Assembly (NCBI RefSeq): GCF_000447205.1
Contig: NZ_AUWY01000100.1
Location: 1 to 64,000, forward strand
Direction: 5' to 3'
Source: Sphingobium ummariense RL-3
Lineage (GTDB): Bacteria > Pseudomonadota > Alphaproteobacteria > Sphingomonadales > Sphingomonadaceae
DNA length: 64,000 bases
Positions 1-64,000 of this stretch are shown in pieces. Below the pieces are notes generated by a model that was given only the letters and a program-made list of their open reading frames with translations, did no database searches and was not told the DNA's origin. Positions within the stretch are counted from its first letter, which is position 1, and every line of letters begins with the position of its first letter. Both the position numbers and the translations under genes were made by a program.

Positions 1-1111
1 TGACGTGAGCCCCTGAAATGTGACCGATTTTAGGTAGAGTCCGACGAAAGGAGTCGGACGGAATGAAGCGCAGCAGGTTCAGCGAAGAGCAGATCATCGC
101 GATCTTGAAGGAGCAGGAGGCTGGCATGGCGACGGCAGATGTGTGCCGGCGTCACGGGATCAGCTCTGCGACGTTCTACAAATGGAAGTCGAAATATGGC
201 GGGCTAGAGGTGTCGGAGGCCCGGCGCCTGCGGACGCTGGAGGAGGAGAACTCCCGGCTGAAGAAGCTACTGGCCGAGGCGATGCTCGACAATGTCGTAT
301 TGAAGGATCTGGCGTCAAAAAAATGGTGACGCCCGGCGCGAAGCGGGAAGCGGTCGCCCATGCTCGTGAACATCACGGGCTGAGCGAGCGTCGGGCGTGC
401 AGTCTGGTTGGCGTGAGCCGCAGGGTGATCCGGTATCAACCGACAAGGGTTGATGATGCGCCCTTGCGGGCGCGGTTGCGTGAGCTGGCGGCGGAACGCC
501 GCCGGTTCGGCTACCGTCGCCTGGGCTATCTTCTGGCGCGAGAGGGTATGACGCCCAACCACAAGAAGCTGCGGCGCATCTACCGCGAGGAGAACCTGCG
601 CGTGCGCCGTCGTGGTGGCCGTAAGCGGGCCTTGGGCACGCGAGCGCCGATGCTGTTGCCGGACGGGCCGAACCAGCGCTGGTCGCTGGACTTCGTCTCC
701 GACACGCTGACGTGCAGCCGTCGCTTTCGCATCCTGTGCGTGGTCGATGATTACACGCGGGAATGCCTCGCGCTGGTGGCCGACACGTCGCTGTCGGGCG
801 TGCGGGTCGCGCGGGAGCTGACGCGGCTGATCGGACTGCGCGGCAAGCCGCATACGGTGGTCAGCGACAACGGCACCGAACTGACCTCGTCGGCCATCCT
901 GCGCTGGTCGCAAGAGCGTCGGGTCGAGTGGCATTACATCGCGCCGGGCAAGCCGATGCAGAACGGCTTCGTCGAGAGCTTCAACGGCCGGCTGCGCGAC
1001 GAGTGCCTCAATGAGACGCTGTTCACCTCACTGGCGCATGCCCGCTTTGTGCTCGACGCTTGGCAGCACGACTACAACCACGTCAGGCCGCACTCGAAAC
1101 TGGGCGGGAAG
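1..1111 (+). mobile_element. IS3-family (IS407-like) element, 3'-truncated
   Basis: The first bases of the window read TGACGTGAGCCCCTG, matching the tip of the neighbouring IS (TGACGTGACCCC), so the left end is at or next to base 1. Inside are orfA (63-329) and orfB (from 323) in the -1 frame, the standard IS3-family arrangement. The right end is missing: orfB is cut at 1111, where the second IS begins, and no continuation is seen beyond that IS at 2379. The tip falling on base 1 suggests a contig break in a repeat, which is an inference. Confidence 0.85.
63..329 (+). CDS. IS3-family transposase OrfA
   Basis: This 88-residue DNA-binding OrfA recognises the IS ends. Residues 1-50 form a helix-turn-helix ([15 protein letters not shown], then [19 protein letters not shown]), followed by a leucine-zipper-like coiled coil ([17 protein letters not shown]). 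It starts at ATG 63 behind an AAAGGAG-type ribosome site. The 3' end carries seven A residues at 317-323 in the phase A_AAA_AAA, a typical -1 slippery heptamer. OrfA can therefore be fused to the following frame to make the OrfAB transposase. It is closely related in sequence to the OrfA at 2049-2315. Confidence 0.9.
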
Positions 1112-1114
1112 TGA
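323..1114 (+). pseudogene. IS3-family transposase OrfB (DDE), C-terminally truncated
   Basis: This is the integrase/transposase half. An ATG at 323 ([10 protein letters not shown]) overlaps the end of orfA, and production by -1 frameshifting from orfA is expected. The DDE catalytic set is visible: D in [12 protein letters not shown] in VVSDNGTEL, and E in [11 protein letters not shown]. The protein stops after [10 protein letters not shown], whereas the family normally runs some 20-30 residues further through a TP-containing tail. The TGA stop at 1112-1114 is not its own: it is the first three bases of the second IS. The catalytic residues survive, but the element lacks its right end and should not move by itself. 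Confidence 0.85.
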
Positions 1115-1143
1115 CGTGACCCCTTGGTTTCCACCAGCAGCAA

Positions 1144-2055
1144 TTAGAGCCCGGCGGCTTTGTTGCGCATGAGCGCGGGTTGAGCAATGGCCTGCGCAGC
1201 GGAGCCCGTAGGGCGTAGCGAAGCAGGCCATTGCTTATGCAGTTCAGCGGCGAAGGCCGCTGGGGTCTCGTATCCAAGGGCTGAGTGCGGGCGCTCCTGG
1301 TTGTAGTCCTCCGCCCATGCGGCGATCACCACACGGGCATGGTCTAGGCTGAGGAACAGCGTCTCGTTTAGCAGTTCGTCCCTCATGCGGCCGTTGAAGC
1401 TCTCGACGTAGCCATTCTGCATCGGCTTGCCGGGGGCGATGTAATGCCACTCCACGCCGATCTCCGCGCACCAGGCCAGGACCGCGTTCGACGTCAGCTC
1501 GGTGCCGTTATCGCTGACGATCATGCCTGGCTTGCCGCGCTCGGCGATAAGATCGGTTAGCTCGCGCACGACCCTGCGCCCCGAGATCGAGGTGTCCGGT
1601 ACCGCGCGCAGGCACTCGCGGGTCACGTCATCGACGATGTTGAGCACCCGGAACCGGCGTCCCGACGCCATCTGATCGTGCACGAAGTCAAGGCTCCAGC
1701 GCTGGTTGGGCAACGCCAGCACGGGCGCTGGCGCCCGCGCGCCGATGGCACGGCGGCGGTTGCGTCTTCGTCGGACCGCCAGGTTCTCCTCGCGGTAGAG
1801 CCGCTGGGTCTTCTTGCGGTTGATCACCACGCCCTCCCGCCGCAGCAGGATGTGCAGCCGGCGATAGCCGAAACGGCGGCGCTGCTGCGCCAGCTCGCGC
1901 AGCTTCGACCGAAGGTCGGAATCATCATCCCGCTGCGACCGGTAACGCATGCTCTTCCGGTCAGCGCCGATGACACGGCACGCCCGCCGCTCGCTCATCC
2001 CCAGGACCGCCTGGAGACGAGCGACCGCCTCTCGCTTGGCAGCGGGCGTCACCAA
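1144..2055 (-). CDS. IS3-family transposase OrfB (DDE integrase core)
   Basis: This is the 303-residue catalytic half of the intact IS. An N-terminal HTH_21-type segment ([20 protein letters not shown]) precedes the rve integrase core. The DDE residues lie in [22 protein letters not shown] and [11 protein letters not shown]. The full C-terminus [15 protein letters not shown] is present, unlike the truncated copy next door. The frame overlaps orfA by 7 nt. A run A_AAA_AAT in orfA (minus strand, about 2055-2061) is a plausible -1 slip site for making OrfAB. Confidence 0.93.
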
Positions 2056-2315
2056 TTTTTTGCGAGAAGGTCCTTCAGGCCAGCATTGTCGAGCATCGCC
2101 TCGGCCAGGAGCCGCTTGAGCTTGGCGTTCTCGTCCTCGAGCGCCCGCAGCCGCTTCGCCTCGGAAACCTCCAGGCCGCCATACCTGGCCTTCCAGTTAT
2201 AGATCGTCGCTTCAGACACACCGTGCCGCCTCGCCAGATCGCCGGTCTTGGCGCCAGCCTCGGCCTCCTTCAGCACCGCAATGATCTGCTCTTCCGTGAA
2301 CCTTGTACGCTTCAT
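2049..2315 (-). CDS. IS3-family transposase OrfA
   Basis: This 88-residue helix-turn-helix protein of the intact IS begins [21 protein letters not shown]. The HTH is [19 protein letters not shown], and a leucine-rich coiled coil ([17 protein letters not shown]) precedes the frameshift window. Length and layout match the OrfA at 63-329, with clear divergence between them, so the two elements are related but not recent copies of each other. Confidence 0.92.
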
Positions 2316-2351
2316 CGTCCGTCCTTCTATCAGGCCGGACTCTAATCACAC

Positions 2352-3206
2352 TTGGAGGAAAATCAGGGGGTCACGTCACTGCGCATCAACGGCGCTGTGT
2401 TCTGCGCCTCGATGATCGACCTGGCCGACCACACTGTCGAGGATATCGCCCAGCACCGTGCACGGCGCAGCGCGGGCCTCGCCGCCAACCTCACCGACGG
2501 CCATACCCAGGAACTGCGCGATAGCGTCGCCGCGCTGCAGGCGCGCATGGCCGACTTCTCCGACCAGCTCTACGTTCAGGGCGCCGTGACGATCGACCTC
2601 CTCTACAATGTCATGCAGGACATGATCGTCTATCACTGCCAGCGCTTCCCTAAGGAGCTCGGCGAATTCCACTGGGTCATCGACGCCAAGAACCCCGGTG
2701 CCGTCACGAACTGGGAGGACTGGTGGTCCAAAACGCTAGTGATCTGGCTGCAGGCGATGTCGCTTGTGAAACCCGGCGCGATGTTGCCTGGTGGCGATTA
2801 CCGCCATTTTCGCCGTTTCATATTTGACGAGCTCCCTGAATATCTACGCGACGTCGCGCCGTACGCCGATCGCAGCGGGGGCGCCGGCATCGACCTGCAG
2901 AAAATGTACGGCGAGAGCTTTCGCTTCTCAAGCGAACCGGAGCCCGGCCTCGAGTTGGTCGATATCGTGACAAATGCGCTACGCCGCGGCTTGATTGGCA
3001 ATCTCGGCGAGCCCGGATGGCTGCCGCTGCGCGGCCTCATGATCCACCGCAGCGACGTCTATGTGAGCCCCGTTGGGCTGCTTCCGCCCGATCGCAAGCT
3101 GGCCCGCGCGCTGCTGCCTACAATGAACAAATTCCGCCTGGGCGGTCGGATCATGGCGACGCCTAGCCTTGCCTGGCCCGAGGACGAACCGGCCGCCGCC
3201 AAATAG
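2352..3206 (+). pseudogene. Hypothetical protein remnant, 5'-truncated by IS (possibly DUF3800-like)
   Basis: An open frame enters from the IS right end and runs to a TAA-type stop at 3206. Native sequence begins at 2379, so the original N-terminus is lost. The only available start is a TTG at 2352 inside the IS. The remainder (about 275 residues) has HWVIDAKNP around residue 105 and a C-terminal GLELVDIVTNALRR segment. Together these resemble DUF3800 proteins, nuclease-like proteins often found near defence genes. That match is from memory and weak. It lies 37 bp upstream of the AbiJ-like gene on the same strand. Confidence 0.5.
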
Positions 3207-3243
3207 GCCGAGATCTCGCCGGCGAATCTGATAATGCTGCCGC

Positions 3244-4044
3244 ATGAACGGTTCCGGCTCCTCCTTCTCCGATCGCTTCGGCTACCAGGCTCCAGAAGCC
3301 GAAATCACGACCCGAGAAGACGCGCCGACTTCGGTCCGCGATGGTATCCTGATGGCGGGATACGGTGCTGACATTGGCCCCGGCGTGATGCGCGACCTTC
3401 TGTGCCAGGTCCTGCTGCAGCGGCCCGATCAGAACAACTGGTCGGCGAGCAATGTCGAGCGCGAGGTGTCGGGGCTTATCGACGAAGCGCCATGGTATCG
3501 CGTGTACGACTTTGCCGAACGCCTCTACACCGAAATCGGCGCGCGCGACTTCACCGGCAGGCAGCAGGCCCGCTTCGAAGCACAGCTCAACCAGCTTTTC
3601 CGCGAGCGGGGTGTAGGCTGGGAGATGAAGCATGGGACCTTGGTCGCGCGCGGGTCGGAGGCCTTCGCGCTCGCCACCGGACATGCAACCGAAGTGATGC
3701 GGAAGCACGGCGCGCCGACAGCCGCGAACGAGATCCATGAAGCGTTGCGCGATATCTCACGTCGACCCCATGCCGATATTACCGGCGCGATCCAGCACGC
3801 CATGGCGGCGCTGGAATGCGTTGCGCGCGAGGTGGGGGAGACGACGGACACGCTCGGGCCGGCCATCAGGCGGCTGAATTTGCCTGCGCCGCTCGATCAG
3901 GCGGTCGAGAAGCTCTGGGGGTTCACGTCGCAGCAGGGGCGCCACATCCTCGAAGGGCGCCAACCGCAATTCGACGAGGCCGAGCTGGTGGTCACCGCCG
4001 CCAGCGCGCTCAGCGTCTATCTCCTACGCCGTCGGGCTGGGTGA
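3244..4044 (+). CDS. AbiJ-NTD4 / HEPN-type abortive-infection-like protein
   Basis: This 266-residue protein has an N-terminal block FSDRFGYQAPEAEITTREDA, then NWSASNVEREV and WYRVYDFAERLY. That pattern fits the AbiJ N-terminal domain 4 family. The C-terminal half (ITGAIQHAMAALECVAREVG, then a Q-G-R-H stretch and an EAELVVTAASALSVYLL helix) resembles the Abi C-terminal/HEPN region of such proteins. HEPN domains in this setting are usually RNases that act on infection. It is transcribed towards the HsdR_N-NTPase gene, with only 9 bp between the two stops. Family placement is by remembered motifs; function is inferred. Confidence 0.7.
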   Translation: MNGSGSSFSDRFGYQAPEAEITTREDAPTSVRDGILMAGYGADIGPGVMRDLLCQVLLQRPDQNNWSASNVEREVSGLIDEAPWYRVYDFAERLYTEIGARDFTGRQQARFEAQLNQLFRERGVGWEMKHGTLVARGSEAFALATGHATEVMRKHGAPTAANEIHEALRDISRRPHADITGAIQHAMAALECVAREVGETTDTLGPAIRRLNLPAPLDQAVEKLWGFTSQQGRHILEGRQPQFDEAELVVTAASALSVYLLRRRAG

Positions 4045-4053
4045 TCCTGCCCT

Positions 4054-6390
4054 TCAACCGACTTCGACCCCATGCCGGCGGAGCAGTGGGACAATGACCG
4101 AGCCGATCTTCTCCTCCGCCCACGCAGGCAACCCCGGAATAGCCGAGGTTTCGAGCGCATTCAGCGCGTGGTGAACGCGGACTGTCAGCGGCAACGAAAA
4201 GTCCTCAGCAAGGCGCTCGAAGAATGAATCGAGGTCGCGCCACTCTCTTGCGAAAAGCGCGTACATGGCTGAGGTCAGAGGTTCGGCCATTGCGTGATCC
4301 TTTGCTAGAACGCTGCCGTCTCCGTCGAGAGAAAGGGTCAGCCGCGGCTTGAGCATAGAGACATCCTCGCTGCCACGGATTAGCGGGAAGGACGCTCGCC
4401 CGACCCAGAGCATGATGTCGATGTCGAAGCGGTGCCTCATGGTCTCGCCGTAAGCGGTGCGCACGCCGGAAAGCTGGGACAGGATCAACCAGGACGTGAC
4501 ATTGCCCAACATAGTGCCGGCATCGTCATCATCGAGTGGTGTGTAGGGGCCGATCTGGTTGCCCTGCGCGTCGATCTGCGCGATCTCGTGATGCTCGTTG
4601 AAGCGGAAATTGGCGATCGTGCCGTCAGCCATCTGCAGCCCGATCGTCTTGCCAGCGACGCTCTCACATTCGGGCCGGTCGTTCATCAATGGACCAATGA
4701 GGGATTCCGGCAGGCCATGACGCTTCTGACCGAGGTCGACCAGCGCTTGAGCGCCAACGAGGTCGCCGAGGAAGAACCGCTCAGCCTGACCGACGAGCAG
4801 CCGCCACGCGTCTTCTGGCTTTTCCGCAATCGCTTTGTCGATGAGCGCGGCAAGCTCGAAGGCAAGCTCACTTATGAAAAGGTCGGGAACCCGAAATCCG
4901 ATGACATCTTCGCCCGCCGGATGGCGGTAGAAGGTGATCCAGCCCTGCGCCTCGAGGCGGACCGCGGCGCTTTCGCCGCCAGCGCTGAGTGCATCGCGCC
5001 TGATGACGAAGGCGTTTGCGCTCGCCAGCGCGAGCGCCGCGTCCGGCACCTCGTCGTCGTTGAGCGCATCGCGCGCGAGAAGGCGATGGTCGCGGGCGAC
5101 CTCAACATAGTCTTTGAAGCGCGCTCGTGCGGCGTGGACCAGCGCAAGGCCCATCGTTGCCGGGATGAAGCTGACCACGTCTTGCCGCTCGGGGGATGCA
5201 CCGTTCGCTAGGACCGCGCGAAGCAGCCAAGGGCGGCGGTATTCGGCGGCCAGCTCCGCGCCAGGATAAAAGAGAATCCGCCTCTCCCCGAGCTGATCTG
5301 TGAGAGCAATGAACTCTCCATCATCGAGGGGTTCTACCGTCACGACTTCGGCAATCGCCGCCAGCGCCGTGTCGCCACGACCCGTGGTATCGCGCAGAAC
5401 ATCGCCCGCGCGGTCTGTAGCGCCGACGAGACGCAGGCCGGGTCCGAACCCGGATTCTGCCAATTCCTCGAAATCTTGGGCGACAGCAGAGCCGGACCGC
5501 AATCCGTCCACGACGAGCACCAGCGCCGGAGATCGGGTGGAGTGCGACATGCGCCGCAGCCACGTGCGGACATCGTCGGCGCTCAGCTTCCACTCGAGCG
5601 CTTGCCCGAGGACATTCGCCAGGCGCTGGAACAGCCCCGTACTGGCGGTGGCGCCGTTTACCATGAGCATCGCCCAATCGCGCGATCGGCGGGTCGAAAC
5701 CGCAAAATCACGCAACACATTGCTCTTCCCGGCGAGTGGAGGGCCCTCGATTATAATGGCCCGCGCGCCGGCTTCCAACCTTGCCGCGACGGCGGCGGTG
5801 GTGCGTCGCTGGAAGAGGATACCCCGGGCGAACGGCTTGCGCAGGTCAGAGGGATCTCCGCTTTGCCGCTCGACGAGCTCTTCGGTGCGCAAGCGCACCG
5901 CCTCCGCCCAGACATGGGTTTCAGGCCCCATAAGGACTTCGATGGCCCAGCTGTTATTGGCTGCGGCGAGCTTTCCGACATTTGCGAAAATCTTCTCGAT
6001 GACCTCGGCGTCGGCGTCCTTGGGAAGCTCAGCGCCATCGTCAGTCTGCCGCACCCAAGTGTCTTTGCCGTTGCTCACGATGATCAAGGGCGGACGCGGG
6101 AAGAGGGCCGCCGTGTAGCTTTGGCCTTGTTGGAAATCCTGTTCCTTGAGGACCATGTCCTCGCGCTTCAGCTCGAACAGAGCGAGGGGGCGCTCCTGGT
6201 GAAAAACCAGGAGGTCCGCGCGCCCCTGTGCTTCCCAGTAGAGCGTCCCGTCGTGGTCGTGCAGATTGTGACCGAACCGCAATGTGAAGTGCTTCTCAAC
6301 ACGGAAACTTTCTGCCGGCAGGTGCGCAAACGCGTCGCGGGTCAGGTTAAGAACATAAGTTTGCAGCTGGGCTTCGGGAACGACGGTCAT
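4054..6390 (-). CDS. HsdR_N-type nuclease fused to P-loop (STAND-like) NTPase
   Basis: This 778-residue protein has a PD-(D/E)xK domain like the HsdR N-terminal domain at residues 1-115: D59 in GRADLLVF, E73 and K75 in LFELKRED, and a QxxxY motif at Q88-Y92. An NTPase follows, with Walker A GPPLAGKSN at 216-224 and Walker B VLVVDGL at 291-297. The remaining roughly 450 residues are helical with no motif I recognise and could be a sensor. No DEAD-box helicase or HsdM/HsdS partner is present, so this is not a type I restriction subunit. The architecture resembles Avs-type nuclease-STAND defence proteins but is shorter. It starts at ATG 6390 behind AGAAGGA. Confidence 0.75.
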   Translation of the reverse strand: MTVVPEAQLQTYVLNLTRDAFAHLPAESFRVEKHFTLRFGHNLHDHDGTLYWEAQGRADLLVFHQERPLALFELKREDMVLKEQDFQQGQSYTAALFPRPPLIIVSNGKDTWVRQTDDGAELPKDADAEVIEKIFANVGKLAAANNSWAIEVLMGPETHVWAEAVRLRTEELVERQSGDPSDLRKPFARGILFQRRTTAAVAARLEAGARAIIIEGPPLAGKSNVLRDFAVSTRRSRDWAMLMVNGATASTGLFQRLANVLGQALEWKLSADDVRTWLRRMSHSTRSPALVLVVDGLRSGSAVAQDFEELAESGFGPGLRLVGATDRAGDVLRDTTGRGDTALAAIAEVVTVEPLDDGEFIALTDQLGERRILFYPGAELAAEYRRPWLLRAVLANGASPERQDVVSFIPATMGLALVHAARARFKDYVEVARDHRLLARDALNDDEVPDAALALASANAFVIRRDALSAGGESAAVRLEAQGWITFYRHPAGEDVIGFRVPDLFISELAFELAALIDKAIAEKPEDAWRLLVGQAERFFLGDLVGAQALVDLGQKRHGLPESLIGPLMNDRPECESVAGKTIGLQMADGTIANFRFNEHHEIAQIDAQGNQIGPYTPLDDDDAGTMLGNVTSWLILSQLSGVRTAYGETMRHRFDIDIMLWVGRASFPLIRGSEDVSMLKPRLTLSLDGDGSVLAKDHAMAEPLTSAMYALFAREWRDLDSFFERLAEDFSLPLTVRVHHALNALETSAIPGLPAWAEEKIGSVIVPLLRRHGVEVG

Positions 6391-6635
6391 TCATCCTTCT
6401 ACAATCTGCGCTGTGCTGGTCGCCTGAAAATGGCGCCAAGCATGAACAATAGGCGAAGGGTCATTTTGGGGTTGAACGAAAATTGTATTTCCGGAGCCGA
6501 GAACCCGGTCGGGAACGGCATGATTGAAGTGCACTTCCGTTCGGTTGCTCGAATGCGCACTAAGGCGGGTTCCGGCGTGATCGGACGTTTACGCGCCGAG
6601 CGCGGAATGACTTGAATTGGTCGGGAGGTGACGGC

Positions 6636-6779
6636 ATGGAACGACAGCTATCCAAGCGTCCGAACCCCAAACCAGTCAGTCGCCTATCGGCCAAATTTGC
6701 ACGGCTAAAAGATTATTTCCATTTACCGGAGTTCACGCTTGAGAACTGCCAATTAGAAAGGCCCGGCTGCGTCCCTTGA
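6636..6779 (+). CDS. Possible small protein (47 aa), unknown
   Basis: A 47-codon ORF starts at ATG 6636 and ends at TGA 6777-6779. A strong ribosome site, GGGAGGTGA, lies 4-5 nt upstream of the ATG. The product starts MERQLSKRPNPKPVSRLSAK and is basic in its first half. Codon use is more AT-rich than in neighbouring genes, in keeping with acquired DNA. I recognise no family. It could be a decayed N-terminus of a longer gene. Confidence 0.35.
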   Translation: MERQLSKRPNPKPVSRLSAKFARLKDYFHLPEFTLENCQLERPGCVP

Positions 6780-6849
6780 TGTTTCGAATCATGCCATAGC
6801 GGCTCAATCTAAACGTGGGAACAAAAGTGGTTTTTTCTTGAGGGGGTCC

Positions 6850-6884
6850 GGGGTTTATCGTGTAAAAGCAACACGATAAACCCC
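6850..6884 (-). terminator. Perfect 14-bp stem-loop downstream of tRNA-Met
   Basis: GGGGTTTATCGTGT (6850-6863) and ACACGATAAACCCC (6871-6884) are exact inverse complements around a 7-nt loop. The hairpin begins 6 nt past the tRNA 3' CCA, so a transcription terminator for the tRNA is likely. There is no clear U-run after it on the minus strand. An alternative is a leftover recombination site from island integration. Confidence 0.55.
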
Positions 6885-6889
6885 TTGAC

Positions 6890-6966
6890 TGGTAGCGGAG
6901 GAGGGACTTGAACCCCCGACACGCGGATTATGATTCCGCTGCTCTAACCAGCTGAGCTACTCCGCC
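6890..6966 (-). tRNA. tRNA-Met (CAT), elongator type
   Basis: A 77-nt cloverleaf lies on the minus strand with the 3' CCA encoded. The acceptor stem GGCGGAG pairs with CTCCGCT. The anticodon arm is GCGGA-ATCATAA-TCCGC with anticodon CAT, and the T-arm contains GGTTCAAGTCC. The sequence resembles alphaproteobacterial elongator tRNA-Met rather than initiator tRNA, because the first acceptor pair is formed and the three G:C pairs of the initiator anticodon stem are absent. tRNA-Ile2 (lysidine) shares the CAT anticodon and cannot be fully excluded. Confidence 0.93.
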
Positions 6967-7219
6967 CCATGGGCAGCCGCGGGCGGCGTCGCGCCGCGGT
7001 GAGGGCGCGCTATACGCAGCAGCAGCGGACCGGTCAACGGGGTTCGCGGCGATCGCGAGATTTTCCCGCCGGCCCCGTTCCGGCGCGGGGAAGGAGGCTG
7101 TCCCGATGCCGGGCATGAGGCAGCGGGATTGCGCGATTTTTTAGCTTGCAATCGTCCCGCCGGAGCGCACTAATGTTGCGACGCAAAACCGGCCGTCCTG
7201 GCCGAGGGAGGATCACCGC

Positions 7220-8629
7220 TTGCCCTTCCACGAGATGTTCGAGCCCGACGGTTCGGTACGCCCCTGTTACGACGAAGTGCAGAAATGGGTGGAGCGGACC
7301 GGCATTGCCGGACTCAACCGTCGGCTGGACGAGGCGGAGGCGATCTTCCGGCGGATCGGTATCACTTTCGCCGTCTATGGCGAGGGGGGCGATCCGGAGC
7401 GGCTGATCCCCTTCGACCTGCTGCCGCGCATCTTCACTGCGCAGGAATGGCGCATCCTGGACAAGGGCATCCGCCAGCGCGCCCGTGCGCTCAATGCCTT
7501 CCTGCACGACGTCTATCATCGGGGCGAGATCGTGAAGGCGGGCATCATGCCGGCCGACATCATCTATCGCAACAGCGCCTATCTGGCCGAGATGGCCGAC
7601 TTCACCCCGCCGGGCAAGGTCTACAGCCATATCGTCGGCATCGACATCGTGCGCACCGGCCCGACCCGGTTCGAGGTGCTGGAGGACAATTGCCGCACGC
7701 CGTCGGGCGTCTCCTACATGCTCGAGAACCGCGAGATCATGACCCGCATGTTCCCCGAGCTGTTCGGCCAGGGTCTGGTGGCCCCGGTGGATGACTATCC
7801 CGCCGAGCTGCTCAAGAGCCTGAAGGAAGTCGCGCCGCCTGCCTGCAAGGGCGAGCCGGTGGTGGTCGTGCTGACGCCTGGGTCTCTGAACAGCGCCTAT
7901 TATGAGCACAGCTTCCTTGCCGACCTGATGGGCGTGGAACTGGTGGAGCCCGCCGACCTGTTCGTCGATGACGATCGGGTGTGGATGAAGACGACGCTCG
8001 GCCCGAAGGCGGTCGACGTCATCTATCGGCGCATCGACGACGAATATATCGACCCGCTGGTGTTCCGCCCCGACAGCCTGCTGGGCGTGCCGGGCATCTT
8101 CAACGTCTATCGCAACGGCGGCGTGACGCTGGCGTCGGCGCCCGGTTCCGGCATCGCGGACGACAAGGCGGTCTATATCTACGTGCCGGAGATGATCCGT
8201 TTCTACCTGGGCGAGCAGCCGATCCTGGACAATATCCAGACCTGGCAATGCGGCAAGCCCGACGAATGCGCCTATGTGCTGGAGCATCTGCATGAGCTGG
8301 TCGCCAAGGAAGTGCACGGGTCGGGCGGCTACGGCATGCTGATCGGCCCCAAGTCCACCCGGGACGAGGTGGAGGCCTATGCCGCGCGCATTCGCGCCAA
8401 TCCGGGCGAGTTCATCGCCCAGCCGACGCTGGACCTGTCGACGGTGCCCACCCTCGGCCCGGCGAGCGTTGTCGGGCGCCATGCGGACTTCCGCCCCTAT
8501 TGCCTGGTCGGCCAGCAGATCCGGCTGGTGCCCGGCGGGCTGACCCGCGTGGCGCTGACCGAAGGATCGCTGGTGGTCAATTCCAGCCAGGGCGGCGGGG
8601 TCAAGGACACCTGGGTGATGCAGGATTGA
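7220..8629 (+). CDS. Circularly permuted ATP-grasp protein (DUF404/DUF407 type)
   Basis: This 469-residue member of the COG2308 family is a predicted ATP-dependent carboxylate-amine/thiol ligase with permuted ATP-grasp order. Characteristic segments are LEDNCRTPSGVSYMLENR near residue 155, YRRIDDEYIDPL near 270, and GSGGYGMLIGP near 370. TTG at 7220 is chosen because GAGGGAGGA sits 8-10 nt upstream; ATG 7235 is the alternative. It is the first gene of a four-gene cluster with alpha-E, transglutaminase and Anbu genes. This grouping is well known for Anbu, and the suggested role is making or processing a peptide-like compound. Confidence 0.9.
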   Translation: MPFHEMFEPDGSVRPCYDEVQKWVERTGIAGLNRRLDEAEAIFRRIGITFAVYGEGGDPERLIPFDLLPRIFTAQEWRILDKGIRQRARALNAFLHDVYHRGEIVKAGIMPADIIYRNSAYLAEMADFTPPGKVYSHIVGIDIVRTGPTRFEVLEDNCRTPSGVSYMLENREIMTRMFPELFGQGLVAPVDDYPAELLKSLKEVAPPACKGEPVVVVLTPGSLNSAYYEHSFLADLMGVELVEPADLFVDDDRVWMKTTLGPKAVDVIYRRIDDEYIDPLVFRPDSLLGVPGIFNVYRNGGVTLASAPGSGIADDKAVYIYVPEMIRFYLGEQPILDNIQTWQCGKPDECAYVLEHLHELVAKEVHGSGGYGMLIGPKSTRDEVEAYAARIRANPGEFIAQPTLDLSTVPTLGPASVVGRHADFRPYCLVGQQIRLVPGGLTRVALTEGSLVVNSSQGGGVKDTWVMQD

Positions 8630-8655
8630 TGATGAACGGGACTTCCATCTTTCCA

Positions 8656-8737
8656 CCGTTCGTCCTGAGCTTGTCGAAGGACCGTTCTTCTCTTCTGGAA
8701 GGGCAGGGGAAGGCTTCGACAGGCTCAGCCCGACCGG
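8656..8737. repeat. Dispersed intergenic inverted repeat, copy 1
   Basis: The left arm CGTTCGTCCTGAGCTTGTCG and the right arm, read in reverse complement as CGGTCGGGCTGAGCCTGTCG, form an imperfect long hairpin. A second copy with nearly the same arms but a different centre lies at 42872-42948. The element sits between two genes of the Anbu cluster and may fold in the mRNA. It resembles the REP-like repeats scattered between genes in sphingomonads. Confidence 0.8.
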
Positions 8738-8762
8738 ACTATCTTTGCCGGGAAATTCCTCC

Positions 8763-9695
8763 ATGCTGAGCCGGACCGCCGAAAACCTGTTCTGGATGGC
8801 GCGCTACATGGAACGCGCGGAGGCCACGGCGCGGCTGCTGACCATGGGGCAGCGGATGGCGATCCTGCCCGGCGCGCATCACCGCGACGAATGGCGATCC
8901 GTCGTGCGCGCCACCGGCTGCGATCATATGTTCCCCGAAGGCAAGCAGGTGACGGAAAGCGACGTCGTTTCCTACCTGATGCTCGACCTCGACAATGCGA
9001 GTTCGATCCGGTCCTGCCTGCTGAAGGCGCGCTCGAACGCCAAGTCGGCGCGCACCATGCTGACGCAGGACATGTGGGAGGCGCTGAACGAAGGCTGGCG
9101 CAAGCTGGACAGCTATGACGTGGCCGAGGCTCGGCAGCAGCTGCCGGCGCTGATCGACTGGGTGAAGACCCGCGTCATGACCTTCCGCGGCGCTGCCGAT
9201 TCCGGACAGCTGCGCAACGAGGGGCATGATTTCCTCCGCACCGGGGCGGCGCTGGAGCGGGCGCAGATGACCTTGCGCCTGCTGGACGTCAAATATTATG
9301 TCCTGCTGCCGGAAACCGAGGTGATCGGCGGCAATCGCGACCATTATCAATGGACGTCGGTGCTTTACGCCCTGTCGGGCGCGCGTGCCTATCACCATGT
9401 CTATGGCGGCACCTACACGCCCTGGCAGATCACTGACTTCCTGATCCTCAACACGCTGTTCCCGCGCAGCGTCGCCTTCTGCTACCGGCAGCTCGCCTAC
9501 CGGCTCAACCGGCTGGCCGGGTGGCACGATGCGCGGGGAGCGTGCCACGACACCATCGAGGAGATGGTGCTTGCGCTCGAGGAGCTGGACAGTGGCGAGA
9601 TTTTCCGGCGCGGCCTGCATGAAACGGTGCAGAACGGCATCAGAATGACCAACCGGCTGGGGGTGGAAATCGCCCAGACCTATCATTTCGGCTGA
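8763..9695 (+). CDS. Alpha-E domain protein (DUF403, COG2307)
   Basis: This 310-residue all-helical protein starts with the family hallmark MLSRTAENLFWMARYMERAE. That fixes ATG 8763 even though the frame opens upstream inside the repeat. The family almost always sits beside the permuted ATP-grasp and a transglutaminase-like protein, and its biochemical role is unknown. The gene is separated from the ATP-grasp gene by the inverted repeat and ends 15 bp before the transglutaminase gene. Confidence 0.9.
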   Translation: MLSRTAENLFWMARYMERAEATARLLTMGQRMAILPGAHHRDEWRSVVRATGCDHMFPEGKQVTESDVVSYLMLDLDNASSIRSCLLKARSNAKSARTMLTQDMWEALNEGWRKLDSYDVAEARQQLPALIDWVKTRVMTFRGAADSGQLRNEGHDFLRTGAALERAQMTLRLLDVKYYVLLPETEVIGGNRDHYQWTSVLYALSGARAYHHVYGGTYTPWQITDFLILNTLFPRSVAFCYRQLAYRLNRLAGWHDARGACHDTIEEMVLALEELDSGEIFRRGLHETVQNGIRMTNRLGVEIAQTYHFG

Positions 9696-9710
9696 TCGGG
9701 GACGGCGGAG

Positions 9711-10583
9711 ATGAAGCTGCTCGTCCGCCACCAGACCGTCTATCGTTACGCGGCCTCGGCCGGGCGGGTCGCGATGCGGCTGAAGCTGATGCCGGTCGAT
9801 ACGCCCCAACAGACGGTGCTGGACTGGCGGGTGAGCGTCAATGACGAGCCGCTCGCCGGCTTCCGCGCCAACAGCTATGGCGAGAAGGAAGCGATCTGGA
9901 TCCGCCACGACCGGCTCGATCATGCCGTGATCGTCGCGGAGGGGCTGGTGGAGACGCGCGAGACCCATGGCGTCGTCGGCCATGTGCGGTCCAGCGTGCC
10001 GCCCCATTTCTTCCTGCGCGACACGCCGCTGACCCGTCCGTCGGAGCCCATCGCCACCATGGCGCGCGCGGTGCCGGATGACGGCGGCCCGCTCGCCCGG
10101 CTGCACGGCCTGTCCGCCGCCGTCAGCGACGCCGTGCAGTATCGCGCGGGCGTCACCACATCGGAAACCAGCGCCGCCGCTGCGTTCGCCCTGGGGGCAG
10201 GCGTGTGCCAGGACCATGCGCAGATATTCATCGCCGCTGCGCGGACGCTGGGGGTGCCGGCGCGCTACGTGTCCGGCTATCTGCTGGCGGCCGGGGAGGA
10301 CGCGCTGCATGAAACCCATGGCTGGGCGGAGGCCTGGCTGCCGGACCTCGGCTGGATCGGCTTCGACCCATCCAACCGGGTCTGCGTCACCGAGCGCTAT
10401 CTGCGCGTGGCGAGCGGCCTCGACGCCGACGAGGCCGCGCCGATCCGTGGCTCCGTCACGGTGGCGGGCGATATCTGGATTGACGCCGACGTTCGTATCG
10501 CGCAGGCGGAGGAGGGAGTCGAGGAGCGGCAGCTGCAACGACAGCAACAACAGACAATTCCGCTAGTCGGCTCAAAGGGTTAG
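9711..10583 (+). CDS. Transglutaminase-like cysteine protease
   Basis: This 290-residue protein has an N-terminal beta domain (MKLLVRHQTVYRY) and a transglutaminase-fold core. The catalytic triad is visible: C166 in GAGVCQDHA, H203 in ETHGWAEAW and D219 in GFDPSN. No signal peptide is seen. Bacterial members of this cluster are thought to be peptidases or amidases rather than true cross-linkers. The gene is third in the Anbu operon, 26 bp before Anbu itself. Confidence 0.92.
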   Translation: MKLLVRHQTVYRYAASAGRVAMRLKLMPVDTPQQTVLDWRVSVNDEPLAGFRANSYGEKEAIWIRHDRLDHAVIVAEGLVETRETHGVVGHVRSSVPPHFFLRDTPLTRPSEPIATMARAVPDDGGPLARLHGLSAAVSDAVQYRAGVTTSETSAAAAFALGAGVCQDHAQIFIAAARTLGVPARYVSGYLLAAGEDALHETHGWAEAWLPDLGWIGFDPSNRVCVTERYLRVASGLDADEAAPIRGSVTVAGDIWIDADVRIAQAEEGVEERQLQRQQQQTIPLVGSKG

Positions 10584-10609
10584 AACAGGAATCGGGAGCC
10601 GCGAGGCCA

Positions 10610-11347
10610 ATGACCTATTGTGTGGCGGTGCGCGTCGACCAGGGACTGGTGATGCTGTCCGACACCCGCACCAATGCGGGCATGGATAATATCGCGCGCT
10701 TCCGTAAGTCCTTTACCTACATCAATCCGGGCGAGCGGGCGATCACGCTGCTGTGTTCGGGCAACCTGTCCATCACCCAGGGGGTGAAGGCGATGCTGAG
10801 CCGGGCGATCAAGGATTCGGAACTCGATCCGGAGGTCGAGACCATCCTTAACTGTCCCACCATGCACCGCGTCGCGCAGATTGTCGGCGACGCGATGAAG
10901 GTGATGCAGGGCCGCTATCGCAGCACGATCGAGATGCAGGGATCGGGCGCGGACGCCTCCATCCTGATCGCGGGCCAGAGATGCGGTGGCAAGCCGCGCC
11001 TCTACCTCGTCTATTCGGCAGGCAACTTCATCGAGGCGACCGCCGATACGCCCTTCTTCCAGATCGGCGAGCATAAATATGGCAAGCCCATACTGGATCG
11101 CATCATCAAGCCGGAAACGAGCCTGGAGGACGCCGTGAAGGCGGTGCTGGTGTCGATGGATTCGACGCTTCGTTCCAACCTGTCGGTCGGCATGCCACTG
11201 GACCTGACGGTGATCGAGCGCGACGCGTTCGACTTCCGCGTGCGCACGCGGATCGAGGCGGATGACGAGCAGTTCGCGATGATCTCCCACGCCTGGTCTG
11301 CCGCGCTGCGCAAGGGGTTCGAGGACCTGCCCAATGTGCTCGACTGA
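10610..11347 (+). CDS. Anbu, proteasome-type peptidase
   Basis: This 245-residue Ntn hydrolase of the proteasome beta-subunit superfamily is the ancestral bacterial form called Anbu (COG3484). It starts MTYCVAVRVDQGLVMLSDTR, so removal of Met1 exposes the nucleophile Thr2. SDTR and the central GSGADASILIAGQ segment fit the family. Alphaproteobacteria such as this also carry HslV, present here at 42951. Anbu forms helical assemblies rather than closed rings, and its substrate is unknown. Its place after ATP-grasp, alpha-E and transglutaminase genes is the canonical arrangement. Confidence 0.93.
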   Translation: MTYCVAVRVDQGLVMLSDTRTNAGMDNIARFRKSFTYINPGERAITLLCSGNLSITQGVKAMLSRAIKDSELDPEVETILNCPTMHRVAQIVGDAMKVMQGRYRSTIEMQGSGADASILIAGQRCGGKPRLYLVYSAGNFIEATADTPFFQIGEHKYGKPILDRIIKPETSLEDAVKAVLVSMDSTLRSNLSVGMPLDLTVIERDAFDFRVRTRIEADDEQFAMISHAWSAALRKGFEDLPNVLD

Positions 11348-11448
11348 CAGCCCCGCTTAGGGGGCGCAAAGCAAATCCTTCGCTTGCGCGAGGGGCGTGC
11401 GGCCCTATCTCCATTGCCCACAGACGAATCGAAGCCGGAAAGACGCTG

Positions 11449-12411
11449 ATGACCGCCACCCATTCCACCCGCATGCTGATTCTGGGCTCCGGCCCCGCAG
11501 GGCTCTCCGCCGCCATCTATGGCGCGCGCGCCGGGCTGGCGCCGATCGTGGTTCAGGGGATGCAGCCGGGCGGGCAGCTGACCATCACGACCGATGTCGA
11601 GAATTATCCGGGTTTCCGCGACGTCATCCAGGGTCCCTGGCTGATGGAGCAGATGCAGGCGCAGGCCGAGCATGTCGGCGCGCAGATGATGTACGACCTT
11701 ATCGTCGACGTCGACCTGTCCGAACGGCCGTTCCGCCTGAGGGGCGACAGCGGCACGCTCTACATCGCCGACAGCCTGGTGATCTCCACCGGCGCGCAGG
11801 CCAAGTGGCTGGGCGTCGAGGGCGAACAGCTCCTCCAGGGCAAGGGCGTTTCCGCCTGTGCGACCTGCGACGGCTTCTTCTACCGCGGCAAGAAGGTGGT
11901 GGTGATCGGCGGCGGCAACACCGCGGTCGAGGAGGCGCTGTACCTGACCAACCACAGCCATGACGTGACCCTGATCCACCGCCGCGATTCCCTGCGGGCG
12001 GAAAAGATCCTGCAGCAACGGCTGTTCGCCCATCCCAGCATCAAGGTCGTCTGGAACCAGGCGGTTGAGCGCTTCGTGGGTGGCGGCGATCCCGAGGGGC
12101 TGGTCGGCGTCGATCTGGTCGATACCGTGACAGGCCACAGGAGCCACATCGCCGCCGACGGCGCCTTCGTGGCGATCGGCCACCATCCCGCGACGGAGCT
12201 GTTCGCCGGCAAGCTGCCGATGGACGAAGGCTATCTGGTGGTGGAGCCCGGCAGCTCGCGCACGTCGATCCCCGGCGTGTTCGCGGCGGGCGACGTCACC
12301 GACAAGATCTATCGCCAGGCGGTGACGGCGGCGGGCATGGGCTGCATGGCCGCGCTGGACGTCGAGAAATTCCTGGCCGAGGCCGATTTCGAGGCGCTGG
12401 CGGCGGAGTAG
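11449..12411 (+). CDS. trxB: Thioredoxin reductase
   Basis: This 320-residue FAD flavoprotein reduces thioredoxin with NADPH. The FAD-binding motif GSGPAGLSAA lies at 13-22, the redox-active pair is C137-A-T-C140, the NADPH-binding motif GGGNTA lies at 154-159, and the C-terminal FAD segment is GVFAAGDVTD. Length is standard. It starts at ATG 11449 after GGAAAGACGCTG. A GC-rich hairpin-prone stretch at about 11350-11390 separates it from Anbu, so it probably has its own promoter. It converges on the ACP gene 25 bp away. Confidence 0.97.
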   Translation: MTATHSTRMLILGSGPAGLSAAIYGARAGLAPIVVQGMQPGGQLTITTDVENYPGFRDVIQGPWLMEQMQAQAEHVGAQMMYDLIVDVDLSERPFRLRGDSGTLYIADSLVISTGAQAKWLGVEGEQLLQGKGVSACATCDGFFYRGKKVVVIGGGNTAVEEALYLTNHSHDVTLIHRRDSLRAEKILQQRLFAHPSIKVVWNQAVERFVGGGDPEGLVGVDLVDTVTGHRSHIAADGAFVAIGHHPATELFAGKLPMDEGYLVVEPGSSRTSIPGVFAAGDVTDKIYRQAVTAAGMGCMAALDVEKFLAEADFEALAAE

Positions 12412-12436
12412 ATCCGCACCACTTTCCGAAGGTCGG

Positions 12437-12727
12437 TCAGCCCGCGATCTTCGCCTTCGCGAAGGCGGTCAGCGTGCCGAAGGTTTCGAAGGTATCGCCG
12501 TCGATGTCCTCGTCCTCGATGAGGATGCCGAAGCGGTCCTCCATCTCCGTCAGCAGCCCGGCGACCGCCATGGAGTCGAGCTCCGGCAGCGCGCCGAACA
12601 GCGGCGTGTCGGCGTCGAACGCATCGACGCGATCCTGGGAAAGGGAAAGCACGTCGCGCAGCAGGCCGCGCATCAGGCTTTCGGCGTCAGTGGTCCGGTC
12701 GACCGGTCGCGTATTTTCGGCCCGCAT
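12437..12727 (-). CDS. Acyl carrier protein of the XrtA locus
   Basis: This 96-residue acidic helical carrier has the phosphopantetheine attachment serine S52 in PELDSMAV. It ends with the usual helix and is longer at the N-terminus than housekeeping AcpP. It lies downstream of the GNAT gene on the same strand and divergent from the acyl-CoA ligase. These three and the PLP decarboxylase recur together in XrtA loci, where the ligase probably loads this carrier. Confidence 0.88.
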   Translation of the reverse strand: MRAENTRPVDRTTDAESLMRGLLRDVLSLSQDRVDAFDADTPLFGALPELDSMAVAGLLTEMEDRFGILIEDEDIDGDTFETFGTLTAFAKAKIAG

Positions 12728-12754
12728 GATGCCGGCTACCTAATGTGTCGCGGC

Positions 12755-13792
12755 CTAGCCTACAAGCGCGGAAATGGCGGTGCGGGCCGCGGGCAGCCAC
12801 GAGGAGGCGAAGCGCGGATTGAAGCAGTCGACCCGGTAGAGCGTTTCGCGCGTTTCCATCCATTCGGCCTTATAGGCATTGTCGCCGGTGCCGTAGTCGA
12901 TCGTCTCCACCCGATCGACATCGATCGCATGGGCGAACATGGCATGGCTGAGCAGGGTGCCGGGCGACGCGTCGTCATAGGCGCTGTCGTGGGACAGCTT
13001 GTGGATGAGGGCGATGCCGTTTTCGACCGTCCAGAGTTGCGCGGCGACGGCGCGTCCCTCCGCCCGCGCGAAGCCGAGCCGCAGCGTGCCGGCCGCGCTT
13101 TCCCGCTCCGCAAGGGCGCGCAGGAAGGACAGGCCCGGCTCGGGCTCCTTCCAGCTGCGGTCGTGGACATCGACATAGTCCTGCCAGAGCGCGTCGCTCA
13201 GGCGATCGGTGATGGAGATTGCGAAGGGATTGCCGCGTCCCTTGCGCCGCACCTGGTTACGCAGCCGGCCGGGTCGGGCGCCCCACCAGGCCGCGAAGCC
13301 CCTTCCGTCGAGTTGAAGGAGATGGCGCGCGCCCATCGGCCTGCGCACGGCCAGCCATCCCGCCCGGCGAAAGGAAGCGAGCAGCATGTCCGCGTCGCCT
13401 TCCATCGGGTAGATATCGATCTGCGCTTCGTCGCGGAGCAGGTGCTGGGCGATCACCTCGATCAGGCGCTGGCGTGTCCGTGGATCGGGATCGCCGGTGA
13501 AGACCGGCGCCCAGCGGAAACTGTACCAGTTGGCCAGCGCCGACAGCCGGCGGGGGGCCGGAGCGAGGAAGAAGAGCCAGGCTTCAGGCCCATCCTCCGC
13601 CGCGTGGAGCACCCGGAGCGGCCGGTCGCCAAAGCAGTGGGCATGCAGCGATTCGAACCAGTCGAGACGATCAAAAAGGCTGGGGACGCACGTGCGGTCG
13701 AGCCGGGCGGCCGCAGCCGCCCGGACTTCCGGCAGGCTTCGATATTCCCTCAGGCGCAGCAAACCATTATCTCCGCAACAGAGTGCAGGCAC
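12755..13792 (-). CDS. GNAT-family (CelD/BcsL-like) acyltransferase
   Basis: This 345-residue protein has a two-lobed FemAB/CelD-type GNAT fold. Visible blocks are FRWAPVFTGDPD near 90, RLRNQVRRKGRGN near 180 and IDYGTGDNAYKAEW near 305, where the acyl-donor lobe ends. It is likely involved in acyl or aminoacyl modification during polysaccharide assembly. ATG 13792 is used, but a TTG at about 13759 behind GGAG is an alternative. Only 19 bp separate this start from the divergent ligase, so the two promoters must overlap the coding ends. Confidence 0.8.
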   Translation of the reverse strand: MPALCCGDNGLLRLREYRSLPEVRAAAAARLDRTCVPSLFDRLDWFESLHAHCFGDRPLRVLHAAEDGPEAWLFFLAPAPRRLSALANWYSFRWAPVFTGDPDPRTRQRLIEVIAQHLLRDEAQIDIYPMEGDADMLLASFRRAGWLAVRRPMGARHLLQLDGRGFAAWWGARPGRLRNQVRRKGRGNPFAISITDRLSDALWQDYVDVHDRSWKEPEPGLSFLRALAERESAAGTLRLGFARAEGRAVAAQLWTVENGIALIHKLSHDSAYDDASPGTLLSHAMFAHAIDVDRVETIDYGTGDNAYKAEWMETRETLYRVDCFNPRFASSWLPAARTAISALVG

Positions 13793-13811
13793 ATAAGAGG
13801 TAATTCTGGAG

Positions 13812-15359
13812 ATGGGGTTAAGCGACGCCTTGCCCGCGGACCGGCCGACTGTCGACGGCGTCGCGCTGCGCCCGATCGACCATGTGCTGCTGCGTGGAGA
13901 CCCCGGTAGCCTGGCGCTGGACGGGCGGTCGGGCCGTTACAGCTATGCCGAGCTGGAAGAGACGCTCGGGCGGCTCGCCGGATGGCTGGCGGGATTCCGG
14001 CTGTCGGAGGGCGCGCGAGTCGCGAGCTGGGTGGCCAAGGGGCCCGTCGCCGCGCTGATGCCGCTGGCTGCACCGCGCGCGGGGCTGGTGCATGTGCCGG
14101 TCAACCCGCTGCTGAAGCATGCGCAGGTCGCCCATATCCTGGCGGACAGCGGAGCAGAACTGCTGATCGGCACCGCCAGCCGCCTGGCGACGCTGGAGGA
14201 GGGCGATGTGCCGCCCGGCTGCCAGATCCATCGCGAGGACGATGCGGCCTGCGGCATGAGCGGCGGTCCCGCCCTGGGGCCATCAGACGCGTCAGCCGAC
14301 GCGCTGGCGGCGATTCTCTATACCAGCGGTTCCACCGGGCGGCCCAAGGGCGTGATGCTGAGCCACGCGAACCTGTGGCTGGGGGCGGTCGCGGTAGCGG
14401 ACTATCTGCGCCTGGCGCCGCAGGACCGGACGCTGTGTGTGCTGCCCTTCAGCTTCGACTATGGGCAGAACCAGCTGTTTTCCACCTGGCACGCGGGCGG
14501 ATGCGTCTATCCGCTCGATTATCTGACTCCGCGCGACGTCATGAAGTCGGTGGATCGCCGGGACATCACCACGCTCGCGGGCGTGCCGCCGCTCTGGGTG
14601 CAACTGGTCGAACTGGACTGGCCGGCCGAGATCGCGGCGAAGCTGCGGCGCCTGACCAACAGCGGCGGAGCGCTGACCCGGTCGCTGGTGGCGAAGCTGC
14701 GCGCGCTGTTCCCGCAGGCGGACCTTTATCCGATGTATGGCCTGACCGAAGCGTTCCGCTCGACCTATCTGCCGCCCGCGCTGGTGGACAGCCATCCCGA
14801 CAGCATGGGCAGCGCCATCCCCTTCGCCGAGATCCTGGTCGTCCGGCCCGACGGAAGCGTCACCGACGATGACGAGCCGGGCGAGCTGGTCCATTGCGGG
14901 CCGCTGGTGGCGCAGGGCTATTGGCGCGATGCCGCGCGAACGGCGGAGCGGTTCCGTCCCGCGCCGGCAGCGTCGCGCTATGGCGGAACGGCGGTCTGGT
15001 CGGGCGACACAGTGCGGCGGGATGCCAACGGGCTGCTCTATTTCGTCGGACGGGACGATGCGATGATCAAGTCCGCCGGCAACCGCATCAGTCCCACGGA
15101 GATCGAGGAGGCGGCGGCCGCGGTCGACGGCGTGGCGGAGGCGGTGGCGATCGGTGTGCCCGACGAGCGGCTGGGGCAGGCCGTGCTGCTGCTGTTGCGC
15201 GGCGGCGAGCCCGAGGCGAAGGACAGGGTGGAGGCGAGGCTGAAGGCGGAGCTGCCCAATTTCATGCACCCGCGCGAGATACTGATGCTGAACGAATTTC
15301 CCCGCAATCCCAACGGCAAGATCGACCGAGTTGCGATCGCGAAGGAGCATGGCGCATGA
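13812..15359 (+). CDS. Acyl-CoA ligase (AMP-forming), exosortase A-associated
   Basis: This 515-residue ANL-superfamily enzyme activates a carboxylate as an acyl-adenylate. The P-loop-like motif ILYTSGSTGRPKGVML lies near residues 160-175. The YPMYGLTEAF motif is near 305, the C-terminal hinge and lysine region includes GRDDAMIKSAGNRISP near 415, and NPNGKIDR is near the end. It matches the ligase subfamily found only in XrtA/PEP-CTERM loci. The stop overlaps the start of the decarboxylase (ATGA), so the two are translationally coupled. Confidence 0.92.
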   Translation: MGLSDALPADRPTVDGVALRPIDHVLLRGDPGSLALDGRSGRYSYAELEETLGRLAGWLAGFRLSEGARVASWVAKGPVAALMPLAAPRAGLVHVPVNPLLKHAQVAHILADSGAELLIGTASRLATLEEGDVPPGCQIHREDDAACGMSGGPALGPSDASADALAAILYTSGSTGRPKGVMLSHANLWLGAVAVADYLRLAPQDRTLCVLPFSFDYGQNQLFSTWHAGGCVYPLDYLTPRDVMKSVDRRDITTLAGVPPLWVQLVELDWPAEIAAKLRRLTNSGGALTRSLVAKLRALFPQADLYPMYGLTEAFRSTYLPPALVDSHPDSMGSAIPFAEILVVRPDGSVTDDDEPGELVHCGPLVAQGYWRDAARTAERFRPAPAASRYGGTAVWSGDTVRRDANGLLYFVGRDDAMIKSAGNRISPTEIEEAAAAVDGVAEAVAIGVPDERLGQAVLLLLRGGEPEAKDRVEARLKAELPNFMHPREILMLNEFPRNPNGKIDRVAIAKEHGA

Positions 15360-16588
15360 AGCCCATGGGCCCCATCCCGACCTGGTTCGCCGCCGAGGAG
15401 GGCATGCTGCTGATCGGCGGCTGCGGCGCGGCGAGCCTGGTGGACGAAGCGGGAGACACGCCGCTGTTCGTGTACGACATGGGTATCGTAGAGGCGCAGG
15501 TGCGGCGGTTCCGCGAAGCGATTCCAGCGGCGGTGGCACTGCATTATGCCATCAAGGCCAATCCCTTTCCGTCGCTGCTGGCGCGGCTGGCGGCGCTTGT
15601 CGACGGGTTCGATGTCGCTTCGGGCGGGGAACTGGCGCGCGCCCTGCAGGCGGGCGTCGACCCGGCGCATGTCAGCTTTGCCGGCCCGGGCAAGCGCGAC
15701 GACGAGCTGGAGGCGGCGATCCATGCCGGCGTCACGCTCAACCTCGAGTCGGAGGGCGAGGCGCGCCGGGCGCTGGCGATTGCCGACAGGCTGGGCCGCA
15801 CGCCGCGCCTGGCGGTCCGGGTCAATCCCGACTTCGACCTGAAAGGGGCCGGCATGCGGATGGGCGGCGGCGCCAAGCCCTTTGGCGTCGATGCCGAGCG
15901 GGCCGCGGCGCTGGCAAAGTCGGTGATCGGCGCGGGGGCGGACTGGCGCGGCTGGCATATCTTTGCGGGCAGCCAGAATCTGGACCCGCTGGCCATCATC
16001 GAGACCCAGGCGGCGACCATCGCGCTGGCAGCCCGGCTGTCGGAGGAAGTGGACGCGAGCCCGCCGCTGGTGAACCTGGGCGGCGGTTTTGGCCTGGCCT
16101 ATTTCCCCGGCGACGAGCGGCTGGACATCCGCCCGATCGGCGTGGCGCTGGACAGCGCGCTCGAAGCTCTGCCGGACGTGCTGCAGGGCAGCGCCTTTGC
16201 GCTGGAGCTGGGCCGCTGGCTGGTGGGGGAGGCGGGCGTCTATCTCACCCGGGTAATAGACGTGAAGAAAAGCCAGGGCGAAACCTTCGTCGTGGTGGAC
16301 GGAGGCCTGCACCACCAGCTGGCCGCCAGCGGCAATTTCGGCACGGTCGTGCGGCGCAACTATCCGATGGCGGTTGCCAACCGCTTCGGCGCGGCGCTGG
16401 CCGAGGAAGCCGTAACGGTGGTGGGGTGCCTGTGCACCCCGATCGACCGGCTGGGAGACAGGGTCGCGCTGCCCCCCGTGGCGGAGGGCGACCTGATCGC
16501 GATCTTCCTCGCCGGAGCCTATGGCGCGACCGCAAGCCCCGCCGCTTTTCTTGGTCATCCAAGTCCAGCCGAGCTTTTACTTGGCTGA
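15356..16588 (+). CDS. PLP-dependent decarboxylase, exosortase A-associated
   Basis: This 410-residue group IV (alanine-racemase fold) decarboxylase is related to diaminopimelate/ornithine decarboxylases. The PLP lysine is K67 in HYAIKANPFPS. Substrate and PLP phosphate segments include VNLGGGFGLAYF and VVGCLCTPIDRLGD. ATG 15356 overlaps the ligase stop by 4 nt. In XrtA loci this gene always follows the ligase; together they may make an amine or amino-acyl substituent for the polysaccharide. Confidence 0.92.
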   Translation: MKPMGPIPTWFAAEEGMLLIGGCGAASLVDEAGDTPLFVYDMGIVEAQVRRFREAIPAAVALHYAIKANPFPSLLARLAALVDGFDVASGGELARALQAGVDPAHVSFAGPGKRDDELEAAIHAGVTLNLESEGEARRALAIADRLGRTPRLAVRVNPDFDLKGAGMRMGGGAKPFGVDAERAAALAKSVIGAGADWRGWHIFAGSQNLDPLAIIETQAATIALAARLSEEVDASPPLVNLGGGFGLAYFPGDERLDIRPIGVALDSALEALPDVLQGSAFALELGRWLVGEAGVYLTRVIDVKKSQGETFVVVDGGLHHQLAASGNFGTVVRRNYPMAVANRFGAALAEEAVTVVGCLCTPIDRLGDRVALPPVAEGDLIAIFLAGAYGATASPAAFLGHPSPAELLLG

Positions 16589-16719
16589 TTATTAAGCCTG
16601 GTAATTCCTAACCCTATCTTTACCCTTTCCCGGCAAGAAGGGGCCGAAGCCACGCGCTGACGGTTCCGCCTTACCTCTCCGGCGGTCCGTGGGCGCCTGG
16701 GCCATGAAGAGGTAAAGAC

Positions 16720-17364
16720 ATGCGTTTCCAGCGGATTTCCAAGCTCCTGATCGGCGCATCCCTGCCCGCCCTCGCTCTGTCGGGCTGCGCGAGCACGGGC
16801 ACAGGCCCGCAGCTGCCGCCCGCTTCCTTCGTCTCGACGCAGGAGGGGCCGGGCGAGGAATATGTGATCGGGCCGCTCGACGACCTCACCATCTTCGTCT
16901 GGCGCAATCCCGAACTGGGCGCGAAGGTCCAGGTGCGGCCCGACGGGCGCATCACCACGCCGCTGATCACCGACATGCCGGCCGTGGGCAAGACGCCCAA
17001 GATGCTGGCCGACGACATCAAGATCGCGCTTTCCCAATATATCGAAAATCCGCTGGTGTCGGTGATCGTCAACAATTTCAGCGGCACTTTCAGCCAGCAG
17101 GTCCGGATCGTCGGTGCCACCGACAAGCCGGCTTCCATCCCCTATCGGGCGAACATGACGCTGCTGGACGCGATGATCTCCGTCGGGGGGCTGTCCGAGT
17201 TTGCGGCGGGCAACCGCGCGCGGCTGGTCCGCTTCGACAAGGCGAGCGGCAAACAGAAGGAATATCAGGTGCGCCTGAACGACCTGCTGAAGAAGGGCGA
17301 CACGCGCGCCAACGTGCAGCTGGCGCCCGGCGACGTCATCATCATCCCCGAAAGCATGTTCTGA
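16720..17364 (+). CDS. Polysaccharide export lipoprotein (Wza/GumB type), XrtA system
   Basis: This 214-residue outer-membrane polysaccharide export protein has a signal peptide with lipobox ALSGC, lipidated at C23. The Poly_export domain (YVIGPLDDLTIFVWRNPEL) starts near 47, followed by a SLBB domain (VRIVGATDKPASIPYR) near 128. It is shorter than Wza, as usual in XrtA systems. The upstream 131 bp holds the likely promoter of the long export operon. The next gene begins 2 bp after its stop. Confidence 0.93.
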   Translation: MRFQRISKLLIGASLPALALSGCASTGTGPQLPPASFVSTQEGPGEEYVIGPLDDLTIFVWRNPELGAKVQVRPDGRITTPLITDMPAVGKTPKMLADDIKIALSQYIENPLVSVIVNNFSGTFSQQVRIVGATDKPASIPYRANMTLLDAMISVGGLSEFAAGNRARLVRFDKASGKQKEYQVRLNDLLKKGDTRANVQLAPGDVIIIPESMF

Positions 17365-17366
17365 CC

Positions 17367-18887
17367 ATGGCGGGACTTCTCGACGAGTTGCTGGTCGTCC
17401 TGCACGGCATCTGGACGCGGCGCTGGCTGGCACTGGCGGTCGCATGGGGCGTGTGCCTGCTGGGCTGGCTGGGCGTGGCGCTGATCCCCAACGCCTATCA
17501 GTCGAAGGCGCGGGTCTATGTGAATACCCAGTCGCTGCTGGAGGACAAGGTGGGCATCACCCAGGTCCAGTCGCAGCAGGACCTCGATCGCCTGCGCAGC
17601 ACGCTGGCGAGCACGGACAATCTGGAGAAGGTGGTGCGCGACACCGACCTCAGCCAGACGGTATCCGGGCCGCACGACATCGCCGCGAAGATCACGACGC
17701 TGCGCGAGAACATCACGGTGATGGCACAGGCCGACCCCAGCATGATCGACATCACCGCCACCTCGGCGGATTCGAGCCTGTCGGACGGCGCCAATGCCCG
17801 CATCGCCCGGCAGGTCGTGCAGAAGCTGATCGACATCTTCCAGGAGGAGAATCTGTCCGGCGATCGCAACGAGACCCGACAGAGCATCGCCTTCCTCGAC
17901 CAGCAGATCGGCGAGCGCGGCAAGCAGCTGGCGGCGGCCGAGCAGCGCCGCGTCGAGTTCGAACAGCGCTATGCCGGCGTGCTGCCGGGCGCGGGTTCGA
18001 TCGGGCAGCGCATGGACGCGGCCCGACAGGAGATCAACAATATCGATTCGCAGCTGGTCCAGGCGCAAAGCGCGCTGACCGCGATGAACGGGCAGCTCGC
18101 CGGCACGCCGCCGACTCTGCCGGGCGTCGGCGGCAATGGCGGGCCGACCGCGCTGGCGCAGGCGCAGGCCGACCTGGCCGCCATGCGCGCACGCGGCTGG
18201 ACCAGCAGCCATCCCGACGTGATCGCCCAGGTCCGCCAGGTCGAGGCGCTGCGTAAGGCGGGCGGTGGCGGCGGTGGCGGTGCGGGATCGACGCCCAACC
18301 CAGCCTATCTGTCGATCCGTTCGATGCAGGCCGAGCGCGCTGCGACGGTGCAGGCGCTCCAGACCCGCAAGGCGCAGTTGCAGGCCGACCTCAGCACGAT
18401 GACCAGCCGCCAGACGTCCGAGCCCGGCCTCGCCGCCGAGCAGGAGAAGCTGCAGCGCGACTATGATGTGCTGAAGACCCAATATGACAAGCTGCTGGCG
18501 GATCGCGAGGAGATCCGGCTGCGGGGCGACGTGAAGACGGAAACCGGGTCCGCCCAGTTCCGCGTTATCCAACCGCCGAGCGCGCCCACCGCGCCCACCG
18601 CGCCGAACCGGCCGCTGCTGCTGATCGGCGTGCTGGTGCTGGGCATCGGCGCCGGGATCGGCACCGCCTTCGCCATGGGGCAGCTTAAGGGCACCTTCCC
18701 GACCGCAGCGCGGCTGGAGCGAGCCGTGGGCATGCCGGTGATCGGCTCCATCAGCCAGACGGTGAGCGTTGCGCAAATCGCGATCGAAAAGCAGCGGCGC
18801 AAATGGTTCGCGGGGGCGAGCGGGGGACTGGCTGCGCTGTGCCTGGTGCTGATCGCCATCGAATTCGTTCAGCGCGGCACCGCCTGA
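17367..18887 (+). CDS. Polysaccharide chain-length determinant (Wzz family), XrtA system
   Basis: This 506-residue inner-membrane protein has TM helices near residues 18-38 and 412-432. Between them lies a long periplasmic coiled coil (two blocks, about 140-230 and 330-390) and a glycine-rich loop (GGGGGGG near 300). Downstream of the second TM a cytoplasmic tail and another hydrophobic segment follow. It is the XrtA subclass of Wzz, lacking the fused kinase, and the separate tyrosine kinase gene follows 13 bp later. It sets polymer length together with that kinase. Confidence 0.92.
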   Translation: MAGLLDELLVVLHGIWTRRWLALAVAWGVCLLGWLGVALIPNAYQSKARVYVNTQSLLEDKVGITQVQSQQDLDRLRSTLASTDNLEKVVRDTDLSQTVSGPHDIAAKITTLRENITVMAQADPSMIDITATSADSSLSDGANARIARQVVQKLIDIFQEENLSGDRNETRQSIAFLDQQIGERGKQLAAAEQRRVEFEQRYAGVLPGAGSIGQRMDAARQEINNIDSQLVQAQSALTAMNGQLAGTPPTLPGVGGNGGPTALAQAQADLAAMRARGWTSSHPDVIAQVRQVEALRKAGGGGGGGAGSTPNPAYLSIRSMQAERAATVQALQTRKAQLQADLSTMTSRQTSEPGLAAEQEKLQRDYDVLKTQYDKLLADREEIRLRGDVKTETGSAQFRVIQPPSAPTAPTAPNRPLLLIGVLVLGIGAGIGTAFAMGQLKGTFPTAARLERAVGMPVIGSISQTVSVAQIAIEKQRRKWFAGASGGLAALCLVLIAIEFVQRGTA

Positions 18888-18900
18888 GGAGGAACTGAGG

Positions 18901-19815
18901 ATGAACAAGCACAGTTCCATGTCCGGCCGGGGATCGCTGATCGAGCGGGCGACCCAGGTCTATGATTTTTCCGCCGCGCTGCGCGGCCGTGCGGCCCCGC
19001 CCGTATCGGTGCCCGCCGACGCATTACCCATCCCGCAACCGGTGGCCGAGCCTATGGCGCGGGACGTCGATGTCCGCGCTCCGGCCTGGACCGGGCCGGT
19101 GCAGCCGATCGACCGGGAAAAGCTGGCCGAGGCCGGCTATCTGCTTCCCGGCGGGACGGTGACGGCGATGAGCGAGGAATTCCGACTGGTGAAGCGCGAC
19201 CTGCTGTCGCAACTCGCCGGCCATCCGCGCGGCAACCGCATCCTGATATGTTCGGCGCACAGCGGAGAGGGCAAGACCTTCTGCGCGATCAACCTGGCGT
19301 TGAGCCTCGCTGCGGAGAAGGATCGCGAGATCCTGCTGGTCGACGCCGATTTCGGCAAGCCGGGCATCCCGCAGGCGCTGGGGCTGACCAGCGGTCCTGG
19401 CCTGATGGACGCCCTTGCCGACCCGTCGCTGCCGATCGAGCAATGCGTGCTGCGCACCGACATTCCGTCGCTGTCCATCCTGCCGGCGGGGACGCGGAGC
19501 AACAACGACACCGAATATCTGGCCTCTGCGCGCACCGATGCGGTGCTGCGGCGGCTGACCGAGGGGCGGCCCGACCGGGTCATCCTGTTCGATTCGCCGC
19601 CGCTGCTGGCGGCTTCGGCTGCCGCCGTTCTGGCCAGCCATGCCGCGATCGCGTTGCTGGTGGTTCGCGCCGATCGCACCGCCGAAAGCGCGCTGCGTGA
19701 CGCAGCCGGCATGTTGAAGGGGGCGGGCGCCGTGCAGCTACTGCTCAACGGCGTGCGATTCTCCGCCGGAAGCCGCCGCTTCGGCAGCTATTATGCCAAG
19801 GGGGACCAGGCGTGA
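18901..19815 (+). CDS. Tyrosine autokinase (CpsD/BY-kinase), XrtA system
   Basis: This 304-residue bacterial tyrosine kinase of the MinD-like P-loop fold has Walker A SGEGKTFCAIN near 121, Walker A' LLVDADFGKPG near 147 and Walker B VILFDSPPLL near 224. The C-terminus carries only two adjacent tyrosines (SYYAKGDQA) in place of a long tyrosine cluster. It works with the Wzz-type partner upstream. Its stop overlaps the start of the outer-membrane protein gene by 4 nt. Confidence 0.92.
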   Translation: MNKHSSMSGRGSLIERATQVYDFSAALRGRAAPPVSVPADALPIPQPVAEPMARDVDVRAPAWTGPVQPIDREKLAEAGYLLPGGTVTAMSEEFRLVKRDLLSQLAGHPRGNRILICSAHSGEGKTFCAINLALSLAAEKDREILLVDADFGKPGIPQALGLTSGPGLMDALADPSLPIEQCVLRTDIPSLSILPAGTRSNNDTEYLASARTDAVLRRLTEGRPDRVILFDSPPLLAASAAAVLASHAAIALLVVRADRTAESALRDAAGMLKGAGAVQLLLNGVRFSAGSRRFGSYYAKGDQA

Positions 19816-21413
19816 CCATCCGTGCTTTCATTTCCTGCACGGCGCTGGCCGCGGGGCTGGCGGGGGCCGCACCGGCCCTTGCCCAGTCGTCCGAAAAGGA
19901 CCAGCGCCTGGACGTCGTGCCCTATATCGGCGTCGACCAGGTGGTCATGGGGCCATTGAAGGGCGGCGGCGACGTGCTGACCTATACCAACGTCAACGCT
20001 GGCCTGACTGCGGAAGTGCACAATCGCCGGGTCGAGGCGGTCGTGGACGCGGAATATAACCATAGCTTCGGCTGGGGGAACCAGGCGCCCGACCAGGACG
20101 TGCTGAGCGGTATCGCCAGCGCCCGCGTCAATGTCGCGAAAGGCCTGTCGATCGCTGCGGGCGGCATCGCGACGCGGGTGCGCACCGACGGCCTGTCCGG
20201 CGCCGCGACGCTGAACGACAGCTACACCAGCCAGGCCTATGCCGGCTATATAGGCCCCAGCTACACGACCAAGGTCGGGGACCTGGACGTCAACGCCTCC
20301 TATCGCCTGGGCTATGCCCGGCTGGAGGACGATATCGACGCTGATGCCCCTGGAGCGCGTAACGCCGGTTCGTTCGCCGACAGCTGGTCGCACCTCGTCA
20401 CCGGATCGGTCGGCTTCGGGCCGGGCACGGTCCTGCCAGTCGGCTTGGTCGCCAGCGGCGGTTATGCCCGTGAGGATGCCAGCCAGCTCGACCAGCGGTT
20501 CGAGGATGCCTGGGGCCGGGTGGACGCCACCCTGCCCGTGTCGCGTAGCGTCGCGCTGGTCGGCGGCATCGGTTACGAAGACATCCAGATCAGCCAGCGA
20601 TCGCCGGTGCTCGACGCGGAGGGCGTGCCGGTCATCCGCAACGGCCGCTATGTGACCGACAAGAGCTCGCCGCGTGCGCTGGTCTATGAGTTCGACGATA
20701 TCATCTGGGACGCGGGCGTGCTGTGGCGGCCGAGCCGCCGCACCGCGCTCGAGGCGCGGGTCGGCGAGCGCTATGGGTCGATGACCTATCAGGGCAGCTT
20801 CATGTGGCAGGGCCATGACAGCAGCTTCGGCGTAATGGTGTTCGATGGCATAGACAGCTTCGGACGCCTGCTGACATCCGACGTGGCGGCGCTGTCGGGC
20901 AGCAGCCTGAACATCGCGCGCAACCCGTTCACCGGCGACATCACCGGCTGTGCCTTCTCCGTCACCGGCGGCGGCCAGTGCTTCAACGACGCGCTGGCGG
21001 GCATCACCGATGCCAATTTCCGCTATCGCGGGGTTGCAGCCCAATATTCGGCCCGGCGCGGGCCGTGGGGCTGGGGCGTGGGCGCGGGCTATTCGCAGCG
21101 CAAGTTCATCACACCGTCGGGTGAGGCCGTCTATATTCGCGGCTCGCGGGACGAGAACTGGTACGGCAATGCCTCGCTGACCTACGCTTTCAACGACCGC
21201 GACAGCCTGGATACCGTCCTCTACTTCAATCATTTCGATGCCAGCGGCGGCCGTCCGGACGTGACCAATTACGGCGCTTTCACCAGCTATTACAAGGGCC
21301 TGACCCGTCGCCTGTCAGCGTCGGCGTCGGTCGGTGTGGACGGGGTCAACGCCGACGACCTCGACACCATCATCAGTGCGATGGGCCAGGTCGGCCTGCG
21401 TTACAGCTTTTAA
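19812..21413 (+). CDS. Outer-membrane beta-barrel protein, XrtA system (TIGR03016-like)
   Basis: This 533-residue protein has a signal peptide (LAAGLAGAAPALA, cleaved near residue 25) and alternating amphipathic strands through to the C-terminal aromatic ending GQVGLRYSF, typical of Bam-dependent barrels. In XrtA loci a barrel of this type follows the kinase and is presumed to take part in polymer export. The start is GTG 19812, overlapping the kinase stop. No enzyme motif is seen. Confidence 0.85.
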   Translation: MTIRAFISCTALAAGLAGAAPALAQSSEKDQRLDVVPYIGVDQVVMGPLKGGGDVLTYTNVNAGLTAEVHNRRVEAVVDAEYNHSFGWGNQAPDQDVLSGIASARVNVAKGLSIAAGGIATRVRTDGLSGAATLNDSYTSQAYAGYIGPSYTTKVGDLDVNASYRLGYARLEDDIDADAPGARNAGSFADSWSHLVTGSVGFGPGTVLPVGLVASGGYAREDASQLDQRFEDAWGRVDATLPVSRSVALVGGIGYEDIQISQRSPVLDAEGVPVIRNGRYVTDKSSPRALVYEFDDIIWDAGVLWRPSRRTALEARVGERYGSMTYQGSFMWQGHDSSFGVMVFDGIDSFGRLLTSDVAALSGSSLNIARNPFTGDITGCAFSVTGGGQCFNDALAGITDANFRYRGVAAQYSARRGPWGWGVGAGYSQRKFITPSGEAVYIRGSRDENWYGNASLTYAFNDRDSLDTVLYFNHFDASGGRPDVTNYGAFTSYYKGLTRRLSASASVGVDGVNADDLDTIISAMGQVGLRYSF

Positions 21414-21460
21414 GGGAGTCCGGGCTACAGCGAAGGCTCGAGCCGGGTGGAGACGAAGAG

Positions 21461-22891
21461 ATGTATGACCAGTTCTACGGATTTGCGGGCCGCCCGTTCC
21501 AGCTGACGCCGGACCCGCACTTCTATTTCGAGAGCGCGACGCATCGCAAGGCGCTGTCCTATCTGGGCTATGGCCTGGCGCAGGGCGAGGGCTTCATCGT
21601 CATCACCGGCGACATCGGCGCGGGCAAGACCACGCTGGTCGGGCATCTGATGGCGACGATCGACCCCGCGCGCCTGACCGCCGTCAAGATCGTGTCGACC
21701 CAGGTCGAGGGCGACGACATGCTGCGGCTCGCCGCGCAGAGCTTCGGCCTTGCCGTCGACGGCCAGCCCAAGGCGCAGATCCTGCGCCAGATCGAAGGCT
21801 ATCTCCATGACCAGGCGCGGTCCGGCCGGCGCACGCTGCTGATCGTCGACGAGGCGCAGAACCTGCCCGTCTCCGCGATCGAGGAACTGCGGATGCTGTC
21901 CAACTTCCAGCTGGGCGGGCAGTCGCTGCTGCAGATCTTCCTGCTCGGCCAGCCCGAGTTCCGCGACCTGATGAAGTCGCCGCAGCTTGAGCAGCTGCGC
22001 CAGCGCGTCATTGCGACCCATCATCTCGATCCGATGATGCCAAGCGAGCTGGAGCCCTATATCGTCCACCGGCTGTCGGTGGTCGGCTGGCAGGGCGATC
22101 CGGCCTTCACGCCCGATGCCTATGTCGCGCTCTATGCCGCGACCGGCGGCGTGCCGCGTCGCGTCAACGCTCTGATGAGCCGCGTGCTGTTGCTTGGCGC
22201 GATCGAGCAGCTGCATGTGATCGATGCCGATGTCGTGCATGCGGTGGTGACCGACATGGGGCTGGATATCGACGCGATGCCCGAGCCGCAGGCGCCTTCC
22301 GCGCTCGACAGCGTCGAGGAACCGGTTACTCCGGCCCCGATGCGTGCTTTCGAGGAGCCTGCCGCGCCGGTATCCGAGCCGACCGTCGAGGAGCCCGTTG
22401 CGGCGGAATCGTCGCAGACCTTCGACGAGCCCATCGCCCCCGCTCCGGTGCGATCGTTCGATGCGCCGGCCTCCGTCGCCACCGCGGCCGAGGAAAGAGT
22501 GGAGGAGCCGTTGCCGGAATCGGAAACGGAAACGGAAACGGAAACGGAAACGGTCCACGCGGCCGAGGAACCTTATCTTCCCGCGGAAGAAGATATGTAC
22601 GAGACCCCGTCCGTCGCCGTGCTGGAAGAAATTGCCGAGCTGCGGGCCGAGATTGCGTCCTTGCGCGCGATGCAGGCCAGCCCGGCGCTGGGTTCCACCA
22701 TCGATCCCGAGGCGCTCAAGGATTGCTTCATGCTGATCGAGGAACGCCTGGGCGGACTCGAAAGTCGCGCCGAGGAGCAGGACCGGGCGCTGCGCCGGGT
22801 GCTGAGCCTGTTGGTCGACTGGATCGAACGCGACGACCGCATGGGTGACCGGCCCGAGCTTGCCGCCCTCTCGGGCTTGCCGCGAGGCTAA
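21461..22891 (+). CDS. XrtA-associated AAA ATPase (ExeA-like)
   Basis: The 476-residue protein starts MYDQFYGFAGRPFQLTPDP, the hallmark of ExeA/GspA-like ATPases. Walker A is ITGDIGAGKTTL near 47 and Walker B LLIVDEAQNLP near 127. After the AAA module (about 1-270), a 120-residue Pro/Glu-rich linker contains a hexanucleotide repeat encoding ET pairs. A C-terminal coiled coil ends the protein. Start ATG 21461 is 47 bp after the barrel gene. The linker is longer than I would expect for the family. Confidence 0.9.
   Translation: MYDQFYGFAGRPFQLTPDPHFYFESATHRKALSYLGYGLAQGEGFIVITGDIGAGKTTLVGHLMATIDPARLTAVKIVSTQVEGDDMLRLAAQSFGLAVDGQPKAQILRQIEGYLHDQARSGRRTLLIVDEAQNLPVSAIEELRMLSNFQLGGQSLLQIFLLGQPEFRDLMKSPQLEQLRQRVIATHHLDPMMPSELEPYIVHRLSVVGWQGDPAFTPDAYVALYAATGGVPRRVNALMSRVLLLGAIEQLHVIDADVVHAVVTDMGLDIDAMPEPQAPSALDSVEEPVTPAPMRAFEEPAAPVSEPTVEEPVAAESSQTFDEPIAPAPVRSFDAPASVATAAEERVEEPLPESETETETETETVHAAEEPYLPAEEDMYETPSVAVLEEIAELRAEIASLRAMQASPALGSTIDPEALKDCFMLIEERLGGLESRAEEQDRALRRVLSLLVDWIERDDRMGDRPELAALSGLPRG
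22515..22553 (+). repeat. Hexanucleotide tandem repeat (CGGAAA)n
   Basis: Five perfect CGGAAA copies (22521-22550) are preceded by one variant (CGGAAT) and followed by CGG. They lie within the ATPase linker and encode alternating Glu-Thr. A unit of 6 bp cannot shift the frame, so copy-number change would only lengthen or shorten the linker. Confidence 0.95.
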
Positions 22892-22912
22892 GCCTCGGCC
22901 AGGGATAGCAAC

Positions 22913-23758
22913 ATGCGAAACGCCCTGTCGGTCGATGTGGAGGACTGGTTCCAGGTCGGCGCGTTCGAGCGCACGATCCGCCGTGCCGATTGGGACGGGC
23001 TGGCCCACCGGGTCGAACGCAACACCGACGCCGTGCTGGCGCTGTTCGCCGAGGCGGGCGTCACCGGCACCTTCTTCACCCTGGGATGGGTCGCAGAGCG
23101 CTATCCGGCGCTGATGCGGCGGATCGCCGATGCCGGCCATGAAGTGGCGAGCCATGGCTATGACCATGCGCGCGTCTTCACCTTCACGCCGGAGGAGTTC
23201 CGCGCCGACCTGCGCAAGGCGCGCGCCATCCTGGAGGATGCGAGCGGGCAGCAGGTCAACGGTTATCGCGCGCCGAGCTTTTCCATCGACGCGCGCACGC
23301 CCTGGGCGCATCCGATCCTGGCGGAGGAGGGCTATGCCTATTCCAGCAGCGTTGCCCCGGTGCGGCACGACCATTATGGCTGGCCCGAATCGCCGCGCTT
23401 CGCCTGGAGGCCGATCGCGGGATCACCCCTGGTCGAGCTGCCGGTCACTACTGCAAAGCTGGGCGGGCGGACGCTGGCGGCGGGGGGCGGGGGCTTTTTC
23501 CGGCTGCTGCCCTACGCCTTTTCTCGCTGGGCGATCCGGCAGGTGAATGGCGAGGCGCAGCACCCAGCGATCATCTACTTCCACCCCTGGGAGATCGACC
23601 CGGACCAGCCGCGCGTGGCCGACGCCCCGCTGCGCTCGCGGGTTCGGCACTATACCAATCTCTCCGTCATGGCGGGAAAGCTGCGGCGGCTGGTCCGGGA
23701 CTTTGCCTGGACTCGAGTCGACGCGGTTGCGGCGCAGGAACGGGAGCGCGTGGCATGA
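22913..23758 (+). CDS. Polysaccharide deacetylase (NodB fold), XrtA system
   Basis: This 281-residue CE4 deacetylase removes acetyl groups from amino sugars of the polymer. The NodB motifs are visible: LSVDVEDWFQ at the start (catalytic/metal Asp), SHGYDHARVF near 79 (metal His pair), YRAPSFSID near 117, and HPWEIDPDQPR near 223. There is no signal peptide, as in other XrtA deacetylases. It starts at ATG 22913, and the stop overlaps the FemAB start (ATGA). Confidence 0.92.
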   Translation: MRNALSVDVEDWFQVGAFERTIRRADWDGLAHRVERNTDAVLALFAEAGVTGTFFTLGWVAERYPALMRRIADAGHEVASHGYDHARVFTFTPEEFRADLRKARAILEDASGQQVNGYRAPSFSIDARTPWAHPILAEEGYAYSSSVAPVRHDHYGWPESPRFAWRPIAGSPLVELPVTTAKLGGRTLAAGGGGFFRLLPYAFSRWAIRQVNGEAQHPAIIYFHPWEIDPDQPRVADAPLRSRVRHYTNLSVMAGKLRRLVRDFAWTRVDAVAAQERERVA

Positions 23759-24822
23759 TGGCGGGCAATCGCGCCGATCTGGCGATCACCATGCTGGACC
23801 TGCACGACGGGGCACAGGCGGAAGCCGCTGACGCCTTCGTAATGGCGCAGGCGGCGGGCACGCCCTTCCACCGCCCGGCCTGGATGCTGGGGGTGGAACG
23901 GGCCACCGGCAACCATGCGCACATGTTGGCGGCCGTCGGCCCTTCCGGGCAGATCAGGGGACTGCTGCCTCTGCACCATGTGAAGAGCATGCTGTTCGGC
24001 CAGGCGCTGGTGTCATCGGCCTTCGCGGTCGATGGCGGCATCCTGGCCGACGATCCGGCGACCGTCGCGCCGCTGGCGGCCGCCGGGCAGGCGTTCGCGC
24101 GCAATATGGGCGACCTGTCGATCGAGCTGCACGGCGGCCCTTCGCCCGGGGAGGGGTGGCAGGCCTATAGCGAACATCTTGGCTTCGTCCGGCCGCTGGC
24201 GGCGGATGACGATGCCGAGTTGCTTGCCGTGCCGCGCAAGCACCGAGCGGAACTGCGCAAGGCGCTCGCCAACCCGTCCTTGAGGGTAGAGACGGGACGC
24301 GGCAGCAAGCTGGTGCGCGACCATTATCGCGTCTATGCGACCAGCGTTCGCAATCTGGGCACCCCGGTCTTTCCCGCGCGCCTGTTCCGCGAGATGCTGG
24401 ACCGCTTCGGCGATCAGGCGGACATCATGGTCGCCTATGACGGCGATCGTCCCGTCTCGGCGGTGCTTACCCTCTATCATGGTGGGACGGCGATGCCCTA
24501 TTGGGGCGGAGGCATCCATGATGCCCGCCGGCTGCGCTCCAACGAGCTTATGTACTACCGCCTGATGGGCCATGCGCGGGCGAAGGGCATGCATAGCTTC
24601 GATTTCGGCCGTTCCAAGCGCGACAGCGGCCAGGCGGCGTGGAAGAAGAGCTTCGGCTTCGAGCCGCGTCCGCTGCTCTATCACACCTGGTCCCCGGACG
24701 GGAAAGCGCGCGACATCGACCCGCGCAGCGACAAATATCAGCGCCGCATCGACCTGTGGAAGAAGCTGCCGCTGCCCGTCGCCAACCTGATCGGCCCGTT
24801 CATCGCCCGGGGCCTGGGGTGA
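23755..24822 (+). CDS. FemAB family GNAT protein, XrtA system
   Basis: This 355-residue double-GNAT FemAB-like protein has recognisable segments: PFHRPAWMLGVERATGN near 38, PRKHRAELRKALANPSL near 160 and MHSFDFGRSKRDSGQAAWKKSFGFE near 280 (shown as two blocks MHSFDFGRSKR and WKKSFGFE). FemAB proteins transfer aminoacyl groups. In XrtA loci the member is constant, but its acceptor is unknown. It is coupled at both ends: ATGA with the deacetylase and GTGA with the glycosyltransferase. Confidence 0.9.
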   Translation: MMAGNRADLAITMLDLHDGAQAEAADAFVMAQAAGTPFHRPAWMLGVERATGNHAHMLAAVGPSGQIRGLLPLHHVKSMLFGQALVSSAFAVDGGILADDPATVAPLAAAGQAFARNMGDLSIELHGGPSPGEGWQAYSEHLGFVRPLAADDDAELLAVPRKHRAELRKALANPSLRVETGRGSKLVRDHYRVYATSVRNLGTPVFPARLFREMLDRFGDQADIMVAYDGDRPVSAVLTLYHGGTAMPYWGGGIHDARRLRSNELMYYRLMGHARAKGMHSFDFGRSKRDSGQAAWKKSFGFEPRPLLYHTWSPDGKARDIDPRSDKYQRRIDLWKKLPLPVANLIGPFIARGLG

Positions 24823-26045
24823 CGGGGGAAGTCCTGTTCCTGTGCCATCGCGTTCCCTTTCCACCGGATCGGGGCGACAAGATCCGGTCGCACCACCTGC
24901 TGCGCCGGCTCGCGGAGGTTGCGCCGGTCCATGTCGGATGCTTCGCCGATGACGCGCGCGACATGGATTTCGCCATGGAAATGGAGGGAGTCGCTGCCAG
25001 CCAGTGCGTGCTGCGGCGGGATCGCTCCCGGATCGCGGCGGGCGTGCGCGGGCTGGCGAAGGGCCAGCCGCTGCTGGTCACGCTGTTCGATCATCCCGGT
25101 CTGCACCAATGGGTCGCCAGAACGCTGGCGCAAAGGCCGATCCGCGCGGTCTTCGCCTATTCGGCGCAGATGGCGCATTTCGTCCCCACGCTGCCGATGG
25201 CAACGCATTTCTTTATGGATTTCGTCGATTTCGATTCGGCCAAATATGCCGCCTATGGCGCGGAAGGGTCCGGCCCGATGGCCTGGGTCAACCGGCGCGA
25301 GGGCCGCAAGCTGTTCGATTTCGAGCGCGCCGTCGCGGAGCGGGCGACGCTGTGCAGCTTCGTGAGCGAAGCGGAGGCGGCGCTGTTTCGCGCCGCGACC
25401 GGACTAGGCCCTGGGCGCGCGATCGCGATCGAGAATGGCGTGGCGACCGACTATTTCGATCCGGTGGCGGATTTTGCACCGGTAGAGCAGGGGGAAGGGC
25501 CTTTGCTCGTCTTCACCGGGCAGATGGACTATCGTCCCAATGTCGAGGCCGTGGAAAGCTTTGCGCGCGAGACGCTGCCGGCGATCCGCGCTGCCCGGGC
25601 CGATACGCGCTTCGCCATTGTCGGGCGCAATCCCGTAAGGGCGGTGCAGGCGCTCGCCGCGCTGCCGGGCGTGATCGTGACCGGGGGCGTGCCGGACGTG
25701 CGCGGCTGGCTGGCGGCGGCGGACGTCGTCGTCGCGCCGCTGCGGATCGCGCGCGGTATCCAGAACAAGGTGCTGGAGGCGATGGCGATGGGCCGTCCCA
25801 TCGTCGCCTCGCCGCAGGCGGCCGAGGGCATCGACGCGACGGACGACGAGCACCTGTCGATCGCCGCCGATCCGGGGGCAGAGGCGGAGGCGATCCTGGC
25901 GCTGCTCGCCGATCCGGATCGCGCCGCCCGCCTGGGTGCCGCTGCGCGGGGGCGGGTCGAGCAGCGCTATCGCTGGGCGGCGACGCTGGACCGACTGCCT
26001 GACCTGGTGCTGGGCCGCCGCACCATGCGGGGATGCATGGGATGA
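24819..26045 (+). CDS. Glycosyltransferase GT4 (TIGR03087-type), XrtA system
   Basis: This 408-residue GT-B enzyme starts at GTG 24819 overlapping the FemAB stop (VTGEVLFLCHRVPFPPDRGDK). The donor-binding C-terminal domain includes FTGQMDYRPNVEAV near 232, GGVPDVRGWLAAADVVVAPL and the EAMAMGRPIVASPQAAEGI loop near 320. It is predicted to add a sugar to the lipid-linked repeat on the cytoplasmic side. The stop overlaps the xrtA start. Confidence 0.92.
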   Translation: MTGEVLFLCHRVPFPPDRGDKIRSHHLLRRLAEVAPVHVGCFADDARDMDFAMEMEGVAASQCVLRRDRSRIAAGVRGLAKGQPLLVTLFDHPGLHQWVARTLAQRPIRAVFAYSAQMAHFVPTLPMATHFFMDFVDFDSAKYAAYGAEGSGPMAWVNRREGRKLFDFERAVAERATLCSFVSEAEAALFRAATGLGPGRAIAIENGVATDYFDPVADFAPVEQGEGPLLVFTGQMDYRPNVEAVESFARETLPAIRAARADTRFAIVGRNPVRAVQALAALPGVIVTGGVPDVRGWLAAADVVVAPLRIARGIQNKVLEAMAMGRPIVASPQAAEGIDATDDEHLSIAADPGAEAEAILALLADPDRAARLGAAARGRVEQRYRWAATLDRLPDLVLGRRTMRGCMG

Positions 26046-27577
26046 GCGAGGGAGCGCTTCCGCTGGCGCAGGCGCCGCGGCTCGACTTCACCGGCTGGCG
26101 CGGGCATCTGACGGCGCTGGCCATCATCGCCATGGCCGTGCTGACGCTGTTCTTCGCCGATGTCCGCAGCATGGTGTCGATCTGGTGGAACGCGTCCACC
26201 TTCGGCCATTGCCTGTTCATTCCCTTCCTGATCGCCTGGCTGGTGCAGCAGCGCCTGCCGGGCCTGCGCCAGCTGCAGCCGCAGACATGGACGCCGGGGC
26301 TGCTGTGGCTGGGTCTCGGCGCGCTTGCCTGGATGCTTGGCGAGGCGGCGGGCGTGGCCGTCGTGCGGCATGGCGCGCTGATCGTGATGCTGCAGGGCGC
26401 CGTGATCGCGCTGCTGGGACCGGCGGTTGCGCGTGCGCTGACCTTCCCGCTGTTCTACGCCTTCTTCATGGTGCCCTTCGGCGAGGAACTCGTGCCGCCG
26501 CTGCAGCTGGTGACGGCGCGCCTGTCCATGCTGTTCCTCGGCCTGTCGGGCGTGCCCGCGCACATGGAAGGCATCTTCATCACCACGCCGACCGGCTATT
26601 TCGAGGTGGCGGAGGCCTGCTCGGGCGCGAAGTTCCTGATCGCGATGACGGCCTATGGCACGCTGGTCTGCAACGTCTGTTTCAAGAGCTGGCCACGCCG
26701 GATCCTGTTCATGACCGGCGCGCTGACCCTGTCGGTGCTGGCCAACGGCGTGCGCGCCTTCGCCACCATCCTGGTCGCGCACCTGACCACGGTGGATGCG
26801 GCGGTGGGGTTCGACCATGTCGTCTATGGCTGGGTGTTCTTCGCCATCATCATGATCGTGGTGATGGCGACCGCCTGGCCCTTCTTCGACCGCAAGCCCG
26901 GCGATCCCTGGTTCGATCCGCGGGCGCTGCAGGGCGCGGTGGCGGCCGGGGGACATGCAGGACGGATGGCGGGTATCGCCCTTGCGCTGATCGTCGCCGC
27001 TCCGCTCTGGCTGGCGGCAAGTGCGGCGACGGGGCATCCGCTGCCCGACAGGATCGACCTGCCGCGCGTTCAGGGCTGGTCGCGCACCGCGATGCCCCAA
27101 TCCTATCCGTGGAAGCCGCGGTTCGACGGGGCGGATCATTTCGTCATGGGGCGCTATGCGGACGCAGCGGGGCATGTCGTCGATGTTGCCATCGCCGCCT
27201 ATGACCGGCAGGAGGAGAAGCGCGAGATCGTCGGTTACGCGCAAGGGGCCGCCGATCCCGACAGCCAGTGGGTCTGGTCCTCGCCGGCGCCGGCGCCGGC
27301 CAATGCCAGGGGCGAACAGATTACCGCCCCCGGACCGGTGGTGCGGCATGTGGTCAGCTATTACCGGATTGGCGCCAACGATCCCACCGGCAGCAAGTCG
27401 CGCGTCAAGGTGGAGACGATGCTGGCCCGGCTGCTGGGGCGCGACCAGCGCGCGATCGCGATCCTGGTGTCGGCGGAGGATGGGGACGGCCGCCCGGCCG
27501 ATCCGGCAATCCGCGCCTTCCTTGGCGACCTCGGCCCAGTGAAGGATTTGGCTGACCGCGGCATCGGCATCCGCTAG
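26042..27577 (+). CDS. xrtA: Exosortase A fused to EpsI domain
   Basis: This is a 511-residue polytopic membrane protein. The N-terminal roughly 300 residues are exosortase A with about eight TM helices and the catalytic triad C193 (EACSGAKFL), R238 (NGVRAFATI) and H259 (GFDHVVYGW). It cuts PEP-CTERM tails and transfers the protein to another anchor. The C-terminal roughly 200 residues are an EpsI (DUF3485) domain facing the periplasm. ATG 26042 is preferred over upstream 26033 because it overlaps the previous stop by 4 nt. No PEP-CTERM substrate is encoded in this window. Confidence 0.93.
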   Translation: MSEGALPLAQAPRLDFTGWRGHLTALAIIAMAVLTLFFADVRSMVSIWWNASTFGHCLFIPFLIAWLVQQRLPGLRQLQPQTWTPGLLWLGLGALAWMLGEAAGVAVVRHGALIVMLQGAVIALLGPAVARALTFPLFYAFFMVPFGEELVPPLQLVTARLSMLFLGLSGVPAHMEGIFITTPTGYFEVAEACSGAKFLIAMTAYGTLVCNVCFKSWPRRILFMTGALTLSVLANGVRAFATILVAHLTTVDAAVGFDHVVYGWVFFAIIMIVVMATAWPFFDRKPGDPWFDPRALQGAVAAGGHAGRMAGIALALIVAAPLWLAASAATGHPLPDRIDLPRVQGWSRTAMPQSYPWKPRFDGADHFVMGRYADAAGHVVDVAIAAYDRQEEKREIVGYAQGAADPDSQWVWSSPAPAPANARGEQITAPGPVVRHVVSYYRIGANDPTGSKSRVKVETMLARLLGRDQRAIAILVSAEDGDGRPADPAIRAFLGDLGPVKDLADRGIGIR

Positions 27578-27589
27578 AGGGGGGCCGAT

Positions 27590-29485
27590 ATGTGCGGCAT
27601 AGCGGGCATCTTCCACCTCGAAACGGCCAAGCCCGTTGATCCGGCGCGGGTGCGCGGGATGCTGGACGTCATGCCCCATCGCGGGCCGGACGGCAGCGGC
27701 ATCTGGACCGCGCCGGGCGTGGGTCTGGGCCATCTGCGCCTGTCCATCATCGACCTGGGCGGCGGCGCCCAGCCGATGCTGACCGAGGACGAGAGCCTGG
27801 CGGTCGTGTTCAACGGCGAGATCTACAATTTCGCCGAGGTGCGCGCGGAGCTGGAGGCCAAGGGGCATGTGTTCCGCACCCACAGCGACACCGAGGTCAT
27901 CCTGCACGGCTACCGCCAATGGGGCGAGGAGTGCGTGCACCGCTTCAACGGCATGTTCGCATTCGCCCTGTTCGACGCGCGGGCGCAGGCCCTGTGGATG
28001 GTGCGCGACCGGCTGGGCGTGAAGCCGCTTCATTATGCGCTTCTTTCCGACGGCAGCCTGATCTTCGGGTCGGAACTGAAGGCGCTGCTCGCCCACCCAC
28101 TGCTGCGGCGAGCGCCGGACCTGAGCGCGGTGGAGGACTATATGGCCTATGGCTATGTCCCCGACGACGCCTGCCTGGTGGCCGGCGTGCGCAAGCTGGG
28201 GGCGGGCGAGACGCTCCGTCTGGTGCGCGGCCGCCCGCTGCCCACGCCGCAGCGTTACTGGGACGTGAGCTTCGCCGACCGTTCGAAGGCGAAGCCCGAG
28301 GCGCTGGAGGAGGAGCTGGTCGCGCTGATGCGGCAGGCGGTGCGTTCCCGCATGGTGGCGGACGTGCCGCTGGGCGCCTTCCTCTCGGGCGGCGTGGACA
28401 GCTCCAGCGTTGTTGCGCTGATGGCCGAGGCGTCGAGCAAGGCGGTCAATACCTGCACCATCGGTTTCGACGTCGCCAGCCTGGACGAGACCGCCTATGC
28501 CGACCGCGTCGCCCGCCGCTTCGCGACCGACCATCGGACGCGGATCGTGTCGCCCGACGATTATGGATTGATTGACCGCCTCGCTCTCCACTTCGACGAA
28601 CCTTTCGCCGACGCTTCAGCCCTGCCGACCTTTCGGGTGTGCGAACTGGCGCGCGAGCAGGTGACGGTGGCGCTTTCCGGCGACGGCGCGGACGAGGCCT
28701 TTGCAGGCTATCGCCGCCACCGCTTCCAGATGCAGGGCGAGCGCTTCCGGGCGCTCATCCCCGCCTCGGTGCGCCAGCCGCTGTTCGGCACGCTGGGACG
28801 CTATTATCCCAAGGCGGACTGGGCGCCGCGCCCGCTGCGCGCCAAATCCACCTTCCTCGAACTGGCGGGGGAGGGCGGGGACGCTTATGCCGCGTCCGTC
28901 GGGGTGACGCCGCATGCGCTGCGCCAGCGGCTGTTCAGCCAAGAGATGAAGAGCCGCCTGGGCGCCTATCGCGCTGAGGATCGCTATGTGAAGGCGATGG
29001 CGGACGCGCCCGCGCGCGATCCGCTCGACCGCGCCCAATATGCGGACATCCGTATCTGGTTGCCCGGCGATATCCTGACCAAGACCGACCGGATGAGCAT
29101 GGCCGTCAGCCTGGAGGCGCGCGAGCCGCTGCTGGACCATCGCCTCGTCGAATTCGCCGCCCGCCTGCCGGTGGCGCAGCGCATTCGCGGGAACAGCGGC
29201 AAATATCTGCTGAAGAAGGCGATGGAGCCCTATCTGCCGCAGGACATCCTCTATCGCCCGAAGATGGGTTTCGTGACGCCGATCAGCGCCTGGTTCCGCG
29301 GTGCCCTTGCCGGCGAGGCGACGGCGATCGCGGGCGGCTCCGCGCTGGCGAAGACAGGTTGGTTCGACACGCGGGCGCTGGCGAAGGCGGCGGCGGACCA
29401 CAAGGCGGGCGTGGCCGACCATGGCCGGCTGCTCTGGCAGCTGCTGATGCTGGACAAGGCGCTGGGGCGGTTGTTCGGGGCGTGA
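27590..29485 (+). CDS. Asparagine synthase-like amidotransferase, XrtA system
   Basis: This 631-residue class II glutamine amidotransferase begins MCGIAGIFHLE (Cys2 nucleophile after Met removal). The glutaminase domain spans about 2-190 and the synthetase domain follows, with the PP-loop SGGVDSSSVVAL near 264 and LSGDGADEAFAGYRRH near 362. It is the XrtA-associated subtype, which probably amidates a uronic acid or other carboxylate in the polymer. It starts 12 bp after xrtA, in the same operon. Confidence 0.93.
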   Translation: MCGIAGIFHLETAKPVDPARVRGMLDVMPHRGPDGSGIWTAPGVGLGHLRLSIIDLGGGAQPMLTEDESLAVVFNGEIYNFAEVRAELEAKGHVFRTHSDTEVILHGYRQWGEECVHRFNGMFAFALFDARAQALWMVRDRLGVKPLHYALLSDGSLIFGSELKALLAHPLLRRAPDLSAVEDYMAYGYVPDDACLVAGVRKLGAGETLRLVRGRPLPTPQRYWDVSFADRSKAKPEALEEELVALMRQAVRSRMVADVPLGAFLSGGVDSSSVVALMAEASSKAVNTCTIGFDVASLDETAYADRVARRFATDHRTRIVSPDDYGLIDRLALHFDEPFADASALPTFRVCELAREQVTVALSGDGADEAFAGYRRHRFQMQGERFRALIPASVRQPLFGTLGRYYPKADWAPRPLRAKSTFLELAGEGGDAYAASVGVTPHALRQRLFSQEMKSRLGAYRAEDRYVKAMADAPARDPLDRAQYADIRIWLPGDILTKTDRMSMAVSLEAREPLLDHRLVEFAARLPVAQRIRGNSGKYLLKKAMEPYLPQDILYRPKMGFVTPISAWFRGALAGEATAIAGGSALAKTGWFDTRALAKAAADHKAGVADHGRLLWQLLMLDKALGRLFGA

Positions 29486-29577
29486 GGCCCCTTCGCGGGG
29501 CGTGTGGAAAATGCTTCCCCTTGCAACCCGCATCCGCCGGTGCCAACGGGGCACATGAGGACAAGCAGGGCGCGCCA

Positions 29578-30927
29578 GTGACAGTCTCCAAGGAAATCGT
29601 GCGGCTGCGGCTCTATCTGCTGTGCCTGGCGGGGGACATGGCGGGGCTCTTCGTCGCCTTCCTGCTCGCCAACCTGTTCGTGTTGGGTGCATTATGGGGC
29701 GAGCCGGGCAAGCCGCACGGGCTCGTCATGTTCGCCATGATCGCGCCGCTTTACGCCATCCTCGGCATCCAGGGCGGTGCCTATGGCATCCATGTGCTGG
29801 AGAATGTCCGGCGGGGCGTCTTCCGCGCGTTGCTGGCTCTGGCGCAGGCGGCGCTGCTGATGCTGCTGATCGTCTATCTGGGCAAGATCGCCGAGCAGCT
29901 GTCGCGACTGACCTTCGTCACCGGACTGGTGCTGGGCGCCGTTGCGGTGGCGCTGGTGCGGATCGCCGTGTCGCGTCTGTCCGAGCGGCTGCTGGGGGAG
30001 GTGCCGCACCTCACCGCCGTCATCATGGACGGCGTCGCGATCGACACCGGTCCGCACATGCTGGTCATCCCTGCCGAGGCGGCGAACCTGCGTCCGGAGC
30101 GACACGACGCCGAGATGGCGGCGCGGCTGGCGGCTGTGGTCGGTCTAGCGGAGCGCGTGATCGTCGCCTGCCCGCTGGAGCGGATGGACGACTGGTCGAT
30201 CGCGCTCAAGTCGCTATCGGCACGCGGCGAAATCGTGGTGCCGGAGCTGCTGCGCTTCGCCCCGGCGCGGATCGACGCGTTCGCAGGCCAGCCGACCATC
30301 GTTGTCGCCGGCGGCCCTCTCCAGTTCCGCGACCGGATCATCAAGCGGCTGTTCGATTTCGCCGTCGCGGCGGTGGCAACGATCCTGCTGTTCCCCGTGC
30401 TGCTGGCGGCCGCGCTGGCGGTGAAGCTGACCAGTCCCGGCCCGATCCTCTTCCGCCAGCCCCGCATCGGCAAGGATGCCCGGCCCTTCAACATCTACAA
30501 GTTCCGGTCGATGCGCGCGGAGGCAAGCGACCGAAAGGCCGACAAGCTGACCACCCGCGACGACGACCGGGTGACGCCAATCGGCCGGTTCCTGCGCAAG
30601 ACCAGCATCGACGAACTGCCGCAGCTCTTCAACGTACTGAAGGGCGACATGAGCATCGTCGGCCCCCGTCCCCACGCCGCCGCGGCCAAGGCAGGTGACA
30701 GCCTCTACTGGGAAGTCGACGCCCGCTATTGGGAGCGCCATTGCATCAAGCCAGGCATGACCGGTCTCGCCCAGGTGCGCGGGCATCGTGGGTCGACCGA
30801 CCATCATCAGGACCTGATCGACAGGCTCCAGTCGGACCTCGAATATGTCAGCGACTGGTCGATCTGGCGCGACCTGCGGATCATCGTCGCGACCCTGGGC
30901 GTGCTCGTCCATCACAAGGCCTATTGA
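29578..30927 (+). CDS. Undecaprenyl-phosphate sugar transferase (priming), XrtA system
   Basis: This 449-residue WbaP/PssY-type initiating transferase has four or five N-terminal TM helices (about 10-140), a variable middle domain, a re-entrant helix near 260-290 and the catalytic core. The core includes [46 protein letters not shown] and the PRPHA signature. It transfers a sugar-1-phosphate to undecaprenyl phosphate. The start is GTG 29578 ([10 protein letters not shown]), with GAGGACAAG upstream; the frame is open earlier, so the start is not certain. Confidence 0.9.
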
Positions 30928-30929
30928 GC

Positions 30930-32060
30930 ATGGCGACGAACCTGATCCTGGGCGCGGTACTGCTTGCCTGCCTCGTGGCCGTCGCCTGGCCGTTTCTTTT
31001 CTATCCGCTCATCCTGCGCATGCTGCCGACGCGGCCGGAACAGCCGGCGGCGGGGCCAACGCCCAGCGCATCGCTGCTTTTCTGCGCCTATAACGAGGCG
31101 GCGGCGATGCCGGAAAAGCTAGCCAACCTGGCGATGCTGAAGGCGCGTTATCCAAGCCTGGAAATCCTGGCTTTTGACGACGGATCGTCGGACGAAACGG
31201 CTGCGCTGATCGAGGCGAAGGGCGACCTCGTCACCCTGCTGCGCGGGCCGGGGCGCAGCGGCAAGGCGCATGGGATGAAGCAACTCGCCGCGCGAGCGAC
31301 CGGCGAGGTGCTGATCTTCACTGATGCCAATGTGCTGCTGGACGAGGATGCCATCGGCAGGCTGCTGGCGCGCTACGCCGATCCGCAGGTCGGGGGCGTG
31401 CTGGGATCGCTGCATTATGTGGGCGAGGGGGAGAGTGCCACCGCCTCGGTCGGGTCGCTTTACTGGCGGATCGAGGAGCGGCTGAAGGATGAGGAGTCGC
31501 GCACCGGCAACGTGCAGGGGGCGGACGGCTCGATCTTCTCGATCCGGCGCGCGCTCTATCCCGATTTCCCCGACAGCGTGCTCGACGACCTGACCGTGTC
31601 GATGGCGGTGGTCTTCGCTGGTCGCCGACTGGTCAAGGCGAAGGATGCGATTGCCCGCGAAAGGCTGGTGACCGCCCGCAAGGACGAATATCGCCGCAAG
31701 GTGCGGATCGCCGCCCGATCCTGGCATACGCACCGCTATCTGTCGCCGCAGCTGCGCAAGATGCGCGCGCTCGATCGCTTCAAATATACGTCCCGCAAGA
31801 TCGTGCGCTGGTTCGGTGGGATTTTCATCCTGGTGGGCGCTGTGGCGGCCGGTACGCTGGCGATGCGGATCTCGCCGATGCTCTACATGGCGGGCGGGCT
31901 CGCGGTGGTTGCCGTCGTCTGGCTGGGCCTGCGCAGCCGTGGTGGACCCTTTGCCGCGCTGGTGGACGTGCTGATCGCCTATGCGGCTACGCTTCAGGGC
32001 GTGCTGCGGGCCATGACGGGGCGGACTGTAACGACCTGGAATCCTGCCAAGTCGCGCTGA
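30930..32060 (+). CDS. Glycosyltransferase family 2, membrane-anchored
   Basis: This 376-residue processive-type GT2 starts at ATG 30930, 2 bp after the priming transferase stop. The N-terminal TM helix is at 5-27. The GT-A domain has CAYNEAAAMPEKL near 57, FDDGSSDETA near 85, and FTDANVLLDED near 132 (DxD-like). It carries GADGSIFSIRR near 195 and a Q/RxxRW-like RKIVRWF near 295. Two C-terminal TM helices close the protein. It is the last gene of the XrtA polysaccharide operon. Confidence 0.9.
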   Translation: MATNLILGAVLLACLVAVAWPFLFYPLILRMLPTRPEQPAAGPTPSASLLFCAYNEAAAMPEKLANLAMLKARYPSLEILAFDDGSSDETAALIEAKGDLVTLLRGPGRSGKAHGMKQLAARATGEVLIFTDANVLLDEDAIGRLLARYADPQVGGVLGSLHYVGEGESATASVGSLYWRIEERLKDEESRTGNVQGADGSIFSIRRALYPDFPDSVLDDLTVSMAVVFAGRRLVKAKDAIARERLVTARKDEYRRKVRIAARSWHTHRYLSPQLRKMRALDRFKYTSRKIVRWFGGIFILVGAVAAGTLAMRISPMLYMAGGLAVVAVVWLGLRSRGGPFAALVDVLIAYAATLQGVLRAMTGRTVTTWNPAKSR

Positions 32061-32087
32061 CGGTCCGCCCTGTCCGGTCGCGTGGGA

Positions 32088-32699
32088 TCAGTCCTGCGTG
32101 AAGGTCGCGTCGATATCGAGATAGACGCGGTTGGAGACGAAGGGCCGGCCGAACCCCATGCCGAACTGACTCCGGCGCACATTCGCCTGACCCGTGAAGT
32201 GAAGGCGCGGGCGCCCCGTTGCCGGATCGGGGCTGATGCCGGCCAGGCGCGCGGCAATGGCGATCGGTCGGGTCTGGCCGTGCATCGTGAGTTTGCCGTC
32301 AATCCGCAGCGTGTCGCCATTACCGATCGCCGTGTCGCTCGCCACGAACCGCACCTCCGGATAATGATCCATGTCGAAGAAGCTGGAGCCCTTCAGCATG
32401 GAATCGGTCGAGGCGTCGCCGGTCGTCAGCTTGCCGATCGGGAAGCGGATGTCGATCGCCGCGTGATCCCCTCGCTGCGGGTCGATCGCGACGGCACCCA
32501 TCGGCTCGACGAAGTCGCCCCTATAGGCGCCGAACAGCGACTTCGCCTGGAAATGGACCCGGGTCTGCACGGTATCGACCGCATAATGGCCCGGCTGGAA
32601 GCGGGCGGCGGAGAGGGGGGCGGCCTGCGCGGCGAACGAGGCAGGCACGGACGCCAGCACTCCCAGGAGTGCCAGCGCCCTTGACCGACGGAACATCAT
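32088..32699 (-). CDS. YceI family periplasmic protein
   Basis: This 203-residue lipocalin-like protein has a signal peptide (about 1-26, ending in AAQAAP). The YceI fold binds isoprenoid lipids. Its blocks are YAVDTVQTRVHFQAKSLFG, IDIRFPIGKLTTGD, SFFDMDHYPEVRF and RRSQFGMGFGRPF. It lies 9 bp downstream of a second YceI gene on the same strand, so a tandem operon is likely. The role is inferred from the family only. Confidence 0.88.
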   Translation of the reverse strand: MMFRRSRALALLGVLASVPASFAAQAAPLSAARFQPGHYAVDTVQTRVHFQAKSLFGAYRGDFVEPMGAVAIDPQRGDHAAIDIRFPIGKLTTGDASTDSMLKGSSFFDMDHYPEVRFVASDTAIGNGDTLRIDGKLTMHGQTRPIAIAARLAGISPDPATGRPRLHFTGQANVRRSQFGMGFGRPFVSNRVYLDIDATFTQD

Positions 32700-32708
32700 T
32701 TCGGTGCC

Positions 32709-33326
32709 TTACTTTTCGAAGGCGGCGATGATTTTCAGTTCCACGGTGTCCCCGACCATCGGCACGCCATAGCCGAGCCCGAAGTCGCTGCGCTTGATCG
32801 TGCTGGTCGCGATGAAGCCGACATTTTCTTTCTTGTTCATCGGCTGCACGCCGGCACCGTAGAATTCCGCGTCCAGCGTCACAGGCTTGGTGATGCCCTT
32901 GATCGTCAGGTTGCCGGTGATTTCCGCACCGGTTGCGCCATCGGGCTTCACCCCTGTCGACACGAAGGTCGCCTTGGCGAACTTCGTGACGTCGAAGAAG
33001 TCGGGCTTCATCAGATGTTCGTCGAGCTTGGCGACGCCGGTGCGCAGGTTGGCGATCGGCACGTCGATGCTGACCTTCGACGCCGCCGGATTGGCCTTGT
33101 CCAGCGTCAGCGAGCCGGTCGCTTCGGCGATGACGCCGAGGTTGTTGCTGAAGCCCATATGGTCATAGGCGAAGACGATCTGGGTGTGGCCGGGATCGAC
33201 GGCATAGGTGCCGCCCGTGACCTTGGCCATGTCCTTGCTGCCCGGAGGGGAGGGCATCTGGGCCAGGACGACAGTGCCGCCGGCAAGGGCGACGAGGGCG
33301 GCGGCGGGGATGAGGAACTTGCGCAT
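32709..33326 (-). CDS. YceI family periplasmic protein
   Basis: This 205-residue YceI protein uses ATG 33326 (MRKFLIPAAALVALAGG) because GGAGAACG precedes it; the frame opens 24 nt earlier. The signal peptide is cleaved near AVLAQ (written GTVVLAQ). The lipocalin blocks are YAVDPGHTQIVFAYDHMGF, DVPIANLRTGVAKLDEHL, FFDVTKFAKATFVS and KRSDFGLGYGVPMVGD. It is a diverged paralogue of the downstream gene. Both probably handle isoprenoid-type lipids in the periplasm. Confidence 0.9.
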   Translation of the reverse strand: MRKFLIPAAALVALAGGTVVLAQMPSPPGSKDMAKVTGGTYAVDPGHTQIVFAYDHMGFSNNLGVIAEATGSLTLDKANPAASKVSIDVPIANLRTGVAKLDEHLMKPDFFDVTKFAKATFVSTGVKPDGATGAEITGNLTIKGITKPVTLDAEFYGAGVQPMNKKENVGFIATSTIKRSDFGLGYGVPMVGDTVELKIIAAFEK

Positions 33327-33461
33327 GGGATCGTTCTCCGCAAAAAGCATCGGGCGCCACCAGGATAGGCGACGCCCGAAACAAGTTCCAGAGGCGAAAC
33401 GGGAAACGGACCGTTCCGACTTTGCGCGATGAAGCTCCCTCTCGCGCCCGGGCCGAACAAG

Positions 33462-33483
33462 CCCCTCCCCGTGAGGGAAGGGG
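33462..33483 (-). terminator. Stem-loop after ilvC
   Basis: The minus-strand RNA would form CCCCUUCCC-UCAC-GGGGAGGGG, a full 9-bp stem with one U-G wobble. On the plus strand the same position is a C-A mismatch, which supports minus-strand function. It lies 12 nt past the ilvC stop. There is no U-run. Confidence 0.55.
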
Positions 33484-33494
33484 ATGTTGGCGGC

Positions 33495-34652
<1,158 letters not shown>

Positions 34653-34700
34653 TTACCCCCTCTCCCAGCTGCGACCAGGCAGCAGGCTGCCAGGTCTTGC

Positions 34701-34727
34701 TTCCCTCCCTCCTGCGGAGCGAGGGAA
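34701..34727 (-). terminator. Stem-loop after ilvN
   Basis: TTCCCTC (34701-34707) and GAGGGAA (34721-34727) enclose an inner CTCC-TGC-GGAG stem. The stem has 11 pairs interrupted by one C-C mismatch. It lies directly beyond the ilvN stop (34736) and is probably a terminator or mRNA-stabilising hairpin between ilvN and ilvC. Confidence 0.5.
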
Positions 34728-34735
34728 AGGTCTCG

Positions 34736-35251
34736 TTATACCGGGCCCTTGCCCCGGATCAGGCCTACGACGCCGGTGCGGCCGACCTCCACCAGTCCGA
34801 CCTGGCGCATCAGGTTCACGAAATTGTCGATCTTCTCGGTCGTGCCGGTGATCTCGAAGATGAAGCTTTCGATCGTGGTATCGACCACCTTGGCGCGGAA
34901 CACATCGGCCAGGCGCAGCGCCTCGATCCGGTGCTCGCCCGATCCCGCGACCTTGACCAGCGCCAGTTCACGCTCGACGAAGGGGCCAGCCTCGGCCAGA
35001 TCCACGACCTTGTGCACCGATACCAGCCGGTCGAGCTGGGCGATGATCTGGTCGATCACCTTGGGCGGACCGCTGGTCACGATGGTGATGCGGCTGACGC
35101 CGTGGTCGGGCGTGATGTCCGCCACCGTCAGGCTGTCGATATTATAGCCGCGCGCGGTGAAGAGGCCCGCGATGCGCGCCAGCATCCCCGCCTCGTTCGA
35201 CACGGTGAGCGACAGGACGTGCCGCTCGCTCAGTTCTTCCTGGATATGCAT
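34736..35251 (-). CDS. ilvN: Acetolactate synthase small (regulatory) subunit
   Basis: This 171-residue ACT-domain regulatory subunit (also called ilvH) mediates valine feedback. The ACT domain HVLSLTVSNEAGMLARIAGLF lies at 11-31. The C-terminal ALS_ss_C domain follows, ending VGLVEVGRTGVVGLIRGKG. ATG 35249-35251 (MHIQEELSERH) is chosen because it gives the family length and overlaps the upstream stop by one base (TGATG). Confidence 0.96.
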   Translation of the reverse strand: MHIQEELSERHVLSLTVSNEAGMLARIAGLFTARGYNIDSLTVADITPDHGVSRITIVTSGPPKVIDQIIAQLDRLVSVHKVVDLAEAGPFVERELALVKVAGSGEHRIEALRLADVFRAKVVDTTIESFIFEITGTTEKIDNFVNLMRQVGLVEVGRTGVVGLIRGKGPV

Positions 35252-35598
35252 CACTGGGCCGTTTCGTCCTGATGGTCGTCGTCGTCGTGGCGCTGGGCGA
35301 TCATGCCCGTGAAGGCATAATGCCATGCGCCGTCCTGGCGGTAGGCAAGGCGTACCGGGAAACCGGTCACCGCGTCGAACATGCGCGACAGATGCTCGCC
35401 CACATAGCGCGGGCCGGCGAGCAGGCGGCCTACATGGCGCTCATGATGCTCGAAGCCGTGGTCCAGATGCACTTCCCATTCCTCATTGTCGCGGTCGGCA
35501 TGGTCGACCGTCCACCCCGTCAGCTCCGCGCTGCCGGCCAATCGCTCGAAATCCCAGGGTTCGGTCACGCGGATGCGGACCTTCAGATGCCCGGTCAC
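35251..35598 (-). CDS. Conserved small protein between ilvB and ilvN
   Basis: This 115-residue protein starts MTGHLKVRIRVTEPWDFERL and is histidine- and acidic-rich at the C-terminus (QRHDDDDHQDE). I do not recognise a domain. It sits 10 bp after ilvB and overlaps the ilvN start by one base, so it is co-translated with the acetolactate synthase subunits. That placement suggests a tie to branched-chain amino-acid synthesis, but no motif supports a specific role. Confidence 0.75.
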   Translation of the reverse strand: MTGHLKVRIRVTEPWDFERLAGSAELTGWTVDHADRDNEEWEVHLDHGFEHHERHVGRLLAGPRYVGEHLSRMFDAVTGFPVRLAYRQDGAWHYAFTGMIAQRHDDDDHQDETAQ

Positions 35599-35608
35599 GC
35601 TCCAGACC

Positions 35609-37357
35609 TCACACCAGCGCCTTCGCCTCGTCGGACATGACGCCGGCGACCTGGCTCGGATCGAGCAGCATTTCCGTATGCGCCGCGCCCGAAGGGATCA
35701 TCGGGAAGCAGTTGGAAAGCTTCGCCACGCGGCAATCGACGATCACCGGGCCGGGCGTATCGATCATCTGGCGGATGCCGCTCTCCAGCTCCTGCGGCCC
35801 TTCGATGCGGATGCCGGTCCAGCCATAGGCTTCGGCCAGCTTCACGAAATCGGGCAGGCTGTCCGAATAGCTGTTGGAATAGCGGCTTTCATAGGTCAGT
35901 TCCTGCCATTGGCGGACCATGCCCATATATTCATTGTTGAGGATGAAGACCTTGACGGGCAGGCGATACTGGCTGGCCGTGCCCATTTCCTGGATATTCA
36001 TCTGGATCGAGGCATCGCCCGCGACGCAGATGACCAGGCTGTCCGGATTGCCGAGCTGGGCGCCGATCGCTGCCGGGAAGCCGTAGCCCATGGTGCCGAG
36101 GCCACCGGAGGTCAGCCACTTGTTCGGCTCGTCGAAGCCGAAATGCTGGGCTGCCCACATCTGGTGCTGACCGACCTCGGTGGTGATGATGACGTCCTTC
36201 GCGCTGCGGGTGCCCTTGTAGAGGTCCGCAATGGCCCGCTGGGGCATGATCTCCGTGCCGTTTTCTGCATAGTCCAGGCTGCCGCGCGCGCGCCAGCCGT
36301 CGATCCGCGCCCACCATTCGGCAAGGTCAGCGCGCTTGTGGTCGCGCTGCTTCCACAGCGCGAGCATGTCGGCCAGCGCGCTTTCGACGTCAGCGACGAT
36401 CGGCAGGTCGACATTGATGATCTTGTTGATCGAACTGCGGTCGATGTCGATGTGGATCTTGCGGCTGTTCGGGCTGAAGGCGTCGGGGCGGCCGGTGACG
36501 CGGTCGTCGAACCGGGCGCCGATGCAGAGGATCAGGTCCGCCTGGTTCATCGCCCAGTTCGCCTCGAAGGTGCCATGCATGCCCAGCATGCCCAGCCATT
36601 GCGGCGAGGAGGCGGGGAAGGCGCCCAGGCCCATCAGCGTGGAAGTGACGGGCGCACCGGTCAGCGCCGCCAGCTCGCGCAGCAGGCGCGAGGCTTCCGG
36701 GCCGGAATTGATGACGCCGCCGCCGGTGTAAAAGATCGGGCGCTCCGACGCAGCCAGCATCTCCACCGCCGTGTCGATGGCCGACGCATCCGCCTTGACC
36801 TGCGGGCGATAGCTGGGGTGCTGCTTCGGCTCGGGCCTGCGATAGGGCGCGGTCGCGATCTGGACGTTCTTGGGAATGTCGACGACGACGGGGCCGGGTC
36901 GGCCGGTCGTGGCGATCTGGAACGCCTCATGGACGACGGCCGCCAGCTTGCCCGGATCCTTCACCAGATAGTTGTGCTTGGAACAGTGGCGGGTGATGCC
37001 GACCGTGTCCGCTTCCTGGAAGGCGTCGGTGCCGATCAGGTGCGTGGGAACCTGGCCGGTGATGACGACCATCGGGATCGAATCCATCAGCGCGTCGGTG
37101 ATGCCGGTGACGGCATTGGTCGCGCCGGGGCCGGAGGTGACGAGCACGACGCCGGGCTTGCCGGTGGAACGGGCATAGCCTTCCGCCATGTGGGTCGCGC
37201 CCTGTTCGTGGCGGACCAGCACATGCTTGATCGTGGGATGGTTGTAGAGCGCGTCGTAGATCGGCAGCACCGCGCCGCCCGGATAGCCGAACACGACTTC
37301 GACTCCCAGATCGACCAGGCATTCGACCAAAATGTCCGCGCCGCTCTTTTCGGCCAC
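35609..37357 (-). CDS. ilvB: Acetolactate synthase large (catalytic) subunit
   Basis: This 582-residue thiamine-diphosphate enzyme condenses two pyruvates or pyruvate plus 2-oxobutyrate. The catalytic Glu lies in VRHEQGATHMAEGYAR near residue 49. The FAD-binding middle domain includes GARFDDRVTGRPD, and the ThDP motif is GDASIQMNIQEM...NN (GDAS near 447, then ILNNEYMGMVRQW). It is first of an ilvB-small gene-ilvN operon on the minus strand. I see no leader-peptide attenuator in the 100 bp upstream. Confidence 0.97.
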   Translation of the reverse strand: MAEKSGADILVECLVDLGVEVVFGYPGGAVLPIYDALYNHPTIKHVLVRHEQGATHMAEGYARSTGKPGVVLVTSGPGATNAVTGITDALMDSIPMVVITGQVPTHLIGTDAFQEADTVGITRHCSKHNYLVKDPGKLAAVVHEAFQIATTGRPGPVVVDIPKNVQIATAPYRRPEPKQHPSYRPQVKADASAIDTAVEMLAASERPIFYTGGGVINSGPEASRLLRELAALTGAPVTSTLMGLGAFPASSPQWLGMLGMHGTFEANWAMNQADLILCIGARFDDRVTGRPDAFSPNSRKIHIDIDRSSINKIINVDLPIVADVESALADMLALWKQRDHKRADLAEWWARIDGWRARGSLDYAENGTEIMPQRAIADLYKGTRSAKDVIITTEVGQHQMWAAQHFGFDEPNKWLTSGGLGTMGYGFPAAIGAQLGNPDSLVICVAGDASIQMNIQEMGTASQYRLPVKVFILNNEYMGMVRQWQELTYESRYSNSYSDSLPDFVKLAEAYGWTGIRIEGPQELESGIRQMIDTPGPVIVDCRVAKLSNCFPMIPSGAAHTEMLLDPSQVAGVMSDEAKALV

Positions 37358-37458
37358 GATGCAATCCTTCCTTTGCGTGCAGGGGGCGTGCTTTGCGCCA
37401 GCCGCCCGGCGATGGCAAGGCGCACGCCACTATTCGACATAAAATGACTAGTCAATAG

Positions 37459-38403
37459 CTACGATTGTAACTTTCTTATCAGATTGGTAGCAATGCTGTC
37501 ATCAATATTTCTCGCCTCTCTGGGCCATGAGGCGGGGGGCTGGTGCGAAAACCAGGTATATTGGCGTTTGGCATATTGCCGCGTGGCGATCCGGCCTCGT
37601 TCCAGCATCATCTCGCGGTCGATTTCACCGGCCAGCCAGGCCGCGATTTCCGGCACGCCGATGGCCCGCATGACGGGAAGGTCGGGCGACAGGCGGCGGT
37701 CGAGCAGGGCCTCGACCTCCGCAATCGCACCGCCTTCGACCATCGCCTCGAAGCGCAGGTCGCACCGCCGCACCAGCCAGTCGCGCGCCGGCAGGAGGAT
37801 GAGGGGGGAAAGGAGGATGCGGTCGCCGATGCCGCCGATCCTCTGCCGCTGCCATTCGGAAAGCGGCCTGCCGGTTGATCGGACCACCTCCAGCGCGCGG
37901 GCGACGCGCGTGCTGTCGGCCGGCGCGAGGCGACCCGCAGCCGGCGGATCCTCACGCGACAGGGCGGCATGCGCCTCCGCCACGGGCATGGCGCGCACCG
38001 CCGCGCGAATGTCCGGGTCGATGTCCGGCACGGGCGCGATGCCGTCGAGCAGGGTGCGCAGGTAAAGGCCCGTGCCGCCGACCAGCACCGGCAGGCGGCC
38101 TTCTCCATGGGCCTGGTCGATCTCCGCCCGGGCTTCGGTGGCCCAGCGGGCGGCGGTGCAGGCCTCCGCGCCGTCGATATGCCCGAACAGCCGGTGCGGC
38201 ACCCCTGCCATCTCCGCCGCCGTCGGACGGGCGGAGAGGATGGCAAGGTCCGCATAGACCTGGCTCGCGTCGGCATTGATGACGGTGCCGTTCGCCGCCT
38301 GCGCCAGCGCGACGGCAAGCGCGCTCTTGCCGCTGGCGGTCGGCCCGGCAATAAGCGCCACGCGCGGGCGGGAATCGCCTGCTTCTTGTTCGGGAGTGTC
38401 CAT
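37459..38403 (-). CDS. miaA: tRNA dimethylallyltransferase
   Basis: This 314-residue enzyme prenylates A37 of tRNAs reading UNN codons. The P-loop is [16 protein letters not shown] near residue 19, with [24 protein letters not shown] and [11 protein letters not shown] downstream. The start ATG at 38401-38403 shares two bases with the start codon of serB on the other strand (CATG). The frame is open further upstream inside serB, but only this start gives the normal N-terminus. It is followed by ilvB on the same strand. Confidence 0.95.
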
Positions 38404-39280
38404 GTTCGTCGCGACCTTAGTGGCAAGCGAAGCCCTGCGGCAGGGGGATATTGCGGAGGCCGCCGACCGGCTGAGAGATGCAGGCTGCGCGCCCGGCGGT
38501 ACCGCGTGGCTGGACGAAGGCAAGGCGGCGGACATCCTCTTCGACAGCGACCCGGCCACCGCGCGCATCGCTTTGGCGGGTCTAGGGGAGGGTGTGGACG
38601 TGATCGTCCAGCCCGTCGCTACCCGCGAGAAGCGGCTGCTGATCGCCGACATGGATTCGACCATGATTACCGTCGAATGCATCGACGAGCTGGCCGATTA
38701 TGCCGGGATCAAACCGCAGATCGCGGAGATCACCGAGCGGGCCATGCGGGGCGAACTGGACTTCGCAGGCGCGCTGCACGAGCGGGTCGCGCTGCTGAAG
38801 GGACTGCCGGACGCCAAGATCGACCTGTGCCGCGAGGAGCGGGTGCGGATCATGCCGGGCGCCAAGGCGCTGGTTCAGACGATGCGCGCGCGCAGCGCGG
38901 CGACGCTGCTGGTGTCGGGCGGATTCACCCGCTTTACCGGCCCTGTGGCGGAGGAGATCGGTTTCGAGCGGGCCGTCGCCAATGTGCTGGAGATCGCGGA
39001 CGGCGCGCTGCTCGGCACCGTTACCGTGCCGATCGTCGATGCAGCCCGCAAGCGGGCCGAGCTGGAGGCCATGATCGCGGGCGGCGTGGACCGGGCGCTG
39101 ACCCTGGCGGTCGGCGACGGCGCCAACGATATTCCCATGATCGAAGGCGCCGGGCTGGGGGTCGCTTATCACGCCAAGCCGAAGACACGGGCGGCCGCCG
39201 ATGCGGAAATCATGCATGGCGACCTGTCGGTGCTGCTCTACGCGCAGGGGATTCCTTCCGCGCAATGGGTGATCGACTGA
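38402..39280 (+). CDS. serB: Phosphoserine phosphatase
   Basis: This 292-residue HAD phosphatase performs the last step of serine synthesis. Motif I is [12 protein letters not shown] near residue 82, motif [13 protein letters not shown] near 170, and motif III/IV is [24 protein letters not shown] near 240 (GDGANDIPM). A degenerate ACT-like N-terminal region precedes the HAD core. ATG 38402 overlaps the divergent miaA start, so any ribosome site must lie inside miaA coding sequence, or the mRNA is leaderless. Confidence 0.95.
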
Positions 39281-39311
39281 GAGATCGGGCGGCGTCCAGC
39301 GCCGCACCAAC

Positions 39312-41432
39312 TTATTTCACGCCCAGTTGGTCGAGCGCGAAGGCCATATATTCCGCCTGGTCGCGATAGCGGCGGAAGCGGCCGGACTTGCCGCCATGGC
39401 CGGCCTCCATGTTGATGCGATAGACCAGCGGGTTGCTGTCGGTCTTGGTCGCGCGCAGCTTCGCCACCCATTTGGTCGGTTCATAATATTGCACCTGGCT
39501 GTCCCACAGGCCGGTGCCCACGAACAGGCTGGGATAATCCTTCGCCGTGACATTGTCGTAGGGCGAATAGGCCAGCATGATGTCGTACCACTGCTTCTGC
39601 TCGGGATTGCCCCATTCGTCATATTCGCCGGTGGTGAGCGGGATCGTGGGGTCGAGCATGGTCGTCACCACGTCGACGAAGGGCACCTGCGCGACGATCA
39701 CCTTGTAGTCCTGCGGCGCCATGTTCGCGACCGCGCCCATCAGCAGGCCGCCGGCGCTGCCGCCCATGGCGGCGACGCGCCCTTTCCTTGTATAGCCCTG
39801 GTCGACCAGGAAGCGGGTGACGTCGATGAAGTCGGTGAAACTGTTCACCTTCTTGGCGAGATGGCCGTCATCATACCATTTGCGGCCCATTTCCTGCCCG
39901 CCGCGGATATGGGCGATGGCATAGACCATACCCCGGTCGAGCAGGCTAGGCCAGGCAGGGGCGAAATAGGGATCGGACGAATAGCCGTAGCTGCCATAGG
40001 CATATTGGAACAGTGGCGCCGTGCCGTCCTTCCTGAAACCCTTGGCGTAGATCAGCGACACGGGGATCTTCGTGCCGTCGCGCGCGGGCGCCCAGATTCG
40101 TTCGGTCACATATTTGTCGGGGTCGTAGCCGGTGACGGGCTGGACCTTCAGCACCTTGCGTTCGCCGGTCGCGGCGTTGACCTCATAGGTCGTTTCGGGG
40201 GTCCGCAATGAGTCATAGGTATAGCGGACCCAGGGCGTGCCGCTTTCCTTGTTGACGTCCAGCGTCATCGCATAGGCCGGCTCGTCCGCCTCGACGAAGC
40301 TGCTCTTGCCGCCCTTTGCGAGGAGGCGCAGCCGCTTGTTGCCGCCCGAGCGCTCCTCGATCGCGAGGAAACCGTCGAAGGGCTGGAAATTCTCGATGAA
40401 CACATCCGCGCTGGTGGGCACGATGTCCTTCCATGCCGCCCGCCCCTTGGCGGCGTCGGCGTCCGATACGATCATCAGCCGGTAATTGGGTGCCTGCCAG
40501 TTGGTGCGGATCGTCCATTGCCCGCCGACATGGTCGCTGCTGTAGAGGAAGTCGCGCTCGCGGGGGGCAAGAACGGTGAAGCTCGTCGGCTTGGCCGCCG
40601 GGGCGCAGCGCTCCTCGTTGCTCACCGTCGACTGAAGGACGATGCAGATATACTGGCCCGAGGTGGTCTTCTTGAGGCTCATATAGAAGGTGTCGTCCTT
40701 CTCCTCATAGACCATCCTGTCGGCGGAAAGCGGCGTGCCCAACACATGCGCCTTGACCCGCTTGCCCAGCAGGGTCGTCGGATCCTTCTCGACATAGAAG
40801 ATCGTCCGGCTGTCGTCGGCCCAGGCGAAGTCCGGCTCCGCATTGGGTATGGCGTCGGCCTTCAGCGCCCCGGTGGCGATGTCCTTGACGCGGATCGTGT
40901 ACTGCCGCCGGCCGACGGTATCCTCTGCATAGGCGAGCAATGTGTCGTTGGGACTCACATCCTGCGCGCTGACCGCGAAGAAGCCCTTGCCCTCGGCCAT
41001 TTTCGGTTCGTCGAGCAAGATCTGCTCGGGCGCGTCCATTGTTCCTTTGCGCCGGGCGACGATCGGATAGTCGGCGCCGGTCTCGAACCGGCTGTAATAC
41101 CAATAACCCTTCTTGCGGTAGGGGACGGAGCTGTCGTCCTGCTTTATCCGCCCGACAATCTCATTGTAGAGCGCGTCCTGCAGCGGCTTGGTGGGCGCCA
41201 GCAGCGCGTCGGCATAGGCGTTCTCGGCGTTGAGATAGGCCAGCATCTCCGGATCCTTGCGCGTGTCGTCGCGCAGCCAGTAATAGGGATCCTGCCGCAC
41301 CGCGCCGAAAGGGGCCTTCACCTCATGCGGCTTCTTCGCGGCGACCGGCGGCTGCGGAAGCTGCTGGGCCTGCGCTGCAATGCTCGCCCCGATGCTGAAG
41401 CCAGCGAGCAGCCATGCCGTTGTACGGATCAT
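39312..41432 (-). CDS. Oligopeptidase B (S9A prolyl oligopeptidase family), exported
   Basis: This 706-residue serine peptidase starts MIRTTAWLLAGFSIGASIAAQAQ, a clear signal peptide; ATG 41432 has GGGAGGG upstream. A seven-bladed beta-propeller (about 60-420) precedes the alpha/beta hydrolase domain. The nucleophile is S559 in MGGSAGGLLMG, and the C-terminal His is in MEAGHGGKSGRF. It cleaves short peptides after basic residues. The signal peptide points to periplasmic action, common in sphingomonads. Confidence 0.93.
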   Translation of the reverse strand: MIRTTAWLLAGFSIGASIAAQAQQLPQPPVAAKKPHEVKAPFGAVRQDPYYWLRDDTRKDPEMLAYLNAENAYADALLAPTKPLQDALYNEIVGRIKQDDSSVPYRKKGYWYYSRFETGADYPIVARRKGTMDAPEQILLDEPKMAEGKGFFAVSAQDVSPNDTLLAYAEDTVGRRQYTIRVKDIATGALKADAIPNAEPDFAWADDSRTIFYVEKDPTTLLGKRVKAHVLGTPLSADRMVYEEKDDTFYMSLKKTTSGQYICIVLQSTVSNEERCAPAAKPTSFTVLAPRERDFLYSSDHVGGQWTIRTNWQAPNYRLMIVSDADAAKGRAAWKDIVPTSADVFIENFQPFDGFLAIEERSGGNKRLRLLAKGGKSSFVEADEPAYAMTLDVNKESGTPWVRYTYDSLRTPETTYEVNAATGERKVLKVQPVTGYDPDKYVTERIWAPARDGTKIPVSLIYAKGFRKDGTAPLFQYAYGSYGYSSDPYFAPAWPSLLDRGMVYAIAHIRGGQEMGRKWYDDGHLAKKVNSFTDFIDVTRFLVDQGYTRKGRVAAMGGSAGGLLMGAVANMAPQDYKVIVAQVPFVDVVTTMLDPTIPLTTGEYDEWGNPEQKQWYDIMLAYSPYDNVTAKDYPSLFVGTGLWDSQVQYYEPTKWVAKLRATKTDSNPLVYRINMEAGHGGKSGRFRRYRDQAEYMAFALDQLGVK

Positions 41433-41555
41433 ATTTTCTTGCCCTCCCGGTCGAATCGACATGGACGGCAGCTTGCACGGCTTGCGCCGCGAAGGGGAGA
41501 GGGGTTCGCCTGTCTTTCGTCATCCCCGCCCGCGCGGAGATGACGGCAAGGTCAG

Positions 41556-42857
41556 CTACAGCACGTATTTGCTGAGGTCGGTGTCGCGGGCGATGGCGTT
41601 GAGCTGCTTCTCGACATAGGCCTGGTTGATCACCAGCGTCTCGCCCTTGCGATCCTCCGCGTCGAAGCTGACGTCCTCCAGCAGCTTTTCCATCACCGTC
41701 TGGAGCCGGCGGGCGCCGATATTCTCGACCTCGCTGTTCACCTCTGCGGCAATGCGGGCGATGGCGCGGATGCCGTCGGGCGTCAGGTCGATGGTCACCT
41801 CCTCGGTCGCCAGCAGCGCGCGGTACTGCGCCACAAGGCTCGCCTTGGTGTCGGAGAGGATCGCGACGAAATCGTCTTCGGTCAGCGCCTTCAGCTCCAC
41901 CCGGATCGGCAGGCGGCCCTGAAGCTCGGGCAGCAGGTCGCTGGGCTTGGCCACATGGAACGCGCCCGAGGCGATGAACAGGATATGGTCGGTCTTGAGC
42001 GGGCCATATTTGGTCGCGACCGTCGTCCCCTCGATCAGCGGCAGCAGGTCGCGTTGCACGCCCTCGCGGCTGACCGAGCCACCGCGCACGTCGCTGACGG
42101 CGATCTTGTCGACCTCGTCGAGGAAGACGATGCCGTTCTGCTCCGCGCTGGCGAGCGCCACACGGGCGACGTCGTCCTGATCCAGCCGCTTGTCCTGCTC
42201 TTCCTCGACCAGCTTGTCCCAGGCGTCGGCTACGCGCATCTTGCGGCGTTTCTTCTGCTGCTGGCCGAAGGCCTTCGACATCATGTCGGACAGGTTGATC
42301 ATGCCGACCTGGCCGCCCATGCCGGGAATCTCCATCGGCATCGACGGGCTGTCGGCGACTTCCACCTCGACCTCGACCTCGTTCATCTGGTTGCCCTCGA
42401 TCCGCTGGCGGAAGGACAGGCGAGTGGCTTCGCTCGCTTCCTTGCCGGTCAGGGCGTCGAGCAGGCGGGCCATGGCTGCCTCCGACGCGGCTTCGCGCAC
42501 GGCTTCGCGGCGGCGGTCGCGTTCCAGGCGCACGGCTTCCTCGACCAGGTCGCGGGCGATCTGCTCGACGTCGCGGCCGACATAGCCGACCTCGGTGAAC
42601 TTGGTCGCTTCGACCTTGACGAAGGGGGCATCGGCCAGCTTTGCCAGGCGGCGGCTGATCTCCGTCTTGCCGCAGCCCGTGGGGCCGATCATCAGGATGT
42701 TCTTCGGCGTGATCTCGTCCCGCAGTTCGGCGGGCACATGCTGGCGGCGCCAGCGGTTACGCAGCGCCACGGCGACGGCGCGCTTGGCGTCCTTCTGTCC
42801 GATGATGTGCGCGTCCAGCGCGGTGACGATGGCTTTGGGGGTCAGGGTGTCGTTCAT
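41556..42857 (-). CDS. hslU: HslU, ATPase subunit of the HslVU protease
   Basis: This 433-residue AAA+ unfoldase feeds substrates into HslV. The Walker [14 protein letters not shown] lies at 58-70 and Walker [12 protein letters not shown] near 245. The I domain is in between (about 110-235), the sensor-2 arginine region is [16 protein letters not shown], and the C-terminal tail ends SKYVL for docking into HslV. It lies downstream of hslV, separated by 93 bp holding an inverted repeat. Confidence 0.97.
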
Positions 42858-42871
42858 AAAGTTCCGAAAAT

Positions 42872-42948
42872 CCGTTCGCCCTGAGCTTGTCGAAGGGCTA
42901 TTCTTCTTGAAGAAAGTGCCGGGCTTCGACAGGCTCAGCCCGAACGGG
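42872..42948. repeat. Dispersed intergenic inverted repeat, copy 2
   Basis: The left arm CCGTTCGCCCTGAGCTTGTC and the right arm, in reverse complement CCCGTTCGGGCTGAGCCTGT, match those of the copy at 8656-8737, while the central 30 bases differ. It fills nearly all of the hslV-hslU gap, so the hslVU mRNA would contain the hairpin. It could lower hslU relative to hslV or stabilise processed ends. Confidence 0.8.
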
Positions 42949-42950
42949 AG

Positions 42951-43517
42951 TTAAGCCGCAGACTCCAGCGTTTCGATGGTCAGCTGGTCGTTGGTATAGA
43001 CGCAGATCTCGGCGGCGACGGCCATCGCCTTGCGGGCGAGCGCCTCCGGATCTTCCTCATAATCCACCAGCGCGCGCGCGGCGGCGAGGGCGTAGTTGCC
43101 GCCCGAGCCAATCGCGGCGACGCCGTTCAGCGGCTCCAGCACGTCGCCGTTGCCGGTCAGGATCAGCGTCACGTCGCGGTCCGCGACGATCATCATCGCT
43201 TCCAGGTTGCGGAGATATTTGTCAGTGCGCCAGTCCTTCGCCAGTTCCACGGCGGAGCGCATCAGCTGGCCGTTATGCCGTTCCAGCTTCGCCTCCAGCC
43301 GTTCGAACAGGGTGAAGGCATCGGCGGTCGCCCCGGCGAAACCGCCGATGACGGAGCCGTCGTGCAGGCGGCGTACCTTGCGGGCGTTGGGTTTCATCAC
43401 CGTCTGGCCCATGGACACCTGGCCGTCGCCCGCGACGACGACCTTCCCGTTCTTCCTGACTGACATGATGGTGGTGCCATGCCAGACCGGCATGGCGCTG
43501 CTGCGTGGGTCGTTCAT
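42951..43517 (-). CDS. hslV: HslV, peptidase subunit of the HslVU protease
   Basis: This 188-residue proteasome-like Ntn peptidase has its catalytic Thr at residue 15 ([14 protein letters not shown]). A 14-residue propeptide must be removed, longer than the single Met of E. coli HslV, as is common in alphaproteobacteria. [13 protein letters not shown] and [15 protein letters not shown] are family blocks. ATG 43517 is used; the frame opens further upstream. With Anbu, the window carries two distinct proteasome-type peptidases. Confidence 0.95.
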
Positions 43518-43691
43518 GTCGCGGCATATGGGATCGTCCGGGGCAGCGCGCAAGCATGGGGCCGCGTTGCGCCGGATCGTGTCCTTTGGGCGACTATTCC
43601 CCTCCAATCAGTCAGGGAACAAGCATGGATCAATTGACATTGTGCATTGCAGCATCAATCATCGGTGACCATTCGGAAAGGCAGGACTCGC

Positions 43692-43880
43692 ATGTCTCTC
43701 AAGGCCAGGGCCCAGGAAAAGGTCGAGCGGGCGGGCATTTCCAACTATTCCTTCGATCGCGAAGACCTGATCATGTGCGGCATCCGCTACGCGATCGAGG
43801 CGTGCGATTGCGGCGAACCCGATTGCGACGGCGTGCGGCTGCGCAAGAATATCGGCGGCGTAGCCCGCAGCCTGCAATGA
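43692..43880 (+). CDS. Small conserved hypothetical protein (62 aa)
   Basis: The protein starts MSLKARAQEKVERAGISNYS with GGCAGGA upstream of ATG 43692. It contains a Cys-rich stretch CDCGEPDCDG in the last third, which could bind a metal, though this is only inferred. No known domain is recognised. It is monocistronic between hslV (divergent) and the entericidin-like gene (convergent, 17 bp between stops). Confidence 0.65.
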   Translation: MSLKARAQEKVERAGISNYSFDREDLIMCGIRYAIEACDCGEPDCDGVRLRKNIGGVARSLQ

Positions 43881-43897
43881 TCCGCCGTCGCTGATCT

Positions 43898-44026
43898 TTA
43901 GTGCATCGCATCCTTGCCAGCGCGGCCGACGGATTCGATGTCTCGGCCGACGCCCTGCACCGTATTGCAGGCGGCAAGGGCGGTCAGGAGCGTAGCGGTA
44001 ATGAGGGTGACGAAGACTTTGCGCAT
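43898..44026 (-). CDS. Entericidin-like small lipoprotein (42 aa)
   Basis: The ATG at 44024-44026 is preceded by GGAG 7-8 nt upstream. The product is a signal peptide MRKVFVTLITATLLTALAAC followed by NTVQGVGRDIESVGRAG. The lipobox ALAAC gives a mature lipoprotein of about 23 residues with the GVGRDIESVG pattern of the entericidin family (EcnA/EcnB). Members are small, often stress-induced envelope lipoproteins. The gene is short enough to be easily missed in annotation. Confidence 0.85.
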   Translation of the reverse strand: MRKVFVTLITATLLTALAACNTVQGVGRDIESVGRAGKDAMH

Positions 44027-44143
44027 TGACGGGCTCCATATAACGGATTGGCTATAGCGAGCGGACGCGCGATCGGTAAGAGCGATTCAGCAGGCTTGAC
44101 AGTCCGCCCGGCCGATGCCAATGGCCGCATCCTTCCTTTCAGG

Positions 44144-44218
44144 GGGCGCGTAGCTCAGCGGTAGAGCACACCCTTCACACGGGTGGGGTCACAGGTTCAA
44201 TCCCTGTCGCGCCCACCA
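44144..44218 (+). tRNA. tRNA-Val (CAC)
   Basis: A 75-nt cloverleaf has the acceptor GGGCGCG paired with CGCGCCC, the D-arm GCTC-AGCGGTA-GAGC, the anticodon arm ACCC-TTCACAC-GGGT (anticodon CAC), the T-arm ACAGG-TTCAATC-CCTGT and an encoded CCA. It reads GUG codons. Confidence 0.95.
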
Positions 44219-44343
44219 CGGCCTGCCGGGCTGTGGTTGGACAGATTATTTCCCCACATTGATCTTTTCGCATGCGGCGCGCTAAGCGATTGCGCATGAT
44301 CCGGTGTCCGCCTGCCTGCGGCGCCGACCCCGAAAGGATGTCG

Positions 44344-46566
44344 ATGCCTGTTGCTCTGAAATATGGCGTGGCGCTCTGCGCGTTGTTGGTGCTGCCTGCT
44401 CTTCCGGCCCATGCGCAGGAGAGGCTGACGCTGGAGCGGGTGTTCGCCAGTCCCGACCTTGCCGGACCGCAGCCGCGCGCGCTCAAGCTGTCGCCCGACG
44501 GCAAGCTGGTGACGCTGCTCAAGCCCCGGCCGGACGAGAAGGAGCGGCTCGACCTCTGGGCGATCGACACCGCGACGGGGCAGGAGCGGATGCTGGTCGA
44601 CTCGCGCAAGACCGGCAGCGGCGCGGCGCTTTCCGAAGCCGAGAAGATGCAGCGCGAACGCGATCGTAGCGTCGCGGGGAGCACCGGCATCGTCAGCTAT
44701 GACTGGTCGCCGGATGGGAAGACCATTCTGGTGCCGGTGGACGGCGACCTCTATCTCGCGAGCCTGGACGGGACGGTGAAGCGGCTGACCGACACGCCCG
44801 ACGGAGAGCTGAACGGCGTGGTCAGTCCGAAGGGCGGCTTCGTCTCCTATGTTCGTGGCGGAAACCTGTTCGTCCAGCCGATCGGCGGCAGTGAGCAGCA
44901 GGTGACGCAGGGGGGCGGCGAGACGGTGAGCTGGGGCGTTGCCGAGTTCGTCGCCCAGGAGGAGATGGACCGGCGTACCGGCTATTGGTGGTCGCCCGAC
45001 GACGCTCGCATCGCTGTCGCCCGCGTGGACGAGAGCCCGGTCGGCATCGTCACCCGCACTGCGATCGGCGGAGAGGGCACCAAGGTCTACCAGCAGCGCT
45101 ATCCTGCCGCCGGTACGCCCAACGCCATCGTCGACCTCTATGTCATGAAACCGGATGGGTCGGGGCAGGTGAAGGTTGACCTCGGCACCGACAAGGACAT
45201 TTATCTGGCGCGGGTGGACTGGTCGAAGGACGGGCGGACGCTCTACGTCCAGCGCGAAAGCCGCGACCAGAAGACGCTCGACCTGCTCACGGTCGATCCG
45301 GCGACGGGCAAGGCGCAGGTGGTGCTGACGGAGAAGGCGAAGAGCTGGATCAATCTCTCCGACAATTTCCATCCACTCAAGGACGGCAGTTTCCTCTGGT
45401 GGTCGGAGCGCAGCGGGCACGGCCATCTCTATCGGGTGAAGGATGGCCGCTGGACGACGCTCACCAGCGGCGACTGGGAAGTGAAAGCGGTCGTTGGCGT
45501 CGATGAGGGCAGGGGCCTCGTCTATTTCACGGGCAATAGCGAAACCCCGCTGGAGCAGCAGCTCTATGCCGCACCGTTGGCGAAGGCCGGATCGCTGCGC
45601 CAGCTTACGCGCAGCGGCTGGTGGAACGATGCGGTGATGGACGGCGCCGCGTCGCGCGTGGTGGTCACTCGGCAGAATACGGATCAGCCCAAGCAGCTCT
45701 ATCTTGCCGACCGGGACGGAAAGCAGCTGCAATGGCTGTCGGAGAACGCGATCCGCGGCGACCATCCCTATGCGCCCTATTGGGGAAGCCATGCGAAGAC
45801 CCGCTTCGGTACGATCAAGGCGGCCGACGGATCGACGCTCTATACCAAGATCATGACCCCGCCGCTGGAAGCCGGGAAGCGCTATCCCGTGTTCATGATC
45901 CATTATGGCGGCCCGGGCGCCGGGCGGCAGGTGACGAACACATGGGGTGGCGCGCTGAACCAGTATTTGGTGAGCCGTGGCTGGATCGTCTTTTCGGTCG
46001 ACAATCGCGGCACGCCTGACCGTGGCAAGGCGTTCGAGGACCAGATCTACCGCGCGATGGGATCGGTGGAGGTCGAAGACCAGTTGAAGGGCGTCGAATG
46101 GCTGAAGGCGCAGCCCTTCGTCGATCCAAAGCGGATCGCGACCTATGGCTGGTCCTATGGCGGCTACATGTCGCTGAAACTGCTGGAGAAGGCGCCGGGC
46201 GTGTTCTCGGCCGCCGTGGCCGGCGCGCCGGTGACGAAATGGGACCTCTACGACACGCATTATACCGAGCGCTATCTGGGCCAGCCGCAGGACAAGCCGA
46301 GCGCCTATCCGTCATCCGGCGCGATCGAGGAGGCGACGGCCATCCGCGACCCGCTGCTGCTGATCCACGGCATGTCGGACGACAATGTCGTGTTCGACAA
46401 CAGCACGGCGCTGATGGCGACGCTTCAGGGCGCGGCTGTGCCCTTCGACCTGATGGTCTATCCGGGGCAGACTCACCGGGTGGGCGGGCCGAAGATCAGC
46501 GTCCATCTGTGGCGGACGATCGAGGCGTTCCTGGCGCAGCACGGGGGCGTGCCCGCCGGGAAATGA
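44344..46566 (+). CDS. Dipeptidyl peptidase IV-type S9 peptidase, exported
   Basis: This 740-residue protein has a signal peptide (about 1-22, ending LPAHA). An N-terminal beta-propeller (DPPIV_N, about 60-480) precedes the alpha/beta hydrolase domain. The nucleophile is S604 in GWSYGGYMSLKL, the Asp in HGMSDDNVVF and the His in YPGQTHRVGG. The EEMDRRTGYWWSPD segment near 205 is the DPP IV-type glutamate region binding the substrate N-terminus. ATG 44344 follows GAAAGGATG; ATG 44338 is an alternative. It converges on galM with 1 bp between. Confidence 0.92.
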   Translation: MPVALKYGVALCALLVLPALPAHAQERLTLERVFASPDLAGPQPRALKLSPDGKLVTLLKPRPDEKERLDLWAIDTATGQERMLVDSRKTGSGAALSEAEKMQRERDRSVAGSTGIVSYDWSPDGKTILVPVDGDLYLASLDGTVKRLTDTPDGELNGVVSPKGGFVSYVRGGNLFVQPIGGSEQQVTQGGGETVSWGVAEFVAQEEMDRRTGYWWSPDDARIAVARVDESPVGIVTRTAIGGEGTKVYQQRYPAAGTPNAIVDLYVMKPDGSGQVKVDLGTDKDIYLARVDWSKDGRTLYVQRESRDQKTLDLLTVDPATGKAQVVLTEKAKSWINLSDNFHPLKDGSFLWWSERSGHGHLYRVKDGRWTTLTSGDWEVKAVVGVDEGRGLVYFTGNSETPLEQQLYAAPLAKAGSLRQLTRSGWWNDAVMDGAASRVVVTRQNTDQPKQLYLADRDGKQLQWLSENAIRGDHPYAPYWGSHAKTRFGTIKAADGSTLYTKIMTPPLEAGKRYPVFMIHYGGPGAGRQVTNTWGGALNQYLVSRGWIVFSVDNRGTPDRGKAFEDQIYRAMGSVEVEDQLKGVEWLKAQPFVDPKRIATYGWSYGGYMSLKLLEKAPGVFSAAVAGAPVTKWDLYDTHYTERYLGQPQDKPSAYPSSGAIEEATAIRDPLLLIHGMSDDNVVFDNSTALMATLQGAAVPFDLMVYPGQTHRVGGPKISVHLWRTIEAFLAQHGGVPAGK

Positions 46567-46567
46567 T

Positions 46568-47752
46568 CTATCCCCCGCCGGTGCCGAAGGCGAAGATCGT
46601 GCGGCTGTGGAAGGTTTTCCCCGGCATCAATGTGGTCCGGGGGAAATGTGGCCAGTTCGGCGCGTCGGGGAAATGCTGGGTTTCCAGCGCCACCCCGGCA
46701 CGCAGCGGATAGGGCGCGCCGCCCTTCATTGGCCGCTGCGTGTTGATGAAATTGGCGGTGTAGAGCATCAGCCCGGGCTCGCTCGTCAGCACCTGCAGCG
46801 TCCGGCCCGTCTTGGGATCGGTCAGCAGGGCCGCAGGCGCGACTTCGCCGGGAATGGTCGAGCGCTTGAGCACATAGTTCACGTTGAAGCCACGGTTCGC
46901 GACCATCTGCGGATCGGGCGCATTGAGGTCGCGCCCGATGGGTTTGCCCTGGCTGAAGTCGAACGGCGTCCCACGCACGGCCCGGATCTCTCCCGTCGGC
47001 GTGTTGTCCGGCAGCGCGTCGGTGTAGAAATCGGCGTCCAGCTTCAGGATGTGATCCAATATGTCTCCCTTGCCGGCACCGGCGAGGTTGAAATAGCTGT
47101 GCTGCGTCAGGTTGATGACCGTGGGCTTCGTCGTCGTCGCCTCATAGTCGATGATCAGCCGGTTATCGTTGGTCCAGCTATAAGTCACGCTGACCTGCAT
47201 TTTCCCTGGAAAGCCCTGGTCGCCGTCCGGACTGGTGAGGGAGAAGCGGACCCCTTCGCCCTCCTTGGTCCGCACGGCCTTTCCGGTCCACAAGCGCGTG
47301 CCGAACCCCTGTGGCCCGCCGTGCATGGACGTGGCGGATCGGCCTTGCGTCACCAGCTTGTATTCGGTCTGGCCTAGCGTGAACTTGCCCCCGGCGATCC
47401 GCCCGGCATAGCGCCCGATGGCGAGGCCGAACTGGGGCGAATTGTTGGTGAGATAATCGACCGGGTGGTCATAGCCCAGCGCGACATCCGCCAGCACGCC
47501 CTTGCGATCCGGCACCTTGATCTCGGTGATCGCGGCGCCGACCTCCATGACGGTCACGCTCGCCCCTGAAGCATTCGTCATCCTGAAACGGTGCACCGGC
47601 CGACCGTCCGGCAGGGTCTCCCAGAGGCCCGAGCTGGTCTTGCAGTCGGCCGGTGTTCCCGCTGCCAGCAGGAGCAAGGCGGTCACGACAGAGGGGGCGA
47701 ATGCTCCGCCTCGCACCGGGTTGCTGGCGAGCGGGAAAGGTCGGAACATCAT
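46568..47752 (-). CDS. galM: Aldose 1-epimerase (mutarotase), exported
   Basis: This 394-residue GalM fold protein has an N-terminal hydrophobic signal (VVTALLLLAAGTPADC), suggesting secretion or a lipoprotein. Conserved blocks are NNSPQFGLAIGRYAGRIAGG near 104, SMHGGPQGFGTRLW near 145, NLTQHSYFNLAGAG near 215 (catalytic His) and VALETQHFPDAPNWP near 355 (catalytic Glu). It lies 4 bp after the TonB receptor gene on the same strand, so the pair probably works on an imported sugar. Confidence 0.9.
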   Translation of the reverse strand: MMFRPFPLASNPVRGGAFAPSVVTALLLLAAGTPADCKTSSGLWETLPDGRPVHRFRMTNASGASVTVMEVGAAITEIKVPDRKGVLADVALGYDHPVDYLTNNSPQFGLAIGRYAGRIAGGKFTLGQTEYKLVTQGRSATSMHGGPQGFGTRLWTGKAVRTKEGEGVRFSLTSPDGDQGFPGKMQVSVTYSWTNDNRLIIDYEATTTKPTVINLTQHSYFNLAGAGKGDILDHILKLDADFYTDALPDNTPTGEIRAVRGTPFDFSQGKPIGRDLNAPDPQMVANRGFNVNYVLKRSTIPGEVAPAALLTDPKTGRTLQVLTSEPGLMLYTANFINTQRPMKGGAPYPLRAGVALETQHFPDAPNWPHFPRTTLMPGKTFHSRTIFAFGTGGG

Positions 47753-47756
47753 TGGC

Positions 47757-50627
47757 TTACAGCCTGAACCGGACGCCGGCCGTGAAGTAGCGGCCGATCG
47801 GGTCGTCGCCGTTCGTCACGGGGACAAAGAAGCCGGGCACGGTGCTGGGCGCGCCGGTGTTCACGAACGGGTAGGGATCGCGGTCGAAGAGATTCTGGAT
47901 CGTGAGGAAGAACTGGGCCGACCGGTCGCCGGGCGTCTTGAGGCGATAGGCCAGCGTCAGGTCGGTATAGGTCCGGGCGCCGACGCGCGGAGCGTCGAAG
48001 ATCTGGGTCGGGTCCGAGCTGCGACGGGTGGAGCTATGCCAGCGCTGCTGCACATCGACCGAGATCGCGTCGATGTCATAGTGCACGAAGCCGGTGAAGC
48101 GATAGGCCGGCAGGCCGGCCGCGCCGGCGCGGTTGAGCGGGGTCGAGCCCTGGAAGTTCACCGCGATCAGCTCGGGCTGATAGGCGAACAGGCCGCGCAG
48201 GTTGAGATTTCCGCCCCATAGCGACGTGTTGTAGTTCATTTCCGCGTCGATGCCGTGGGTATCGAGCGTAGCGACGTTGAGCGCGCGGGAATAGGCGCGG
48301 GTCGGGAAGTTCGCCGGCGAACGGTCGCTGAACGGCAGCGGACGCTCGAACAGGTCGCACAGCGGCGAGGCGCCGTTGCTGTCCTCGCACTCGCGCTGCA
48401 CCGAGCTGTTGCTGGCGGAGACGTTGCCGATCGCATTCTTCATGCTGATCTCATAATAATCGACCGCGACGCTGAAGCCCGGCAGCCAGCTCGGCCGATA
48501 CACCGCGCCGATGGTCAGCGTCTGGGCGACCTCCGGCTTCAGGTCCGGGTTGCCGGAGCTCTGGACCGGCACCGTCGCGGTGATGCCGGTGTGCAGGTCG
48601 TTGAAGCCCGACGGATTGACGTTCACCGGCGCATACAGGTCGTTGAGGTTGGGGGCGCGGATGTCGCGCGACCGGGTGCCGCGCAGGCGGAGGTCGTCGG
48701 TCAGGTGCCAGTCGATGCCGACCTTCCAGGTCTTCACGCTGCCGCTGGTGTTGTAATGGGTGTAACGGCCGGCCGCGTTGACATTGAAGGAACGGGCGAT
48801 CGTGGAATCCTTGAGCAGCGGGATATCGAGTTCGATAGCGGCTTCGCTGACCTTCTGCTGCTTGTCGCGCATGTCGCCGACGACGTTGGACGCATAGAGC
48901 GGCGTCGTCGAACGGCAGTTGAAGCGCAGGCCGGTGCAGTCCACGCGCTCCGTCGGCTGCGCGTCGCTGACGAGGTCCATCGTCAGGCGCCGATATTCGC
49001 CGCTCAACGCGACCTTGACCGGCCCGGCCCAGGTGTCGAAGACCGATCCGGAGATGCTGCCGGCCAGATCGTCCATCTTGTTATGCAGACGGAAATAGGT
49101 GTCGAGCAGGATATAATTCTGCGCCGCCTGGCTGATCGCGCGCTCGCCGAACGGGTTGATGGGGACGCAGCCGGGGTAGAGGCCGGGGTTGGTGAGCGTC
49201 ACGTTGCAGACGATCTCGCCATTGGGCGCCCGCACGGCGTCCAGGCCCGCGAACAGCTTGGCAAAGCTCATATTGTTGACGGTCGCGACCCGCTGGCGGG
49301 CCTCGCTGTGCGAATAGGCGATGTCCCAGTTGAAGTCGCCGAAGCGGCCTTCCAATCCTGCGATCGCAAAATAGCTTTTGATCCATGCGGTCGGCGTCAG
49401 GCGGGGCGCTTCCGTCATCTGCTTGGCGTAGGTGAAAGTCGGCTGGTTCGCGGCCAGCATGGCGGCCTGATATTCGGGCGCCAGGAACGCGTTGTTGGCC
49501 GAGAATGTCAGGTTGTTGATGACATTCTCTTCCTTGGAGAACTGGTTGAAGGACTTGGTAGCCGTTCCCTGGACGTAGAAGTGGATGGCGTCGGTGACGT
49601 CATAGTCGAAACGGGCGAAGGCCTGGCTCGACCGCAGGCTGGCCTGCAGCGTCGAGTTGTAGAAGGTGCCGTCGCCGCCGCTTTCCACGCCGGACGATCC
49701 GGTCGGGGTGCCGTGGACGAAGGGACGCAGCGTGTTGTTTGGCCCGCCGAAGACGCGGTCGGCGAACACGCCCGTCTTGATGATGCCGAAGCGGCTGAAG
49801 TTGGTGAGGCGGGTGTTGGTGACCACGCGATAGGGATTGGCGGCGGTGCCGGCGCCCTGCGTGGAATAGACCGCGCGCCCGTAGGCGCGGCCCAGCTTGT
49901 TGTCGATGCCCTCCGAATCATAATGTTCCAGGCTCATTTCGAAATGGCCGCGGCCGTCGAACAGCGGGATGCCGAAGGCGCCGCCGATCCGCATCGAGGC
50001 ATTGTCGCTGCGGCTGGACTGACCGCCCTGGATGTTGAACTTGATCCCGTTGAAGGCGCGATCGACGATGAAGTTGACCACCCCGGTGATCGCGTCGGAA
50101 CCATAGACCGCCGAGGCGCCGCCTGTCACCACGTCGACACGCTGAAGCAGCAGCTGCGGAATGGTGTTGGTGTCGACCAGATTGTCGGTGGTCGTCGGCG
50201 GGAAGCGGTGGCCATCGAACAGGATCAGCGACCGGCCCGCGCCGACATTGCGGAGATTGAGATAGTTGCCCGAAAAGTTGCGCTCCGCCGCGCCGAAGGT
50301 CGACTGGTTGTTCGATCCGGAGAAGACCGGCAGCTTGTTGAGCGCATCGGGCACGTTGGACGGCGTAACCTGCTGGATCTGCTCGGTGGAAACGACGGTG
50401 ACAGGGGATGGCGAGTTGTTGCCGTTGGTAATGATGCGCGACCCCGTCACGACGATGTCGGGCGTGCTCACTGGCCGTTCGGAAGCGCTTTCTTCCTGAG
50501 GCAGGGAGGTTGCCGCTGCATCGGCCTGCTGGTCGCTCGCCTCTGCGGCAAATGCAGGCAAGGCTGGAAACAAGGCCATGCATGCGACAGACATGCAAAG
50601 TGAGCCGCGTAAAGTACGACGTGCCAT
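47757..50627 (-). CDS. TonB-dependent outer-membrane receptor
   Basis: This 956-residue protein has a signal peptide (ending ALPAFA, near 28), then a short acidic linker, the TonB box-like TPDIVVTGSRI, and a plug domain (PSPVTVVSTEQIQQVTPSNV). A 22-strand barrel ends in VRFRL. The TonB_dep_Rec C-terminal block YTDLTLAYRLK is near 890. It is of the size and type of sphingomonad receptors for sugars or oligosaccharides. Co-transcription with galM and the LacI-type operator candidate upstream support a carbohydrate substrate. ATG 50627 follows AAGGAGG. Confidence 0.93.
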   Translation of the reverse strand: MARRTLRGSLCMSVACMALFPALPAFAAEASDQQADAAATSLPQEESASERPVSTPDIVVTGSRIITNGNNSPSPVTVVSTEQIQQVTPSNVPDALNKLPVFSGSNNQSTFGAAERNFSGNYLNLRNVGAGRSLILFDGHRFPPTTTDNLVDTNTIPQLLLQRVDVVTGGASAVYGSDAITGVVNFIVDRAFNGIKFNIQGGQSSRSDNASMRIGGAFGIPLFDGRGHFEMSLEHYDSEGIDNKLGRAYGRAVYSTQGAGTAANPYRVVTNTRLTNFSRFGIIKTGVFADRVFGGPNNTLRPFVHGTPTGSSGVESGGDGTFYNSTLQASLRSSQAFARFDYDVTDAIHFYVQGTATKSFNQFSKEENVINNLTFSANNAFLAPEYQAAMLAANQPTFTYAKQMTEAPRLTPTAWIKSYFAIAGLEGRFGDFNWDIAYSHSEARQRVATVNNMSFAKLFAGLDAVRAPNGEIVCNVTLTNPGLYPGCVPINPFGERAISQAAQNYILLDTYFRLHNKMDDLAGSISGSVFDTWAGPVKVALSGEYRRLTMDLVSDAQPTERVDCTGLRFNCRSTTPLYASNVVGDMRDKQQKVSEAAIELDIPLLKDSTIARSFNVNAAGRYTHYNTSGSVKTWKVGIDWHLTDDLRLRGTRSRDIRAPNLNDLYAPVNVNPSGFNDLHTGITATVPVQSSGNPDLKPEVAQTLTIGAVYRPSWLPGFSVAVDYYEISMKNAIGNVSASNSSVQRECEDSNGASPLCDLFERPLPFSDRSPANFPTRAYSRALNVATLDTHGIDAEMNYNTSLWGGNLNLRGLFAYQPELIAVNFQGSTPLNRAGAAGLPAYRFTGFVHYDIDAISVDVQQRWHSSTRRSSDPTQIFDAPRVGARTYTDLTLAYRLKTPGDRSAQFFLTIQNLFDRDPYPFVNTGAPSTVPGFFVPVTNGDDPIGRYFTAGVRFRL

Positions 50628-50741
50628 AACCCCCTCCTTTTAAGAGCCATTATTTGATGGCTTCAGGAGTTACGATGGACGTCCTTCCGTTTTCCGTGAG
50701 CCTGCATCGCCTTTTTGCGAAAAAACTTCCGATCAACTATA

Positions 50742-50755
50742 TGATAGCGATAACA
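50742..50755. promoter_or_regulatory. LacI-type operator candidate upstream of TonB receptor
   Basis: TGATAGCGATAACA has the pattern TGnTAnCGnTAnCA, centred on CG, as seen in LacI-family operators of sugar genes. It lies about 115 bp upstream of the receptor start in an AT-rich stretch. No regulator gene is adjacent. The match is imperfect as a palindrome. Confidence 0.45.
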
Positions 50756-50821
50756 AGACTTGATGCCTGTCGCGGTCGAGCGGGGCATTGCGGCGTCGGA
50801 CGGGATATGGGGACCCTTATG

Positions 50822-51544
50822 CTAGCGCCAGGCGTGGACGATCGCGCGGCGATAGCGGTCCTTGCGCCGGAACGGCATGGCGAGGCGACGCCACCCCAGA
50901 TTGTCGAGCGACGCGGGCTTCACGGCGAAGCGGGTGAAGCCGAAGCGCCGGCACATTTCCCGCAGGGCGAGGATGTTGGGGGCCCAGTAGTTGGTGGAAT
51001 CCCGATCGAGCTCCAGTTCCGTGAAGAGACGCATTGCCGGCTGCTGCTCGTGCCGCAGCGCGGTCACCGTCTCGATCACCAGATGGTCGTGGGACATGGC
51101 CGCGGCGGCCTGCAGCGTGCGATAGGGATCGGTCACATGATAAAGCACGCCCAGCAGCAGCACCGTGTCGAAGGTGCCCAGTTCCTCGGGCCGGTGCGCC
51201 TCCACGTCGAGATCGAGCGCGCGCACCTTTGACCCGAAGCGCGCATGGGCGTGGTCGAAGCCCCGCTTGTCGCCCCATCCTTCACCCGACCAGCAGAAAT
51301 GATCGGTCGCCAGCACCTCCGCCGCGCCGCGCCTTTCCGCCTCGAAGGAAAAGAAGCCGTCCCACGCGCCGATGTCGAGCACGCGCCGGCCCTCCATCGG
51401 CTGGTCGAAAATCTGGTCCGCTTCCGCCATCAGGCCCTCGAAAGGCTTGATGCCGGTCACCTGCGTTCCGTCGGGAAAGCGGAAGGAATGGAACCAGTGA
51501 TCGGGCAGGGGTGGGAGTGTCGGTAGAGGACTCAAGATGGTCAC
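50822..51544 (-). CDS. Class I SAM-dependent methyltransferase (CmoB/DUF1698-like)
   Basis: This 240-residue protein begins with an entry segment WFHSFRFPDGTQVTGIKPFEG near 17 and has motif I VLDIGAWDGFFSFEAERRGA near 54, GWGDKRGFDHAHA, and FDTVLLLGVLYHVTDPYRTL near 125 (motif IV-like). It resembles the C-terminal methyltransferase half of CmoB-type proteins (tRNA wobble uridine carboxymethylation) but is free-standing. Small-molecule or lipid substrates remain possible. Single gene on the minus strand, divergent from asd. Confidence 0.75.
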   Translation of the reverse strand: MTILSPLPTLPPLPDHWFHSFRFPDGTQVTGIKPFEGLMAEADQIFDQPMEGRRVLDIGAWDGFFSFEAERRGAAEVLATDHFCWSGEGWGDKRGFDHAHARFGSKVRALDLDVEAHRPEELGTFDTVLLLGVLYHVTDPYRTLQAAAAMSHDHLVIETVTALRHEQQPAMRLFTELELDRDSTNYWAPNILALREMCRRFGFTRFAVKPASLDNLGWRRLAMPFRRKDRYRRAIVHAWR

Positions 51545-51710
51545 GGCTTTCGCAGGAAGGGAGTCGATCGTCGACCGCTGGCAGAACAGGTGAAAGAGGA
51601 CCCGCTATCCGCTGGCTTTCCAGCATCATAGGCCTTCTTTCTGGACAAACGCCCCAGTATAGCTATGGCGCCTGCTCCGCAATATCTGCAGTCGAGTGGA
51701 GTCTCTCATC

Positions 51711-52736
51711 ATGGGTTACAAGGTCGTCGTCGTTGGTGCCACCGGGAATGTGGGCCGCGAAATGCTGACCATTCTCGCCGAGCGCGAGTTCCCGATCGAC
51801 GAGATCGCCGCCGTCGCCTCTTCCCGATCGACGGGCACGGAGGTCGACTTCGGTGACACCGGCAAGACGCTCAAATGCCGCAACATCGAGCATTTCGATT
51901 TCGCCGGCTGGGACATCGCCCTGTTCGCGGCCGGTTCCGGCCCGGCCAAGGACTATGCGCCCAAGGCCGCGGCTGCGGGCTGCGTCGTGATCGACAATTC
52001 GTCGCTCTATCGCATGGACCCGGACGTGCCGCTGGTCGTGCCCGAGGTGAACCCGGAGGCGATCGACGGCTATACGAAGAAGAACATTATCGCGAATCCG
52101 AACTGCTCGACCGCGCAGATGGTGGTGGCGCTCAAGCCCCTGCACGACGCCGCGACCATCAAGCGCGTTGTCGTCGCCACCTACCAGTCGGTGTCCGGCG
52201 CGGGCAAGGTCGGCATGGATGAACTGTTCGAGCAGTCGCGCAACATCTTCGTCGGCGATCCGGCGGAGCCCAAGAAGTTCACGAAGCAGATCGCCTTCAA
52301 CGTGATCCCGCATATCGACGTCTTCCTGGACGACGGTTCCACCAAGGAAGAGTGGAAGATGGTCGTCGAAACCAAGAAGATCCTCGACCCCAAGATCAAG
52401 GTGACGGCGACCTGCGTTCGCGTGCCCGTATTCGTCGGGCATAGCGAGGCGATCAACCTGGAGTTCGAGGACGAGATCAGCGCGGCCAAGGCCCAGTCGA
52501 TTCTGCGCGAGGCGCCCGGCGTGATGCTCGTCGACAAGCGCGAGGACGGCGGCTACGTCACGCCGATCGAATGCGTGGGCGACTATGCCACCTTTGTCAG
52601 CCGCGTGCGCGAGGATTCCACCGTCGACAATGGCCTTTCGCTCTGGTGCGTCAGCGACAATCTGCGCAAGGGCGCGGCACTCAACGCGGTACAGATCGCC
52701 GAACTGCTCGGCCGCCGGCACCTCAAGAAGGGCTGA
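51711..52736 (+). CDS. asd: Aspartate-semialdehyde dehydrogenase
   Basis: This 341-residue enzyme makes aspartate semialdehyde for lysine, threonine, methionine and DAP synthesis. The NADP-binding motif is VVVGATGNVGREML at 5-18. The catalytic Cys lies in NPNCSTAQMV near 130, and the active-site His region is VPVFVGHSEAINLEF near 240. ATG 51711 is used because GGAG is 8-9 nt upstream and it gives the family N-terminus. Confidence 0.97.
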   Translation: MGYKVVVVGATGNVGREMLTILAEREFPIDEIAAVASSRSTGTEVDFGDTGKTLKCRNIEHFDFAGWDIALFAAGSGPAKDYAPKAAAAGCVVIDNSSLYRMDPDVPLVVPEVNPEAIDGYTKKNIIANPNCSTAQMVVALKPLHDAATIKRVVVATYQSVSGAGKVGMDELFEQSRNIFVGDPAEPKKFTKQIAFNVIPHIDVFLDDGSTKEEWKMVVETKKILDPKIKVTATCVRVPVFVGHSEAINLEFEDEISAAKAQSILREAPGVMLVDKREDGGYVTPIECVGDYATFVSRVREDSTVDNGLSLWCVSDNLRKGAALNAVQIAELLGRRHLKKG

Positions 52737-52745
52737 GGCAGTCTG

Positions 52746-53444
52746 ATGATCCCCGGCGCTGTGGTCTGGAACGGTCTTCCAGCCTCGCAGCGCCGGATGA
52801 TCATGCTTCTGGGCGCGGCGATCGTCGCGGCGAATATCGCTCAGCCCTATCCCGATCTCGCACCGCTCCAGCACGGACCGACCGTGCTCCTCCTCCTCGT
52901 CGCGCCATGGCTGCTTCGTCGTTGGCCGCTGTCGACCCGAGCCGTCGTATCCCTCTGGCTGTTCCTGCTGCTTCACACGCTCGCCGCGCGCTATATCTAC
53001 AGCTATGTGCCCTATGATGAATGGGCGCGGCTGGTGTTCGGGCGCGATGTGTCCGGTATTTTCGGATGGAAGCGGAACGGATTCGACCGGCTGGTTCATT
53101 TTGCCTTCGGCGCGCTGCTGACCCTGCCGGTGGCCGAGGCGGCGCGGCGTTTCGGGCGCTTGCGGCGGGGCTGGAGCCTGGCCTTCGCCTTCGCGGCCAT
53201 AGGGCTGGGCAGCGCGGTTTATGAGATCTTCGAATGGCTGCTGACCATTGTCGCCGCAGGCGAGACGGCCGACTATTATAACGGGCAGCAGGGGGATGTG
53301 TGGGATCCGCAGAAGGACATGGCGGCGGCGCAGATCGGCAGCCTGATCGCGCTGGCGGTGGCGGCGACCGGCCAGTGGTCCCAGCGGGCTCGGATGGATA
53401 TCCTATCAGTAGTGCCGCGCAAGCCGGAGAAAGAAAGGCCGTGA
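52746..53444 (+). CDS. DUF2238 integral membrane protein (YjdF-like)
   Basis: This 232-residue protein has six predicted TM segments. Hallmarks are HTLAARYIYSYVPYDEW near 78, GWKRNGFDRLVHFAFG near 102 and YNGQQGDVWDPQKDMAAAQ near 178, all conserved in the DUF2238 family. The function of the family is unknown. It begins 9 bp after asd and is probably in the same transcript. Confidence 0.88.
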   Translation: MIPGAVVWNGLPASQRRMIMLLGAAIVAANIAQPYPDLAPLQHGPTVLLLLVAPWLLRRWPLSTRAVVSLWLFLLLHTLAARYIYSYVPYDEWARLVFGRDVSGIFGWKRNGFDRLVHFAFGALLTLPVAEAARRFGRLRRGWSLAFAFAAIGLGSAVYEIFEWLLTIVAAGETADYYNGQQGDVWDPQKDMAAAQIGSLIALAVAATGQWSQRARMDILSVVPRKPEKERP

Positions 53445-53520
53445 CCGGCATGCCAAGAGCGGGTGCAATCTGTTGGAATCAGCCTCCGTGTCAGGCTTTT
53501 GATGGGAGTCCACAGCGGTA

Positions 53521-53718
53521 ATGCCTCATGTTCAAAACATCGTAATCCTTACGGGCGCGGGCATTTCCGCGGAAAGCGGGCTCGCGACCTTCCGTGGTCC
53601 TGATGGGTTGTGGGAAGGGCACCGTGTCGAGGATGTCTGTACACCGGAGGCGCTGGAGCGCGACGCGGCGCTGGTGCACCGCTTCTATGACGAGCGGCGC
53701 GCGAAGCTTGCTGAGTGA
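53521..53718 (+). pseudogene. cobB: Sirtuin (NAD-dependent deacylase) N-terminal fragment, cut by prophage
   Basis: Sixty-five codons survive: [20 protein letters not shown] carries the NAD-binding GAGISAESG motif, followed by FRGPDGLW and [10 protein letters not shown]. Sirtuins of this class are about 230-240 residues and need the downstream HG and zinc or cysteine regions, so this fragment is inactive. Host sequence ends at 53715. The TGA stop at 53716-53718 is the first three bases of the prophage. The rest of the gene should be found at the other prophage end, beyond the window. Confidence 0.9.
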
Positions 53719-54041
53719 AGCGCGACAAAAGCTTTTAGAGCGTGGGACAAGAGTTTTTGTAGCACCGCGCTAGGGGAAGCGCCCCCGCGCCGGAAGCTCC
53801 GTTGTGACAGACTTTTCAAAGAGCCGTAAGAGGCCTCTCAGGCGCCTTTTAGCCAGAGGCAGGAGCCGTTGGTCTGGGACGGCGGGAGGCGCGACGATAA
53901 AACGCCCCCCGCCGTTTGCGGCGCATGATCAGCTACGCACGCAACATGGGGAGATGCATTCCCATGCCCAAAGCGAAAGCGAGGAGGCCCGTACCGGCCC
54001 GTAAGAGGTGGCTAAGGCGCGGATGCTGCACGGCGGGGTCA
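53716..54041. other. Prophage right-end region with repeated transposase-binding-like sites
   Basis: 326 bp without a gene. Three related motifs of the form GACAnnnnnTTTTnnAGnnC occur at 53723-53741, 53744-53763 and 53804-53825, like the R1-R3 MuA sites of Mu. A GC-rich hairpin at about 53878-53912 could terminate leftward transcription of the tape measure gene. A 39-codon ORF overlapping the tape measure stop is present but unsupported. Confidence 0.7.
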
Positions 54042-55592
54042 TCATGCGAAAGCCCCCATGGCGCGGCCGGTGTTGACGTCTACGTCCATACCCGTAGCAA
54101 CCACCTTCTGCGTCTTCACGGAAACGCCCCGATCGGCGCTCACATGAAGCGCGACCTGCGCCTTTTGCGGTTGTGGAGCTACAGCCGCTCCCTTGCGGGA
54201 TGGTGCCCGAGTTGCGCGCGTGTGGGGCCTCGCCTCCATCGAGTCGAAGAACGGGACGCCGTTCGATGAATTGCGCGCGGGTCGCCGATCCATAGTGTCG
54301 AAGAACGGCACACCGTTTGAAGGCTTCGGCTTTGCCTGCCGGGTCGCCCGGTCGCGCGCCTGCTGATACCCATGCAAGGCGTCTAGGCCGTTGCGAAGCG
54401 CGCGAAGCTGCGGCGGTAGCAAGGGCGTGATGTCGATCGCTCCGGCCTTTTGCTTGAGATAGACGGCCGCATTGGCGATGTCGCGGATGCCGTTGGCAAC
54501 AGTGCGGAAATCCCTTCCATATTGCTCCCACGGCTGATCCCCGATCACCTTCACCACGGACGTAAGCGCCTGGCTTGTGCTCTTCGCCCAGCTGTCCGCC
54601 GATCCATTGGCCTCGGCGTTTTCGAAAGCGGCGCCGGCCCGATCAAGCTGGCGCTTCACCTCGTCTCCGAAGCCGTTTTTCCACACCTTGACCGCCTGCT
54701 GTGACATTCGGTCGGTCAGGTTATTCCACTTGCCCAGCGTGGTCTTGGACAGAAGGTCGCCGCCTCCGCCGAACTTCTCCGCAAGGATTTGAAGCGTGGC
54801 GCGCTCGACCTCGTTGCCCGCCTTGTTGACGATCTTTACCATGTCTTTTCCAAGGCGATCGACATAGCGCAGCGTTACCTTGCCGTCCTTCTGGCTTGGC
54901 GTGATGCCGAACTCGCGCATGCGCTCATATTGCTCGGTCTTGGCGTCTGCGAGCATGCCGATCGCATCGTCATAGGTCTTGTTGAGGGCGGCAGCGGCAT
55001 CCCCGAGAGTCGCCAGCGAGCCGTTCATGGGATTGATGCCGGCGTTCCTCGCGTTGATGAACGCCTGCGTCACCTGGGCAAGGTCATAGGGCGTGTTGGC
55101 CGCGAACTTGGTGATCCAGTCCAAGTCCTTCTTGGCGGCGGCGGCGTTCCGGCCTTCCAGCCCGAACAGCTGCGTCTCGAAATTCTCTGACTGGATACCG
55201 GCGCTCATGATCTTGTACAGGCCACCGACTGCCGCCGCGCCGCCGATGGTGCCGGCAGTCAGCACGCCGCTGCGAAGCGCGCCACCGAGCAGGCCGCCCG
55301 CCTTGAACGCCAGCTTGCCCATTGTCGCGTCGGAAATCTCCATCCGACGTTCCAGGGCGAGCAGAGCGGCGCCGGCCCGTCGCGCGCCGGCCGCGACGCG
55401 CTGGCCCATGGTTTCGCCCGCTCTTCCCAGCCCGCGCGCCGATCGCTCGGAGCGCTCCATATGGCGTCCCATGGCGCCGATCGCCGCGCCGGTCGATTGG
55501 CTCGACCGCCCCGCTGCGGCAACGTCGCTACGGAACTTGTCGAGCGGCCGGCCAGTGCGGTTCACCGCTTCTAGGATGAGGCTAAGTTTCAC
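54042..55592 (-). CDS. Phage tail tape measure protein
   Basis: The 516-residue protein starts at GTG 55592 (VKLSLILEAVNRTGRPLDKF), overlapping the stop of the preceding small frame (GTGA). The N-terminus resembles tape measure starts, and an Ala/Gly/Arg-rich helical region (30-110) leads into a hydrophobic segment (GGLLGGALRSGVLTAGTIGG). A conserved globular block follows (FETQLFGLEGRNAAAAKKDL, NTPYDLAQVTQAFINARNAG). Two short repeats, NGVPFFDTMDRRP and NGVPFFDSMEARP, lie near the C-terminus. It is short for a tape measure and is the last gene before the prophage end. Confidence 0.82.
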   Translation of the reverse strand: MKLSLILEAVNRTGRPLDKFRSDVAAAGRSSQSTGAAIGAMGRHMERSERSARGLGRAGETMGQRVAAGARRAGAALLALERRMEISDATMGKLAFKAGGLLGGALRSGVLTAGTIGGAAAVGGLYKIMSAGIQSENFETQLFGLEGRNAAAAKKDLDWITKFAANTPYDLAQVTQAFINARNAGINPMNGSLATLGDAAAALNKTYDDAIGMLADAKTEQYERMREFGITPSQKDGKVTLRYVDRLGKDMVKIVNKAGNEVERATLQILAEKFGGGGDLLSKTTLGKWNNLTDRMSQQAVKVWKNGFGDEVKRQLDRAGAAFENAEANGSADSWAKSTSQALTSVVKVIGDQPWEQYGRDFRTVANGIRDIANAAVYLKQKAGAIDITPLLPPQLRALRNGLDALHGYQQARDRATRQAKPKPSNGVPFFDTMDRRPARNSSNGVPFFDSMEARPHTRATRAPSRKGAAVAPQPQKAQVALHVSADRGVSVKTQKVVATGMDVDVNTGRAMGAFA

Positions 55593-55750
55593 TCTTTCAT
55601 TTCCTTGGCGATGCGTTCCGCCTGGTCCAGCCAAAGCTCCAGCATTCTATCGTCCAGGGACAGCGCGTCGCGCAGCGCCATGCCGTGTCCCAGCACGAGG
55701 CTGCCTAGGAGATCGCGCCAGTTGCTGTACCAGGCTGCAAGAAATGACCG
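55589..55750 (-). CDS. Probable frameshift extension of the tail assembly chaperone
   Basis: After the gp41-like gene, the -1 frame stays open from about 55750 to a TGA at 55589-55591 and reads FLAAWYSNWRDLLGS then MALRDALSLDDRMLELWLDQ. This looks like the C-terminal extension made by programmed frameshifting in lambda G/GT-type and Mu-like tail chaperones. I see no classical slippery heptamer. Alternatively ATG 55681 starts a separate 30-residue protein. It overlaps the tape measure start by 4 nt. Confidence 0.5.
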   Translation of the reverse strand, partial: RSFLAAWYSNWRDLLGSLVLGHGMALRDALSLDDRMLELWLDQAERIAKEMKE

Positions 55751-56019
55751 AATATCTGGTCAATGCGCTCGCAATCGGCCGCGTCGATCTTGAGCAGCAC
55801 GACGCGCGGCTCGCCGGTCATGTCGGCGAGGATTCGCGCGACCTTCTCGGAATAGACGATCGGCTCGTCAAGGATGAGCCGATCGGCCAGGGTGAGGCGG
55901 CGCAGCTGGAGCGTTTCGAGTAGCTTTTCCTCCTCGCCCACCCGGTATTTCACGGGGTAGAGGAGGGTGTAGCGGTTGCTGCCGTCTAGGAACGGCGGCC
56001 GGTCTTTCGGGTCGCTCAT
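55705..56019 (-). CDS. Tail assembly chaperone, Mu gp41-like
   Basis: This 104-residue protein has the pattern YTLLYPVKYRVGEEEKLLETL-QLRRLTLADRLIL (given in two parts), then ARILADMTGEPRVVLLKIDA and a final DQIFGHFL. This matches gp41-family tail assembly proteins (substrate-binding chaperones for the tape measure). It is located directly upstream of the tape measure gene, as in Mu-like phages. The start ATG 56019 overlaps the preceding stop (ATGA). Confidence 0.75.
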   Translation of the reverse strand: MSDPKDRPPFLDGSNRYTLLYPVKYRVGEEEKLLETLQLRRLTLADRLILDEPIVYSEKVARILADMTGEPRVVLLKIDAADCERIDQIFGHFLQPGTATGAIS

Positions 56020-56309
56020 ATTGCGGTTTCCTTTGCTTGGACCGGCTCATTGCCCGGCCCTGCCTCGACCTCGCGAAACGCCGCTGCAAGGCCCCCACGA
56101 AGGTCGTAGGTGCGCAGGATGTCCTGCGGCACCTTCTTGCCGTCTCCGTCGCGCATGGAATGGTGGCAGGCCTTCACGAGCGTTTCGTCAGGCGGCGGCG
56201 CACCATCGGCAAGCGGGCTGAAATCGACCTTGTCGATGGTCCAGGGCCGGAGAGAACCGTTCACCCGCCGCGTGCTGGAGAGGGGAACGACATAGTGAAG
56301 CGTCAGCAT
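56016..56309 (-). CDS. Phage hypothetical protein (97 aa)
   Basis: It begins MLTLHYVVPLSSTRRVNGSL with AAGG upstream of ATG 56309. The only notable stretch is VKACHHSMRDGDGKK with a His pair. No family recognised. It is coupled to the tail chaperone gene by a 4-nt overlap, so a tail-related role is likely from position only. Confidence 0.65.
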   Translation of the reverse strand: MLTLHYVVPLSSTRRVNGSLRPWTIDKVDFSPLADGAPPPDETLVKACHHSMRDGDGKKVPQDILRTYDLRGGLAAAFREVEAGPGNEPVQAKETAI

Positions 56310-56344
56310 GATCGGGGCCTTGTGGTTCGAAGGGGGTATGCGGC

Positions 56345-56926
56345 TCAGTTGGCGGGCCTGACCGCGCCGATAGCGGCGTTGATCTCGTCTTTGAGACGCG
56401 TTGCCTCCGCCTCCAATTTGCGGAGCTTGCTATCGACTTCACGCAACTTCGCCATCCGATCCATTTTTTTCATGCCGTGCTTCGCGGCGGGCCAGATCCG
56501 TTCGACCATTGCAGGCAGTTGTGCCCGGATGATGTCACGCATAAAATAGGTCACGGCAGCGACGTCGATCTCCCTTTGATCCTTGCCAAGCGCGGAGAAT
56601 GGCAAAATAGCGCCCCTATCCGCAGCAGGGGGCATGCCGCCGATCATCAACAGGGACGGTTGGGCGTTCCCTACCTTCTCGGCGGCGCCAGGCTCGCGCA
56701 TCTCCCTATCGGAGAGGAACCAGGACATCCTTCCTAAAAAGCTCGCCTCGGCGTTAACCAGGCCACGCTCAAATGCCGCCACAATCTCCTCTGTGTGTAC
56801 TGGCGCCCATTCGATCTTATTGCGCTCGGCCTTTGCCTGTTCGATCTCTCCCGTGACCTGCGCCAGCTGGTTCTTGGTTGCGGCAAGCGCGCTGGCAAAG
56901 CCGTCGATCATTTCGCTCAGTGACAT
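56345..56926 (-). CDS. Phage hypothetical protein with terminal coiled coils (193 aa)
   Basis: ATG 56926 has AAAGGA upstream. Residues 1-40 (MSLSEMIDGFASALAATKNQ) and 155-190 (LREVDSKLRKLEAEATRLKD) are coiled-coil helices around a globular centre with MSWFLSDREMREPG. No match to a known family is recognised. It lies between protease I and the tail chaperone, where capsid or tail-tube genes would be expected in a complete Mu-like phage. Confidence 0.65.
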   Translation of the reverse strand: MSLSEMIDGFASALAATKNQLAQVTGEIEQAKAERNKIEWAPVHTEEIVAAFERGLVNAEASFLGRMSWFLSDREMREPGAAEKVGNAQPSLLMIGGMPPAADRGAILPFSALGKDQREIDVAAVTYFMRDIIRAQLPAMVERIWPAAKHGMKKMDRMAKLREVDSKLRKLEAEATRLKDEINAAIGAVRPAN

Positions 56927-56966
56927 GGTACGTCCTTTCAAAGGTGGGGTTGGAGGGCCGGCCGGG

Positions 56967-58043
56967 TCAGGCCTGCTGATCGTTCTTGGCGGCAAGGAAA
57001 TCCGCGTGGCTCATGCCGATCTTCGCGCAGACCGCGACCTCATCGGCCGACAGGGCCGTGAATTTGGCCGGGACTGGGACCTTGCGCGGCGACAAGCCGG
57101 CCGCGACGCCGGCCGGTACGTAAGGCTTGGCGGCAAGGAAATCGGCATGGCTCATGCCCAGCGCCGCGCACACTTCGATCTCTTCGGCCGACAAAGCCGC
57201 GTGCGTTGGCGGCATGGGTGCCCCGAGATGCAGGAGCGAGGCCGCTACCGCCACGGGCACGTCCAGCTTGGCGGCGAGGAAATCGGCATGACTTAGGTTG
57301 AGGGCCGCGCAGGCGGCGCGCTCGTCGGCGGACAGGCGCTCCATTCCCGTGCCCCGGTAGAAAGAGGCGGCGATGCCCGCGCGCTCCGCATCCTCCTCCA
57401 TCTGGCTGATTTTCAGTTGCAGGTAGGCGGCGAAGTCGATCCCTATCCTACGGGCATGGTGCTGCTCTTCTTCCGTCAAGGCTGTCTGAATTTCGCCCGG
57501 TGAGCCGCGCGCGGCTGCCTTCAGTTCCTCCAGCGTCAGCGGCTGGAATTCGCCTTCCACCAACCTACCGCCCATACGGATGGCAGCCGCGACGGCCGGC
57601 AAGTCGATCGCGCCGATCGTGACAAGGGCGGCGTTCTTTAGTTGCAGGACCTCGCCTGTCTTCCCCGCCAGGAAGAGGGGGCTTAGGTAACGATATTCGC
57701 GCGCGGCGATCTTCTGTGCGGCGGCGCTGGTCCATTCCACCTCGGCATAGATGCCGTCCGGTTCGGCGGTGAGGGAGGAGGCCTTTGCCCACCCGGCCGC
57801 GATTGCGGCCTGGTCCCGCTGCACGGCATGGCCGTAATCGAAATTGAAGTCTGCCGATCCCAGCCAGGCGCGCGTCGCGTCAACGATGCGCTCGGCATGC
57901 TGCTGGTCGCGGACAGTGTAGGGGCCGCGTCCGTCGCGCATTTCGATCCGCCCGACCGGCAGCAGCTTCACCCGGCGCGGGACGCCGCCAACCGGCGCCA
58001 TGTCGATCGGGCTGGCGGCCACCTCAATGAACAGATCAGACAT
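56967..58043 (-). CDS. Mu-like phage protease I (with C-terminal repeats)
   Basis: The 358-residue product starts at ATG 58043 (MSDLFIEVAASPI), with GGAAGGA 5-6 nt upstream. The protease domain carries FNFDYGHAVQRDQAAIAAGW near 68, YAEVEWTSAAAQKIAAREYR near 100 and YRYLSPLFLAGKTGEVLQL, the signature of Mu gpI-type prohead proteases. The C-terminal third has three repeats of about 45 residues with the core SHADFLAAK (near 240, 290 and 345), probably the scaffold portion. No capsid gene follows in the window. Confidence 0.88.
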   Translation of the reverse strand: MSDLFIEVAASPIDMAPVGGVPRRVKLLPVGRIEMRDGRGPYTVRDQQHAERIVDATRAWLGSADFNFDYGHAVQRDQAAIAAGWAKASSLTAEPDGIYAEVEWTSAAAQKIAAREYRYLSPLFLAGKTGEVLQLKNAALVTIGAIDLPAVAAAIRMGGRLVEGEFQPLTLEELKAAARGSPGEIQTALTEEEQHHARRIGIDFAAYLQLKISQMEEDAERAGIAASFYRGTGMERLSADERAACAALNLSHADFLAAKLDVPVAVAASLLHLGAPMPPTHAALSAEEIEVCAALGMSHADFLAAKPYVPAGVAAGLSPRKVPVPAKFTALSADEVAVCAKIGMSHADFLAAKNDQQA

Positions 58044-58102
58044 GGGCATTCCTTCCACGGGGAGGGCTTGGGCAAACGGCGGCGCGGGAGATGGTGAGGG
58101 CT

Positions 58103-58552
58103 TCAACCATACTGGTTCCAGCGCCGGCCCGTATCGAGTGCCGGCAATCTTCCGACAGCCCTCAGGCCCGCCGCTAGGAAACGGGCGTGGCGCTCGGACA
58201 TCCCGACCAGGGTGGCCACTTTCCTATTCGGGAGTCCTGCCAGCTTCGCCCACCGGATGACATTCTGGTCCGCGCGGTTCTTCGCCGTGCTAAGGCTGGG
58301 AACGTCGATGCTGCAGCCGCCAAGTTCCTCCGCGATCAGCTTCGCTTGGGCCACGCCAACGACTTGGGCGAGTTCGCAGTCGGGCGTTATGTTGCGCGGG
58401 ATGCGGACATAGATTACCGTCCCACCAAAGGCAGACTGGATTTTGTCCGCGACCTCTCGTCCGCATCTGCGCCGCGCGGTGGAAAGAATACATTGCCGGT
58501 CTGCATCATCCCAGACTTCATCACCGTCTTCGATGAACTCATTATCTATCAT
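58103..58552 (-). CDS. Mor-like transcriptional activator
   Basis: The 149-residue protein starts at ATG 58552 (MIDNEFIEDGDEVWDDADRQ); a start at 58723 with its own purine-rich site is possible. VADKIQSAFGGTVIYVRIPR near 38 resembles the Mor dimerisation strand (GG-x-x-IYIP). The C-terminal HTH is VIRWAKLAGLPNRKVATLVG then SERHARFLAAGL. Mor switches on the middle or late genes of Mu-like phages. An 18-bp perfect palindrome lies 53 bp upstream of this start. Confidence 0.72.
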   Translation of the reverse strand: MIDNEFIEDGDEVWDDADRQCILSTARRRCGREVADKIQSAFGGTVIYVRIPRNITPDCELAQVVGVAQAKLIAEELGGCSIDVPSLSTAKNRADQNVIRWAKLAGLPNRKVATLVGMSERHARFLAAGLRAVGRLPALDTGRRWNQYG

Positions 58553-58604
58553 CGCCGTCCCTTTCCTGACGACGAATAGATAACCGGAGAAACCTCCTAC
58601 TACA

Positions 58605-58622
58605 GGAGGAGATATCTCCTCC
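58605..58622. promoter_or_regulatory. 18-bp perfect palindrome upstream of Mor-like gene
   Basis: GGAGGAGATATCTCCTCC is its own reverse complement. Just beside it CCTCCT-ACTAC-AGGAGG forms a second inverted repeat sharing the same arm. The site lies between the two Mor-like genes and could be an operator or activator site controlling the downstream late genes. Confidence 0.6.
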
Positions 58623-58829
58623 CGATGCTCTATTAGCGGGCGCTTTCGCTTCATCGAACGCCAAGTCGCGCCGATTTTCACCGCGCCATTGACCGGAACG
58701 GCAGTGGTGAGGGGATTAAGCATGGGCCGCCCCCTTTGAGGACGGCGGCAGCAGCCCGCGTGGGCCGTGCTTGACGCGCCGGGCAACGGCTGAAATCGCT
58801 TTGGATGCAGCGGAGCGCTCTGCAAGGGA

Positions 58830-59510
58830 TCAAGCATGACCGCGTGCCCTGGTCGTGGGCGCCGCGTAGAGCCCTGCCGTTTCGGGAAGCGCGGCCGGCG
58901 ACAGATACCCGGCCCGGCGCAGCCTGCCGACGATATAAAGTACCTGTTGCCGCTCGCCGCCGATCAGCCCGGCCACGGTATCGGTGCCAAGGCCAGCCAG
59001 CTTCGCCCAAGCGATCACTGGCCAACGTTGCTGCACATCGGAGCGCCCGCCGCACGTTATGTTTACGCGGCTTGCGGCCTCGGGGCAGGACGCGAAGCTT
59101 TCATAGCCCATAAGCCGCCATAAGGGCGACTGTTCCCGCTGGGGCAGTCTGCCGGCCGCGCGCGCGAGGGCGAGGATTTTGTAAACATAGGTCTCTGTGC
59201 AGTCGGCATGCCGGGCGGTTTCGCTGCGCGACAGCCCAATTCGCGCTGCCCAAAGGATAATCGCTTCTCGCGATTTCGTGGTAGGCCGGGGGACATAGTG
59301 GCTTGTCCGATGAAGTTCCGCGCAGACTTTCAGGGCCGCTTGCAGTCCGATTGCCCTTACGAGAGGGTGGGCGGCACGAATTGCGTTGGCCGCTGGAATA
59401 TAGATGCGCTGCCCTCCAAGTTGCTCTTTGAGGCTTTTCAGTGCATCATAACCAGCAACACGCGCAACGGTGTCAACGAGGCTGATACTGTCACTGTCGT
59501 CGCTCGGCAT
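58830..59510 (-). CDS. Mor-like regulator with a second C-terminal HTH half
   Basis: The 226-residue protein starts at ATG 59510 (MPSDDSDSISLVDTVARVAG) behind GGGGAG. ALKSLKEQLGGQRIYIPAAN near 25 is the Mor-type GG-x-x-IYIP strand. A first HTH is AARIGLSRSETARHADCTET then YVYKIL. After a linker a second HTH, AWAKLAGLGTDTVAGLIGGE, resembles the HTH of the neighbouring Mor-like gene. The layout suggests duplication of the HTH unit. Nearest known role is phage middle/late gene activation. Confidence 0.7.
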   Translation of the reverse strand: MPSDDSDSISLVDTVARVAGYDALKSLKEQLGGQRIYIPAANAIRAAHPLVRAIGLQAALKVCAELHRTSHYVPRPTTKSREAIILWAARIGLSRSETARHADCTETYVYKILALARAAGRLPQREQSPLWRLMGYESFASCPEAASRVNITCGGRSDVQQRWPVIAWAKLAGLGTDTVAGLIGGERQQVLYIVGRLRRAGYLSPAALPETAGLYAAPTTRARGHA

Positions 59511-60088
59511 GAGGGCTCCCCGCTTGGAAGCCTTGTTTAGATCAACTGTATGATGCGCCCTTACATCAACGCATTGAGGCGATCCGGGGGAATGTCGCCA
59601 CGCCGCGACAAGTGCCTGGTGGGCAATGTCGCGATGGCCTGACCGTCCGTAGCGCGGCGGGACGCGCGCCGGCTCGCCATTGAGAGGGGAGGCCGGGGCC
59701 TGAATATGCCCTAGGAGCGATTTAAAAGGGCCTAAGAGGGCAAGCGGGGGAAATTTCCGAAGGAATGGGCCTTGAGCGCCCCGCGCCCTTCTAGCGGGCA
59801 ATTTTCCGGCCTTATGCGTGTAATGGGCATGCCGGCCGGAATAAGGTGGGGTCCGAAGGGTGCCGGCAAGCCGGATCGGTTTGAGCACCCGAGTTCGGAA
59901 TGCTCCACAATCGGACCCCTCGCGGCGGCATAGCGCGCATCGCTTCGCGATGCAATCAACGAGGGGTTGTCCGCCTTCCGGGGGCGCCTGTGGTAGGCGT
60001 TGAAGCTGGCCTAGGCCGGTTGGATCGAGCGCCGCGAGTGGCGGCGCGCCACGGTCCTCCGGAGGCCTGAAAGGCACCCGGAGGAGCC
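59511..60088. other. 578-bp non-coding prophage region with strong hairpins
   Basis: No credible gene spans this gap; the frames open on both strands have atypical composition and no family signal. It contains nested complementary arms at 59848-59919, a tight hairpin at 59937-59953 and a GGAAATTTCC palindrome near 59750. It lies upstream of the first Mor-like gene and may hold its promoter, a structured RNA, or both. Confidence 0.6.
59848..59953. ncRNA. Candidate structured RNA element in prophage
   Basis: Outer stem: GGGGTCCGA (59848-59856) pairs with TCGGACCCC (59911-59919). Inside it, GGGTGC (59858-59863) pairs with GCACCC (59885-59890), and CCGGCAAGCCGG (59863-59874) can form its own hairpin. 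A separate hairpin GCATCGC-TTC-GCGATGC follows at 59937-59953. The strand is not determined. Nesting of three stems in 72 nt is more than expected by chance even at high GC, but no RNA family is recognised. Confidence 0.4.
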
Positions 60089-60325
60089 TTACGCGGCCCG
60101 CCTGCCCCGCTGATCGTCGGCGCCGGCAGCAGTGCATAGCTGGGCAATCCGCCCGAAGGCCCGCTCGGCCTTTTCAAGCCGTGCCTTTGCCGATCGGGCA
60201 ATCGCCTCTACAATGTCGATGCGCTCGCCAGCCATGTTCTCGATTGCGTCCAGCAGGCGCGCCAGATCAGCCTGTATCTCCATCACGTCGGCGACGTCGT
60301 CTATGAGCGAAGGGCCGTTGATCAT
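60089..60325 (-). CDS. Phage hypothetical protein, helical (78 aa)
   Basis: ATG 60325 overlaps the stop of the 54-codon gene before it (ATGA). The product is MINGPSLIDDVADVMEIQAD followed by long amphipathic helices (LARLLDAIENMAGERIDIVE). It is probably a coiled coil. No family is recognised. Position after the GH108-like gene would suit an accessory lysis or regulatory protein, without direct support. Confidence 0.65.
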   Translation of the reverse strand: MINGPSLIDDVADVMEIQADLARLLDAIENMAGERIDIVEAIARSAKARLEKAERAFGRIAQLCTAAGADDQRGRRAA

Positions 60326-60486
60326 TCTTCCGTTTCCTTCTTGATGGACCGTGCCCGCAAGCGCGCGATGGTCGCGGCGAACGCCGCCATGCGGGGGTCA
60401 AGCTCTTCCGATTGCGCGTTGCGCCTTGCGCAGGCCGGCGCAGCGATATGGCGGAGGGAACCCGCCTCCATGGCCGGCCTACGCAT
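60322..60486 (-). CDS. Small coupled phage protein (54 aa)
   Basis: A 54-codon ORF begins at ATG 60486, overlapping the end of the GH108-like gene by 8 nt, and ends TGA 60322-60324 inside the next start codon (ATGA). It reads MRRPAMEAGSLRHIAAPACA, then a helical C-terminus (MAAFAATIARLRARSIKKET). The overlaps at both ends are the main evidence that it is translated. Function unknown. Confidence 0.55.
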   Translation of the reverse strand: MRRPAMEAGSLRHIAAPACARRNAQSEELDPRMAAFAATIARLRARSIKKETEE

Positions 60487-61459
60487 CGCCGCCGCTCCAC
60501 CCGCCCAGCCCCTTCAACCGATCGACCGTCGCGGCCAAGCCGCCCGGCGCCGGTTGTGCGAGTGTGGCGGCGCCGGTCGATCGGTATTGAGCCTTGGCCG
60601 CCTCCTGGTAGGCGATTTTCAGCACGGGCATCCCCGAGGCTGCATTGGCAAGCACGACGTCCAGCGCCGCCCTCGTCTTCTCGCCCAGGATGCCATCAAC
60701 TTTCAGCGGCGGAAGCGCGATCAGGAACTTGGCCAAGCAGCCGTTGAGCGCCCGTTGCAGCAGCTTCTTCGCCGTGACCGGGTCGCCGTTGACGCCTAGA
60801 TCGAACAGCATTTCACCGATCGGGCGCGGGAAGCTCTCCGCGTCGAGGCGCTGCCAGATGCGGGCCAACTCCACCGTGGCGGCAAATCCGCGCCGTGCGG
60901 GCCGCGCTATGTTGGCGGCAAGGCTTCCAGGCGCCGGTCGCGAGGCAGCCTCCAGTCGGCTCGGTCGCGCAACGGCGGCCTCCAGCCGTCCCGGCAATGC
61001 GAGCGCGCCCGGCCGATCCCACCGGACGCGATCGGCGGCCTCGCTCCACCGGCTGGCCTGCGCGCGCTCGAACGAGGCCCGAAGGCTCCCCCAAGCGCCC
61101 GTCACGCGGTCGCGATTCGCGATCACATGGGCGGCGCGCTCGTCTGCACTGTCGGGAATCGCACCGCGATATTTCCGGGTTGCCCAGGGTGGGCAGCGCG
61201 GCGCGTCCACATAGTCATGGACGGCGTGCATGCCCTTGGGCGTGTAGGCCTCCACAAGCTCGCTCGTGCGCCCGCGCTCCACCGCAGCCGCCCATTCATG
61301 ATAGGGGATTTTCAGGACTAGCCGGGCCTTCAAATCCTGCGCGCGGCGGGCGCGGCGGATAGCGTCGGCGGTCTGCGCCTGAATGTCGCCGATGCGCTCG
61401 GCAAGCGCCCGGTTGGAAAACGAGTTGTGATTGGTCGGGATAGGTGCGTGCATGCCCAT
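60479..61459 (-). CDS. Phage protein with GH108-type C-terminal (peptidoglycan-binding) half, no catalytic N-terminus
   Basis: The 326-residue protein starts at ATG 61459 behind AGAGGGA. The C-terminal part matches N-acetylmuramidase (ZliS, GH108) C-termini: GEMLFDLGVNGDPVTAKKLL near 220, then LKVDGILGEKTRAALD near 260 (PG_binding_3-like). The usual N-terminal catalytic motif with EGG is absent. Instead residues 1-140 are an unrelated helical region (FSNRALAERIGDIQAQTADA). A linker at 140-200 has repeats of the type RPxRLEAA. Either a lysin that lost its catalytic part or a repurposed wall-binding protein. Confidence 0.65.
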   Translation of the reverse strand: MGMHAPIPTNHNSFSNRALAERIGDIQAQTADAIRRARRAQDLKARLVLKIPYHEWAAAVERGRTSELVEAYTPKGMHAVHDYVDAPRCPPWATRKYRGAIPDSADERAAHVIANRDRVTGAWGSLRASFERAQASRWSEAADRVRWDRPGALALPGRLEAAVARPSRLEAASRPAPGSLAANIARPARRGFAATVELARIWQRLDAESFPRPIGEMLFDLGVNGDPVTAKKLLQRALNGCLAKFLIALPPLKVDGILGEKTRAALDVVLANAASGMPVLKIAYQEAAKAQYRSTGAATLAQPAPGGLAATVDRLKGLGGWSGGDA

Positions 61460-61475
61460 GGGGAATCCCTCTGCC

Positions 61476-62294
61476 TCAGGTGAGTGACGAAAATCGGTGG
61501 ATGACGCCGCTGGACTGGGGGCGCCGGGAACGAAGCCGTGCGCCGCGCGGGTCGCTTGGCGTGAAAGCCTGATACGCGGTGCAAAACTGCACCCGCGTAG
61601 GGTCGCCGGCCGATACGAGTGCAAACTTTGCACGCGTATGCCCGCACGCCCGAGCCATAGTGCGGACACCTTGTCCGCAGTATCCGGCGGGATGGATGCC
61701 AGTGCAAAGTTTGCACTGGCACGGCGGCTCGGAAAGGGCCGGTGCAGCGGCAGACGTTGCCGCTGCACCGGGGCGGAGGGATAGTGGTGCCAAGTTGGCA
61801 CGGCTATCGGCGCGGCCGCATGCCAGTGCCAACTTGGCACTGGCATGGCGAAGCGTGGCGCTCGCCTCCTGTACGGCGGACATGATGTCCGCCGTATTGC
61901 GATCTCCCCATGCGACTGCCGGGATGGCAGACGCATGCCCTGCCGCTACCGGCCGCGCCGATGCGAGGGTAAAAATTACCCGCGTATCAGCCAACGGCGG
62001 CGCCAGCCCGTCCGACGTGAAGTCGTGAAGTGGGGTAAAGATTACCCGACTATCGGCTGACGACCGCGCCGCCTGGGCGGCATACGGCGGCAAAGATTTC
62101 CGCCGTATCGGCCCGCCCGATAGTCGGCTCAATTTGGGCGGACTATGCCGGGGCGTTGCGGGTTCGCAGGGCGTTGCCGCGCGGCTATACTGCGGCAAAG
62201 ATTTCCGCAGTATCGGCCCGGACCATACGCGGCTCAAAATGAGCCGCGTATGGTCCAGGGCAGCGGTCGGAGCGGATTGGAAGCGGGCCGCCAT
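61476..62294 (-). CDS. ORF spanning the palindrome array (272 aa), coding status uncertain
   Basis: The frame is open for 272 codons from ATG 62294, which lies one base after the stop of the preceding gene (TGA-C-ATG, the same junction as the gene before). The product is low-complexity with recurring short peptides such as DTRVIFT, DSRVIFT, RRKSLPPY and LRKSLPQY that simply reflect the palindromes. Because 5 of 15 palindromes are in other phases, no consistent peptide repeat results. Long frames are also open on the other strand. It may be translated, but the DNA or RNA structure is the more convincing feature. Confidence 0.4.
   Translation of the reverse strand: MAARFQSAPTAALDHTRLILSRVWSGPILRKSLPQYSRAATPCEPATPRHSPPKLSRLSGGPIRRKSLPPYAAQAARSSADSRVIFTPLHDFTSDGLAPPLADTRVIFTLASARPVAAGHASAIPAVAWGDRNTADIMSAVQEASATLRHASAKLALACGRADSRANLAPLSLRPGAAATSAAAPALSEPPCQCKLCTGIHPAGYCGQGVRTMARACGHTRAKFALVSAGDPTRVQFCTAYQAFTPSDPRGARLRSRRPQSSGVIHRFSSLT
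61572..62255. repeat. Array of 15 diversified 27-bp palindromes
   Basis: Units at 61572-61598, 61613-61639, 61657-61683, 61696-61722, 61739-61771, 61781-61807, 61819-61847, 61871-61897, 61909-61937, 61961-61987, 62027-62053, 62082-62108, 62120-62146, 62187-62213 and 62221-62255. Most are 27 bp, begin ATAN or ATGC and end in the complement. Arms reach 14 bp (61819-61847, one-base centre) and 16 bp (62221-62255, AAA centre). Stems differ: GTGCAAA, GTGCCAA, GGGTAA, GGCTCA, GCGGACA, CGGCAAA and others. Modal centre spacing is 38-39 bp. Several have TATCGGCC on one side. No matching element class is known to me. Confidence 0.92.
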
Positions 62295-62295
62295 G

Positions 62296-62619
62296 TCAGT
62301 TCACCGCTCCGGCGCCGGCCACCAGATCGGCGACGCTGTGAATGTTCCCCGCTTGGATCAAGTCCGCGACCTTGCCGATAAGATCGCGGTCGAGCGCGGC
62401 GACGATGGACCGGACGGCAAGGCCATGCTCGCGCGCCCAATCCTGTTCCGTTGCCTCCTCCAGAAACCGGCGCAGACGCAGCTCCGCCACGGCGCTGGAC
62501 GCCGCGACCTCGCGCAGCGCCATGCCCAGCGCCAGCCCGGCAATGTCCATCAACTCGTCTTCCGACGTGTAGGAGCCAGCGGACTGGAGCAGCGCGGCGG
62601 GGTTTTGCGGGGGCGCCAT
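62296..62619 (-). CDS. Phage hypothetical protein, paralogue of the gene upstream (107 aa)
   Basis: ATG 62619 follows TGA-C of the previous gene. The core LMDIAGLALGMALREVAASS and the later GLAVRSIVAALDRDLIGKVA align with YADIAGMKLSLALQEIAAMN and PLGARVIAGMLDDDI of the upstream product. Both are small acidic helical proteins ending in AN or VN followed by TGA-C-ATGGCG. A tandem duplication is evident. Function unknown. Confidence 0.7.
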   Translation of the reverse strand: MAPPQNPAALLQSAGSYTSEDELMDIAGLALGMALREVAASSAVAELRLRRFLEEATEQDWAREHGLAVRSIVAALDRDLIGKVADLIQAGNIHSVADLVAGAGAVN

Positions 62620-62620
62620 G

Positions 62621-62926
62621 TCAGTTCGCCCCATTGGGGCCGTAGACGGCGGCCCGTTGATCATCGTCGCCGAACAACACCTCGTAGAAAGCAATCCGAT
62701 GCTCGATATCATCGTCGAGCATGCCGGCGATGACGCGCGCCCCAAGCGGGTGAGCATCTCCCACAGCAAGGTCTAGCGCGTCGTTCAGAAGGTCGGCGAT
62801 AGAACGCGCGACAGTGATGTTCATCGCGGCAATTTCTTGCAAAGCCAACGACAGTTTCATGCCGGCTATGTCGGCATAGGCTTGGTCCCTCAGCGAAGGG
62901 GCAGGATCATTGTCGGACGCGCTCAC
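62621..62926 (-). CDS. Phage hypothetical protein, tandem paralogue (101 aa)
   Basis: GTG 62926 overlaps the stop of the antirepressor-like gene (GTGA). The product is acidic and helical (YADIAGMKLSLALQEIAAMN; ARSIADLLNDALDLAVGDAH). It is homologous along its length to the next gene downstream. No domain is recognised. The position early in the leftward transcript suggests a regulatory or replication accessory role, which is only an inference. Confidence 0.7.
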   Translation of the reverse strand: MSASDNDPAPSLRDQAYADIAGMKLSLALQEIAAMNITVARSIADLLNDALDLAVGDAHPLGARVIAGMLDDDIEHRIAFYEVLFGDDDQRAAVYGPNGAN

Positions 62927-63648
62927 TTGTCGTCCACTCGCTGGAGGCGGGGCCGTGTGATGACGCCCGCCAACGGGTCCAGCGCCTCTTTCCAGAACCG
63001 GCCAAGGCTGGACCGCGAAGGCGCGCGGGATATCCCGAATTGCTCTTGCAGCTTTGCGACCGCGTCGCTGATCGTCATGCGGCGATGCAGAGCGACAACT
63101 GCCGCCATGACCGGCTCGTCGTGGTGCCACTTCGAATAGCGCTGGCGCCGGACGTTGCCTTGCGCGTCGGTGTAGCGGAAGACAGTGGGCGAGCGCGGTA
63201 GCGCCTGCGGCATGGCGGGGTTGGTCCACGCCTTGTGAGCATCCAAGATCGCCGACATATACTCGACCTTCTGCCGCAGGTCGGCCAACTCTTCGCGGGT
63301 CGGATCATAGACCGGCTCAGCTAGCCGGCCATGCCGCCACGCATAGAACACATCAGCCATCTGCTCCTGCACGGCATCAGCGTTGGGTGCCTCGCTCCAC
63401 ATGCAAAGCCGGTAGGCTTGTCGCTCGTTGAGGAAATATTGGGTCGTGGGGCGACCGCGCTGCCCATTTTGCACGCGCTGCGTGCAAATTGGTCCATGCT
63501 TGGAAAGGCGCGCCTCGTGCTTCTTGATCGTGTCGCGAATATTGCGCGGCTGAGCCATGCCCAGCACTTCACCAAGCCGCACATCCAGCACTCGCGGCTG
63601 TCCATCCATTTCGCGCAGATCGGTAGCGCATAAAACCAATGCACCCAT
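62923..63648 (-). CDS. Phage antirepressor-like protein with C-terminal HTH
   Basis: The 241-residue protein has an N-terminal block VRLGEVLGMAQPRNIRDTIK, GRPTTQYFLNERQAYRLCMW and QEQMADVFYAWRHGRL near 75-110. This resembles phage antirepressor/BRO- or Rha-type DNA-binding N-termini. The C-terminus MTISDAVAKLQEQFGISRAP then SRSSLGRFWKEAL is a helix-turn-helix like those of DUF3486 in Mu-like phages. It starts at ATG 63648, 2 bp after the Ner-like stop. Exact family uncertain. Confidence 0.6.
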   Translation of the reverse strand: MGALVLCATDLREMDGQPRVLDVRLGEVLGMAQPRNIRDTIKKHEARLSKHGPICTQRVQNGQRGRPTTQYFLNERQAYRLCMWSEAPNADAVQEQMADVFYAWRHGRLAEPVYDPTREELADLRQKVEYMSAILDAHKAWTNPAMPQALPRSPTVFRYTDAQGNVRRQRYSKWHHDEPVMAAVVALHRRMTISDAVAKLQEQFGISRAPSRSSLGRFWKEALDPLAGVITRPRLQRVDDK

Positions 63649-63650
63649 GT

Positions 63651-63941
63651 CTAGATCACCCCCGCATTTTGACGGTGCGTTGCCTTGGGCTTTCGGCTAA
63701 CAGCGTGGGTGACGAGTTTTTTGTAATAGTGGGTGGACACGCGATGCAGAGGGATATTCAGTTCATCCGCGATTGCCTGCGCCGTAACCAGCCACGGCGT
63801 ATCGAAGTTGATGACGCGAGAGACCGAACCGACTTGCAGGCCTTTTTCCAGTTCGAACCGCTTCATTGTGCGGTAGCGCATGCGAATGCGCGCCTTAATT
63901 TCTTCCGGGTGAACGGGGCCGTCCATAGGCTGATGGATCAT
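63651..63941 (-). CDS. Ner/Nlp-like helix-turn-helix regulator
   Basis: The 96-residue protein starts at ATG 63941 with GGAG 8-9 nt upstream (MIHQPMDGPVHPEEIKARIR). The HTH RYRTMKRFELEKGLQVGSVS then AQAIADELNIPLHRVSTHYY matches Ner/Nlp (SfsB) winged HTH proteins, which in Mu repress early transcription. In Mu ner lies just before A and B; here the next genes downstream are antirepressor-like, so the order differs. Confidence 0.68.
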   Translation of the reverse strand: MIHQPMDGPVHPEEIKARIRMRYRTMKRFELEKGLQVGSVSRVINFDTPWLVTAQAIADELNIPLHRVSTHYYKKLVTHAVSRKPKATHRQNAGVI

Positions 63942-64000
63942 CACGCTTTCTCCATAACAAGTCGATAACATCGCGATTTGTTATGGAATTGTCAAACGAC

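What the first reader, a model, noticed from the sequence alone, without database searches (positions are those of the whole stretch)
61572..62255. Array of 15 self-complementary units with different, modular stems in a Mu-like prophage
Seen directly: 15 near-palindromes in under 700 bp, mostly exactly 27 bp, with ATAN...NTAT ends, modal centre spacing 38-39 bp, and stems that differ from unit to unit while staying self-complementary. Inner arms recur in different outer contexts: GTGCAAA at 61613, 61696 and 61572; GTGCCAA at 61781 and 61819; GGGTAA at 61961 and 62027; CGGCAAA at 62082 and 62187; GGCTCA at 62120 and 62221; CGGACA at 61657 and 61871. Outer arms also recur (ATACGC, ATAGTC, ATACTG, ATACGG, ATGCCA). 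This looks combinatorial. About 10 units share one reading phase and 5 do not, so selection appears to be on DNA or RNA symmetry. Possible roles are a hairpin RNA array, decoy operators for dimeric regulators, sites for a site-specific protein, or a central organising site like the Mu gyrase site. All of these are inferences.
Basis: partly seen in the sequence, partly recalled or inferred. Interest (0 to 1): 0.93.

Follow-up and report, generated by a model that had tools for sequence, protein, structure and literature searches.

The report
Array of fifteen phage ParB-type sites
A stripped-down Mu-like prophage carries a row of fifteen palindromes that match the presumed DNA sites of ParB proteins from many different Mu-like phages, as if one element kept docking points for all of them, and comparing these sites suggests how ParB's amino acids choose their DNA letters.

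Summary
In detail: 61572-62251 contains 15 palindromic units, 14 of them 27 bp with one central base, far beyond chance, with symmetric stem changes. It is not a hairpin-RNA or peptide gene. Single palindromes of the same kind lie inside the parB-like early gene of Mu-like phages, just upstream of the helix-turn-helix codons (>=9/13 symmetric in 69 of 73 genes). Their inner arms follow the ParB recognition helix: Arg at helix position 8 agrees with CA at site positions 11-12 in 56 of 57 non-redundant genes, and the rule held in 4 of 4 ParBs found later. A model built only from the array finds ParB genes (14 of 15 strong hits outside the array); a model built only from parB sites finds 11 of 15 units. 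All 14 regular units carry inner arms seen in parB genes, in seven classes; unit 15 equals one phage's site and unit 2 differs by one base. The carrier is an 11,845-bp Mu-ended element with a target duplication and no detected transposase, ParB, terminase, portal or capsid gene. Best reading: a polyvalent parS-mimic array that captures ParB of co-resident or incoming Mu-like phages. Binding and effect are inferred; only one array is known.

The parts
61572..61599 (.). unit 1, inner arm GTGCA(A/G), one inserted base
   Evidence: no exact inner-arm match
61613..61639 (.). unit 2, inner arm GTGCAA
   Evidence: 1 of 27 bases different from the parB site of L075, same A/G mismatch at pair 6/22
61657..61683 (.). 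unit 3, inner arm CGGACA
   Evidence: 4 of 27 different from L084/L174 parB sites, inner arm identical
61696..61722 (.). unit 4, inner arm GTGCAA
   Evidence: inner arm as in L075 and L086 parB
61742..61768 (.). unit 5, inner arm CGGCAG/CGGCAA
   Evidence: minus-strand inner arm as in L030, L042
61781..61807 (.). unit 6, inner arm GTGCCA
   Evidence: inner 15 bp identical to L080 parB site
61820..61846 (.). unit 7, inner arm GTGCCA
   Evidence: 2 of 27 different from L080 parB site; best hit of the parB-only model R2 in the window
61871..61897 (.). unit 8, inner arm CGGACA
   Evidence: 2 of 27 different from L084/L174 parB sites
61910..61936 (.). unit 9, inner arm CTGCCG/CTGCCA
   Evidence: minus-strand inner arm as in L172 parB
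61961..61987 (.). unit 10, inner arm GGGTAA
   Evidence: 3 of 27 different from the parB site of the C80 prophage of the same genome, L028
62027..62053 (.). unit 11, inner arm GGGTAA
   Evidence: 4 of 27 different from L031 parB site
62082..62108 (.). unit 12, inner arm CGGCAA/CGGAAA
   Evidence: inner arm CGGCAA as in L030, L077 parB
62120..62146 (.). unit 13, inner arm GGCTCA/CGCCCA
   Evidence: inner arm GGCTCA as in L070, L071 parB
62187..62213 (.). unit 14, inner arm CGGCAA/CGGAAA
   Evidence: 4 of 27 different from L078 parB site
62225..62251 (.). unit 15, inner arm GGCTCA
   Evidence: identical to the parB site of L070 (IMG/VR 3300014663_000002), 0 of 27 different
53716..64000 (.). part inside the window of an 11,845-bp Mu-ended element (C100 53716-65560) in a split sir2-like gene, 5-bp target duplication CTGAG
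   Evidence: the sir2 name is recalled from the sequence
63651..63971 (-). Ner-like HTH_35 regulator
62923..63648 (-). Bro-N / antirepressor-like 241-aa protein (below Pfam cut-off)
62621..62926 (-). 101-aa ORF, unknown
   Evidence: no convincing family
62296..62619 (-). 107-aa ORF, unknown, ends just before the array
   Evidence: no convincing family
60479..61459 (-). 326-aa ORF: residues 201-302 resemble the C-terminal part of the C80 phage endolysin, N-terminal part unmatched
58830..60137 (-). Mor-like late activator (true start probably internal)
58103..58837 (-). second Mor-like late activator
56967..58106 (-). head maturation protease
54042..55634 (-). tail tape measure protein, 530 aa

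Best explanation
The array is a polyvalent set of parS-like sites for ParB-family clamp proteins of Mu-like phages. Shown by sequence: the units are of the same kind as the single palindrome that such phages carry inside their own parB gene, just upstream of the HTH codons; the inner arm of that palindrome follows the recognition helix of the ParB beside it; the array holds seven inner-arm classes, all of which occur in phage parB genes. Inferred: each unit binds the ParB whose helix fits its inner arm. When a related Mu-like phage is resident or enters, its ParB loads on the array and spreads on the element, which diverts ParB from the phage's single site and/or lets the element, in which no ParB was detected, use that phage's ParB function. 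The two outcomes can occur together, as reported for SGI1 and IncC plasmids.
For: R1, built only from array units, hits ParB genes in 14 of 15 places outside the array at E<=1e-6. R2, built only from 38 parB sites, finds 11 of 15 array units at E<=0.05; its other matches there are one parB site per phage and one non-ParB locus (many of those parB sites were in its training set). Palindrome >=10/13 at the site in 63 and >=9 in 69 of 73 parB genes, best elsewhere in the gene 8.9 on average; without the 9 genes first found through the palindrome, 54 and 60 of 64. Arg at helix position 8 with CA at site 11-12: 56 of 57 agree, Fisher 2e-15, p 0.0002 when shuffled within N-domain clusters. Scan of alignment columns outside -45 to -8: site 7-8 best partner helix column 7, site 9-10 column 4, site 11 column 8. 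Later ParBs: 4 of 4 fit. Column 8 falls on the residue equivalent to parS-contacting N178 (my mapping). Inner arms: 14 of 14 regular units occur in parB genes on one strand or the other, 12 of 14 on the plus strand against 0.31 per unit in a column-wise null. ParB family and fold. Noncoding base pattern of the array. Mu ends shared with ParB elements.
Against: No binding was measured. The helix rule was first seen by eye in the same data before it was scored; L088 breaks it, and L177 departs at site 7-9. Of the 4 of 73 genes under 9/13, three keep the inner arms and one (L169) shows no site. The outer arms have no protein partner that is not encoded by or beside the site. Only one array is known: no second cluster of hits in 94 genus, 396 order, 397 family (R1) or 385 class (R2) genomes, sets that overlap and include the own genome, scored with strict filters. 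The role of ParB in these phages is unknown. One R1 hit at 2.5e-7 is not in a ParB gene. Whole 27-mers match parB sites only moderately better than a null with the array's own columns (9 of 15 at <=4 differences against 0.21 per unit). Pfam ParB_N does not reach L028 or L071. Two ParB-bearing elements with both ends known are also short, so the carrier may simply be a decayed prophage.
Confidence: 0.6

Rival explanations
1. The units are ParB-type sites but the array is an ordinary cis part of one phage lineage, for DNA organisation or regulation of its early genes, left behind in a decaying prophage; the different inner arms reflect relaxed or multi-ParB regulation, not capture of competitors.
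For: Two ParB-bearing elements with both ends known are short and one has a transposase fragment next to the protease end, so deletion is common; the array lies in the early operon, where ParB and transposase genes lie in fuller relatives.
Against: Seven inner-arm classes are more than one ParB should read if the helix rule is right; the other phage sequences examined carry one site.
Confidence: 0.24
2. Hairpin RNA array: units are transcribed and act as structured or guide RNAs.
For: Strong self-complementarity and covariation.
Against: No excess of G-U pairs (counted), no Rfam match, symmetry kept inside parB coding sequence in several frames, inner arms track a DNA-reading helix.
Confidence: 0.05
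3. A selfish palindromic element, like Rickettsia palindromic elements (recalled), that inserts in genes and multiplied here.
For: Palindromes lie inside genes. Homologues that clearly lack a site could not be compared, so insertion was neither shown nor excluded.
Against: In parB it sits at the same place in 69 of 73 genes and stems differ instead of being copies; stems follow the neighbouring helix.
Confidence: 0.04
4. A repetitive peptide gene (272-aa minus-strand ORF) whose DNA happens to look palindromic.
For: One frame is open for 272 codons and 10 of 15 units share a phase.
Against: GC by codon position is flat, 0.64/0.65/0.67, while six neighbouring genes show a low second position (for example 0.68/0.46/0.74); 5 of 15 units are out of phase. 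No Pfam family, one PHROG at E 0.04.
Confidence: 0.03

Closest known systems
SGI1 parS-like sites that hijack the IncC plasmid ParABS system (PMC10954446; abstract and section list seen)
   Same: A helper-dependent element carries mimics of the partner's ParB site; there they bind ParB, stabilise SGI1 and destabilise the helper.
   Different: SGI1 has two sites for one helper family; here fifteen sites in seven classes, on a Mu-like element, with no binding or effect shown.
ParB/Noc recognition of parS/NBS (PMC7383237; abstract and passages seen)
   Same: ParB-fold proteins with an HTH reading a palindrome; the column that tracks site position 11 maps to parS-contacting N178.
   Different: Sites here are 27-bp odd palindromes inside parB genes of Mu-like phages, with 27 different inner arms in 69 genes.
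sopC-type centromere arrays of plasmids (recalled)
   Same: Tandem array of partition-protein sites.
   Different: sopC units are near-identical copies for one protein; here units differ in class.
Phage satellites such as P4 and PICI (recalled; search listing)
   Same: Small element without detected capsid or terminase genes, in a genome that also holds a larger related phage.
   Different: No helper dependence shown; decay by internal deletion is equally possible.
TIGR or CRISPR arrays (search listing and abstract starts only)
   Same: Array of short variable units in a phage.
   Different: Units are symmetric, of a protein-site type; no effector was recognised among the element's ORFs scanned.

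Membership tests
ParB proteins (of the phages that carry single sites) | ParB N-domain and HTH | tested here: met
   alignment profile hits ParB/Noc/KorB chains, best E 5e-17; Foldseek best ParB 4e-9 with low TM-scores (0.2-0.5); L028 phrog_3264 ParB-like E 2e-21. Pfam ParB_N hits L090 over and L089 just under cut-off, not L028 or L071
ParB proteins (of the phages that carry single sites) | CTP binding and clamp closure | not testable with these tools
   sequence only
parS-type site | Palindrome that co-varies with the recognition helix of its ParB | tested here: met
   56 of 57 at helix column 8, 4 of 4 later cases; tested on parB sites, not on the array, which has no ParB beside it
parS-type site | Bound by ParB | not testable with these tools
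   no binding data
parS-type site | ParA partner in the system | not tested
   no ParA search was run on the phages
SGI1-like parS mimic | Element lacks its own ParB but carries sites matching the ParB of a co-resident partner | tested here: met
   C80 ParB has no match in the element at E<=1e-4; C80 class GGGTAA is that of units 10 and 11
SGI1-like parS mimic | Mimic sites destabilise the partner or stabilise the element | not testable with these tools
   needs experiment
Phage satellite | Own ends and mobility by a helper | tested here: inconclusive
   intact ends, 5-bp duplication, ends shared with ParB elements; decay not excluded
Rickettsia-type palindromic element | Insertion relative to homologues without it | tested here: inconclusive
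   distant ParBs align without a gap there, but they also carry palindromes
CRISPR/TIGR-like array | Conserved repeats with unrelated spacers | tested here: not met
   units themselves vary symmetrically; linkers are 11-40 bp and GC-rich

The most novel reading that the evidence does not exclude
A mobile element keeps a library of fifteen ParB-site mimics in seven recognition classes and so captures the ParB of many of the Mu-like phages of its host group, as immunity, as hitch-hiking, or both; and Mu-like phages of alphaproteobacteria carry their own ParB site within parB next to the HTH codons, a linked site-plus-reader cassette whose natural variants spell out a ParB-DNA code.
Probability: 0.5. 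Interest if true: 0.92.

Novelty: new variant of a known kind. Interest (0 to 1): 0.87.

Why it matters
It gives a naturally varied, sequence-readable set of ParB-site pairs in which helix residues can be matched to bases, in a protein family whose change of specificity has been studied with one ParB/Noc pair (PMC7383237), and it suggests a new weapon or passport in phage-phage conflict: one element holding docking sites for many rivals' clamp proteins. Both claims can be tested directly with purified ParBs, fifteen short DNAs and laboratory Sphingobium strains. It also suggests what the ParBs of Mu-like phages bind, which the passages seen in three papers on phage or ParB-fold diversity do not say.

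Tried and rejected
Rfam, PHROG and Pfam for the array ORF: nothing above chance. The first ParB search in genomes used the full 416-aa query and mostly returned its ROS/MUCR tail. Model R2 in 385 class genomes gave 5 loci outside the own genome, none matching ParB; four look like terminators. R1 hits weaker than about 1e-5 are mostly non-ParB palindromes, several terminator-like, with one ParB (L177) among them; one at 2.5e-7 (L107) is not ParB either. A search for partners of the outer arms gave mainly columns encoded by or beside the site. The comparison of whole 27-mers is the weaker test; the inner-arm test, with a typed list of 11 arms, is the one used. Papers: searches, 104 of an open-licence library listed no report of this array or of sites inside parB of Mu-like phages; listings are partial. 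PMC3564109 (passages) gave nothing. Rows dropped: of 86 loci 4 had no ParB match, identical proteins were collapsed to 69, one fragment (L081) was removed and 5 genes found by R1 were added, giving 73; genes under 9/13 and near-identical ones were dropped for the code test, 73 to 57.

Full report
The window is contig C100, 1-64000, of a 4.75-Mb genome. A ParB relative in a genome of the same genus (L083) gives the same identity and site as the one in a Sphingobium faniae record (L071), so the genus is probably Sphingobium (inference). The array at 61572-62251 is real and well beyond chance. Its units are single-base-centred palindromes, 14 of 15 of 27 bp, whose stems change on both sides together.

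Where it lies. The array sits in an element with Mu-type ends TGAAGCGCGACAAAAGC... and TGAAAGGGGACACGAGG..., inserted in a sir2-like gene (name recalled) with a 5-bp target duplication CTGAG; the element spans C100 53716-65560, 11,845 bp. It encodes a repressor-like protein (in L093, beyond the window), a Ner-like protein, a Bro-N/antirepressor-like protein, two small ORFs, the array, a protein with an endolysin C-terminal part, two Mor-like activators, a head protease, a tail protein and a 530-aa tape-measure protein. ParB, transposase A and B, terminase, portal and capsid proteins of the C80 phage have no match in it at E<=1e-4. Contig C80 of the same genome holds a fuller Mu-like phage, cut by the contig end, with Mu transposase, MuB-like protein, endolysin, terminase, portal, protease and major head protein.

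What the units are. A covariance model made only from 14 array units (R1) was run over the own genome and over sets of 61 relatives, 396 order, 94 genus and 397 family genomes, which overlap. Outside the array it gave 15 places at E<=1e-6; 14 lie in one kind of gene, a ParB-like early gene of Mu-like phages, one (L107) does not. In those genes the palindrome sits at the same codons just upstream of the HTH, with different stems and correspondingly different residues. Protein and model searches gave 86 loci; 4 had no ParB match, identical proteins were collapsed to 69, one fragment was dropped and 5 R1-found genes were added, giving 73 genes. At the expected place 63 of 73 have a palindrome of >=10/13 and 69 of 73 of >=9/13; the best elsewhere in the same gene averages 8.9 and reaches 10 in 14 of 73. 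Leaving out the 9 genes first found through the palindrome, the counts are 54 and 60 of 64; of the 4 genes under 9, three (L145, L147, L149) keep the inner arms and L169 has no site. The site occurs in sphingomonad-type and rhizobial-type ParBs in different codon phases, including Sinorhizobium phages Aussie and StopSmel, Rhizobium phage RR1-B and Ochrobactrum phage POA1180; in all four ParB lies upstream of annotated transposase genes, in the first two also downstream of Ner.

The code. Counting the G of the HTH turn as 0, Arg at position 8 goes with CA at site positions 11-12 in 29 of 29 genes, and CA occurs in 1 of 28 genes without Arg (56 of 57 concordant; Fisher 2e-15; shuffling within clusters of similar N-domains never reaches it in 5000 trials at each of four thresholds). 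The rule was noticed in the same data before it was scored. A scan of alignment columns outside -45 to -8 gives helix columns 7, 4 and 8 as best partners of site positions 7-8, 9-10 and 11. Column 7 Lys goes with GGG or GGC in 23 of 28, Arg with CGG in 8 of 9, Glu with CCG, ACG or ACC in 9 of 9, aromatic residues or His with GTG, ATG or CTG in 8 of 9 (counted). The class GGGTAA occurs with SVKKD in sphingomonad-type and with TYKLV in rhizobial-type ParBs. Weak HMMER alignments (3-5 bits) place column 8 on the N of the Noc/Spo0J HTH, which I equate with N178 that contacts parS in Caulobacter ParB (PMC7383237, passages). Pattern scans of viral contigs for three site classes gave 17 loci: 8 are ParB genes, 4 of them new (L187, L194, L195, L198), and all 4 fit; the 9 others do not match ParB and are not fully symmetric outside the core. 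The proteins are ParB by alignment profile and by fold, with low TM-scores; single Pfam ParB_N searches miss L028 and L071. In the model of L071 (mean pLDDT 77.6) the site-encoded residues 173-182 fall partly in a low-confidence linker (residues 169-175 under 50).

The array against the phage sites. Unit 15 is identical to the parB site of L070, unit 2 differs from L075 by one base and keeps the same A/G mismatch, units 7 and 8 differ by two from L080 and L084/L174, unit 10 by three from the C80 prophage's own site. All 14 regular units have an inner arm found in these parB genes on one strand or the other, 12 of 14 on the plus strand against 0.31 per unit for random combinations of the array's own columns (binomial 4e-5). 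Seven classes: GTGCAA, CGGACA, CGGCAA, GTGCCA, CTGCCA, GGGTAA, GGCTCA. Over whole 27-mers the excess is smaller: 9 of 15 units within 4 differences against 0.21 per unit (binomial 0.001). Conversely, R2, built from 38 parB sites, finds 11 of 15 units; over 491 kb of window and phage loci its other matches at E<=0.05 are one parB site per phage, many of them in its training set, and one non-ParB locus.

DNA, not RNA or peptide. Over the array and parB-site alignments G-U cells are 12 of 74 non-Watson-Crick cells, close to the 2 in 12 expected if G-U is not favoured (counted). GC by codon position is flat in the array and periodic in six neighbouring genes. No Rfam match.

How it may work. ParB clamps load at a site and spread (PMC12704722, passages). 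An element with sites for many ParBs would draw them in from whichever phage shares the cell. SGI1 does this to IncC plasmids with two sites, stabilising itself and destabilising the helper (PMC10954446, abstract and section list). Shared Mu ends fit mobilisation by such phages: two ParB elements of G022 match the element's R end with 3 of 27 mismatches each and its L end with 5 and 6; shuffled sequence gave 10 or more per 19 kb. Against a dedicated satellite: both G022 elements are only 22.4 and 20.1 kb, in one a transposase A fragment lies next to the protease end, and in the other no C80 protein but ParB matched, so internal deletion seems common. Whether the array harms or exploits the ParB phage cannot be told from sequence.

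Limits. No binding data; one array known in the genomes searched; role of ParB in these phages unknown; outer arms unexplained.

Noticed in passing
L089:4555-5382 and L091:2876-3703: Sinorhizobium phages Aussie and StopSmel have ParBs 78% identical overall, but the intragenic site and the recognition helix have switched together (GGGCAC with TTYKKV; GGGTAA with ETYKLV).
   Followed up: yes
L028:7293-8543: The C80 prophage ParB carries a C-terminal ROS/MUCR domain like regulators found in most family genomes searched.
   Followed up: partly
G022 C1 4208961-4231397 and 336901-357006 (L119/L029, L030/L120): Two ParB-bearing Mu-ended elements of 22.4 and 20.1 kb with target duplications TTTGC and TTCAC; in the first a transposase A fragment lies next to a protease C-terminal part.
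   Followed up: partly
window 58103-60137: Two Mor-like late activators in tandem in an element without detected capsid or terminase genes.
   Followed up: partly
window 60479-61459: C-terminal endolysin part in frame with an unmatched N-terminal stretch; possibly a deletion junction next to the array.
   Followed up: partly
window 53528-53715 and L093:2562-3070: Host sir2-like gene split by the element.
   Followed up: yes
L107:1501-1527: Strong R1 hit (2.5e-7) that is not in a ParB gene; nature unknown.
   Followed up: partly
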